Shown here: piece after piece, positions 1 through 41,481 of the stretch
Numbering within the stretch: position 1 is the first letter of the stretch
Layout of the letters: each line of letters begins with the position of its first letter
Source: Planctomycetia bacterium
Lineage (GTDB): Bacteria; Planctomycetota; Planctomycetia; Pirellulales; PALSA-1355
Direction of reading: 5' to 3'
DNA length: 41,481 nt
Assembly: GCA_016200205.1 (NCBI GenBank)
Contig: JACQFF010000325.1
Span: 1-41,481, forward strand
Position numbers and translations under genes: made by a program
Notes under the pieces: generated by a model
What the model was told of the DNA's origin: nothing
Seen by the model: the letters and a program-made list of their open reading frames with translations, nothing else
Database searches by the model: none

Positions 1-3000
1 CCCAGCCCGCCGTAGATCACGTCGTTGCCGCCCGACGTCCAGGCCGCCACGGTGACGGTCTTGTTCAGCCGGCCGGTGATGAATTCCCAGGCGCCGATGA
101 ACGGACCGGGGATGGTCAAGTCCACAAGCGCGTTGGGTGTGGTCAGGCCGTAGAGCGGTTCGGTCAGGCCGTTGCGGCTGGTGATGATCCTGCCGTCGTC
201 GCCCAGCACTCCGTCCTCGCCCGCCCCTCCGTAAATTCGGTCGTTGCCGGACTCGCCGTAGAGGTTGTCGTCCTGGCCTTCGCCGAAGAGCACGTCGTTG
301 CCGGTCTCGCCATGGATTTCGTCGTCGCCTGCCTCGCCGTGGAGCACGTCCGCGCTGCCCAGATCGGAGCCGCTGCCGCCCTGCGTGTAGTCCAGCAGCG
401 TGACTGCCCGGGGTATGATCTTTACCGACCCGTAGGTGTCGTAGTTGAAGGTCAGGTACGCGCCGCCGGACACACCGTTGGTGCCGAGAATACGGTAGAT
501 GTTGCCGTTGTCGCCAAGGATGGTGTCGGCATCGAGATCGTGGCCGATCGCGGCAAGGTCACCGGGATCGTTTCGGGCGATCGTGGTGCCCGAACCGCCG
601 AAGATCGTGTCGGAACCGTCCTGACGCTGGGCGGCCATGGTCAGGCCAAACAGGTTGGAGCTGCCGCCGATCAGATCGTCCTGACCGCGGTTGCCGAGGA
701 TCACGTCGTTGCCCCCGCCGCCTTCGACGTAGTCATCGCCATCGGTGCCAGTGCCGGCGAAATCGTCCACTGAAGGCAGCGTGGAACTGACCGTCAGACT
801 GATGGAGCCGTCGCCCTGGATGGTATCGTCGCCGCTTTGGCCGAAGAGAGTATCGTTGCCCGCACCGCCGGCAAGGTAATCGTTGCCGAAGTTGCCATCG
901 TTGAGTACGATCGACCAGTTGGCCCACATCGGCAAGGCGCCGGGGGCGGTCTGCCAATCGCTCGTCACCTGCGGGTTGCCGCTCGCGTCGTAGAGCTGAG
1001 TGCCGGCCAAGGCGCGGAAGCGCGGGTTGGTCATCACGCCAGCAGCGCGGCTCGTCAACACGGCATTGTCGCCGAGAATCAGATCTTGCCCCGCGTCGCC
1101 GTCGATGCGGTCGTTGCCCATGCCGCCCAGGATGACGTCGTTGTCGGCACCACCGTGAATCTCGTCGTCGCCGCCGTTGGCGACGTTCGTCGTCTGCACA
1201 CCGATCACGTTATCGGTGGTGAAGATCCGCTGCGTGCCGGGCGTCTGGGTGATGATGCCGTGGTCGCCGAAGATGATGTCGTCGCCTTCGTCGCCGAAGA
1301 TCTTGTCGTTGCCGGCCGTCTCGGTCGTCACCACCTGGAGGATATGGACCTGTTTGGCCACCACGTGGTCGAGGCGCGTGCTCAGGTCCTGATTGAAGCC
1401 GGAGTCGCCGTAAATGTGATCGACGCCTCCCTGGCCGTGAATCTCGTCGTCCCCGGCGCCGCCGGCGAGGTGATCGCCGACCTGGCTGCCGTAGATCACG
1501 TCCTTGCCCGCGCCGCCGTAGATCGCCACGGTCTGCATGTCCGCCGAGGCGTCGATCGTGTCGTCGCCGTCGTTGGTGAATGCGAATCCGAAGCCGGGCA
1601 ACGGGTTCACGCCGTCCGCCGTGTAACGGCCGCGGTCCTGAGTCGTGTCGCCGTATACGAGCAAGGGCGAACCCATCCCGCCGCCGGCGGTCACGATCAG
1701 GTGGTCGCCGCCGCCCCCGCCGTGAACTGCGGTGATGGCCCCCGCCGCGGTTCCCGTCACAGTGAACGTGTCATTGCCGGTGCCGAGCAGGACCTCGATC
1801 GTTTCCAGGTTAGCGTAGGTGATACCCGCCGCACTCATTCCGAGCCCGCTGATGCTGGTGTCGCTCAGCCCGCCCACATCGGCAGCGGTGCTGCCGTCGT
1901 TGAACACGCCGAGGGCGTCGAGCGTGTCGAGTTCCGACACGAAGAAGTTCGGCGACAGATGGGTAATGGCAAATTCGCTCGTGGTGTCCGGCAAACCCCA
2001 CTCGTCGGCGGGCATCCCCGGGCTCTTGAGCGTGAGCGTCGTGTCGGTCCCGGCCCCAATCGCCACGCCCGTGATCTGCCAGAACCGATCAATACCCGGG
2101 CCCTTGCTGATTTCCAGTGTCTTACCTACCAGGTCCGTAATGCTGGCAAGCATCTCCCTGATGCGCGCTGTTTCCAGAGCGGCGGTTTTGACGGTCATGG
2201 TGTCGATCGAAAGCGACGTGCCCGTGCCGGAGTACGCGAGCACCTTGCCGTCCGAAGTCAGCATGCTCGTTTCCCCCGGGAGCATGACGGGCGTGCCCAG
2301 TCCGCCGGTCGAGCCCTTGCCCCCCGCCCCATCGATGTGGAGCGGACCCTGAATCAGCTTGACCGTGTGCGACCCCACCATCGCGTCAAGAGTGGTGGTC
2401 CCCGACTTAACCTTGACGGTGTCGCCCGCGATGCTAAACAGGTCGTTGCCCAGGCCTCCGAATAGAGTGACATCGATGCCCGGGCCGGTGCTAAGCACAT
2501 AGAACTCGTCATCGCCTTCGGCGCCGTCCACGTCCAGCTTTTCGATATTGATGTAGCTGATGTTGAGCCCCGCGCCGAAGATGCCGTCTTTGGTCACCAC
2601 GAACCGGTCGGCGAACTCGGTGCCGATGACCCGGAGCGTATCCGTGCCGTCGCCGCCGTCCACGTTGACCTTCGCGTTCTCGACGTATTGAATCAGGTCG
2701 GTGTCCTTACCTCCGTTCACGTCGGTGTCAGTCGACCCCTCCCCCGCGAACGCGCGAATCGTGAACGTGTCGTCGCCGTCGTCTCCGTTGAGGTTGAGCA
2801 CGGCCTTGTTGCGGAAAACCACGAAATCGTCGTTGTCATCGTCGCCATTGATGGTGGTCTCGAAACTCACCCCATTGCTAAGGTAGCCGCGGGTGGTCAG
2901 GAACGTCTCGAACACGTCCTGGGCCGTCACTCCCGCTGCCGCATCGCGTGGCGACTTGAAGATCTGTCCGACCTGGAAGTGGTCATTTCCCTGGCCGCCG

Positions 3001-6000
3001 TTAATGGTCGTGGGCGCCCAGTCGTCGTCCACGGTGGCGCTGTCAGCGCCGTCCCCCGTGTTCAGGATCAGGCTCTTCAGGTCCTTGTTGTAATTGACGC
3101 GCTCAACGCTTGACACTGGGTCGCCGTGCAGCGCCGCGACGAAGGCGATGCCATTAACGACGCCGGGCGCACTCGCGCGCAACAGGAAGTTATCGGCCTG
3201 GGTGGTGCCATTGATCGTGAGGGTGTCCGCAAAGGTTTCGACGCCGGAGTCGGAGACGTTGACGAGGTAGCTGCCGGCTCCGGTGATGTTGACGACGTAG
3301 TTATCCGCACCAGCGCCGCCGTCTAGGTTCACCGTGCCGCTCACGTTTCCAGCGGGGAGTTGATCGACGATCAGTTTGTCCGCGCCCTTGTCGCCGTACA
3401 GGAAGGTAGGGCCGACCACGACCGTTGGCTTGAGCGTAATGGTGTCGTCGTCGTCGCCTCCATGGACGATGGTTGGACCATCGAGGGCCAACAGGTCGAT
3501 GGCGTCTTGGCCGGTGCCGCCATCAAGGTTGGTGCTGCCGGCGTGGGTGGAGGACACGGTGAATTGGTCGTTGCCCATACCCAGGCCAATGGTCAGGACG
3601 CTCAGTCCTGCGTAGGTAATGTCGCCGACATTGCCCAGACCCGTCACTGTCGTGCTGGCCAATGTGCCGGTTCGGCCCACGGCGTCTCCGGAGTCGTCGA
3701 TGTTGGCCGCATCGGCGCCGCCGCTGCCGTTCAATGTCAACGCGCCCGTGATGCCGGCCAGAGTGCCCCCCGTGGCAGGGGCCAGACTTCCGACGTTGAA
3801 GATGTTGTTGCCGCCAGAGGCGTTGATGATGGTGGGACCGCTCGTGGACTTGACGTTGAAAATGTTGGGCACCGGCGCGTCGTTGACCGTGATGTGTCCA
3901 GGAATCGCTATGGCCTTCGGGAGCGGACTGCCGGAGACGGAATCGACCCGGAGCAAGTCGAGCGTGACGGTGGTCGCCACCGAAGCGGTGTTCACGGCCA
4001 GCGAATCCTGGGCTTCTGAGTTGGCCACGAAAACCTTGTAGGCCAGTCCATTGAGCAGGACCTGCGCCCCCTTGACGCCAGGCGTGACTTCGCCGACGGC
4101 TTGGTCGATAAGCAAGTTGGTGACCGCCGCCGCATCCACGGTCACGGCATCGCCGGCGCTATCGGCCGCTATTTCCTCGCTTTGGTTGACGTGGACCTCC
4201 TGGACACTGGTACTGGCAAGGTTATTGACCGTGACGACGTCAGCGCCGCCAGTACCGTCGAGGGAAAGATTGTGGATGTGGGTTGCGGTGAACGTAACGA
4301 GGTCGGCCAGGATCGAGAGGGCGCCGGCATTGGCCGAGGCGGTGAACGTGTCGGCATTGCCGTCGCCGAGGACTTCGAGGGTGTTAGTGTCGGCGCCGCC
4401 GTCCACCACGGTGGGGGCGCCGTTGCCGACGTGCCAACTGAGCAGGTCGTTGCCGGTGCCGCCGATAAGCATGTCGACGCCCTTGCCGGCATTGATCTGG
4501 TCGCTGTTCGCGCCGCCATCGAGGGTCTGGTTGCCGGTGCCGGCAAACAGGGTGTCATTGGCGGCGTCGCCGTACAGCTTGTCGTCGCCGCCGCCGCCGA
4601 TCAGGATATCGTCGCCTGGGCCGCCGTGCAGCACGGAAGTTTTCGACTTGGACCCGACCGTGACGCGGTCCTTGCCGCCGCCGCCATCCAGCGTGGCCGT
4701 GCCGGTGCCAAGGTACGCTAGCTGGTCGTCCAGGTCGCCTCCGGTCAACTCGGCGTCGGCGGCGACACTGTCGTCGATAGAAATCGTCTGGCTGGCCAGG
4801 TGCCCAACGGCGACTATCTTCTTGACGCCCGCGATCTTCTGGGTAACGCCAAATGCCTTGATCGTTAGCGTATCGCTGGGGTCGCCGCTTTCGTTGGTCA
4901 CCTGCCAGGTCTCTGGGGTCATTGCGTCGTCGGTGGTGCTGGGGATATTCTTGCGCTGGCCGGCGTTGTCCCCGAGGAACAGGGTCATGGTGCCGGCGCC
5001 GTCAACCAGTGGCATTCCCGTGCTGGGGTCGCCGGCAATGACCGGCGGGTTCGCGGCCGGGATGCCGCCTTTGCCCAGGCAACTAATCGTGTCCAGGTCG
5101 AAAAGGGTGACTGTGGCGATATTGAAGGTGTGCTCGTAGCCGACGAAACCCAGGGGGGTATCGACGCCGACTTTAACTGTCACTCCGGCGCCGGCGGTCA
5201 GTTTGCCCGAGACGTCGAAGAGGCAGCCCGGGTCCAACGGGTCGGCGCCGATCTTGCTCAGCCGCAGCTTATTGTCGTCGGTGCCCTTGTCGGCGTCGTG
5301 GAGATTGATGGTAATGGGGTCGGTCCCGTCGTCGCCGGTGAAGACGCCGCCGCCGACCTCGACGCTGAAAAAGCCTGTGCTTGCGCTGACGCCGAGTTGG
5401 AGTTTTCCGCCGACGGCGAACTGCGGTTTGCTCGCCGTGGTGTCCGCGATGTAGAAGCCGTCCAGCAGGTCGCCGGGTTCGGCCGAACCGCCTGGCTTGG
5501 CGAGATCCTTGAAGAACTCGCGTACGCCGAAAGTGTCGTAGGCGACATGGATATTGGCCTGAACTTGGATGTTGCCACTAGCGTTGATGCCCAGGCCGAA
5601 GGCCGACAGCCCAGTGGGGACGCCTTTCTCATCGGCGTTGAAGTTGAGGTTGGCGTCAAAGGTGGCAAAGTCGCCGTCGTGTCCGAGCAGCATGGGGAAA
5701 ATAACGCTGGCGGGGTCGTCGATGATAGGGAAGTTCAGTTTCACGCCGCCGGTTTGCAGCGAGTCGAGCCGTTTGCCAAGTTGCATCAGTTGGTCCTTGG
5801 CCACGCCGCCCAATCCGATTTTGTCGGCGGCGTCTTCGATCCCCTTGATGGCGTTTGAGCTTTCGATCCCCTTGAGCAGGTTGGAGGCCAGATCGACCCC
5901 GACGTTGGCGAGGTTGTTGAAATCGACCGTACCGTTCAGCAGGCTCGTCGTGACGTCGTTGGCGTCACCAGAGGTGTCGAGGGCGAAATCGCCCAGGGGG

Positions 6001-7247
6001 ACCATGACGCCGCCATTGCTGGTGTCCAGGCCGTTGACGTCCTTGGTGATTTGCACGAGCGTGGCGATCAACTCGACGGCTTCGTCAATCCCGGGGCCGA
6101 ATGCGCCATTGGCCGCGGCGGCCTCGGCGATGCCGAGCAGAGTGACGTCGCCTTGGCCGATCAGGTGGCTGAGATCGGTCAGGCCGGGCAGCGGCGCCGT
6201 CAACACGCTGATGAGCGGCTCGATCGGCTGCGTGAAGACCTGGATGTCCTGAATGATCGGGCGAACGAAGCCGCTCAGGAACGATCCGAGTTCGAAGGAG
6301 ACGTTGTCGTAGGAGACGGCGGGGTTATTGCCGGGGGCAAGATTCCAGTTGACGATGAGGTCGGCGCCGATGCCCGGGAAGGTGAAGGATGCGCCGCTGT
6401 TCGTGTCGGTGGTGGCGGCGAAGCTCGCGGCGGCGTGCAGGTTGAGATTGGCATTCCCGGTGAGGCCCACGGTTGGCGTCCCGCTCAGGCCAAGATTGTC
6501 CACGGTGAAGGCGCCGTCGAGCGTGGAGGTGTGGCTGCGGTTATCGATATTGGCTTGCAGCAGGCCGACCGTGGCGGTGGCCACGAAATCGTTGGACGGC
6601 TTGACGACGGCCTCGACGACGAGTTGATGATTCGGGTCCGGGAGCGAGTTGGCGAAATCCGAGACTTTTTTGTTCGTGTCCACGAACAAATTGCTCCCAT
6701 TGAAGCCGAAGGCGAAGGCGAAATCGTAGCTAAGCTGGGCGCCGATGCTCCCAGTGGTACTGGCACCGACGTTGACGGGCAGGCCGGACAGCCCGAGATT
6801 CAGGTTGAAGTTGGCCGGCACCGTGGCCGCCGCCAGAGCCCGGTTGAGGTGAACCTCGATTTCGATCGTGCTAGCGCCGCCAGGATGGGTGATCAGGACA
6901 TCGCCCGAGCCCACGCCAAGGGCGGAGGTGAGGGCGGTTGTCGCATTGGTGTCGTCGGTCGCGCTGGCCACAGCGGTCTTGATATCCCCAACCACAGTGT
7001 CGGTGACGATCTGAACCGCTTGAAATTTGCCGAGGGCGCCGCCAACGCCCTGTGTCAGGAGGGGGATCTTGGATGCGGCGTTTAGGGCGGTATTGAGGTT
7101 GTCCTGGACCGGGGTCAAGGATCCGGGAGTCAGGGCCGTGGCAAGATCGCCGTAGACCGACAGGAGACGGCGATCCTCAAGCGTTTCGAGCAAGGAGCGG
7201 TGTCCCTTTACCGGCACCCTGCAGCGCCTCTGTTTTGCTGGCTTCAT
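1..7247 (-). CDS. Giant RTX-type calcium-binding-repeat surface protein, 3' end outside window
   Basis: The frame is open from the ATG at 7245-7247 to the left edge, giving at least 2415 residues and no stop. The N-terminus is basic and carries LETLEDRRLLSVYG at about residues 20-33, which resembles the LEPR-XLL tag of large planctomycete exported proteins. Residues of roughly 35-850 are low-complexity, Ala/Gly/Asn-rich sequence without RTX repeats. A first RTX block lies near 4440-4690 (GGPGDDILIGGGGDDKLYGD). Asp/Gly-rich beta-type repeats follow (NGDDGDDTFTI, DGGDGTDTL). A dense C-terminal RTX block runs from about 1530 to the edge (GGAGDDEIHGQGG, GGAGNDTLFG). In the RTX family these nonapeptides bind calcium and fold into a parallel beta-roll after export. 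Surface or extracellular location is inferred. GGGAAA upstream of the ATG may serve as ribosome site. The neighbouring sigma/kinase pair diverges from it. Substrate, adhesion role and C-terminus are unknown. Confidence 0.88.
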   Translation of the reverse strand, partial: MKPAKQRRCRVPVKGHRSLLETLEDRRLLSVYGDLATALTPGSLTPVQDNLNTALNAASKIPLLTQGVGGALGKFQAVQIVTDTVVGDIKTAVASATDDTNATTALTSALGVGSGDVLITHPGGASTIEIEVHLNRALAAATVPANFNLNLGLSGLPVNVGASTTGSIGAQLSYDFAFAFGFNGSNLFVDTNKKVSDFANSLPDPNHQLVVEAVVKPSNDFVATATVGLLQANIDNRSHTSTLDGAFTVDNLGLSGTPTVGLTGNANLNLHAAASFAATTDTNSGASFTFPGIGADLIVNWNLAPGNNPAVSYDNVSFELGSFLSGFVRPIIQDIQVFTQPIEPLISVLTAPLPGLTDLSHLIGQGDVTLLGIAEAAAANGAFGPGIDEAVELIATLVQITKDVNGLDTSNGGVMVPLGDFALDTSGDANDVTTSLLNGTVDFNNLANVGVDLASNLLKGIESSNAIKGIEDAADKIGLGGVAKDQLMQLGKRLDSLQTGGVKLNFPIIDDPASVIFPMLLGHDGDFATFDANLNFNADEKGVPTGLSAFGLGINASGNIQVQANIHVAYDTFGVREFFKDLAKPGGSAEPGDLLDGFYIADTTASKPQFAVGGKLQLGVSASTGFFSVEVGGGVFTGDDGTDPITINLHDADKGTDDNKLRLSKIGADPLDPGCLFDVSGKLTAGAGVTVKVGVDTPLGFVGYEHTFNIATVTLFDLDTISCLGKGGIPAANPPVIAGDPSTGMPLVDGAGTMTLFLGDNAGQRKNIPSTTDDAMTPETWQVTNESGDPSDTLTIKAFGVTQKIAGVKKIVAVGHLASQTISIDDSVAADAELTGGDLDDQLAYLGTGTATLDGGGGKDRVTVGSKSKTSVLHGGPGDDILIGGGGDDKLYGDAANDTLFAGTGNQTLDGGANSDQINAGKGVDMLIGGTGNDLLSWHVGNGAPTVVDGGADTNTLEVLGDGNADTFTASANAGALSILADLVTFTATHIHNLSLDGTGGADVVTVNNLASTSVQEVHVNQSEEIAADSAGDAVTVDAAAVTNLLIDQAVGEVTPGVKGAQVLLNGLAYKVFVANSEAQDSLAVNTASVATTVTLDLLRVDSVSGSPLPKAIAIPGHITVNDAPVPNIFNVKSTSGPTIINASGGNNIFNVGSLAPATGGTLAGITGALTLNGSGGADAANIDDSGDAVGRTGTLASTTVTGLGNVGDITYAGLSVLTIGLGMGNDQFTVSSTHAGSTNLDGGTGQDAIDLLALDGPTIVHGGDDDDTITLKPTVVVGPTFLYGDKGADKLIVDQLPAGNVSGTVNLDGGAGADNYVVNITGAGSYLVNVSDSGVETFADTLTINGTTQADNFLLRASAPGVVNGIAFVAALHGDPVSSVERVNYNKDLKSLILNTGDGADSATVDDDWAPTTINGGQGNDHFQVGQIFKSPRDAAAGVTAQDVFETFLTTRGYLSNGVSFETTINGDDDNDDFVVFRNKAVLNLNGDDGDDTFTIRAFAGEGSTDTDVNGGKDTDLIQYVENAKVNVDGGDGTDTLRVIGTEFADRFVVTKDGIFGAGLNISYINIEKLDVDGAEGDDEFYVLSTGPGIDVTLFGGLGNDLFSIAGDTVKVKSGTTTLDAMVGSHTVKLIQGPLHIDGAGGKGSTGGLGTPVMLPGETSMLTSDGKVLAYSGTGTSLSIDTMTVKTAALETARIREMLASITDLVGKTLEISKGPGIDRFWQITGVAIGAGTDTTLTLKSPGMPADEWGLPDTTSEFAITHLSPNFFVSELDTLDALGVFNDGSTAADVGGLSDTSISGLGMSAAGITYANLETIEVLLGTGNDTFTVTGTAAGAITAVHGGGGGDHLIVTAGGGMGSPLLVYGDTTQDRGRYTADGVNPLPGFGFAFTNDGDDTIDASADMQTVAIYGGAGKDVIYGSQVGDHLAGGAGDDEIHGQGGVDHIYGDSGFNQDLSTRLDHVVAKQVHILQVVTTETAGNDKIFGDEGDDIIFGDHGIITQTPGTQRIFTTDNVIGVQTTNVANGGDDEIHGGADNDVILGGMGNDRIDGDAGQDLILGDNAVLTSRAAGVMTNPRFRALAGTQLYDASGNPQVTSDWQTAPGALPMWANWSIVLNDGNFGNDYLAGGAGNDTLFGQSGDDTIQGDGSISLTVSSTLPSVDDFAGTGTDGDDYVEGGGGNDVILGNRGQDDLIGGSSNLFGLTMAAQRQDGSDTIFGGSGTTIARNDPGDLAAIGHDLDADTILGDNGNIYRILGTNGVSGGAYLTFNYDTYGSVKIIPRAVTLLDYTQGGSGSDLGSADVLHGEAGDDEIHGETGNDVLFGEGQDDNLYGESGNDRIYGGAGEDGVLGDDGRIITSRNGLTEPLYGLTTPNALVDLTIPGPFIGAWEFITGRLNKTVTVAAWTSGGNDVIYGGL

Positions 7248-7491
7248 CAATAGATTTCCCTTAAAAGGGGTGCGCCACTGCTGCGAATCTGCGGCTGCGG
7301 CCCTTATTCGTAAAGCATCCCGCGCCTGACGGTTGCGATGATTGCGAACTGTCTCGCCGCTGTACTAAACGCCTGCACCCTAGAAGGCCGGACAGAATTT
7401 CAAGAATTTTCCGAGTGGATTCGGGGCCGAAATCTGCGGCCGGTCGTGTGACCTTGGGGTTCCCCGCAGCAAGGAATTACGGGGAAATTGC

Positions 7492-7519
7492 TTGACCCTG
7501 CCGACCAGCTACATAAAGA
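7492..7519 (+). promoter_or_regulatory. Possible promoter of the sigma/kinase operon
   Basis: TTGACC at 7492-7497 and TAAAGA at 7514-7519 are separated by 16 bases, the same spacing as at both tRNA promoter candidates in this window. The -10 match is weak. If real, transcription would start only a few bases before the ATG at 7530, giving an almost leaderless message and ruling out the TTG start at 7488. The remaining 7248-7491 is the divergent control region with the giant gene. I see no clear operator there. Confidence 0.25.
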
Positions 7520-7529
7520 TGGGGGCGGG

Positions 7530-8141
7530 ATGGACATGACGTCGGCCGCAAGATGGGGGTACATCATCAATTCATCCTTTCAAGACCTCATCACCCGAGT
7601 TCGCCAGGGCGATCAGCAGGCAGCCTCCGAGCTTGTACGGCGATATGAGCCGGAGATCCGCCGCACGGTCCGGATTCGTCTGACCGACCCAAGCTTGCGA
7701 GCGGCCTTCGACTCGTTGGATATCTGCCAGTCGGTATTGGCCAGCTTCTTCACCCGGGTGGCACTTGGGCAATTTCAATTCGACTCGCCGGGGCAATTGG
7801 TCAAATTGTTGACTACGATGGCGCGCAACAAATTGATCAGCCGCTATCGTCACGAGCGGAGCCGCGGTTGCCTAAGTGCACACGCCCGCAAAGTCAGCTT
7901 GGACGAGATTGTCGACCCGACTCGCGGCCAGTCGGAACTGTGCACGGAAAAGGACTTATTAGAAGTCTGTTTGATACGCCTGACGCCCGACGAGCGCCGC
8001 ATTGCGGCGCAACGAGGTGCCGGCCAAACCTGGATCGAAATCGCCCGCGAACTCCAGAGCAGCCCTGAGGCGTTGCGCAAGCGATTTACGCGTGCGTGTG
8101 ACCGCATCGTCGGACAAGTCGAATTGACGGGCCAGCAATGA
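7530..8141 (+). CDS. ECF-type RNA polymerase sigma factor, kinase-linked planctomycete type
   Basis: This 203-residue protein has the two-domain layout of an extracytoplasmic-function sigma factor. A region 2 helix set covers residues of about 15-105 (ASELVRRYEPEIRRTVRIRL, then FDSLDICQSV and MARNKLISRYRHERSRG). A region 4 helix-turn-helix near the C-terminus contains LTPDERRIAAQR and WIEIARELQSSPEALRKRFTRA. It would direct RNA polymerase to a dedicated promoter set in the cytoplasm. I chose ATG 7530 because the TTG at 7488 lies in a possible promoter. ATG 7536 is also possible. The stop overlaps the kinase start by four bases (ATGA), so the two are translationally coupled. No anti-sigma gene is adjacent. 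By analogy with planctomycete ECF/Ser-Thr kinase pairs, the kinase may control the sigma factor. That role is inferred. Confidence 0.9.
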   Translation: MDMTSAARWGYIINSSFQDLITRVRQGDQQAASELVRRYEPEIRRTVRIRLTDPSLRAAFDSLDICQSVLASFFTRVALGQFQFDSPGQLVKLLTTMARNKLISRYRHERSRGCLSAHARKVSLDEIVDPTRGQSELCTEKDLLEVCLIRLTPDERRIAAQRGAGQTWIEIARELQSSPEALRKRFTRACDRIVGQVELTGQQ

Positions 8142-11100
8142 GCGCGACGACACCGCAGCCACTCTCCCAACTGGCGGCTGAACTGTGCGCCGATCTAACC
8201 GCCCGGTGGCGTGCAAACGAGCGAATTCCCGCGGAGCATTACTTGCATGCGCATCCGCAATTGACTGCCGACCCAGAATCCGCGCTCGACGTGATCTATA
8301 CGGAGTTTTTGTTGCGGATCGAACTCGGAGAGCGACCGACCGACGCCGAATACCGGCGGCGCTTTCCGCAGTATGATCGCCAATTATCGAATCATTTTGA
8401 GTTGGAGCAGGCGCTAGAATCTTGGCCTATCCAGTACCCCGATATGGACAGTGCGCCGGGGAGCAACGGCGGCCCGATTGATTTTGAGTCCCGACCGGCC
8501 GAGGCTTGCGAGGATGCGCGGGCCTGTCCAGGCGAAGCAGTCAACGCCACTCAGGCCGGGGAGGGAAATCGCGGGGTCGAGCAGCATCAATTCGGCAGAT
8601 TCACGCTCGTTGAACGCATCGGCAGCGGGAGTTGCGGCGTGGTCTGGAAGGCGCTCGATGGAGACCTCAACCGGTACGTCGCGATCAAAATCCCCCACGC
8701 GGGCCAATTGACCGAGCGTGACGCCGCGCGGTTTCTGCGCGAAGCACGCAGCGCGGCAAGGATCCGACATCCCGGTATTGTCGCGATTCACGAAGTGGGG
8801 CAACACAACGGCGCTCCATTCCTCGTGTCGGACTTCATCGACGGCGTGACGCTGGTGACGCTGCTGGAGACACGCCGCGTGAGTTGTTTGGAAGCTGCCG
8901 AACTTATACGCGATGTTGCCTTGGCGCTTCAATGCGCCCATGCATTGGGAGTCGTGCATCGGGATATCAAGCCGGCAAACATCATTTTGGACTCCTCGGA
9001 ATCGCGCGATGCCGACAAACAAAACTCCAAGCCAGCGCTGGGTCGCCCGTTGCTGATGGACTTTGGCTTGGCCCACTGCGACGATGCGGATCGCACGGTG
9101 ACCGTCGATGGCGACCTGGTGGGCACGCCGGCGTATATGAGTCCCGAGCAAGCCGCCGGCTCGACCCGACTTATCGATGCGCGGAGCGATGTCTACAGCC
9201 TGGGCGTGGTGCTCTATCAATTACTTACCGGCGAGCCGCCGTTTCGGGGAAATTGTCGGATGGTTCTCGATCAGGTGCTGCGCGAGGAACCTCGCGCGCC
9301 CCGTCTTTTGAACGACCACATCCCGGAAGACTTGGAGACGGTCTGCCTCAAAGCCATGTCCAAAGAACCCGGCCGGCGATATGGTTCCGCCGAGGAATTC
9401 GCGGACGATTTAAAGCGTTTTTTGCGCGGTGAACCGATCCGGGCTCGTCCCATCACGAAAATCGAGCGCGCATGGAGGTGGGCGAAGCGCAACCCACGCT
9501 TAGCCGGACTGAGCGCAGCCGTGGGCTTATCGCTTGTCGCGGTCTCCATGACATCAACAGCGGCGGCGCTGAGGATTAACGCGGCGCGGCACGAAGCGGT
9601 CGAGCAACAAGAGCATGCCAGCGCCAATCTAGTTCGTGCCGAATCGGAACGCGCCAGAGCCGAGCGCAACCTCGAATTCGCCCACTTGATGGTTCGGCAA
9701 CTGGTTGACAACTATAGCCTGCTTGGCGACCAACAGCAGCAGTTCGACCAGCGTCTGCAATGGTATGAAAAAGCCAACGCACTGCTCGCAAGCACCGCGC
9801 GCAAAAGCCCTTCGAAAGTCGAATTCCAAACGGCGCTGGCGGAAAGCTTCAGCAGATTGGGAATGCTGCACGCCCGCGCCAGCCAAAACGCACAAGCCAT
9901 GGAGGCATTCGACCAGGCCATCGCAATTCTAGATCGGCTCTGCAAACAGTATCCCGATCTCCCGCAATACCAACTCGATCTGGCGAAAGCCTGCGACTAC
10001 CTGGGCCGCCAATACCGGGCGGAGAACCGATATGATGCAGCCCTCGTGATGCATGAAAAGGCATGCCAATTGCAAGCGGGTCTGATATCGACAGCTCGTC
10101 TCCCGACGATGCAGGCCTCCCGCGACCTGGCGATCTACTACAGCGACCTGGGAGTCCTACAACACGACATGGATCACATCCGTGCGAGCCACGAATCGTA
10201 TGAGCGAGCGTTCGCTTTATTAGAGCCTCTCGCGGAAACGTACCCGGCCGATGCCGCACTGCAGGCCGCGTTCGCGAGCCTCTGTCGCGATATCGGCATG
10301 CGTCGCGCTTCGGGTGACAGCAAGCAGTGGTTCGATCGCGCTCGGACCATTCTTGAGTCGCTGATCGCCACACACGAAGGGGAGATTCAATATCGCCCCG
10401 ACCTGGCCAAGCTGCTCACGAAGTACTCAGAGACCGAAGACGATCCCGAACGAGCATTCGGCTGGCAGCAAAAGGCTCACAAGCTTTGGGAGCAACTCGA
10501 TCGTGAATTCCCCTCGGATTCCGAAATCCGTCGCGGTTTTGTATGCTCGCTTGGCGACAATGGTCGTTTCCTCAGACTTCTGGGGCATCATCGAGAGGCG
10601 ATCGATTCACTTCGCCGCGCCGCGCAGCAGATGGAAATAATTGTTACAGAAGACTCGTCGGAACGGGATCATGACCTTGTCGTCCACGCTCTAACCATGA
10701 TCGCGGGAAGTGAGCTACAGGTTGGTAACCTGGATGGATACCGCGAAACGTGTCGAGAAATAATGACGCATTGTCAAAAGCGGAACTCGAACTGGTACGA
10801 TCCACTTCGTGTTTGCCTTGTCTTGCCCGATGTGGTGGACGACCACGCACAACTGGTCCATTTAGCGGAAGACGCGGCAAATCATGGCAGTCGCTCATTA
10901 CGCAAGCAGGCCACCCTCGGCGCGTCACTGTACCGTGCGGGCCGCCTGAGAGAAGCGGCCGACATGTTGCGCAACGTCGAAATGTCCAATCGATTAGCCT
11001 TGCTGGTCCGAACGGGGACCGCCGAAGTGATTCGCGCAGATAACGCTCGCGTGGCCCTTTTCCTGGCAATGGCAAATGCTCGCCTGCAGCGATCGATTGA

Positions 11101-11386
11101 AGCAATCGGCTGGTTGGCCAAGGCGCGCAAATGGATCGAAGATGAAGGGCGCCTGCTTGTCGCCGTGCCCACGTCGGTTGCCGACCATTCAATCGACTCC
11201 TCGGCGGCAAGCAGCGCAACGCGCAAACCAACTGTCGGGGCCCATGCCGCTTCTTCTGAAAAGCGAGACGATCTTCCAACGCCACGGATATCATATAATG
11301 ACCGGATGTTGGTCGCGGACATAGCTTTCGAAGTTGAGACAATCCTACGCGAAGCCGAGTCGCTCGTCGATGTTTTCGCGCGATGA
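8138..11386 (+). CDS. Membrane-anchored Ser/Thr protein kinase with TPR-like C-terminal domain
   Basis: 1082 residues. The first ~100 residues (RW..NERIPAEHYLHAHPQL, EYRRRFPQY) match the usual leader of planctomycete kinases. The Hanks-type kinase domain spans about 152-430. The glycine loop is RIGSGSCGVVW, the ATP-binding lysine is K184 in VAIK, the catalytic loop is HRDIKPAN with HRD at 274-276, DFG is at 308-310, and GTPAYMSPEQAAG follows. All catalytic residues are present, so it should be active. A single hydrophobic segment at about 455-480 follows a basic stretch (WRWAKRNPR). The remaining ~600 residues are helical TPR-like repeats (for example ALAESFSRLGMLHARASQNAQAMEAFDQAI), probably outside the membrane as a sensor or protein-binding part. 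The start overlaps the sigma gene stop. Substrates are unknown; the sigma factor is the obvious candidate. Confidence 0.93.
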   Translation: MSATTPQPLSQLAAELCADLTARWRANERIPAEHYLHAHPQLTADPESALDVIYTEFLLRIELGERPTDAEYRRRFPQYDRQLSNHFELEQALESWPIQYPDMDSAPGSNGGPIDFESRPAEACEDARACPGEAVNATQAGEGNRGVEQHQFGRFTLVERIGSGSCGVVWKALDGDLNRYVAIKIPHAGQLTERDAARFLREARSAARIRHPGIVAIHEVGQHNGAPFLVSDFIDGVTLVTLLETRRVSCLEAAELIRDVALALQCAHALGVVHRDIKPANIILDSSESRDADKQNSKPALGRPLLMDFGLAHCDDADRTVTVDGDLVGTPAYMSPEQAAGSTRLIDARSDVYSLGVVLYQLLTGEPPFRGNCRMVLDQVLREEPRAPRLLNDHIPEDLETVCLKAMSKEPGRRYGSAEEFADDLKRFLRGEPIRARPITKIERAWRWAKRNPRLAGLSAAVGLSLVAVSMTSTAAALRINAARHEAVEQQEHASANLVRAESERARAERNLEFAHLMVRQLVDNYSLLGDQQQQFDQRLQWYEKANALLASTARKSPSKVEFQTALAESFSRLGMLHARASQNAQAMEAFDQAIAILDRLCKQYPDLPQYQLDLAKACDYLGRQYRAENRYDAALVMHEKACQLQAGLISTARLPTMQASRDLAIYYSDLGVLQHDMDHIRASHESYERAFALLEPLAETYPADAALQAAFASLCRDIGMRRASGDSKQWFDRARTILESLIATHEGEIQYRPDLAKLLTKYSETEDDPERAFGWQQKAHKLWEQLDREFPSDSEIRRGFVCSLGDNGRFLRLLGHHREAIDSLRRAAQQMEIIVTEDSSERDHDLVVHALTMIAGSELQVGNLDGYRETCREIMTHCQKRNSNWYDPLRVCLVLPDVVDDHAQLVHLAEDAANHGSRSLRKQATLGASLYRAGRLREAADMLRNVEMSNRLALLVRTGTAEVIRADNARVALFLAMANARLQRSIEAIGWLAKARKWIEDEGRLLVAVPTSVADHSIDSSAASSATRKPTVGAHAASSEKRDDLPTPRISYNDRMLVADIAFEVETILREAESLVDVFAR

Positions 11387-11461
11387 CCAACTTCGCGCAG
11401 AATCGGCAAGTCAAACATAATCCGCTGCTCGGCGGATGCGACCACACTTGGCGAGATGCTT

Positions 11462-12268
11462 TCAATCGGCCGCGCGAAAGCGATCGTTCATCCACGCGTG
11501 CCACAACGGCTCGTCGCGTGCGACAACAGAGGCCGCCCGGTCGCCGTACAGATAGAAGCTCACCTGCGGGTAGACTTTGTCGCCCACCGTGTTGGCGATG
11601 AGGGAGGCGATGCCCGGGATCGGCTCGTCGAGTCGGAGGAGCGCGTGGAGGTGATTCTTGCCTTCGCCGATTTGCTCGATGAACCCGGCCAGTGGCGGCA
11701 CGCCGGCGGGCGTGTTCCACCGCTGGCCCATGGTGGCCCCGGCAAGGCCAAGCGACCCGATCAGCGTTTCCCATGCCTTGGACCCGGGCTCGGGGGCGAC
11801 GCCCACCAGTTGAACGGTCGAGCAGGGCTGGCCACGGAAGTGTGTGAGGTACAGCCGTAGGATGCGGAAGAAGGTCGGCCAGCCGGATTCGATACTCTCG
11901 AGTTGATCGTCCCAATCGTCGCTGCTGGCGAAAAGGCTGTGAACCACGCGTACGACGCAGACACCGCCCCAGCGCGCTTCGACGATCCACTGCGTGGCTA
12001 GCAGCGGAGCGCTCGGTCCCAGGTCCTGGCTCTCGGCGGCGAACCGGCGGGGTGGGTCCCAGGCGGTCGCGGTCGCGATCGCGTCCATGCCCGGGCCGAA
12101 ATGGGAAACAACAGCGCCGCCTTCGCGCTGTTCGACCTCGGTCGGAACGAACCAGGACGAGACTCCAGGCCCGGTCGCAATGGCCTGCCAGACTTCCTCG
12201 GGCGTGCCCGGGACCTCAACTTCAACTTGGACCGATCGGCGTCCGGACGCTTCTTTCTTCACACTCAC
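11462..12268 (-). CDS. SRPBCC (AHSA1-like) domain protein
   Basis: 268 residues beginning at a GTG that overlaps the stop of the upstream regulator (GTGA). The N-terminal half has the START/SRPBCC pattern: VQVEVEVPGTPEEVWQAIATGPGVSSWFVPTEVE, then TATAWDPPRRFAAE, with a long C-terminal helix around WPTFFRILRLYLTHFRG. This fold is a hydrophobic-pocket domain used for lipid-like ligand binding or as an Hsp90 ATPase activator-like module. The actual ligand is unknown. The second half (GSLGLAGATMGQRWNTPAG to the end) may be a second, divergent SRPBCC repeat, making it longer than the usual 150-170 residue single-domain member. ArsR-like regulator plus AHSA1-like protein is a common bacterial pairing, so both are probably transcribed from the promoter before the regulator. 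Confidence 0.85.
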   Translation of the reverse strand: MSVKKEASGRRSVQVEVEVPGTPEEVWQAIATGPGVSSWFVPTEVEQREGGAVVSHFGPGMDAIATATAWDPPRRFAAESQDLGPSAPLLATQWIVEARWGGVCVVRVVHSLFASSDDWDDQLESIESGWPTFFRILRLYLTHFRGQPCSTVQLVGVAPEPGSKAWETLIGSLGLAGATMGQRWNTPAGVPPLAGFIEQIGEGKNHLHALLRLDEPIPGIASLIANTVGDKVYPQVSFYLYGDRAASVVARDEPLWHAWMNDRFRAAD

Positions 12269-12867
12269 GATGGCACCTTGTTACGGGGTTCATGCGGCAA
12301 AGGGTGCGCCACGATCACCAGGCGATGCGCACGGCCGCCAGACGCAGATTCATCATGGTAGCGCGAGGCAAGTTTCGTTATTGCGTTGGTGAGATCGCTC
12401 GTGAAGGCGGCGCGGTCCGCCGCGGAGCGGAACCGAATCTCGGTGTCCAGCGACAAGGTTGCCAGCCGCTTGTTGAGTTCCCTGGAACGGCGCACCAGAC
12501 CGCTGACCTCGCGAATAACGCGGGCGGCCAAGACGATGAGATAGCTCGCGGAAAGACGGTCTGCATCACGGCGCGGATCCGCGGCGACCGGACCCAGCGC
12601 GCTTGGCGAGACGATATAGGAAACCGCGGTCGCAACCAGCAAACGCTCCGTCAGGCCACCCCACTTGCGTTTCTCAGCCAACTTTACCAACCCGTGCGTC
12701 TCCAGGGCTCGCAAATGGTAGTTGATCTTCTGGCGTGCAAGCCCTAGTCGCGTGGCGAGCGTCGCGGCGGAGGCGGGCTCGGCCAGTTCCAATAGTAGCC
12801 GACTCCGTACCGGCTCAAGGGCAACCGTCGCGGCCGCCGGATCATCGATGACTTGCACGTCGAGCAT
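12265..12867 (-). CDS. ArsR-like winged-helix transcriptional regulator
   Basis: 200 residues from ATG 12867. The winged helix lies at about residues 16-75: LEPVRSRLLLELAEPASAATLATRLGLARQKINYHLRALETHGLVKLAE, the typical ArsR order with recognition helix around RQKINYHLRALE. No CxC metal-binding motif is visible, so it is not obviously a metal sensor. A longer frame begins at 12921, but that start lies upstream of a palindrome and predicted promoter, so I prefer 12867. The C-terminal ~120 residues (SYLIVLAARVIREVSGLVRRSRELNKRLATLSLDTEIRFRS) are helical and match the extended helix-turn-helix regulators that precede SRPBCC genes. It probably represses itself and the overlapping SRPBCC gene. Confidence 0.85.
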   Translation of the reverse strand: MLDVQVIDDPAAATVALEPVRSRLLLELAEPASAATLATRLGLARQKINYHLRALETHGLVKLAEKRKWGGLTERLLVATAVSYIVSPSALGPVAADPRRDADRLSASYLIVLAARVIREVSGLVRRSRELNKRLATLSLDTEIRFRSAADRAAFTSDLTNAITKLASRYHDESASGGRAHRLVIVAHPLPHEPRNKVPS

Positions 12868-12873
12868 GGGCTC

Positions 12874-12903
12874 ATTCTGCCATTGACAACTTTTATTGTC
12901 AAT
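12874..12903 (-). promoter_or_regulatory. Promoter and palindromic operator of the regulator/SRPBCC operon
   Basis: A perfect 8-base inverted repeat, ATTGACAA and TTGTCAAT, lies at 12882-12889 and 12896-12903 with a 6-base AT-rich spacer. On the minus strand, TTGACA (12897-12902) is a consensus -35 and CAGAAT (12874-12879) a plausible -10 with a 17-base spacer. The palindrome therefore fills the -35 and the spacer, where a dimeric repressor would block polymerase. The expected transcription start falls at about the ATG 12867, suggesting a leaderless mRNA. Confidence 0.6.
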
Positions 12904-12991
12904 AGCGGCGTGGTCCCTCATTCAGCCTTCGCTCGAACGACTGCTAGGGGTCGAAAGCGGTCGTTGGGCCCGCGGTGGCACCGGATAGGGA

Positions 12992-13165
12992 ATGCGCGCA
13001 TTGCTCATTTTCGATCCGGTCCTCATTCCAAGCGATGCTTTGTTCTTCAAGAATACACATATGGGTCCCGCTACCCACATTTTCGCCACCGAGCGCGCGG
13101 TCGCGGCTGTCAAGGAGGCTCACTTAACCGGCTATGAGTTTAGGCTCGCCGGGACAAGCGAATAG
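12992..13165 (+). pseudogene. Short fragment resembling the C-terminus of an Imm11/DUF1629-type protein
   Basis: A 57-codon frame begins at ATG 12992, directly after an in-frame TAG. It reads MRALLIFDPVLIPSDALFFK, then HIFATERAVAAVKEAHLTGYEFRLAG. The ending resembles the C-terminal end of DUF1629/Imm11-type immunity proteins, where a predicted helix is followed by a LTGFEF-like motif. Full-length members are about 150-200 residues, and nothing upstream in any frame continues the homology that I can see, so I treat it as a truncated relic. It lies in the 628-bp gap between the regulator and the outer-membrane efflux gene. It could still be expressed as a small protein. The assignment comes from pattern memory and is uncertain. 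Confidence 0.4.
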
Positions 13166-13237
13166 ATGCGCTCGATCGATGGCCAAAACGGCCGACGATC
13201 GTTCGCTCAAGGCCGCAAACGCCACGGATCGCAACAG

Positions 13238-13345
13238 AAAGTTCGAATCCAGCCGCCAGTCGCCCATTTTGGGCAAGTTAGGCAACGGAATAGTCGAGGC
13301 GACTGGACGCGTATTGAACTTTTTCGGGATGGCCTGAACCCATGG
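13238..13345 (+). pseudogene. Decayed copy of the C-terminal end of the 20946-21407 orphan gene
   Basis: Two blocks match the 3' part of the orphan gene at 20946-21407. The block at 13238 (starting aaagttcgaatcc) matches 21241 with 4 differences in 24 bases. The block at about 13300-13325 (around actggacgcgtattgaactt) matches about 21311-21336 with 2 differences in 25. The peptides agree (SSNPAAS versus SSNPVAS; WTRIELFRDGL versus WTPIELFLAGI), but here they sit in different frames with a TAG between, so reading is broken. I see nothing else supportable in the rest of the gap to 13495. Confidence 0.5.
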
Positions 13346-13495
13346 CCCCAGTCGCTAATCGCCGCCGTTGAGCGACTTATGGTGAATTCTGCCGCCTAGA
13401 GTCTACCATTAGCCAGATGTTTGATGGCTTGAACCCGCTCTTTAGTCACGTCCGTCTGTGGCGATCCCGCTAACCGGGCAAAAACGCCACGTCTG

Positions 13496-15004
13496 CTAAG
13501 GCGCTGTAGCCTGGATCGTGGCCGGCAAAAGCTGCCTGGTGGAAGTGTCTTGCAATTGGTTCAGCAATCCTCGCTGGCGAGTGCCGCCAGGTCCCGTCTG
13601 AATGGCGGCCCCCAGGGTGGCCGGGTTCAGGCCGCCGGTCAATTGCAGGCCCTCGATTTCGACCAAGACCTTGCGGGCCTCGACGATCGCCTCGGTATAG
13701 GCCAAGTTGGCTTGAGTGTACGTTTGCCGCGCCGAAAGCACGCGCACCAAGTCAAATTCCCCTTGCCTGTATCCCTCCATCGTAAGGTCAAGATTCTCCT
13801 TCGCGTCTTTGAGCATGGACTGCTGCAAGCGGTCGACTTGGTTGCGGGCTGTTTGGTATCGGCGAAACGAGTCCGAGAGCTGGTCCCGCAATACAAGCCG
13901 GACGCGCTGCAACTCGGCGCTTGCCACGCGAATATCCGCCTCGGCGTGATAGATGTTCCCTTGATTCCGATTGAAGAACGGGACGGGAGCAGCTATCAGT
14001 GTTGTTAGATTCGTGGATTGTGCCGTGCGGTCGTGCTCGGTGACGGTTTGCAGCGTGACGTTCGGGATGCGGCCGGCTCGCTCGCGGGCCAGCTCAGCCT
14101 GCGCGTGGGACAGCTCGGCCTCTGCGGCGCGTAGCTGAGGACTTGATTTCAAAAGTTGCGACAACTGTTGCTCAAAATCAATTTCCGGCACGGCCGCGTC
14201 GAGCTGGCCTACTAGCTCCACGGGAAGCATTTCGGGCCGCCCCATGATCGTCACCAATTGCCGCCATGCAGCTTCGTGTCGGTAGCGTGCGTCCTGAAGT
14301 CCCAGCCGGACCGCATCGCGTTGAAGCCGCGCTTGCAAGACATCGGCGCGTGCGGCCTGCTTGAGGTGCAACATCTCTTCGGTCGCCTGCAGCCCATCTT
14401 CGGCGACACGCACCAAATCTTGCGAGACGGCGATCGCACGCTGCGCGCCAAGGACCTCGAAGTACCGGACTTTCAGATCGTTGACAACGCGCATGACCTG
14501 GGCACGCTGCTCCCAGGTCAATCTCCGGATTTCCTGGGCTTCAACGGCGCGACTGAGTTGCCGCTTACCGGCCGTTACAAACTCTTGGCTGACGAACGCG
14601 CCGTTCGATTGCGTCTGGCCTGGCTGGGAGGAATCGGTTCGCAGGTAGCCGGCCTGAGGATTCGGATAGAGGCCGGCCTGAATCCAGAAGCCTCGTTCCT
14701 GGGCTATTGCGGCGGCAGCTTGAGCCAATGTCGGGTTGTACTGCAAGGCAGTCGCTTGCAAGTCGGCGAGAGACAGCCGGTTATCGGGAGCCACCGGACC
14801 CACAGGCGACCCCGTAGGCCGCCGGCTGGAGGGTGCCGGCAACGGCACGGATTCTTGGCACGGCGATGGCTGCGGTACGGACGCGAGCGCGCCAAAAGCG
14901 GCGAGTGCCAGGAGCGCCGGTCGAAACTGCGAGAGAGAGAGAGGAACAGCGTCCCGCTGCGATCGTGCAGTGGACTGCTTAGGACAGGCTGATGAGACTC
15001 GCAT
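13496..15004 (-). CDS. TolC/CzcC-like outer-membrane efflux protein
   Basis: 502 residues from ATG 15004, chosen because GAGGAA sits about ten bases upstream. A longer frame reaches 15190 without such a site. A hydrophobic export signal lies at about residues 29-43 (PALLALAAFGALASV). Two outer-membrane efflux repeats follow: LSLADLQATALQYNPTLAQAAAAI begins the first and PEIDFEQQLSQLLKSSPQL the second. Long helical stretches (AEAELSHAQAELARERAG, SDSFRRYQTARNQVDRLQQSM) are typical of the periplasmic tunnel. The protein would form the outer-membrane channel of the tripartite exporter encoded with the divergent adaptor and pump. The roughly 200-bp region between the two transcripts probably holds both promoters. 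A Cys at about position 49 (PSPCQ) is a weak lipoprotein candidate, so lipidation is uncertain. Confidence 0.9.
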   Translation of the reverse strand: MRVSSACPKQSTARSQRDAVPLSLSQFRPALLALAAFGALASVPQPSPCQESVPLPAPSSRRPTGSPVGPVAPDNRLSLADLQATALQYNPTLAQAAAAIAQERGFWIQAGLYPNPQAGYLRTDSSQPGQTQSNGAFVSQEFVTAGKRQLSRAVEAQEIRRLTWEQRAQVMRVVNDLKVRYFEVLGAQRAIAVSQDLVRVAEDGLQATEEMLHLKQAARADVLQARLQRDAVRLGLQDARYRHEAAWRQLVTIMGRPEMLPVELVGQLDAAVPEIDFEQQLSQLLKSSPQLRAAEAELSHAQAELARERAGRIPNVTLQTVTEHDRTAQSTNLTTLIAAPVPFFNRNQGNIYHAEADIRVASAELQRVRLVLRDQLSDSFRRYQTARNQVDRLQQSMLKDAKENLDLTMEGYRQGEFDLVRVLSARQTYTQANLAYTEAIVEARKVLVEIEGLQLTGGLNPATLGAAIQTGPGGTRQRGLLNQLQDTSTRQLLPATIQATAP

Positions 15005-15191
15005 TCCGAACAAATTCCTCAAACGCCACAGCCCGCGGCGAGCATAAAACCTCCGCGCGCAAGAATCCTTGGCTATCGGTTGTATCGTCAGAACGGCCTG
15101 TACCGGGGGACGAATTGCGGCCGATGCGGGTTGGGCTAACTGGGAAAATCGCTCCGAAGCGATAGAATGCTCCGACTCGCCTTGCGACAAT

Positions 15192-15214
15192 GGGAGGTGT
15201 GTATCATGTTTTAG
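15192..15214 (+). promoter_or_regulatory. Strong ribosome site and ATG followed by an in-frame amber codon (ATG-TTT-TAG)
   Basis: GGAGGT at 15193-15198 is followed after seven bases by ATG 15206-15208, TTT and then TAG at 15212-15214. This is in the same frame as the adaptor gene, whose first usable start after the stop is TTG 15230. The sequence between (GCC TGG GTT CGA ACA) stays open. The ATG looks like the ancestral start of the adaptor, so this is either a nonsense mutation or a two-codon leader peptide. Confidence 0.6.
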
Positions 15215-15229
15215 GCCTGGGTTCGAACA

Positions 15230-16495
15230 TTGAGCCGATTTTTTCCATATCTCATCGGTCCGTCCAAGGGGCGATTCTGGGCGGCAGTTGGCGTGGGCGT
15301 CACTGCCGTGTTCGCTACGGCCTGGGCCTGCGCGGTGTGGCTTCCCTCCGTGGCCTGGATTGATTCCGCACCAAGTGCAAGCGAGACGGCGGTGCCGCAG
15401 GGGGATGGCGAGGCGCAGGGCGAAGGAAATCTGATCGTCCAGCTTGCATCGGCCGACTTAGCGCGCCGGATTGGGATCGAAACGGCGGCGGTCACCCGGC
15501 AAAAACACGCTCAGAACCTCGATGCCAATGCGGAAACGGCCTACAACGGGCAACGTACTGCCGAAGTGCTGGCGCGCGTCTCGGGAGTCGTCAGGGAAGT
15601 TCGCGTGGAACTCAACCAGGTCGTCCGGCGCGGCGACTTGCTGGCCGTCGTCGACTCTGCTGCTGTCGGGTCCGCCAAGGCACAGTATTTGACCGCCTTG
15701 GCAACGGTCAAGCTCGCCGAGGTCACGTACGAGCGCTACCACGCTCTTGCCGAGAAACAGATTGCAGCCGGCAAGAACGAGTTGGAAGCACTGACAGCCT
15801 TGACTCATGCGCGGACCGGGCTGTTGGAAGCCAAGCAGCATCTATTCAATTTCGGGTTCGCGCAGGCGGACCTCGATGCGATCCAGCGGGACGAGTCGGC
15901 GAGCAATCTACTTGATGTTGTTGCTCCGATTGCCGGCAGCGTCACGACCTGGGATGCGGCGTTGGGCGAAGCGGTAGAGCCAACCACGCAGCTTTTTGCG
16001 ATCTCCGACACGTCGCAATTCTGGCTCTGGATCGATGTGTACGAGTCGGATATCGCGTCCGTGGAAGTCGGCCAACCGGTCACGTTCAGAATCTCCAACA
16101 CGGACGTACCCGTGTTCGCCGGTCGGATCACGGCGATTGGCACGGAAGCCGACCGCACGACCCGCACAACACGGGTTCGGGCCCAAATCGCCAACAACAA
16201 CGGTCGTCTGCGGGCCAATGTCTTTGGGCGGGCACGGATCGAAATCACGCCAGAGCATGAAGCAATCACAGTCCCGACGGCCGCCGTTCAACACGACGGA
16301 AAACAGGAAATCGTCTTCTTGCCGGAACGGCCAGGCCGATATCGTCGGCAAACAGTGGTCACAAAACCAATGGATGAGGATGGCCTCTCCGAGGTCGTGG
16401 ACGGGCTGGAAACGGGCCAGCAGGTCGTAACGACTGGTTCCTTCCTGCTTTATTCCGAAATGGTCAAGGATCGGATCGCCGGAGACGTGGATTGA
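15230..16495 (+). CDS. RND efflux periplasmic adaptor, CzcB/CusB-like
   Basis: 421 residues if started at TTG 15230. An inner-membrane anchor lies at about residues 15-40 (FWAAVGVGVTAVFATAWACAVWL). The family core follows: a barrel-sandwich/lipoyl half-motif (GVVREVRVELNQVVRRGDLLAVVDS), a short helical hairpin (KAQYLTALATVKLAEVTYERYHALAEKQI), the second lipoyl half (VVAPIAGSVTTWDAALGEAVEPTTQLFAISD), then beta-barrel and membrane-proximal domains. It would link the inner-membrane pump to the outer-membrane channel across the periplasm. No metal-binding His/Met-rich N-terminal tail is visible. The TTG has no good ribosome site of its own; the strong site lies before ATG 15206, which is followed by an in-frame TAG. 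Translation may depend on reinitiation, or expression may be damaged. The pump gene follows in the same direction after 48 bases. Confidence 0.9.
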   Translation: MSRFFPYLIGPSKGRFWAAVGVGVTAVFATAWACAVWLPSVAWIDSAPSASETAVPQGDGEAQGEGNLIVQLASADLARRIGIETAAVTRQKHAQNLDANAETAYNGQRTAEVLARVSGVVREVRVELNQVVRRGDLLAVVDSAAVGSAKAQYLTALATVKLAEVTYERYHALAEKQIAAGKNELEALTALTHARTGLLEAKQHLFNFGFAQADLDAIQRDESASNLLDVVAPIAGSVTTWDAALGEAVEPTTQLFAISDTSQFWLWIDVYESDIASVEVGQPVTFRISNTDVPVFAGRITAIGTEADRTTRTTRVRAQIANNNGRLRANVFGRARIEITPEHEAITVPTAAVQHDGKQEIVFLPERPGRYRRQTVVTKPMDEDGLSEVVDGLETGQQVVTTGSFLLYSEMVKDRIAGDVD

Positions 16496-16543
16496 TGCGT
16501 TCGCAATAGCCTTCCTTGTATTGTGCCGTCTCGTCATCGCAAA

Positions 16544-19500
16544 ATGCTCAACAGCGTCATTTCTCTCAGCCTCAGGAACCGCTTCCTGGTCGTGCTTTTC
16601 GCGCTGGCCTTGGTTGGCATTGGCATCCGCTGTGCCATCGTGTTGCCGCTCGACGCATTCCCCGACACGACGCCGAATCAAGTGCAAATCAACGCGGTAG
16701 CCCCCGCCCTCGCACCGGAAGAGGTCGAGCGTCAAATCGCATTCCCCGTCGAGCTGGCTTTGGGTGGCCTCAAGGGGCTGCAGGAGGTGCGGTCGTCCTC
16801 GAAGTTTGGGCTCTGCCAAGTCGTTGCCACGTTTTCGGACGACACCGATATCTATTTTGCGCGGCAGCAGATCATGGAGCGGATGGAGGAAGTGGAATTG
16901 CCCGAGGGGATCGACCGCCCTCGCCTGGGGCCCGTCGCGACGGGTCTGGGCGAGGTCTATCACTACCGCTTGAGCAGCGATGTGTACGACCTGATGGAGT
17001 TGCGGACGCTGCAAGATTGGGTCATTCGTCCTCGCCTGCGCCGCGTACCCGGTGTCGCGGAAGTGAGCGCTTGGGGTGGCTTGGCGAAGCAGTTCGAAGT
17101 CCGCCACAGCCCCGACAAGTTGGCGCAGCATGGTTTGACGCTCGACGACTTGCTGCAGGCGCTGCGCGAAAACAACAAGAACGAGGGAGGCGGCAACATC
17201 GTCCGGGCCGGCATTGAGACGCTGGTTCAGGGAATCGGCCGGGCGCGCGACGTGGCGGATATCGAGGAAATCGTAGTTGCGACGCACGATGGCGTGCCGA
17301 TCCGCGTCAAGGACTTGGCTGAGGTGAAAATCGGCCACATGATCCGCCGCGGCGGTGTGACCGCCCAAGGACGCGGCGAGGTAGTGCTTGGCCAAGCGTT
17401 CATGCGCATGGGTGAGAACTCGCGCGAAGTGACGATGGCGCTTGACGAGGCCCTGGAAGACGCCAAAAAGGCGCTGCCGGCTGGTGTTGATGTCGAAGTC
17501 GTGTACCGCCGCACCGATCTGGTCAACAACGTGCTTCGCACCGCCGGCAAGAATCTCTTTGAGGGCGCGATTCTAGTAATCGCCATCCTCTTTGCCTTCC
17601 TGGGCAATCTTCGCGCGGGCCTGATCGTGGCGTCGGTCATTCCGCTGTCGATGCTCTTTGCCGTCACGATGATGGAACGGATAGGCGTTGCCGGCAGCCT
17701 CCTAAGCCTTGGAGCGATTGATTTCGGCCTGGTTGTCGATAGCTCGGTTGTCATGGTCGAGAACTGCGTCCGCCGGCTGGCTCACGATCGCACGACACGC
17801 CCGGAACTAGATGTTGTCCGCGAAGCCGCCATTGAGGTCCGCAAGCCCACCATGTTCGGCGAACTGATCATCATGGTCGTCTACTTGCCGATCCTCACGC
17901 TGGAAGGAATTGAAGGAAAGCTCTTTCGCCCGATGGCACTCACGGCCGTCTTTGCCTTGCTCGGGTCAATGATCCTTTCGCTGACGCTGATGCCGGTTCT
18001 GACCTCGCTCTGTCTGAGGCGATCCATGACCGACAAGCCGACGCGGCTTGATCGTCTGGCGCACTTCGTGTTTCAACCGCTGTTGCGCCTGAGTCTGCGG
18101 TTCCCCAAGACAACGCTCGTGGTGGTCGGCGCTATCACGATCGCGGCGACTCTCCTGGGACTCCGGTTGGGTTCGGAGTTCGTCCCGCGGCTGGAGGAAG
18201 AAGCGATCGTCATCACGACGATTCGCCTGCCCGGGGTCAGCATTGCCGAGTCGGTCCGCTACGGCACGTGCATCGAGCGCATCTTGCTGGAAGAATTTCC
18301 TGATGAAATCCAGCAGATTGCCAGTTTCGCTGGATCGGCTGAAATCGCCAACGACCAAATGGGGCCAGAAGTGACGGACGTTTTTGTGATCTTGAAACCT
18401 CGCAGTCAATGGACCAAGGCGAGGACTCAGGAGGAGCTTGTTGAAGCAATGGCCGACGTGACGGATCAGCTTCCCGGCATGCGGGCCGCTTACAGCCAGC
18501 CGATCGAAATGCGCATCAATGAGATGGACGCCGGGATTCGCACGGATTTGGGTATTAAGCTTTTCGGGGATGATTTGGAAGTGCTCAAGGAGAAGGCCGC
18601 CGAAATTGAACGGATCGTTCGCGAAATCCCCGGGGCTGCCGATGTGGGCACTGAGCAGATTAGCGGACAAACGATGTTGAGTGTCACGGCCAAGCGCAAA
18701 GCCCTGGCACGTTATGGCGTGTCGGCTCGACAAGTGCTCGACGCCGTGGGAACCGTCGGCGGGTTGAGGGTTGGAGAAATTCTGGAACCCGAGCGGCGCT
18801 TTCCATTAGTGGTCCGCCTCTCCCCTTCGCAACGGCATGACCCGATGGAATTGAAGCACGTCTTGATCGCGACGGCATCGGGACAGCGGCTACCACTCGA
18901 ACTGCTGGCCGATTTGCGGCGTGACGAAGGCCCGGCAACGATCCTGCGCGAATGGGGGCTGCGGCGCATCGTTGTGCAAGCTAATGTCCGCGGCCGTGAT
19001 CTTGGCTCGTTCGTCGACGAGGTCAAGGCCCGCCTCAAGGACGTGTCGCTGCCGGTCGGCTACACGATTGAGTACGGCGGCCAGTTCAAGAATCTGCAAC
19101 GCGCGGAACGAAGGCTGTATCTCGTAGTGCCGCTGGCGCTGGCCCTGATTTTTTGCCTTCTCTACCTCACGTTCTATTCGATTCGCGATGCGCTGATGAT
19201 CTCGACCGGCGTACTGTTCGCGCGAGTCGGCGGTGTGCTGGGGTTGTGGGTCATGGGGCTGCCCTTCACCATCTCGGCCGGGGTCGGATTTGTCGCGCTC
19301 GCTGGAGCATCCATACTGGAGGGATTGGTCCTGGTCAGCGCCATTCGAGACCGCGTTGCCCAGGGCGTCTCCAAACGCGAAGCGATCGAAGAAGCCCGTC
19401 TTGTGCGACTGCGCCCCGTATTGATGACGGGGACCGTCGCGGTACTTGGGTTCGTGCCCATGATGGTGTCCACGGGTATTGGAGCCGAAGTGCAGCGGCC

Positions 19501-19639
19501 CTTGGCAACGGTCGTGGTATTCGGCATCACCTGCGATACTTTTCTCACTATGCTCGCCCTGCCGGTCCTCTACCTCCTATTCGGGAAAGGACCGGCAATC
19601 GACGGCACTCACGTCGCGCTTGAAACGACCGGGGCTTGA
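16544..19639 (+). CDS. czcA: Heavy-metal efflux RND pump, CzcA family
   Basis: 1031 residues from ATG 16544 (MLNSVISLSLRNRFLVVLF), the usual family start. A GTG at 16523 is also in frame. It has the RND layout: a first TM helix (about 15-37), a large periplasmic loop with PDTTPNQVQINAVAPALAPEE, TM2-6, a second loop with QPIEMRINEMDAGIRTDLG, and the final TM bundle. TM4 carries DFGLVVDSSVVMVEN with D393, D399 and E406, whose spacing matches D402/D408/E415 of CzcA, the proton-relay residues of the zinc/cobalt/cadmium type. This favours divalent cations over copper/silver, although the CzcA-typical DG is DS here. The protein would pump metal ions outward using the proton gradient, with the adjacent adaptor and outer-membrane channel. 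No metal-responsive regulator gene is adjacent; the ArsR-like gene belongs to another operon. Confidence 0.94.
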   Translation: MLNSVISLSLRNRFLVVLFALALVGIGIRCAIVLPLDAFPDTTPNQVQINAVAPALAPEEVERQIAFPVELALGGLKGLQEVRSSSKFGLCQVVATFSDDTDIYFARQQIMERMEEVELPEGIDRPRLGPVATGLGEVYHYRLSSDVYDLMELRTLQDWVIRPRLRRVPGVAEVSAWGGLAKQFEVRHSPDKLAQHGLTLDDLLQALRENNKNEGGGNIVRAGIETLVQGIGRARDVADIEEIVVATHDGVPIRVKDLAEVKIGHMIRRGGVTAQGRGEVVLGQAFMRMGENSREVTMALDEALEDAKKALPAGVDVEVVYRRTDLVNNVLRTAGKNLFEGAILVIAILFAFLGNLRAGLIVASVIPLSMLFAVTMMERIGVAGSLLSLGAIDFGLVVDSSVVMVENCVRRLAHDRTTRPELDVVREAAIEVRKPTMFGELIIMVVYLPILTLEGIEGKLFRPMALTAVFALLGSMILSLTLMPVLTSLCLRRSMTDKPTRLDRLAHFVFQPLLRLSLRFPKTTLVVVGAITIAATLLGLRLGSEFVPRLEEEAIVITTIRLPGVSIAESVRYGTCIERILLEEFPDEIQQIASFAGSAEIANDQMGPEVTDVFVILKPRSQWTKARTQEELVEAMADVTDQLPGMRAAYSQPIEMRINEMDAGIRTDLGIKLFGDDLEVLKEKAAEIERIVREIPGAADVGTEQISGQTMLSVTAKRKALARYGVSARQVLDAVGTVGGLRVGEILEPERRFPLVVRLSPSQRHDPMELKHVLIATASGQRLPLELLADLRRDEGPATILREWGLRRIVVQANVRGRDLGSFVDEVKARLKDVSLPVGYTIEYGGQFKNLQRAERRLYLVVPLALALIFCLLYLTFYSIRDALMISTGVLFARVGGVLGLWVMGLPFTISAGVGFVALAGASILEGLVLVSAIRDRVAQGVSKREAIEEARLVRLRPVLMTGTVAVLGFVPMMVSTGIGAEVQRPLATVVVFGITCDTFLTMLALPVLYLLFGKGPAIDGTHVALETTGA

Positions 19640-19822
19640 TCAGAAATCACGGTAGCACCCCTGGTAGTGTTGCGTCAGCGGCGACGGCAAACCGAGCGCT
19701 GCCGCGACTTGCCCAGCAGCCCCCGTGGCCGCCGGGGCACTCGTGCGATGACCCGCAACAATGAGTCCATTTTGGCCAGAAACAGAGCGGCGAGGAACTC
19801 GACAGTTCGATTCCGGACGTGA

Positions 19823-20569
19823 TCACGATTTTTGATGTCGGCGCGATGCTTCCTGCACGGCGGCGATAGTGAAACCGCCCTGCAGATTCCCCTGCGAGTC
19901 GATGTAGCACCAGTCGTTAAGGTCCGAGAGGGCTACGCTGACTGTCGAGCCAAGTTTCAACGGCCCCAGGTTGGCAGGGTCGTTGGCCAGCATGCCATAG
20001 ACTTGATCTCCTTCCACCGCGGTAACTGTCAGCCAGATGAATTCGGTAGTACCTGAGTAGCTGACCGGCGCCTTAATGGAAAAGTTTTCGCCGGCAGTTC
20101 GTTCAAACGCGGTGACGAATTGCGGCCAGTTCCCTCGCGCCTTTGCCACAGCCTCCTGCATCAGGGGGTCGTCGGCCGAAACCGGAACGACGGGCAAAGT
20201 CAGTGTCGCCTGCAAAGCCGCAAGCGGGTCGTCTGACTGCAGGGCGCGTTCGGTCTCGTCATTGATGGAATAGGCTCTACTGGTATCGGGAACGTAAATC
20301 AGCAGGCAATTCTCGTCCAGGAACTCCGCGAACAGCTTCGCCAGCCTCCGGTAGCAGTCGGAAATCTCTCCGGCAGTCGTTGCACCGTCGACCCCCAGCG
20401 CGTCGCACGAATACCAGGCCTGATGTTCGCGGAATAACCGGCGAATGCGCAGATCGATGATGGACTCCGACGCCGCCTCGGGATCTTCCACGTACGGATT
20501 GGGCATGCAATTGACCAGGTACGGCTGGTTGCCGTACATAATCGTGTTGATTGGGCCAGCGCCGACCAC
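19823..20569 (-). CDS. DUF2314 domain protein
   Basis: 248 residues if started at GTG 20569, seven bases beyond the stop codon of the upstream PH-like gene. The frame stays open to 20734, but that stretch overlaps the upstream gene and reads as low-quality sequence. The C-terminal part (about 133-240) fits DUF2314: DDPLMQEAVAKARGNWPQFV, FSIKAPV, EFIWLTVTAVEGDQVYGMLANDP, LKLGSTVSVALSDLNDWCYID. The function of this domain is unknown. The N-terminal ~125 residues (GPINTIMYGNQPYLVN, HQAWYSCDALGVDGAT, DENCLLIYVPDT) form a separate conserved-looking region I cannot name. It converges on the pump gene, with a 183-bp gap that shows no clear terminator. Confidence 0.75.
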   Translation of the reverse strand: MVGAGPINTIMYGNQPYLVNCMPNPYVEDPEAASESIIDLRIRRLFREHQAWYSCDALGVDGATTAGEISDCYRRLAKLFAEFLDENCLLIYVPDTSRAYSINDETERALQSDDPLAALQATLTLPVVPVSADDPLMQEAVAKARGNWPQFVTAFERTAGENFSIKAPVSYSGTTEFIWLTVTAVEGDQVYGMLANDPANLGPLKLGSTVSVALSDLNDWCYIDSQGNLQGGFTIAAVQEASRRHQKS

Positions 20570-20573
20570 GAAC

Positions 20574-20918
20574 TCATTGATTGCCGGTCGCCTGTCGAAT
20601 TGGAATATTGTGGGCCGCCGCCTCCATGAGTATTGCTTCGGCGGCCGCTTCGCATACTGCGTTGTTGATTGGCACCTTGCTCGATCCGCCGACCTTTTTG
20701 TCGCAATTGAAGTAGTGGTTGGTGCGCCTGCCATACCGGCCGATGGTTGTCTCCGCCGAGACTCGTATTGCCTTAATGTCTGCGAATTGCAATGAATGGA
20801 CGGATGTGAGACCCCAAATGCCCGTTCGAATATGAAATCCGCGCTCGCTCACAACGGCGCGGTCTCGGAACAACGAGGGGGCCACCAGTGCTGTCGCAAT
20901 AGGTCCGATAAACACCAA
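20574..20918 (-). CDS. Short membrane-anchored PH-like protein, possibly N-terminally truncated
   Basis: 114 residues from TTG 20918 (GTG 20915 is equally possible). One hydrophobic segment (LVFIGPIATALVAPSLF) is followed by a beta-rich region with an alternating pattern (RAVVSERGFHIRTGIWGLTSVHSLQFADIKAIRVSAE), like bacterial PH-type membrane proteins, and a C-terminal helix (AVCEAAAEAILMEAAA). An in-frame TGA lies only eight codons upstream of the TTG, so a longer N-terminus with a second membrane helix, common in such proteins, is missing. It ends just before the DUF2314 gene, so the two may be co-translated. There is no recognised function. The start codon is weak and the gene may be a relic. 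Confidence 0.5.
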   Translation of the reverse strand: MVFIGPIATALVAPSLFRDRAVVSERGFHIRTGIWGLTSVHSLQFADIKAIRVSAETTIGRYGRRTNHYFNCDKKVGGSSKVPINNAVCEAAAEAILMEAAAHNIPIRQATGNQ

Positions 20919-20945
20919 GCCCCAGCGAGAGGTCGTTCTTGCTCA

Positions 20946-21407
20946 ATGAATCTCCATCGGAAGATGATTGCGTGGCGTCCGTTTGGCGACTCGAGAGCAT
21001 CTCGGCATTGCTACGGGCGCTTGGCCCCCATTGACAAGCTCGCGTGGCCCGACCGGCAATGCGATGTGCCGAAACTGGTGGGAATTCTCGATCAGATAGG
21101 GAACGAGCCAGACTTTTCTCCACCCACGGAACTACGCTGCACGTCGGAGCTCCTCGACGCTCGCGATTTAATGATGCGACTTGAGTGGGCCGTTCGTGAC
21201 GCAATACTCAACAGTCACGAGGTGGCATTCATTGCGGAGAAAAGTTCAAATCCCGTTGCCAGTCCCAATCGCAACCAACGACGGGATTTGATGTTACGAG
21301 AAGATCGGGGCAACTGGACGCCTATTGAACTTTTTTTGGCCGGCATCCGCGGCTGGGAAGGTGACTTTCGGCGAAGCTTGGCTGACGACAAGTCCAATTC
21401 ACAATGA
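20946..21407 (+). CDS. Orphan protein with C-terminal WTPIELFLAGIRGWE motif
   Basis: 153 residues from ATG 20946, which has GAGAGG about eleven bases upstream. A longer frame reaches 20796 but overlaps the divergent PH-like gene. I do not recognise the family. Visible features are a basic N-terminus, a central segment (PKLVGILDQIGNEPDF), a predicted helix (DARDLMMRLEWAVRDAILNSHEVAFIAE), a polar linker with SSNPVASPNRNQ, and a C-terminal motif WTPIELFLAGIRGWEGDFRR. A decayed copy of the last 100 bp lies at 13238-13345, which supports real coding here and suggests a multi-copy family. No membrane segment or catalytic motif is visible. It lies just before the SNF2 helicase in the same direction, but a functional link is not shown. 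Confidence 0.55.
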   Translation: MNLHRKMIAWRPFGDSRASRHCYGRLAPIDKLAWPDRQCDVPKLVGILDQIGNEPDFSPPTELRCTSELLDARDLMMRLEWAVRDAILNSHEVAFIAEKSSNPVASPNRNQRRDLMLREDRGNWTPIELFLAGIRGWEGDFRRSLADDKSNSQ

Positions 21408-21465
21408 TGGTTTTGGAGCCGGCAACCGGTTAAGATGCCGATGGCATGATGCGAATTCGTTTGTC

Positions 21466-23373
21466 ATGGAGCGGAATGGAGTCATGGACTCGCAGGTTGT
21501 TTCGAACGGTCGACCAGACAAATCCGAGATTGCCACACGCCCTGAGCCTGGGGCTTTGTCCGCCGATCGCTGGTTCACGCCTGGCGGAATCCCCGTTTCC
21601 TTTCGATCGGAGCCCTTCCTCGCCGGGCCCCGCACCACCGATCCACACGACCTTTGGCTGCATCAGGAACATGCCCGGCTGAGCCTGTTGCGGGGCTTCG
21701 ATGAGCTCTTGTGCCTGGAGGGTTTGAGGGGCGTCGAGCATTTGCCGCATCAGATCGAAACGGTGCGGAAAGTATTGCGACACTTTCACGGCCGCGTATT
21801 GCTGGCGGACGAAGTGGGTTTGGGGAAGACCATCGAGGCGTGTTTGCTGCTCCGCGAATATCTGTTGCGCGGCATGGCGCGGCGTGTGCTGATACTCGTG
21901 CCCGCACCGCTGGTGTCACAGTGGCACGAAGAATTGAGCGGCAAATTCGATCTGGAATTCACCATTCCGTCGAAGGGAGTCTCGGCCGACCGCGCCGAGT
22001 TCTGGGCAGGACACGACCGTGTGCTGGCGTCGCTGGCATTCGTGAAGACCAAGAAACGGGCCGCGCTGGCGACGGCCCAACCCTGGGACCTGGTCATCGT
22101 CGACGAAGCCCACCACTGCAAGAACCGCTCGACGCTGAATTGGCAACTCGTCAACTCGCTGCAACGGCGGTTCATGTTCCTGCTCTCCGCCACGCCCGTG
22201 CAGAACAACCTGCTGGAGCTCTACAACCTGCTCACGCTGTTGGCGCCTGGCCATCTGCGAACCGAGACCGATTTCAAGAAGCAGTACGTCAGACGCGGCA
22301 ACCCGCGCGACGCGCTCAACCGCGAAAGGCTACGATCACTGCTGGGCGAAGTGATGGTCCGCAACACGCGGAGCCTCGTGCAGCTCAATCTGCCTGCGCG
22401 TTACGCTCAAACCGTGCTGGCGAAACCCGAGGGAGCCGAGGCCGAGCTGTATCGCAAACTGACGGAATTCTTGCGCAGCCGCGGCAGCGGATTGGTGAAC
22501 GCGCGCGAGCCGACCGACGAAACGGCGGCGAACGACCTGGGCGATGTCGATCTGGCACCCGACGCCGCTAGCGCCACGACCGGCCTTCCAGCGTCCGTCT
22601 CGCGATTGCAGTTGAGCAGCCTGCTCGCCGCACAAGGCAGTCATCCCGTGACCGTGGCTGCGTCGCTCGAGCGCATCGCGGTTGCCGATCCCGAAGCGGC
22701 TTCGCTGGCACGTCTGGCCGCGTCGATCGGCGCGTCGGCGAAGGACGCTCGCTTGCTGGAGTTGGCTGAGCAGCCGCAGGGCCACAAGCTGCTGATCTTC
22801 GTCAACTTTCGTCGCACGCTGGCCCACATCCGAGGGATGTTTCAGTCGAGGGGCTTGGCGTTTTCGGTGTTCTCCGGCGAACAGACGGCGAAGGAAAAAG
22901 ATGAGGCGGTGGCGGCCTTTCACGACCGCGTGCCGATTATGCTCTGCACGGAGTCCGGCGGCGAGGGACGCAACTTGCAGTTCGCCGACACACTCATCAA
23001 TTATGACCTGCCCTGGAATCCGATGAAGATTGAGCAGCGGGTCGGCCGGGTGCACCGTTACGGCCAGACTCGAGAAGTGTTCGTTTTCAATCTCTGCACC
23101 GCCGACTCGTTGGAAGCACGCATTCTGAAGGTATTGAACGACAAGATCCGCATGTTCGAATTAGTCGTGGGCGAGGTCGGCTCGATCCTGGGAAACCTCG
23201 AAGACGGCGATCAGTTCGAGTCACTCGTGCTCAACCTTTGGCTCCGCTCTCGTGACGAAGTCGAACTGGAACAGTCGTTTGTGTCGCTCGGCGATACGCT
23301 GCTCGAAGCCCAAGAAAAATACGTGCAAGCCAAGGAATTGGACGAAGCGTTGTTCGGCGAGGATTTTCAATGA
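21466..23373 (+). CDS. SNF2/RapA-like superfamily 2 DEAH helicase or translocase
   Basis: 635 residues from ATG 21466; ATG 21484 is also possible, and the open frame reaches 21325 into the preceding gene. All helicase motifs are present: Q-like LPHQIETVRKVL, Walker A ADEVGLGKT with K121, Ia LVPAPLVSQW, DEAH at 213-216, III LLSATPVQNN, then the SNF2 C-terminal lobe with LIFVNFRRTLAHI, V ESGGEGRNLQFAD and VI QRVGRVHRYGQ (524-534). It should translocate on double-stranded DNA using ATP. It is shorter than E. coli RapA (968 residues) and lacks obvious RapA N- and C-terminal domains. An Ala-rich insert (about 345-440) separates the lobes. The stop overlaps the next gene by four bases, so the two products probably work together. 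Role open: RNA polymerase recycling, DNA repair or phage defence. Confidence 0.9.
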   Translation: MERNGVMDSQVVSNGRPDKSEIATRPEPGALSADRWFTPGGIPVSFRSEPFLAGPRTTDPHDLWLHQEHARLSLLRGFDELLCLEGLRGVEHLPHQIETVRKVLRHFHGRVLLADEVGLGKTIEACLLLREYLLRGMARRVLILVPAPLVSQWHEELSGKFDLEFTIPSKGVSADRAEFWAGHDRVLASLAFVKTKKRAALATAQPWDLVIVDEAHHCKNRSTLNWQLVNSLQRRFMFLLSATPVQNNLLELYNLLTLLAPGHLRTETDFKKQYVRRGNPRDALNRERLRSLLGEVMVRNTRSLVQLNLPARYAQTVLAKPEGAEAELYRKLTEFLRSRGSGLVNAREPTDETAANDLGDVDLAPDAASATTGLPASVSRLQLSSLLAAQGSHPVTVAASLERIAVADPEAASLARLAASIGASAKDARLLELAEQPQGHKLLIFVNFRRTLAHIRGMFQSRGLAFSVFSGEQTAKEKDEAVAAFHDRVPIMLCTESGGEGRNLQFADTLINYDLPWNPMKIEQRVGRVHRYGQTREVFVFNLCTADSLEARILKVLNDKIRMFELVVGEVGSILGNLEDGDQFESLVLNLWLRSRDEVELEQSFVSLGDTLLEAQEKYVQAKELDEALFGEDFQ

Positions 23374-24416
23374 CCGTTTCTGCCACCTCCCTCGATCGTG
23401 AATTGCAAACGTTTGCCGTCGAACTTTTCGAGCGCAGCGGCGGGGTTGCTGATTGGTTCACGCCGGATGCTCCCGGTGTGGTCGTGGTGCCGTCCAACCT
23501 GGCTGCCGCCGCGCTTCTGCCCGGCGAGGAGTTCTCGATGAGCACGGTGGTGGCTCCGGGAACGCTGCACGTCAGTCTTGCGGGCGATTTTCTGGACGTG
23601 GCGGCGCGGACGCTCGACGTAGCCGTGCCGCGCGACGGTTCGTTTTGCATCCCAGAACGCTACCTCACCAGCCGCGACCTGACCGACAAAATCGCTCGAA
23701 CCTTCGCTTGGCAAAACGTCCGCGCCAAATGCCGCGCGGCCGAACCTGCTTTGGTTCCCTACCACCTGTGGACTCTGCACGGCTCGCTCCGCTCGGAGGA
23801 CGTGTGGGAGGGCATCTTTCACATCGCAGTCAATGAGGAGACCCGGGCGACCGTTGAATTGCCCGACGTGTTTCAGGAGGCCGATCTGCTCGGTGACGAA
23901 GCGGCGAGTGCGCCGGGTGAACCGTCAACCTATACCGCGGTGATCGCGGAAGGCAAGCGGCGACTCATCGCGGCTTCGGCCGACTTCGTTCGCCGCATTG
24001 ATCAGCGTCTGGAGCGGGACCGCAAGCGGTTGCAGGACTATTATCGAGCATTGTCGCGCGAGGCAGACGGCTCGAAACGCCGCGCCGCGACGGTCCAATC
24101 CCCCGACGAAATCGCGGCTAAGAAGCGAGCGGTCGACCTGGAGTTGCGGCGCAAGCTGGCGGAACTGAACGAAAACTACGCCTTGCGAGCCCAGCTACGA
24201 CCACTGGTCGTGGCACGGGTCCGTCTTCCGGCGCTCGTCGTGCCCGTCGTGATTCAGAGGAAACAAGCCAGCCGCGACTACCGCTTGTATTGGAACTCGC
24301 TGCTCAAGAACGTTGAGCCGCTGGCTTGCAGCCGGTGCTATCGCGCAACGCTTTCAGCGACCTTCACCAATGAGACCGTCGATCTGCTTTGCACCTCCTG
24401 TGCGGGAGGAACGTGA
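23370..24416 (+). CDS. Helicase partner protein with coiled coil and C-terminal zinc ribbon
   Basis: 348 residues. The ATG overlaps the helicase stop (ATGA). I do not recognise a named family. The N-terminal ~180 residues look globular and beta-rich (PGVVVVPSNLAAAALLPGEEF, LHVSLAGDFLDVAARTLDV, then WEGIFHIAVNEETRATVELPDVF). A charged helical region at about 190-280 (KRRLIAASADFVRRIDQRLE, LRRKLAELNENYALRAQL) should form a coiled coil. Two CxxC pairs end the protein: C320/C323 (CSRCYRAT) and C341/C344 (CTSC), a likely zinc ribbon. A DNA- or protein-binding adaptor for the helicase is the simplest reading, inferred from gene overlap. The stop is followed by about 180 bp without genes, then the terminator of the opposing tRNA. 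Confidence 0.8.
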   Translation: MTVSATSLDRELQTFAVELFERSGGVADWFTPDAPGVVVVPSNLAAAALLPGEEFSMSTVVAPGTLHVSLAGDFLDVAARTLDVAVPRDGSFCIPERYLTSRDLTDKIARTFAWQNVRAKCRAAEPALVPYHLWTLHGSLRSEDVWEGIFHIAVNEETRATVELPDVFQEADLLGDEAASAPGEPSTYTAVIAEGKRRLIAASADFVRRIDQRLERDRKRLQDYYRALSREADGSKRRAATVQSPDEIAAKKRAVDLELRRKLAELNENYALRAQLRPLVVARVRLPALVVPVVIQRKQASRDYRLYWNSLLKNVEPLACSRCYRATLSATFTNETVDLLCTSCAGGT

Positions 24417-24598
24417 TCCGACATTCCTTCGCGAGCCAATGCGTCTTTCACCAAATTTCCAGCAGTGTCGGCAAGCACGCCCCTTTTGAACCGCACTATC
24501 TCACGTGGCGCCAATCCTTTGCGATGTCTGTCGAAGGAAACCCCTGACTTTCTGTGACTCGGTTGAATTGCCGCCTCGGTGACGCAACTCGTGTCTGC

Positions 24599-24636
24599 AA
24601 AATGAGAAAGCCCTTCGATGTTCTCGCCGAAGGGCT
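24599..24636 (-). terminator. Rho-independent terminator after tRNA-Pro
   Basis: A perfect 9-bp stem (AGCCCTTCG with CGAAGGGCT, at 24628-24636 and 24609-24617) with a 10-base loop is followed on the minus strand by a T-rich run (TTCTCATTTT). It starts about 16 bases after the tRNA 3' end. It may also end the helicase operon transcript from the other side. Confidence 0.7.
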
Positions 24637-24651
24637 CGTTTCTAGCAATAG

Positions 24652-24726
24652 TCGGGGCGACAAGATTTGAACTTGCGACCTCTGCGTCCCGAACGCAGCG
24701 CTCTAGCCAAGCTGAGCTACGCCCCG
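24652..24726 (-). tRNA. tRNA-Pro (CGG)
   Basis: A 75-base cloverleaf on the minus strand. The acceptor stem CGGGGCG (24720-24726) pairs with CGCCCCG (24653-24659), with discriminator A at 24652. The D arm reads TAGCTCAGC. The anticodon arm CTGCG-TTCGGGA-CGCAG gives anticodon CGG (proline, codon CCG). The T arm carries GTTCAAATC. CCA is not encoded; the next bases are CT. A consensus promoter precedes it and a terminator follows. Confidence 0.95.
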
Positions 24727-24747
24727 TGGATTCTGCTGAAGGTACGT

Positions 24748-24775
24748 ATTCTACAGGCCTCACGACTGCGGTCAA
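24748..24775 (-). promoter_or_regulatory. Sigma-70 promoter of tRNA-Pro
   Basis: On the minus strand, TTGACC (24770-24775) and TAGAAT (24748-24753) are spaced by 16 bases and lie about 20 bases upstream of the mature tRNA 5' end. Position and both hexamers fit a primary-sigma promoter. Confidence 0.65.
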
Positions 24776-24823
24776 CGGCGATTGAATAGCCCTTGAAGCC
24801 CTTTGAACACGCGGTAGAACCGC

Positions 24824-25480
24824 TTACGAAGGCTCCGCTTGCGCTCCCACAAGCGGCACAAAACGACAGCCCGAGAGCCACTCCGCATCCAAGCGGCCGC
24901 CAACCTTGTGAAAGGCTCGCAACACTTGTCCCTGACTGTCGCCAAGCGGAATCACCAAGATGCCGCCTTCCGAAAGTTGGGCCTCGAGCGCGGGCGGGAT
25001 GTGATCGGCGGCCGCTGCTACCATGATGCGATCATAGGGCGCCTGCTCAGGCCAGCCGAGCGTCCCATCCGCGACAACTAGCTCTACATTCGTATAGCCA
25101 AATTCGGCCAAGGCGAGTTGTGCGCGGCGCGAAAGCTCTTCGTGACGCTCCAGGCTGACCACGCTCGAGGCAAGTTCGGCCAAAAGTGCCGTTTGATATC
25201 CGCTCCCCGTGCCGATCTCCAGTACCCGCTCGACACCGGTCAATTGCAGAGCTTCGCTCATCAGGGCCACGATATAGGGCTGGCTGATCGTTTGGCCGCA
25301 GCCGATTTGCACCGCCCGGTCGGCATAGGCCAGGAACTCCCAATCCGGCGGAACGAAGCGCTCGCGCGGCACGCGGTCCATCGCGGCGAGCACCTGCGTC
25401 GATTTGATTCCTCGCTCGACAAGCTGCCGCAGCATGGCTTGCCGCGCGGGTTCGAATGATGGGCTGCTGTGTATGGACAT
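24824..25480 (-). CDS. pcm: Protein-L-isoaspartate O-methyltransferase
   Basis: 218 residues from ATG 25480. The frame is open to 25960, but that is only the antisense side of recJ. The enzyme uses S-adenosylmethionine to methylate L-isoaspartyl residues of aged proteins, starting their repair in the cytoplasm. Family signatures are visible: FVPPDWEFLAYADRAVQIG near residue 50, GCGQTISQPYIVALM at about 60-74, SAM motif I VLEIGTGSGYQTALLA at about 86-101, VVADGTLGWPEQAPYDRIMVAAA in the middle, and GGILVIPLGD towards the end. The length is normal (about 210). It follows recJ on the same strand after 53 bases, and cotranscription is likely. Confidence 0.96.
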   Translation of the reverse strand: MSIHSSPSFEPARQAMLRQLVERGIKSTQVLAAMDRVPRERFVPPDWEFLAYADRAVQIGCGQTISQPYIVALMSEALQLTGVERVLEIGTGSGYQTALLAELASSVVSLERHEELSRRAQLALAEFGYTNVELVVADGTLGWPEQAPYDRIMVAAAADHIPPALEAQLSEGGILVIPLGDSQGQVLRAFHKVGGRLDAEWLSGCRFVPLVGAQAEPS

Positions 25481-25533
25481 CACGGAATTATACGCGTCCG
25501 CAGGCCCCGGAGCACGAGACCCCCCGCCGATGC

Positions 25534-27303
25534 TTATGCACGTCGTTCGGTTGGGGAAATGGCGGCGGTCTGTTGCCAATCGCAGACCTGGAGTTCGACC
25601 GACTTGCGGCCGCGAAAATGGTTGATCAGCGGGCGGAACGCCACGTCGATGGGTCCGCTGATTTCCGAGAGCGCCGCGGCCCACTCGCCGCCTCCAAAAG
25701 CGACCGCGCGCAGTTGCAGGCCGTGTTGCGAAAGACGCAAGGCCAGGTGCCGCTCGCCCCCGCCAATGCGCTTGGGCGGCTCGCTTAGCGTCACGTTCGA
25801 CGTACACAGCAGTGGCCGGGGGTTGGCAGGCCCAAAAGGCGACAAACGTTCGATATCCGCCACCGCCGACGAGGTAAGCGCGCTGAAGGGAACTTCGGCG
25901 TCGATTCGCAATTCGGCAACCCGATGAGCCGCCGACATTTCGGCCGCCGCGTGTTCGCAAAACTGAGAGCGGAAAAACTCCAGCTTTGCCTCCTCAATCT
26001 TCAGCCCCGCCGCGGCGGCATGGCCACCGTGACTCAGTAGATGCTCCGAACACGCTTGCAAGGCCACGTGCAGGCCGAACCCAGGCACGCTGCGAGCCGA
26101 CCCGATACCCGGCTTGATCCCCAGGGGATCGAAAGCAATCAGCACGACGGGCCGGTGAAATTTTTCCGCCAGTCGGGAAGCCACAATGCCAATCACGCCG
26201 GGATGCCAGCCGCGCTCGGCCAGCACCAGTGCCGCGTCGCCTTCGGGGTCGAATTGCTCGAGGGCTTGTTTGTTGGCGGCCAGATAAATGCTGCGCTCGA
26301 GGCTCTCGCGACTGCCATTGAGCTCGTGCAAATAGGCGGCCAACGCGGAGGCTCGATCTGCCGAGTCGGTGGTAAGAAGTTCGATACCCAGCGTGGCCTG
26401 TCCCAGGCGGCCGGCGGCATTGAGCCGTGGTGCCAGCATGAAGCCGATGTCCTCGCTCGAAAGTTCCGGCTTCTCGTCGATGCCGGTCAGTTTCATGAGT
26501 GCGGCGATTCCGAGCCCCGGACGCTCACGCAGGCTGGCCAGGCCGTGACGCACCAGCACGCGGTTTTCGTCGACCAGCGGCACCACATCGGCCACCGTGC
26601 CGAGCGACACCAGGCCAATCGCCTGCATCAAAAAGTCGCGCATTCGCGGGCCAACTTTTTTTGATTGACTCGCACGCTGGCATAATGCCCAGGCCAGCTT
26701 GAACGCTACGCCCGCGCCGCACAGGCCGGCAAAAGGATACGCCGAGTCAGGCAAGCCCGGGTGAATTACGGCCGCCGCCGCCGGCAGCCTCGTGGGGATT
26801 TCATGATGATCGGTGATCACCAATTCCAGGCCCAGTTGGCGCGCCAGTTCGGCTTCAGCCACGCTGGCTATCCCACAGTCAACGGTCACGATCATTTGGG
26901 CCCCGCGCGCGGCCAGCGCCGTGAGCGAGTCGGAATTGAGCCCATAGCCTTCGTCAATTCGATTGGGCACGTAATAGCTCACCTCGGCGGAAAGCATTTT
27001 CAGGCACAAAAAGAGGAGTGCCGTGCCGCTCATGCCGTCGACGTCGTAATCGCCATAGATCACGATCCGGCGGCCGGCGGCAATGGCCGCCATGATGCGA
27101 TCGGCCGCAGCGGTCATGCCGGGCAGATCTTCAGGATCGCGCAGACTCGTGAGTTTGGCTTCAAGAAACTCGCGGGCGACTTGGGCATCGTGAATGCCCC
27201 GACAAAGGAGCAATTGCGCAACGACGGCCGGAACCGAGGCGGCCCGTTCCAGGGCCAGAATGCGCGTCGGGTCATGGGGTTGGATCCGCCACAGCTTGGC
27301 CAT
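25534..27303 (-). CDS. recJ: Single-stranded-DNA-specific exonuclease RecJ
   Basis: 589 residues, close to the E. coli length of 577. RecJ is a 5'-3' single-strand exonuclease used in mismatch repair, base-excision repair and recombination. The DHH-family metal ligands are all present: DYDVDG at 85-90, DCG at 142-144, DHH at 165-167, plus LCGAGVAFKLAW and SLGTVADVVPL further on. The DHHA1 domain carries GWHPGVIGIVASRLAEKFHRPV and SGxGRS-like GIGSARSVPGF and GGHAAAAGL. A C-terminal OB-like region (FGPANPRPLLCTSNVTL) ends the protein. pcm lies downstream on the same strand and rpmG upstream after about 230 bp without a visible terminator. Confidence 0.97.
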   Translation of the reverse strand: MAKLWRIQPHDPTRILALERAASVPAVVAQLLLCRGIHDAQVAREFLEAKLTSLRDPEDLPGMTAAADRIMAAIAAGRRIVIYGDYDVDGMSGTALLFLCLKMLSAEVSYYVPNRIDEGYGLNSDSLTALAARGAQMIVTVDCGIASVAEAELARQLGLELVITDHHEIPTRLPAAAAVIHPGLPDSAYPFAGLCGAGVAFKLAWALCQRASQSKKVGPRMRDFLMQAIGLVSLGTVADVVPLVDENRVLVRHGLASLRERPGLGIAALMKLTGIDEKPELSSEDIGFMLAPRLNAAGRLGQATLGIELLTTDSADRASALAAYLHELNGSRESLERSIYLAANKQALEQFDPEGDAALVLAERGWHPGVIGIVASRLAEKFHRPVVLIAFDPLGIKPGIGSARSVPGFGLHVALQACSEHLLSHGGHAAAAGLKIEEAKLEFFRSQFCEHAAAEMSAAHRVAELRIDAEVPFSALTSSAVADIERLSPFGPANPRPLLCTSNVTLSEPPKRIGGGERHLALRLSQHGLQLRAVAFGGGEWAAALSEISGPIDVAFRPLINHFRGRKSVELQVCDWQQTAAISPTERRA

Positions 27304-27535
27304 ATCGTCCTGATGTCAGCACCGTGCCACGAGCTCCACCACGCGTAGTGGCCATTGGAGCAAATCGACCGGCGGCGGGCAAGTTGCACGCTCCCTTAGG
27401 ACATGGCCGGTTCGTGGCCGGCGCGCGCAAGCAGGCGCAACGTCGGTCCAGAAAAGCGAACGGATCGCCGCCGAGAATGGGCGATCCGGATTTAGAATTA
27501 AACCGCACTTAACGGCCAAAAAGCCACGCAACCGG

Positions 27536-27700
27536 CTATTTCTTCTTTTCGGTGTGCAGCGTGTGCTTGCGAAGACGAGCGCAGTACTTCATCAGTTTCA
27601 GTTTTTCGCCACCCGTCTTCCGGCGCAAGGTATAGTTGTAGTCTCCCGTCTCGTCGCAAACCAAGAAGACGGTTTCGACCTTTTTTTTGCTCTTTGCCAT
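27536..27700 (-). CDS. rpmG: 50S ribosomal protein L33
   Basis: A 54-residue protein starting MAKSKKKVETVFLVCDETGD and ending RKHTLHTEKKK, with the L33 core YNYTLRRKTGGEKLKLMKYC. It is a small basic component of the large ribosomal subunit. Only single cysteines at about 15 and 43 remain, so this is a zinc-free form lacking the two CxxC pairs of the zinc-binding type. A good ribosome site, GAGGAG, lies about ten bases upstream of ATG 27700. The gene stands alone here, not beside rpmB or secE. Confidence 0.95.
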   Translation of the reverse strand: MAKSKKKVETVFLVCDETGDYNYTLRRKTGGEKLKLMKYCARLRKHTLHTEKKK

Positions 27701-28118
27701 CCGCCGAAAACTCCTCGAATCGAACCAGATTCGTTACGTCCACCCTTGCCAATCCACAAGATTGTACAGCGCCTGGACGGTTTCTGGCCAGAGGCCATTT
27801 TTGCCGATAATAACGGTCAATCAAGGGGCCGGTCGGCGGGACCGCAGCGATTAAGCACGTTTTCGAAAGCGGGTTAGAGGGCGCTTGCCGGGGGGACTGG
27901 AAATCGTTTGCGTTCCGCTCCAGCAAGCTTGCTCCAATTTGCCGTGTACTAAAGTCGGCTTCCATCGCTTACACTAGGTATATGTGGCCGGCATGCAGTC
28001 GCTGCTCAATGCGCCGCCATGCCGAGGGGAAGGGGCTGAGGACCGGGGTCGATCAACGTGGCCGGCGCTTTGGCGGACTGGCTTGCCGATTCGATCTCGC
28101 GCGGAGTTGGGGTCTGCC
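27701..28118. other. Divergent intergenic region (418 bp)
   Basis: This region lies between rpmG (-) and the prenyltransferase-repeat gene (+) and should hold both promoters. TACAAT-like and TTGACC-like hexamers occur on the minus strand, but not at a workable mutual spacing, so I do not call a promoter. I see no RNA gene or conserved short frame. Confidence 0.4.
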
Positions 28119-29801
28119 ATGACTGAAAGCTCGCCAGCAGTCGAAACGGCGGATCGCGCTGGGGAGCCCGCGACGTCGCAGGTCGCGGCCGTGCCGCCTC
28201 CACTGCCTAATGGCCAACGAGCGCCATCGGCTCGAATCGCAACAGACACCCCGCGGCCTTTCGTGGTTTCCGAGTCCAAGCCGGGCGCGACCACCGCGGC
28301 CGGCGGCCCCTCGCTGGAGCAACCCGACGAGCAAGCTCAGCGCAGCGAATTGTGGTTGCACGCGCCCAGTTGGCTGACAAGCATGGTCGCGCACTTGAGC
28401 CTGGTCCTTCTCTTGGCATTGCTGAGCAATGTCCAACGGGTCTACGAGCCATCGCGTGACGTGGACGTCTCCGCCCAACAGGGCGCCGACAACGGCGCGG
28501 GCCTCGAAGAGCTGCAAGGTGAGGTAATGCAGGTTTCAGAACCTCTGCCATTGAGTGATTTGACTCAATCCGGGCCGCAGGTGACTGACTTTCTCGGTCC
28601 GATCAGTGCCGAATTGCCGAAAGTCGACCTGGCGGCCAGTATTGCCGGCGGCGGAATCGGTGGAGAGGGCGCCGGAGGCGCGGGCACTGGTGATGCGATC
28701 GGCAATTCGCTGGAGATGCGGCTGAACAATAATAACCGCGCCGAATTAGTTCGCAGAGGCGGCGGCACACCCCAAAGCGAATATGCAGTCGAACAAGCCC
28801 TGCATTGGCTGGCCGAACACCAAAACTACGATGGTAGCTGGACCTTCGAGCATCAGAAGAGTCCTAAGTGCCACGGGTCGTGCCGCGATCCGGGCTACGC
28901 TCCCGGAAAGATTGCCGCCACTTCCCTGGGATTGCTTCCCTTTCTGGGCACCGGACAAACGCATCGCGAAGGGCATTACAAAAAAACGATCGATCTCGGT
29001 TTGCGGTTTCTCGTGCGCTCGATGCAGATGCAGGGCAATGTCGGAAGCCTTCACGAGTTGGGCGGCCAGATGTACGGCCACGGACTCGGTTCGATCGTGC
29101 TGTGCGAAGCCTACGGCATGACGCACGATCAAACCTTACAGGTCCCGGCGCAGGCGGCCGTGAATTATATCGTCGCGGCGCAAGACAACGCCGGCGGCGG
29201 ATGGCGCTATGTGCCCGGACAGCCCGGCGACACCTCGGTGGTCGGTTGGCAAATGATGGCGCTGCGGAGCGCGAAAATGGCCTACCTGCGGGTTCCGCCG
29301 GTCACGCTGCAAAAAGCGGGGTATTTTCTGGACTCCGTGCAAGGCGACAAAGGCGCCACCTATGGCTATACCGGACCGGATGCCAAGCGGCCGGCGACCA
29401 CTGCAATCGGCCTGCTGTGCCGGATGTACTTGGGCTGGAAACAAGATCAACCGGCATTGGTCCGCGGCGTTCACATCTTGAGCCAAATCGGTCCCTCGAC
29501 CGACAAGAGCAGCATCAAGAACAACATGTACTACAACTATTACGCCACCCAGGTCATGCATCATTTTGGCGGATACTACTGGGAGCAATGGAACCGCGTG
29601 ATGCGCGAGTACCTGATCCACTCGCAATCCAAGCGGGGGCATGAGACCGGCAGTTGGTTTTTCGAGGGAGAAGATCACGGCGGCCCCGCCGGCGGCCGGC
29701 TCTACTGCACGGCGATGGCAGCCATGACGCTCGAGGTTTATTACCGCTACATGCCATTGTATCGCGAAGAGAGCACCAAAGGAGTGCCGGGGCGCGATTA
29801 A
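28119..29801 (+). CDS. Single-TM protein with prenyltransferase/squalene-oxidase-type repeat domain
   Basis: 560 residues from ATG 28119. The frame extends upstream to 27984, but that portion is Arg/Pro-rich and has no ribosome site. A proline/alanine-rich cytoplasmic tail (1-80) leads to one TM helix at about 86-105 (WLTSMVAHLSLVLLLALLSNV). A Gly-rich linker (AGGGIGGEGAGGAGTGDAIG) and a C-terminal domain of alpha-toroid repeats follow (ALHWLAEHQNYDGSWTF, FLVRSMQMQGNVGS, YIVAAQDNAGGGWRY, YATQVMHHFGGYYW). The fold is shared with squalene-hopene cyclases, but no DxDD catalytic motif is visible, so this is probably a non-enzymatic or unknown member of the planctomycete expansion. CHGSC is a possible metal or disulfide site. 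The repeat domain probably faces the periplasm. Confidence 0.85.
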   Translation: MTESSPAVETADRAGEPATSQVAAVPPPLPNGQRAPSARIATDTPRPFVVSESKPGATTAAGGPSLEQPDEQAQRSELWLHAPSWLTSMVAHLSLVLLLALLSNVQRVYEPSRDVDVSAQQGADNGAGLEELQGEVMQVSEPLPLSDLTQSGPQVTDFLGPISAELPKVDLAASIAGGGIGGEGAGGAGTGDAIGNSLEMRLNNNNRAELVRRGGGTPQSEYAVEQALHWLAEHQNYDGSWTFEHQKSPKCHGSCRDPGYAPGKIAATSLGLLPFLGTGQTHREGHYKKTIDLGLRFLVRSMQMQGNVGSLHELGGQMYGHGLGSIVLCEAYGMTHDQTLQVPAQAAVNYIVAAQDNAGGGWRYVPGQPGDTSVVGWQMMALRSAKMAYLRVPPVTLQKAGYFLDSVQGDKGATYGYTGPDAKRPATTAIGLLCRMYLGWKQDQPALVRGVHILSQIGPSTDKSSIKNNMYYNYYATQVMHHFGGYYWEQWNRVMREYLIHSQSKRGHETGSWFFEGEDHGGPAGGRLYCTAMAAMTLEVYYRYMPLYREESTKGVPGRD

Positions 29802-29860
29802 CGGTGGCCCTGGGTTTGTCATGTTTGGGCCGTTCCGCACTGCGCCAAGGATTCGCGACC

Positions 29861-30604
29861 GTGCAGGTGATTCCGGTCATCGATTTGATGAACGCTCAGG
29901 TCGTCCGCGGCGTTGGCGGCCGTAGAGACCAGTACCGGCCAATCCAAAGCCTGTTGGCCGCGGATGCCAAGCCAAACACGGTAGCTCGGGCGCTAGCCGC
30001 GGCCGGATTTCGAGAAACATACGTCGCCGACTTGGACGCAATTCGCGGCGCAGCGCCGGCCTGGTCGATCTATGAGGAACTGATGCGATGCGGGCTGGAG
30101 TTGTGGGTCGACGGCGGACTCTCAACTCTCGGACAAGCTCGCGAAATGCTGGGATTCCATTCTCGCGCTCAGCCGCTCTGGGCAATTGTGGCGGGGCTGG
30201 AATCGCTCGACGGCCCCGAGGCTCTGTCGGCGATATGCGCGGCGGTTGGCCACGAACGGTTGATTTTCAGTCTCGACCTCAAACTCGGCGTGCCGCTGAT
30301 CGGATCGCCGGCCTGGCAAGGGTTAACTGCCCAACAAATCGCCGCGATCGCGCTGCGCGCTGGCGTGCGACGAATGATCGTGTTAGACCTGGCTTGCGTG
30401 GGCATGGGGCACGGCGTCGGGACGGAGCGGCTTTGCCGAGATCTGCGATGCTTGGACGCTGGGTTGCAAATTACCGCAGGCGGCGGCGTCCGCGGGCTGT
30501 CGGATTTGCGGAGCCTACAGCGATCGGGCTGCGACGCGGCGCTCGTCGCTTCGGCGCTGCACGATGGACGGTTGACGCCGCGCGAATGCACCGACTTGCG
30601 CTAG
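29861..30604 (+). CDS. HisA/HisF-like TIM-barrel protein
   Basis: 247 residues from GTG 29861, which has AAGGA about ten bases upstream. It opens QVIPVIDLMNAQVVRGVGG, placing Asp8 exactly where HisA has its first catalytic aspartate. Barrel repeats follow (YVADLDAI, ELWVDGGLSTLGQA, LIFSLDLKLGVPL, MIVLDLACVGMGHGVG, LQITAGGGVRGLSDL), the last matching the phosphate-binding glycines. HisA isomerises ProFAR in histidine synthesis, but true HisA has a TDxxRDG-like segment and sits in his operons. Here it reads LDLACVGMGHG and no his genes are near. A paralogue with another substrate, possibly in C1/tetrahydromethanopterin metabolism, is a guess. It follows the previous gene after about 60 bases and converges on a crotonase gene. 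Confidence 0.82.
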   Translation: MQVIPVIDLMNAQVVRGVGGRRDQYRPIQSLLAADAKPNTVARALAAAGFRETYVADLDAIRGAAPAWSIYEELMRCGLELWVDGGLSTLGQAREMLGFHSRAQPLWAIVAGLESLDGPEALSAICAAVGHERLIFSLDLKLGVPLIGSPAWQGLTAQQIAAIALRAGVRRMIVLDLACVGMGHGVGTERLCRDLRCLDAGLQITAGGGVRGLSDLRSLQRSGCDAALVASALHDGRLTPRECTDLR

Positions 30605-30606
30605 CG

Positions 30607-30674
30607 GGTAGGGCGTCTTTGACGCACCAAAAATCGTGGGCATTTGGTGCGTCGTCGCTTCGCTTGACCCTACC
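30607..30674. repeat. Nested palindrome between convergent genes (terminator or dispersed repeat)
   Basis: Outer arms GGTAGGG (30607-30613) and CCCTACC (30668-30674) enclose inner arms GACGCACCAAA (30621-30631) and TTTGGTGCGTC (30643-30653), both perfect. The 73-bp gap between two convergent stops is almost entirely this structure. It can act as a two-way transcription terminator, although T-runs are short. Its clean nested layout also fits a dispersed palindromic repeat. Confidence 0.6.
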
Positions 30675-30675
30675 A

Positions 30676-31458
30676 CTACCACCATTTCGGCTCGCGCTTT
30701 TCCAAAAACGCCGCCAGGCCCTCGGCGGCCGCTTCGGTCGTGCGGGACGCGGCGCTCGCGGCAGCGCCGGCGGCCAACTGCGATGTCAACTGCTCGCCAA
30801 TCGTTTCGTTGAGCAACCGCTTGGTCATTTGCAAGGCCTCGGGAGCACACTTGGCCAACTCGCAGATGAGTTGATTGGCGCGGGCCCAAACCTTCTCGTC
30901 CCCGACCAGCTCATGGAACAGTCCCAAGCGATGGGCTTCTTGGGCACCAACGACTTGCGCGGTCAACAACAGGTATCCCGCATGCCCTGCCCCGACGCGA
31001 AAGACCAACAGCGGCGCCACCATTCCGGCCACGATTCCCCGCCGAGGCTCGGGGAAGCCGAAACTTGCGTTTTCCGACGCTACGACCAGATCGCAGGCCA
31101 TCACTAGCCCAGCTCCTCCGGCCACGGCCGGACCGTTGACGGCGGCGATTAGCGGCTTGGGGAATCGCAGCATCGCTTCGATCAGATCGTGATAGATCAC
31201 GGCGTCGGCATGCCACTGGGCAAGCCGATCTTCTTGCTCGGTGGTAGCCCGCATTTCCGCCAGATCCATGCCCGCGCAAAACGCTTTGCCCGCCCCGGTG
31301 ATGATCACGCCCCGCACGCGCCGTTCTTGATGCAAATCATCCAACGACTGATGCAATTCTTTGAGCAGGCCGCGCGAGAGCGCGTTGCGCTTGTCGGACC
31401 GATTGAGGGTGACAGTCGCGGTGTGCTCGTGAACTTGGATTTTGACGAGCGGTTCCAT
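30676..31458 (-). CDS. Enoyl-CoA hydratase/isomerase family protein (possible methylglutaconyl-CoA hydratase)
   Basis: 260 residues from ATG 31458. The crotonase signature is complete: oxyanion-hole segments GKAFCAGMDLAEM (57-69) and NGPAVAGGAGLVMACD (108-123), then FGFPEPRRGIVAGMVAP with the conserved glutamate of the PE motif at 137. Such enzymes hydrate enoyl-CoA thioesters in the cytoplasm. The carboxylase beta subunit gene lies directly upstream on the same strand (58-base gap), as in the leu/liu cluster, so 3-methylglutaconyl-CoA is the likely substrate. This rests on context, and other short branched enoyl-CoAs are possible. Confidence 0.9.
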   Translation of the reverse strand: MEPLVKIQVHEHTATVTLNRSDKRNALSRGLLKELHQSLDDLHQERRVRGVIITGAGKAFCAGMDLAEMRATTEQEDRLAQWHADAVIYHDLIEAMLRFPKPLIAAVNGPAVAGGAGLVMACDLVVASENASFGFPEPRRGIVAGMVAPLLVFRVGAGHAGYLLLTAQVVGAQEAHRLGLFHELVGDEKVWARANQLICELAKCAPEALQMTKRLLNETIGEQLTSQLAAGAAASAASRTTEAAAEGLAAFLEKREPKWW

Positions 31459-31516
31459 GGCACGGGTGCTACGGTACAAGGTGGCTGGGTCCTAGAGTTG
31501 CGGCGACTTCGTCGAT

Positions 31517-33142
31517 TCAAACTTGAAACACCCCGAGCTTGAAGGGTTCATTTTCCGCATGTCGCGTCGCGACTTCCAGCGCAATAATCAATGTCTCGCG
31601 GGTTTTTGCCGGATCGAGGATCGCATCGACCCAACCGCGGGCCGCGCCATAGCGGGCATCGGCCGCGCGGTCGTAGTCGCCTTTGACCTTATCGCGCAAC
31701 TCGGCCAATTCCTTGGCATCCACGGTATGTCCCTGCCGCTTTAGGCTTTTGACGGTCACGTCGAGTAGCGTCGAGGTCGCCTGCTCGCCCCCCATCACCG
31801 CGCAGCGGGCCGCCGGCCAGGTAAAGATAAAACGCGGATCAAAGGCTTTGCCGCACATGGCATAATTGCCCGCCCCGTACGAGCCGCCGATCATCACGGT
31901 CAGCTTCGGCACGCGGCTGTTGCTGATTGCGTTGACCAGCTTGGCGCCGGCTTTGATGATGCCCGAGCGTTCGCTGTCGCGACCCACCATGAATCCGTTA
32001 ACGTCCTGCAGAAAGATGATCGGCAGCCAATCCTGATTGCAATTCATTACGAAACGGGCCGCCTTGTCGGCGCTATCGACGTAGAGCACGCCGCCGAACT
32101 GGATTGGGCCGTCGGCCGGACGGACGCGGTGATGCTGGTTGGCCACGATGCCCACCGGAAAGCCACCGATGCGAGCCGTGCCACACACCATCGACAGCCC
32201 GTACTCCGCCTTGTATTCGTCGAAACTACCCCCGTCCAGGATGCAATCCAGCACATCCCGCACTTCGTATTCGTCTCGCGGGTTGGGACTGACCAAATCA
32301 TACAGGTCAGTACCCGGCCTGGCCGGCGGACTGGCGCCAGATCGCGTAAACGGTGCCGCCGGCTCGGGTGGATCAGGCCGCGACATCGAGACCAATCTTC
32401 GCAACCGCGCCAGGCACTGTTCGTCGGTCGAATCGCGGTAGTCGATCGTGCCGCTGATTTGGGCGTGCATTTCCGCGCCGCCCAAGGCTTCGCTGGAAAC
32501 TTCCTGGCCAATGGCGCTTTTCACCAGCGCCGGCCCGGCCAGATACAAGCCCGAGCCGTCGGTCATCAGCAGCTTGTCGCAGAGCACCGGCAAATATCCG
32601 CCGCCGGCGACGCAATTGCCCATGATGGCGGCAAGTTGTCCAATCCCGGCAGCCGAAATAATGGCGTTGTTGCGAAAGATGCGGCCGAAATCATCTTCGT
32701 CCGGAAATACGTCCTCTTGGAGCGGCAAAAACACGCCCGCCGAATCGACCAGATAGACCAGCGGCAGCCGATTCTGCATGGCGATTCGTTGGGCGCGCAA
32801 CACTTTCTTGGTGGTGGCCGGAAAGAACGCGCCGGCTTTGACCGTGGCGTCGTTGGCGATCACCATGTGCCGCCGGCCCTCAATCGTGCCGATTCCGCAC
32901 ACCACGCCGGCGCCCGGCGCGCCACCCCAGGCGGAGTACATGTCCCAGCCGGCCCACAACCCGATCTCCAGCCACGACGATTTTTCATCCAACAACAGCT
33001 TGAGCCGGTCGCGAACGAACAGCCGCTGCTTGGCTCGCTGGCGTTCGATCGCCGCTTTGCCGCCACCCAGAGCGAGCTTCTTTTCATCCGCGGCGAGTTG
33101 CCGGGCCAATTGGCTGAGCGTGGCGCTGGTATCAACAGGCAT
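31517..33142 (-). CDS. Acyl-CoA carboxylase beta (carboxyltransferase) subunit, methylcrotonyl-CoA type
   Basis: 541 residues from ATG 33142. It transfers CO2 from biotin to an acyl-CoA. The two crotonase-fold halves are visible: the N half with WDMYSAWGGAPGAGVVCGIG, LVDSAGVFLPLQEDVFPDED, FGRIFRNNAIISAAGI and MGNCVAGGGYLP; the C half with GFPVGIVANQH, IIFLQDVNGFMVGRDSE, MIGGSYGAGNYAMCGKAFDPRF and AVMGGEQA. QEDVFPD plus FGRIFRNNA favours the 3-methylcrotonyl-CoA carboxylase type over propionyl-CoA carboxylase. The biotin-bearing alpha subunit is not in the window. With the crotonase downstream it forms a probable leucine-degradation pair. Ala/Pro-rich insertion at about 280-300 (PPEPAAPFTRSGASPPARPG) is unusual. 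Confidence 0.92.
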   Translation of the reverse strand: MPVDTSATLSQLARQLAADEKKLALGGGKAAIERQRAKQRLFVRDRLKLLLDEKSSWLEIGLWAGWDMYSAWGGAPGAGVVCGIGTIEGRRHMVIANDATVKAGAFFPATTKKVLRAQRIAMQNRLPLVYLVDSAGVFLPLQEDVFPDEDDFGRIFRNNAIISAAGIGQLAAIMGNCVAGGGYLPVLCDKLLMTDGSGLYLAGPALVKSAIGQEVSSEALGGAEMHAQISGTIDYRDSTDEQCLARLRRLVSMSRPDPPEPAAPFTRSGASPPARPGTDLYDLVSPNPRDEYEVRDVLDCILDGGSFDEYKAEYGLSMVCGTARIGGFPVGIVANQHHRVRPADGPIQFGGVLYVDSADKAARFVMNCNQDWLPIIFLQDVNGFMVGRDSERSGIIKAGAKLVNAISNSRVPKLTVMIGGSYGAGNYAMCGKAFDPRFIFTWPAARCAVMGGEQATSTLLDVTVKSLKRQGHTVDAKELAELRDKVKGDYDRAADARYGAARGWVDAILDPAKTRETLIIALEVATRHAENEPFKLGVFQV

Positions 33143-33596
33143 TACAAATCTCGAGGTGCGAGCCAATCTTGGCCGGTCGGGCGCGACTTGCAGCCGTTAG
33201 CTTGTCGTCGCATGCGCGGCGGCCGTCGAACGCGCTTGTCCGCCCCCCGATTGAGCGCCCACTCGAAGCGACCGGCGGTCGATGCGAAACGGTGCACTCA
33301 GGCACGCGGCTGACACTCAAAATGTATCTTCGATGTCGGCGGCGGACGAGTGCAAAAAACGGCCCGCGTGTGGCGACTGCTGCAATAGTCTAAGGGCTTG
33401 GCCACGAAGTTATTGATAAGGTCGGCGCGGCAACCATGACTTGCTTCCAGAACTCCGGACAGAGTGAAGTTGCTGCCAAAACACCACGCCACTTGGCAGC
33501 GATCGATGCCCAAAGGCAACACATTCGGGCTGCAAACGGCCGTTCGGCCACCCAAAGAGCGACATCTAAGCCCTTAGCACACCAGGATTTGTCTCG
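33143..33596. other. Divergent intergenic region (454 bp)
   Basis: This is the shared upstream region of the carboxylase gene (-) and the sigma-70 gene (+). AGGA at about 33584 is the likely ribosome site of the sigma gene. I find no convincing promoter hexamers, RNA gene or coding frame in the rest. Confidence 0.4.
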
Positions 33597-35417
33597 ATGC
33601 GCGAGAATTCTACCCAGTCGTTGGCACCCAAACTGCTTTTTCCGCCTGTCGAACCAGATCGCGCCGAACCACCACCGTGTCCGACATCGAGGAGTGAGGC
33701 ATTGGCCAAAAACGCCCGCAAAACAGCGACTCGCAAGAATAGTGTTCGGCAATCCGCGACTCCTCGCCAGCGGAGTTCCAGCCAGCCTGTCCACGGCACT
33801 CGGAAGGCAAGTAAAGCGGCGCCGGCCGGCGGAATCGAATCCGAAGAAGTAGAAAAGAGCCGTTCGGTAGCGGTAGATGTCGAAGTTGACGCGATCGGCG
33901 ACAAGCGCAGCGCGTTCGACGAGGACGAGGTGGAGGCGGAAGCCTTGGATCCCGCCGCCGAAGAGCCGGAGCTCGAGGCTGAGATCGAGGATGTGCCTGG
34001 GGGATCGAGCGTCTGCATCGACGACCCGGTACGTATGTACCTGATGCAGATGGGCGAGATTCCCTTGCTCACTCGCGCCGAGGAGTTGAGCTCGGCGCGA
34101 GCCATCGAAAAAACCCGCTCCCGCTTCCGACACAATATGTTGGCCAGCGACTTTGTCCTGCAAGGCGCGGTCCATTTGCTCGAAAAGGTGCGCGATGGCG
34201 CACTGCGGCTCGACCGCACGATTGAAGTCTCGGTGACCAACACCTTGGAAAAGAAGCGCATTTTGCGCCGGCTGAACCCAAATCTGGAAACGCTGGAAAA
34301 GCTGCTCGAGCAGAATCAGCGCGACTTCCGCGTCGCCATCGGCTTGAAGAACCCGATTGGCGAGCGTCACGAAGCCTGGCGCCGATTGATCCGCCGTCGC
34401 AATCGGGCGGTGCGGCTGGTGGAAGAATTGAATTTGCGGACCCAGCGTCTGCAGCCGCTGCTCGACAAATTGGCGGAAATCGCCAGGCGGATGGACGCAT
34501 TGCGAACTCAATTGGCCGACCTTGCGCGTCAGCCCCATGTCGGCGGCCGCGAGGAATTGCGTACCGAGCTGCATTACTTGATGCGGATTACGCTGGAGAG
34601 CCCCGCCACGTTGTGCCGCCGCGTCTCTCGCACCGCCCAATTGCAAAAAAAATACGACGCGGCCAAGCGCGAACTTTCGGCCGGCAATTTGCGACTCGTG
34701 GTCTCGATTGCCAAGCGCTATCGCAACCGCGGATTAAGTTTCCTCGACCTGATTCAAGAGGGCAACACCGGGTTGATGCGAGCCGTCGACAAGTTCGAGT
34801 GCGCTCGGGGATACAAGTTCTCGACCTATGCCACGTGGTGGATTCGCCAAGCCATTACGCGGGCGATTGCCGACCAAAGCCGCACCATTCGCGTGCCGGT
34901 GCACATGATCGACGCCATGACCCGCGTCCGCACGGTGACGCGCGAGTTGGTGCAGCAAAACGGCTGCGAACCGAGCGTCGAACAGACGGCCGCCGCCGCG
35001 GGCTTGTCCCTGGAAGACACGCGTTGCATTATGAAGATGGCCAGGCAGCCGCTTTCGCTCGATCAACCGGTCGGCGACCATGACGACAGCTACTTCGGCG
35101 AATTCCTACAGGACCATCGCGACGATGATCCGCTGTATGGCTTCAACCAGGAGTTGCTCAAGAACCGCTTGGCCGACGTGATGCAGAGCTTGAATCACCG
35201 CGAACGCGAAATCCTTCGCATGCGATACGGCCTGACCGATGGATATGCCTATACGTTGGAAGAAGTGGGCAAGATCTTCTCGGTGACTCGCGAACGCGTG
35301 CGACAAATAGAAGCCAAGGCGGTCCGCAAACTGCAACAGCCCTATCGCAGCCGCGGCCTGCTGGGCTTTCTGGATCAGGGCGAAGCAGCGCAAATCGAGC
35401 TGGCGCAAGAGGCCTGA
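33597..35417 (+). CDS. RNA polymerase sigma-70 factor, RpoD/SigA type
   Basis: 606 residues from ATG 33597 with AGGA nine bases upstream. The first ~130 residues are disordered and then acidic ([24 protein letters not shown]). Region 1.2 follows ([22 protein letters not shown]), then a long helical non-conserved region, region 2 ([46 protein letters not shown] with YATWW at 411-415), region 3, and region 4 ([36 protein letters not shown]). Domain order, the acidic N-terminus and full length indicate a primary or closely related group 2 factor directing transcription of housekeeping genes. A classical region 1.1 is not recognisable. Planctomycetes often carry several such factors, so I do not assign rpoD outright. 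Confidence 0.93.
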
Positions 35418-35457
35418 TCGCTTGGCATCATAAACCGATTCATCCTCCCCGGCGGGT

Positions 35458-35492
35458 CGCCTGGTTCACGAGCCAGGCGGCCCAATTCTTTT
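35458..35492 (+). terminator. Hairpin terminator after the sigma-70 gene
   Basis: A perfect 7-bp stem (CGCCTGG at 35458-35464 with CCAGGCG at 35473-35479) and 8-base loop lie 41 bases past the stop codon, followed after a few bases by TTCTTTT. It sits between convergent genes. Confidence 0.55.
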
Positions 35493-35535
35493 GCGGCGAA
35501 GCAGCGAGAAATTGGCCGGCGATAGCAGGCGCGAG

Positions 35536-37008
35536 TTAGGGCGCGCTGCTCAACTGGGCCGCCGACGCGAGTTGGCCGCCGTAGCGGCTTTCGAGCCAGC
35601 CGCCAATCGCCGATGCGGCGACCGCATTGCCTTGCTCATTCCAGGCCGTGTCGTTGGGCTCATAGGGCGATTGCCGGCAGAGCCTCAAGTAGGGCAACAG
35701 ATCGACTAGCGGCAACTTGCGATGATCGGCAAAACCGGCAATCCGCCGTTGTGGCAAATCGACGTCGAATTGCTCGGCAGTGTAGCCCATCCGCCGCGTC
35801 AGCGTGGCGCACAACCCTCGATTGACCTGGAATTCGCCGGGCACTACGACCAATGCCAGCGGTATTTGCTGCCGTTGGCAACTTTCGAGCAGGCGGTCCA
35901 AGTGAGTAAACGCCTCTTGCCAGCGGGCTCGCATCGTCTGGTCAATCGGGGTTCGACAGGCAGCCAATTGTGGGCCGAGCGCGCGAAGGAAGGATTCAAG
36001 ATCGCCCCCGCTGCTCGAAGGGCGCAAAGCATGGTCGATCGCACGCGCCGGTTCACCGTTGGTCGTGAACCATCGCGGCAGCTCGAGCTGCCGCCAATCG
36101 AACCACGTCGTGCGACCGGGCTCGTAGGTAAGATCTTCACAGACCGAAACCACGGCCAGCACCAGATCGGGTCGGAAGGCTGTCAGAGGGACGTTCACAT
36201 CCACGCGCGACCAGGTGACCGGAATTCCGAGCGGCGCGAGTTTCAGCCCAGGCAACATTTGCTCTACGCGTGCCAAATAGCCTTGATGCTCGGCGCCGCG
36301 CAAAGCCGCTTTGTCGCCTACGACCGCCACGCGGAAAGGACCCGGAGTAAACCGACCGATCCGGCTCATGGCAGCCGTGTGACCTTCGGCGGTGGAATTG
36401 ATTTGAAGCCCCTGAGCCACGATCGATCTGGCCGTCAAACAGCCAATCCAGCCGTATGGGTTTGCATATTTGCACGTCTGCAAGCCAGCTTCCGCAAAAA
36501 CTACGAGCAAGATCGAAACGGTCACCAGCCAACTGAGCCGGCGCGGCGTGCGACCCTGCGTCCATTTGCGCCAGCCTTCAAGCACGCGCGGCGAGGCGGC
36601 AAGCGGCAGCAGCAACATCGTGTACCAGGCGGCGACCGCCGCTAACCATGCGCAGCCGATGTACTCGGCAGGCCCAATCGCCAGCGCCGCGACGTAGGCC
36701 AAGAATGCGCCCGCCAGAAATAAGCGCCAAGATCGCAGGACCGGCCCGGAATTTTGTCGCGCGGCAAGCCGGCCCGCGCGCCAAGCGATCGTCGCAATCC
36801 GCAACTGCATGAGGCCACTGACCAAGAAAATGATCCCGGCAGGACCCAAAACGTGCTGGGGGCCGGCGACATGGGCGTGATACCACAGGCAGGCCGCTCC
36901 GCCGGAGAGTGTCGCCAGGGCTACCAGACCCAGAGCGGCCAGACAAGCCCGGGAGTGCCAGCCCGCGGGGGCAACAGGTCGGCGAACTGCCAAATTGGTT
37001 TTTGGCAT
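35536..37008 (-). CDS. Polytopic membrane protein with degenerate SGNH-like C-terminal domain
   Basis: 490 residues from ATG 37008, chosen for the strong ribosome site GGAGGT four bases upstream. About five TM helices fill residues 20-178 (ACLAALGLVALATLSGGAACL; IIFLVSGLMQL; LFLAGAFLAYVAALAI; WLAAVAAWYTMLLLPLAA; LVTVSILLVVFAEAGL). The C-terminal ~300 residues follow the SGNH/AlgX-like layout: a GDS-like position reading VAVVGDKAALRG (231-233), LVLAVVSVCED, a helix then IPLALVVVPGEFQVN, and DTAWNEQGNAVAASAIGGWL (453-). The nucleophile Ser of GDS is Lys, and the His of the usual DxHWN is Ala, so acyl-esterase activity looks lost. A binding or scaffold role in envelope polymer handling is possible but speculative. 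The gene stands alone. Confidence 0.75.
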   Translation of the reverse strand: MPKTNLAVRRPVAPAGWHSRACLAALGLVALATLSGGAACLWYHAHVAGPQHVLGPAGIIFLVSGLMQLRIATIAWRAGRLAARQNSGPVLRSWRLFLAGAFLAYVAALAIGPAEYIGCAWLAAVAAWYTMLLLPLAASPRVLEGWRKWTQGRTPRRLSWLVTVSILLVVFAEAGLQTCKYANPYGWIGCLTARSIVAQGLQINSTAEGHTAAMSRIGRFTPGPFRVAVVGDKAALRGAEHQGYLARVEQMLPGLKLAPLGIPVTWSRVDVNVPLTAFRPDLVLAVVSVCEDLTYEPGRTTWFDWRQLELPRWFTTNGEPARAIDHALRPSSSGGDLESFLRALGPQLAACRTPIDQTMRARWQEAFTHLDRLLESCQRQQIPLALVVVPGEFQVNRGLCATLTRRMGYTAEQFDVDLPQRRIAGFADHRKLPLVDLLPYLRLCRQSPYEPNDTAWNEQGNAVAASAIGGWLESRYGGQLASAAQLSSAP

Positions 37009-37039
37009 CGTTACCTCCTTGCAATGATCGAGTAAGCGG

Positions 37040-37213
37040 TCAACGCGGGACCGACACGACCAAATCAAGAGGTAACTTCAACGAGGCGCGGTCGTCTTTC
37101 TTACCGACGTCTTCCGTGACACAACCGCCTGAAGCGACACAGCAAATATCCGAAATCGTGGCGAGCGTCAATCCCAGCCGCTTCAGGCTGCCAAACTCGC
37201 TGCAAACCCTCAT
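37040..37213 (-). CDS. Possible 57-residue cysteine-containing small protein
   Basis: ATG 37213 opens a frame upstream of the membrane-protein gene on the same strand. It reads MRVCSEFGSLKRLGLTLATI, then SDICCVASGGCVTEDVGKKD and ends LPLDLVVSVPR. It has four cysteines in 57 residues and no convincing ribosome site. The frame continues open upstream into metF's reverse side, so openness alone is weak evidence. The rest of the gap (37214-37419) shows nothing I can support. Confidence 0.2.
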   Translation of the reverse strand: MRVCSEFGSLKRLGLTLATISDICCVASGGCVTEDVGKKDDRASLKLPLDLVVSVPR

Positions 37214-37419
37214 CTCTGTTATCGAGCGCCAGCATCGGTCGAAGTGAGACCTTTTTGCCGGCTCTCTCGAAGCAAAAATCGAATCGGCACCTATTCTTTT
37301 GAACGTAAGCTGTGTCGATAGGTTCACTTGGAAAGCAAGGATTTGGCCAATTGCGGCCAAAAACTCGGATCGACGGCTGGGCGCCCTGGCAACCGGCATG
37401 CCAAAGGCCAAACTTGGAC

Positions 37420-38301
37420 TCAGCGTTTTGCCCGATCGAGCCCGGCGGCTCGCAACACGCCGGCCGTGGCGGGCGACTTGTTGAGCACGTAGAAGTGGAT
37501 GCCCGGCACACCACGTTCGACAAGCGCTCGAACCTGGCGCGTCGCAAACTCGACGCCCACTTCGAACTGGCCCGCTGGGTTGTCGGCCGATTTCTCCAGG
37601 GCGGACTGGAATTCGCGCGGAAGCCTCGCGCCACACAACGAGGCAATGCGCTGAATCTGCGCCAAGTTGGTCACCGGCAGGATGCCCGGCACAATCGGAA
37701 CGCGGATACCGACGCGCTCGCACCGCTGGCAAAATCGCCAGAAATCGGCGTTGTCGTAAAACAACTGGGTGATCACGGCATCGGCGCCGCTATCGACCTT
37801 GCGCTTCAGATTCTCCAGATCGGCTTCAGGGCTGGGCGCCTCGCGGTGCGTTTCCGGATAGCCGGCTACCGCCACTCCGAATTGCGGAAATTCGGCGTGG
37901 ATCAGGGCGACTAGCTCGTTGGCATAGGAGAGTCCGCCGTCGACGGGTTTGAATGCGGCCTGACCCTGCGGCGGATCGCCACGCAGCGCCACGATGTTGC
38001 CAATCCGCCGCCGCGCTGCTTCCTGCAAATACGCGCGCAACTCGTCGACGGTCGAACCCACGCACGTCAAGTGCGAAGCCACCGGGCAACCGAAGCGCCG
38101 CTGCACTTGTTCCACGATCTCGAGCGTCTTTTGACGCGTCGAACCGCCAGCGCCGTAGGTGCAGGTAATGAAGTCGGGCTTGAACGCGATCAACTGCTCG
38201 ACGTGATGAAACAGTTCCTGTTCGCCGGCCTCGGTCTTGGGCGGAAACAACTCGAACGACAAGCCGAACTTGCCCGGACCATACGCTTGCGAAACTTTCA
38301 T
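37420..38301 (-). CDS. metF: 5,10-methylenetetrahydrofolate reductase
   Basis: 293 residues from ATG 38301, matching the bacterial family length of about 295. It is an FAD enzyme reducing methylenetetrahydrofolate to methyltetrahydrofolate for methionine synthesis. Signatures: KFGLSFELFPPKTEAGE at 11-27 with the conserved catalytic Glu (E17), DFITCTYGAGGSTRQKTLEI, VASHLTCVG, IGNIVALRGDPP, DAVITQLFYDNADFW, VPGILPVTN and PGIHFYVLNKS. An open extension to 38454 reads poorly and is not used. It lies 133 bases after the GlmU-like gene on the same strand. Confidence 0.96.
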   Translation of the reverse strand: MKVSQAYGPGKFGLSFELFPPKTEAGEQELFHHVEQLIAFKPDFITCTYGAGGSTRQKTLEIVEQVQRRFGCPVASHLTCVGSTVDELRAYLQEAARRRIGNIVALRGDPPQGQAAFKPVDGGLSYANELVALIHAEFPQFGVAVAGYPETHREAPSPEADLENLKRKVDSGADAVITQLFYDNADFWRFCQRCERVGIRVPIVPGILPVTNLAQIQRIASLCGARLPREFQSALEKSADNPAGQFEVGVEFATRQVRALVERGVPGIHFYVLNKSPATAGVLRAAGLDRAKR

Positions 38302-38434
38302 AGCCAATAAGCCGCCCAACCACCAAAATCGATCGCTCTCGCACGGCGTGACCTCCACGCCGGGATCCCAACTCATACAATCAAGCACCGCCAGTATAGT
38401 TTCATTCACGGCCCGAAGGCAGGCGACTCGATAG

Positions 38435-39685
38435 CTAAAGCGACAGCGGCTCAAGCGATAGCGCCTCGCCCGAGCGTTGCCGCTCGTGGATCGTCAGCGC
38501 GTACATGTCTCGCAAAAGCTGGATGTCGGCGGGCCGCTGCGTGACGCCGCGCCGCTCGAACATTCGCCGCTGCGTCGCCGCCATGACCTCGACGGGAGCC
38601 TCGGTTACCTGGCCAAACAGCCTGGCGTAGTTGACAAAACTGGGCACGTTGGTGGTGACAAAACCATAGACCATGCTGCACACGCCGATGGTCTTGCCGG
38701 TGAAAATGCCGGTGTTGATTGCCGTTTTGGCGTAGTCGCCGATAATCGCCCCGACGAACTGCATCCCGGTGCCAACCTTCTGGCCGTGGTACTCCATGTT
38801 GACGGGGCCATAAGTGTTCTTCAAATCGCTGTTGCAGGTGCCGGCCCCCAGATTGATCCAACTGCCCAGGTAACTGTGCCCCAGGAATCCGTGATGCTGC
38901 TTGTTGGTATACGGCTCGATAATCGAAGCCTCGACTTCACCGCCGATTTTCGCCGTGTGACCGATGGCAACCCCGTCCTTGAGCGCGGCGTGCTCCAACA
39001 CCCGGGCCGAGCGGCCAACGTGGACCGGGCCGCTCAAGTAGCAATAAGGCCCAATCGTCGCGCCGGCTTCCAAAACAATCGGACCGCGGTCGATATCCGT
39101 TACTGCATACTGGCCGAGCCTGGCATCCGGGGCGGCAAACACGCCCTCGGCGATTTGCTGGTATCCACCGCCGGCCAGCCGATGCTCCAAGTTCGCCGAC
39201 AGCGTCGTCAGATGATGGCGAATGATGTCGTGCGGGTATTCCAATAGGGGCAAATCGGCCGCGAGCGGCGGCAATGCAAGTTCGGCGAATTGTTCAGCCG
39301 TCGGCAGTTCGTCGGCCAATTGCCCAGGGTGGTTGCCCGGGGCCAGTAGCGCGGCGCTCACCGCGGCGCCGGCGTGCACGATTCCCGGCTGGCCGGCCTT
39401 CAGCAGCCCACGCAGCTCGTCGAGCACTTTGGCCGAAGGGACCAGCCGCGCATTGATCCACAGCACCGGCTTTTGTGCATCGGCCGGCTCTGGGCTAAGC
39501 TCGGGAAAATCGGCGACGACGATCTGGGCCAAGTGCTTGCGCACGCGGGCGTGAATCGGCTGGCCCAATTGCGCAGCCAGATCGATGAGCCGATAACTGC
39601 CGCAACTGATCGCAAAGGCCGGCTTGCCGACCGCGACCGGGTCGAGCCGCGCGACGTGCTCATCTTCGAACAATAGGATCGACAT
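38435..39685 (-). CDS. GlmU-like sugar-phosphate acetyl/nucleotidyltransferase (alternative GlmU family)
   Basis: 416 residues from ATG 39685. The N-terminal half (LLFEDEHVARLDPVAVGKPAFAISCGSYRLIDLA) matches the putative nucleotidyltransferase part of the alternative bacterial GlmU family, which lacks the classical LAGGxGTRM loop. The C-terminal half is a left-handed beta-helix: hexapeptide repeats such as GPIVLEAGATIGPYCYLSG, HVGRSARVLEHAALKDGVAIGH and KIGGEVEASIIEPYTNKQH, then GSWINLGAGTCNSDLKNTYG, as in N-acetyltransferases of UDP-GlcNAc synthesis. The likely role is supplying UDP-GlcNAc or a related sugar nucleotide for the envelope. Enzymatic steps are inferred from family only. Confidence 0.85.
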   Translation of the reverse strand: MSILLFEDEHVARLDPVAVGKPAFAISCGSYRLIDLAAQLGQPIHARVRKHLAQIVVADFPELSPEPADAQKPVLWINARLVPSAKVLDELRGLLKAGQPGIVHAGAAVSAALLAPGNHPGQLADELPTAEQFAELALPPLAADLPLLEYPHDIIRHHLTTLSANLEHRLAGGGYQQIAEGVFAAPDARLGQYAVTDIDRGPIVLEAGATIGPYCYLSGPVHVGRSARVLEHAALKDGVAIGHTAKIGGEVEASIIEPYTNKQHHGFLGHSYLGSWINLGAGTCNSDLKNTYGPVNMEYHGQKVGTGMQFVGAIIGDYAKTAINTGIFTGKTIGVCSMVYGFVTTNVPSFVNYARLFGQVTEAPVEVMAATQRRMFERRGVTQRPADIQLLRDMYALTIHERQRSGEALSLEPLSL

Positions 39686-39763
39686 AACCCACAGCCCAGT
39701 GTTTGGTCGAGCAGTCGGCACAATTACCCTGGCAAGCACAATCGCCGGCGGGGCAAATCAATA

Positions 39764-39863
39764 AGAAACTATCTCAAAACGGCTGGGGACTGTCCCGATT
39801 TTGCGCAGTCTTCGGAGCAAAATGGGGCTGTCCCCCTCTCGAAGCCGTTTTGAGATAGTTTCT
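39764..39863. repeat. 100-bp inverted-repeat element, MITE-like
   Basis: Perfect 21-bp inverted arms starting AGAAACTATCTCAAAACGGC at 39764-39784 and ending at 39843-39863 enclose a second imperfect palindrome (GGGGACTGTCCCGATTTTGC against GCAAAATGGGGCTGTCCCC) around 39785-39836. There is no coding capacity. It lies in the 365-bp gap between two minus-strand genes. A non-autonomous mobile repeat or a strong cruciform/terminator are both possible. Confidence 0.7.
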
Positions 39864-39984
39864 AAGTGCTCGGCTGGTTCAAGCTTACCTTAAAGCGAAC
39901 CCAACAGGGGGCGCAATTTCACTGGTTTTTGCCCGCCTCGCTCGACTTCCTTGTCGGCCGCTCAATGACTTCGGAACTTTAATC

Positions 39985-40025
39985 AAACCGCCGGAGGGAG
40001 ACTGTCCCCTGCGTCGATGCGGTTT
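39985..40025. repeat. Hairpin with inner piece similar to the nearby element
   Basis: AAACCGC (39985-39991) and GCGGTTT (40019-40025) form perfect arms around GGGAGACTGTCCCC, which repeats the ACTGTCCC core of the 39764-39863 element. It lies just after the stop of the oxidoreductase gene and could serve as its terminator. It may also be a relic of the same repeat family. Confidence 0.45.
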
Positions 40026-40050
40026 GGCGCGACTTCCTTACGCGGGCGCT

Positions 40051-41157
40051 TTAGAACCGCGGAATTTTTATCCGTTCGCCGCCTTTCATCGCCGAAATGT
40101 GGGCGCAGATGCCGGTCATCGTCCAGTTGGCGCTGGTCGCCGCGTCGGGAAGCGGGTTTCGCTCTTCGATAATCGCACTGATAAACTCGTGGGCCAGGTG
40201 CGGATGCGAACCGCCATGGCCACTGCCTTGGATGAACGACAAATGCTGCGTCTCCTTGGCGTCGTATACCCCCTTGGTCGTGTAGCGGCGGATCTCCTTG
40301 GGCAGCAGGTCGGCGAAGTCGGGCACGTCAACGCGCTCGGGCTTTTCGCCTCGATGCAACACGCACGGCTCGTGCTCCACCCGCGGCCACTCGAACGAAG
40401 TCTTGTCGGCGTACACGTCGAAGCTTTCGATGTACTGGCGGGCCGTTTCGAACAGGCTGCGCGTCACTTCGGCGCAAAGTTCCGAATCGCGCATTTTGAG
40501 CGTAGCCGTTTCGACGGCGAATGGCGAGCCATATTTTGACGCCAGCTTGCCGCTGATCCGGCCCGAACCGTGGCAGACCACGCTTTCGGCCATCTTGCCC
40601 GGCAGGCACAGGCACGGGCTGACGCAATGGGTGGCATAGTGCATCGGCGGCAGCCCTTCCCAATAGCCTGGCCAGCCGGCCATTTCCTGCAGGTGCGAAC
40701 CTCTCAAGAATTGAATGCGTCCCAATTCTCCGCGCTCGTAGAGCTGCTTGACGAACAGGAACTCGCGGCTGTAGACGACCGTTTCCATCATCATGTAGAT
40801 CTTGCCCGAGGCCCGTTGCGCTTCAACGATCGTTTCGCATTCGCCCACCGTGGTAGCCATCGGCACGGTGCAGGCCACATGCTTGCCGGCTTGCAGTCCG
40901 GCCAAGCTCTGCGCGGCATGATCGGGAATGGGCGTATTGACGTGAATGGCGTCCACCTGTGGATCGGCCAGCACGTCATCGAGTTTGGTGTAGCGAACAT
41001 CCACGCCAAAGGCATCGCCAAGCTGATTGAGCTTCTGTTCGGACCGTTGGCAAATGGCGTACATTTCGGCGTGCGGATGGTTCTGATAGATCGGCACGAA
41101 TTCGGCGCCAAACCCCAGCCCGATGATCGCCACGCGGACCTTTTTCTTCGCAGCCAT
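40051..41157 (-). CDS. Gfo/Idh/MocA-type oxidoreductase lacking the EKP lysine
   Basis: 368 residues from ATG 41157. The Rossmann N-terminus is clear: VRVAIIGLGFGAEFVPIYQN with the glycine loop at 13-17, then VDAIHVNTPIPDHAAQSLAGLQAGKHV. The position normally reading CEKPLA reads CTVPMATT (about 96-103), so the conserved Lys is absent. The C-terminal half has the expected beta-sheet domain (GRIQFLRGSHLQEMAGWPGYW, HYATHCVSPCL, SFIQGSGHGGSHPHLAHEFISAI). Family members oxidise sugars or inositols with NAD(P). The substrate is unknown and activity uncertain because of the missing lysine. Planctomycetes carry many such genes. A hairpin lies downstream. Confidence 0.9.
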   Translation of the reverse strand: MAAKKKVRVAIIGLGFGAEFVPIYQNHPHAEMYAICQRSEQKLNQLGDAFGVDVRYTKLDDVLADPQVDAIHVNTPIPDHAAQSLAGLQAGKHVACTVPMATTVGECETIVEAQRASGKIYMMMETVVYSREFLFVKQLYERGELGRIQFLRGSHLQEMAGWPGYWEGLPPMHYATHCVSPCLCLPGKMAESVVCHGSGRISGKLASKYGSPFAVETATLKMRDSELCAEVTRSLFETARQYIESFDVYADKTSFEWPRVEHEPCVLHRGEKPERVDVPDFADLLPKEIRRYTTKGVYDAKETQHLSFIQGSGHGGSHPHLAHEFISAIIEERNPLPDAATSANWTMTGICAHISAMKGGERIKIPRF

Positions 41158-41339
41158 GATGAATCGCCTATCTGTTCTTGAACAGCGGCCGAAACGGAGG
41201 GATCGACCGCAACAGTTGCGCCGATTTCCGCTCCAGAATTTGGGAGCGTCGGGCCATGCTAGCCGGTGCTTCGCAACGCGTCAAGAAACTCCCAAAGGCG
41301 GTTCAAAATTGCACCAGCGACAGCAACACTCACCAGGGA

Positions 41340-41367
41340 TTGACTACCAATAAGGGTAACGTAGACT
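41340..41367 (+). promoter_or_regulatory. Sigma-70 promoter of tRNA-Leu
   Basis: TTGACT (41340-41345) and TAGACT (41362-41367) are separated by 16 bases, with the expected start about 25 bases before the tRNA 5' end. The hexamers and spacing resemble the tRNA-Pro promoter in this window. Confidence 0.6.
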
Positions 41368-41398
41368 TCTAATTCTCGACGCAAATTGGTCGCTCGAA

Positions 41399-41481
41399 GC
41401 CGAAGTGGCGGAATGGCAGACGCGCTGGACTCAAAATCCAGTGCCCGCAAGGGCGTGTGGGTTCAAGTCCCACCTTCGGTA
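41399..41481 (+). tRNA. tRNA-Leu (CAA)
   Basis: An 83-base tRNA with a long variable arm (TGCCCGCAAGGGCGT), as expected for leucine. The acceptor GCCGAAG pairs with CTTCGGT (a G-U pair at the first position), and the discriminator A is the last base of the window. The anticodon arm CTGGA-CTCAAAA-TCCAG gives anticodon CAA (codon TTG). The T arm reads GTGGGTTCAAGTCCCAC. Any encoded CCA would lie outside the window. Confidence 0.95.

Follow-up and report, generated by a model that had tools for sequence, protein, structure and literature searches.

An apparently mobile SNF2 motor-partner gene pair of bacteria and haloarchaea: a probable RapA/BrxHII-type translocase delivered as two chains

What kind of machine is encoded where the gene of an SNF2 helicase runs into that of a small, cysteine-bearing protein, and what purpose does it serve? 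The question arises from a planctomycete draft genome (G000; 4.96 Mb, 328 contigs, ~96% complete), one contig of which (C140), analysed over its full 41,481 nucleotides, is called the window here. An earlier note on this DNA had singled out the two genes as a candidate undescribed two-gene system. The first gene and its overlap with the second comprise the following features:

21466..23373, forward strand: SNF2/SF2 motor gene, 635 aa from ATG 21466, stop 23371-23373, assigned from Pfam domains and SF2 motifs
21817..21831, forward strand: Walker A motif GLGKT, residues 118-122 (K121), in the motor sequence
22102..22113, forward strand: DEAH box, residues 213-216, in the motor sequence
23035..23067, forward strand: motif VI QRVGRVHRYGQ, residues 524-534, in the motor sequence
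23370..23373, forward strand: ATGA stop/start overlap of the motor and partner genes, four bases shared

The motor is complete, as the note had it, with K121, the DEAH box and motif VI in their places, all other SF2 motifs present (among them SATP at residues 241-244 and TESGGEGRN from residue 495) and both Pfam domains recognised (SNF2-rel_dom, E 8e-37; Helicase_C, E 3e-22). By homologue comparison, translation could start equally well at ATG 21466 or at 21484 (residue 7), and the open frame extends back to 21325. The nearest named families by profile are DrmD (254.6-257.6 bits), BrxH (233), DpdE (228) and RapA (216), with all scores far under the curated cut-offs wherever a family has one, as in the case of the RapA equivalog model (215.6 bits, cut-off 576) and the DrmD model (257.6 bits at best, cut-off 950). 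By these matches the motor is assigned to the RapA/BrxH/DrmD type of SNF2 proteins, and no N-terminal Tudor pair is evident in it. The earlier exclusion of the DISARM system stands: in addition to the low DrmD score, neither DrmA, DrmB, DrmC nor a methylase was found among the neighbouring open frames. The four-base overlap, read correctly in the note, recurs identically in several homologous pairs and likely couples translation of the two genes. The second gene is made up as follows:

23370..24416, forward strand: partner gene, 348 aa, distant YqhG-family relative, assigned from sequence and profile comparisons
23370..23738, forward strand: partner N-terminal domain, residues 1-123, which resembles the post-motor region of long BREX-related SNF2 helicases and is not confidently modelled
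23739..24218, forward strand: partner residues 124-283, RapA C-terminal-domain-like, with strands, two long helices and a strand in a low-pLDDT model
23922..24176, forward strand: two long helices or coiled coil, residues 185-233 and 245-269, predicted, with R220, Y224 and Y225 found family-wide
24327..24401, forward strand: C-terminal zinc-ribbon-like CxxC...CxxC (C320/C323 and C341/C344), from the sequence

The length of the partner and its two cysteine pairs are as first described, and the coiled coil reported with them corresponds to the two long helices, which are predicted in a model of low confidence. The window partner matches no family in Pfam, NCBIfam or the PDB sequences and gives weak matches, confined to the coiled-coil region, in PADLOC and PHROGs; weak matches to Cas12f/Cas12u4, apolipoprotein, RasGAP and similar proteins were dismissed as coiled-coil or chance. 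The window partner has the two CxxC pairs that a zinc ribbon requires, as do most homologues, while some carry extra ones and five cyanobacterial plasmid partners have none, and by this distribution the putative ribbon is an optional tag on the domain rather than the core of the family. Over 31 aligned partners R220 and Y224 are invariant, and Y225, E231, P287, W308, E316 and C320 are nearly so. The Halorhabdus partner is part of a 1095-aa fusion protein that also contains many consecutive cysteine-rich repeats resembling zinc fingers (L090:9698-12985), and in Haloferax lucentense a large unannotated open frame of ~1378 aa matches the partner (L126:11251-15384).

Relatives of the partner occur in 10 of the 97 genomes of a set from the same order (the window's own genome counted); across the phylum, a family profile detects them in 29 of 392 genomes. 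Beyond planctomycetes, homologues are encoded on five cyanobacterial plasmids, a Rhodovastum plasmid and haloarchaeal plasmids, while the viral contigs and phage records searched yielded no relatives. In 34 of the 41 bacterial loci examined, the gene immediately upstream of the partner is a co-oriented SNF2 gene, most often separated from it by a few bases or overlapping it by as many. The Rhodovastum plasmid, counted in addition to these loci, likewise has an SNF2 gene directly before the partner, and the pair is present in all eight haloarchaeal plasmids read. Of the seven exceptions, L014 and L077 are contig ends, L073 and L081 are fragments of the partner, and L075, L078 and L079 are longer weak matches from one genus. 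The note would have given up the system if adjacency had been rare in related genomes or if the partner had belonged to a family with a housekeeping role; adjacency turns out to be the rule, in line with a helicase that has a dedicated partner, and no housekeeping role is known for the partner. A partner profile built without haloarchaeal members recovers seven of the eight haloarchaeal partners (E 6e-6 or better), which align with the bacterial partner family from end to end, non-coiled parts included (probability 98.4%, E 9e-15). The distances of motor and partner are closely correlated over 26 pairs (Mantel r 0.94, p 0.0001), in all of which the partner diverges more than the motor from the window copy. 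Both proteins evolve under purifying selection, as judged by a dN/dS of ~0.06-0.13 (motor) and ~0.10-0.26 (partner); in the more distant comparisons, saturation affects part of the synonymous sites. Since homologous pairs in the same order are tightly linked in many genomes and dN/dS is low, the pairing is not due to chance, and motor and partner are, on this comparative evidence, a real conserved two-gene unit that spans bacteria and haloarchaea.

Three further observations concern these loci. In genus g174 (L075, L077, L078, L079), proteins of ~420-560 aa have a C-terminal part that is weakly partner-like (50-67 bits); none has an SNF2 gene directly adjacent, with L077 at a contig edge and the SNF2 gene of L079 2.7 kb off. 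In two genomes of family f63 the SNF2 motor is split into two overlapping frames (L068:7966-9746, L070:2679-4536), by either an assembly-error frameshift or decay. Finally, genes for inorganic-carbon transporters of the DabA/DabB type are found near the pair in two unrelated planctomycete lineages, at the following places:

L051:12613-19680, DabA/DabB-type genes
L066:5661-10307, DabA/DabB-type genes
L069:3872-8518, DabA/DabB-type genes
L070:6655-11337, DabA/DabB-type genes

The pair is absent from a genus-mate and two family-mates of the window's genome that were sampled (G001-G003). Between the window and G034, a genome of another family, the pair has a dS of 0.62-0.82 and a third-position identity of 64%, compared with 1.70 and 44%, respectively, for recJ of the same two genomes, and motor identity ranges from 84% down to ~43% among genomes at similar recJ distance. 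This indicates that the pair has been shared more recently than the genomes that carry it, and by these measures it belongs to the accessory genome and travels as a cassette from one lineage to another. Two features next to the window pair bear on how it may have arrived:

24548..24667, forward strand: 40-aa C-terminal remnant of a large serine recombinase, overlapping the tRNA-Pro 3' end
24651..24726, reverse strand: tRNA-Pro (cgg), putative integration site

The remnant is 70% identical (E 2e-10) to an intact 510-aa large serine recombinase of the family-mate G002, which abuts tRNA-Pro(cgg) at the same site, in the order recJ-PCMT-tRNA-Pro (L137:8758-10290). G023 has the same remnant at a different tRNA-Pro, with the pair 5 kb away; the G034 pair comes immediately after a tRNA-Leu. 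No direct repeat of the 3' end of the tRNA, which beyond the pair would mark the far end of an element, was found within 16000-25500. Part of the remnant could be host sequence flanking the tRNA, a reading that is disfavoured, if not settled, because the remnant recurs at several sites per genome. Genomes of the order each have several sites at which the end of the recombinase gene and the tRNA 3' end occur together (window 24563-24671), which suggests that a tRNA-using family of elements is widespread. The pair might help its carrier element to replicate, persist or transfer, and in favour of this are the recombinase remnants and tRNA genes just described, as well as two Nostoc plasmids in which the pair adjoins ParA/ParB and Oscillatoria, where relaxase genes precede it. 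However, the surroundings of most planctomycete pairs show no recognisable genes for integrases, replication or transfer, in f63 the pair can adjoin amino-acid and purine genes, and we regard a role of this sort as improbable.

What the partner contributes is indicated by three lines of comparison, the first of which leads to the YqhG family. One homologue of the partner, L062, passes the cut-off of PF11079 (27.5 bits, cut-off 25) and another, L008, matches the same region weakly, while the window partner itself is below detection. By these scores, the window partner is considered a distant relative of YqhG and not a member of the family as defined by PF11079. In Bacillus subtilis yqhG adjoins the SNF2 gene yqhH, according to deletions described in PMC6123443, and YqhH is an SNF2 protein named HepA/RapA and listed among the RNA polymerase (RNAP)-interacting translocases (PMC7385302). 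The direct adjacency of an SNF2 gene that characterises YqhH-YqhG is also seen in the window. Since L062 matches YqhG and yqhG adjoins yqhH, the layout of the pair was not undescribed, contrary to the note, whose statement that the partner fits no nameable family is true of the window protein in Pfam and NCBIfam but not of its homologue L062.

The second line leads to RapA and BrxHII. In both, a 2026 survey describes an SNF2 motor followed by an alpha+beta domain and then a C-terminal domain, whose sheet has five strands, the fourth and fifth of them separated by two long helices (PMC12839542). The predicted secondary structure of the partner, with strands, two long helices and a strand, agrees with this C-terminal layout. 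When the full-length partner model was structurally re-aligned, RapA 807-964 ranked first, against model residues 124-283 (Z 6.4, rmsd 3.7, 134 residues; next unrelated row 4.8), a match under the safe-match level; the idea of a split RapA had been set down before this re-alignment. The partner models have a pLDDT of 52-54. RapA was absent from the listing when VIA-align was run with the isolated domain, so that the full-length match was not reproduced, and Foldseek gave zero significant matches with either the full model or residues 118-290. The structural likeness to the RapA C-terminal domain is thus suggestive only. The third line is provided by profiles: hhalign matches columns 15-166 of the partner profile to the region behind the motor in long BREX-related SNF2 proteins (probability 91%, E 9e-7), whereas profiles of the RapA C-terminal region, built from one or two sequences, gave no significant match to the partner, the window's genome has no match to RapA_C (PF12137), and similarity to DrmD-like C-termini is limited to the coiled coil. 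One local hhalign run was discarded, as its scores were uncalibrated and reversed controls scored nearly as high for short profiles. By the searches described, the partner is probably the half that follows the motor in RapA/BrxHII-type SNF2 enzymes, here encoded as a separate protein. In view of the low pLDDT, the failure of the isolated domain and the non-significant RapA profiles, the claim is one of a probable split architecture and not of RapA membership. The earlier remark that RapA's extra domains are missing from the motor holds for that protein by itself, but counterparts of the RapA post-motor domains appear to reside in the partner.

Alternatively, the two proteins might merely share an operon and the likeness of the partner to RapA be a coiled-coil coincidence; the structural match is indeed weak and was not repeated, and coiled coils inflate similarity. 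Such an account fits poorly with pairing in two domains of life, with the co-divergence of motor and partner and with end-to-end homology of the partners that includes their non-coiled parts, and the odds seem to us strongly against it. We find it reasonably probable that the pair is one RapA/BrxHII-type SNF2 translocase cut into two chains, with a zinc ribbon added, an architecture that is supported but not proven. The two genes would then specify a single SNF2 translocase, from the RapA/BrxHII/DrmD branch, that uses ATP to move along double-stranded DNA; its first chain would be the bare motor and its second would supply the post-motor parts, namely the N-terminal alpha+beta domain, the C-terminal sheet with two long helices and the added ribbon. 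Translational coupling would keep the synthesis of the chains in step, and the chains would assemble into a single RapA-like particle, in which the conserved motor would track on DNA and push or strip bound proteins, while the faster-evolving partner may set the site and the target of action.

What purpose a split RapA/BrxHII-type translocase would serve can be approached from its neighbours, which the note had proposed to inspect for defence genes. In six of eight haloarchaeal plasmids a DUF1156 methylase lies within ~10 kb of the pair, in two of them together with a DUF499 ATPase, and HNH or PD-(D/E)XK genes are nearby in several. DUF499, a DUF1156 methylase and an SNF2 helicase make up a published BREX-related system, so that the haloarchaeal pair seems to occupy the helicase slot of such a system, which makes a defence role possible, but not shown, for the pair. 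The neighbours of planctomycete pairs are ordinary and varied (AcrB, FHIPEP, SecA, DabA families, among others), with at most 4 of 65 defence-like by raw count. The absence of a methylase asserted in the note is borne out at the window pair, beside which no methylase, DUF499, PglZ or nuclease was recognised, and for the DUF1156 type throughout the window's genome, but it does not extend to the haloarchaeal pairs. The pair may be a stand-alone anti-invader unit, or the helicase, in split form, that a BREX-related system has kept after losing its methylase and ATPase partners. The haloarchaeal neighbourhoods argue for this, as do horizontal transfer, the fast evolution of the partner and the toxin-antitoxin, partition, mobilisation or integrase genes near the pair on bacterial plasmids. 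By contrast, the window pair has neither nuclease nor methylase, defence-like neighbours are few in planctomycetes, and the plasmid context is partly an artefact of searching a plasmid collection. We give this possibility tentative credence, just short of an even chance.

A different purpose is suggested by RapA itself: the pair could dock on RNAP as RapA does, backtrack or release stalled or post-termination complexes, and thereby aid survival of DNA damage. This would suit the RapA-type motor, the ordinary planctomycete neighbours, a genome that encodes no RapA_C protein and the listing of YqhH as RNAP-interacting, an assignment that rests partly on work with E. coli RapA (PMC7385302). Moreover, B. 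thuringiensis survives UV less well when yqhH is deleted, and purified YqhH has ATPase activity (PMC10054049). However, of the RapA residues known to contact RNA polymerase (PMC8501970), L216, V217, L220, R226 and L229 are replaced by mostly polar or acidic residues in 18 split motors, in which conservation is also lacking at R502, R524, E527 and R545, so that neither the FTH patch nor the salt-bridge residues are retained, which counts against a docking mode identical to that of RapA. The window motor also has no evident N-terminal Tudor pair, the pair is patchy and transferable, unlike a core transcription factor, and a newer review names YwqA, not YqhH, as the B. subtilis counterpart of RapA (PMC12448304). 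Genetic conflict, that is, restricting or surviving invading DNA, is therefore favoured as the purpose, tentatively, over polymerase recycling, which we think unlikely, or the clearing of obstacles. A bolder proposal, more doubtful still, is that of a cross-domain family of mobile two-component RapA-type translocases that act as stand-alone anti-invader units, in which the fast-evolving zinc-ribbon partner would read the targets and of which the versions in Bacillus and in BREX-related systems would be specialised offshoots.

If the split architecture is correct, RapA, the BREX-type helicases and the poorly characterised Bacillus yqhH-yqhG would be one architecture that exists in both fused and split forms, the YqhG family would gain a probable place, and a mobile cassette would be flagged for surveys of defence and conflict. 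With the split form, the role of the poorly understood post-motor domains of RapA and BrxHII could be tested by adding or withholding one protein.

Among known systems, DISARM DrmD is the top single profile match of the window motor, but at 254.6-257.6 bits it is far under the cut-off of 950, DrmD is one long chain, and no other DISARM gene accompanies the pair. E. coli RapA, a single-chain RNA-polymerase recycling ATPase, has a related motor (215.6 bits), and its residues 807-964 rank first for partner residues 124-283 in the low-confidence model. It differs in that the window system consists of two chains, has no evident Tudor pair, does not conserve the polymerase contacts and does not match RapA_C. 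BrxHII of type-3 BREX and the BREX-related helicases have the same order of parts, in which SNF2 is followed by the alpha+beta domain and then by the C-terminal sheet and its two long helices (PMC12839542), and haloarchaeal pairs are found in DUF1156 or DUF499-DUF1156 neighbourhoods; the window version, however, is split, and methylase, DUF499, PglZ and nuclease genes were not recognised beside it. With Bacillus YqhH-YqhG, compared via the Pfam family and the published gene order, the differences are that the window partner is below detection by PF11079 and that most planctomycete partners end in a putative zinc ribbon, while in both cases the SNF2 and partner genes are adjacent, and one planctomycete partner, L062, passes the YqhG cut-off.
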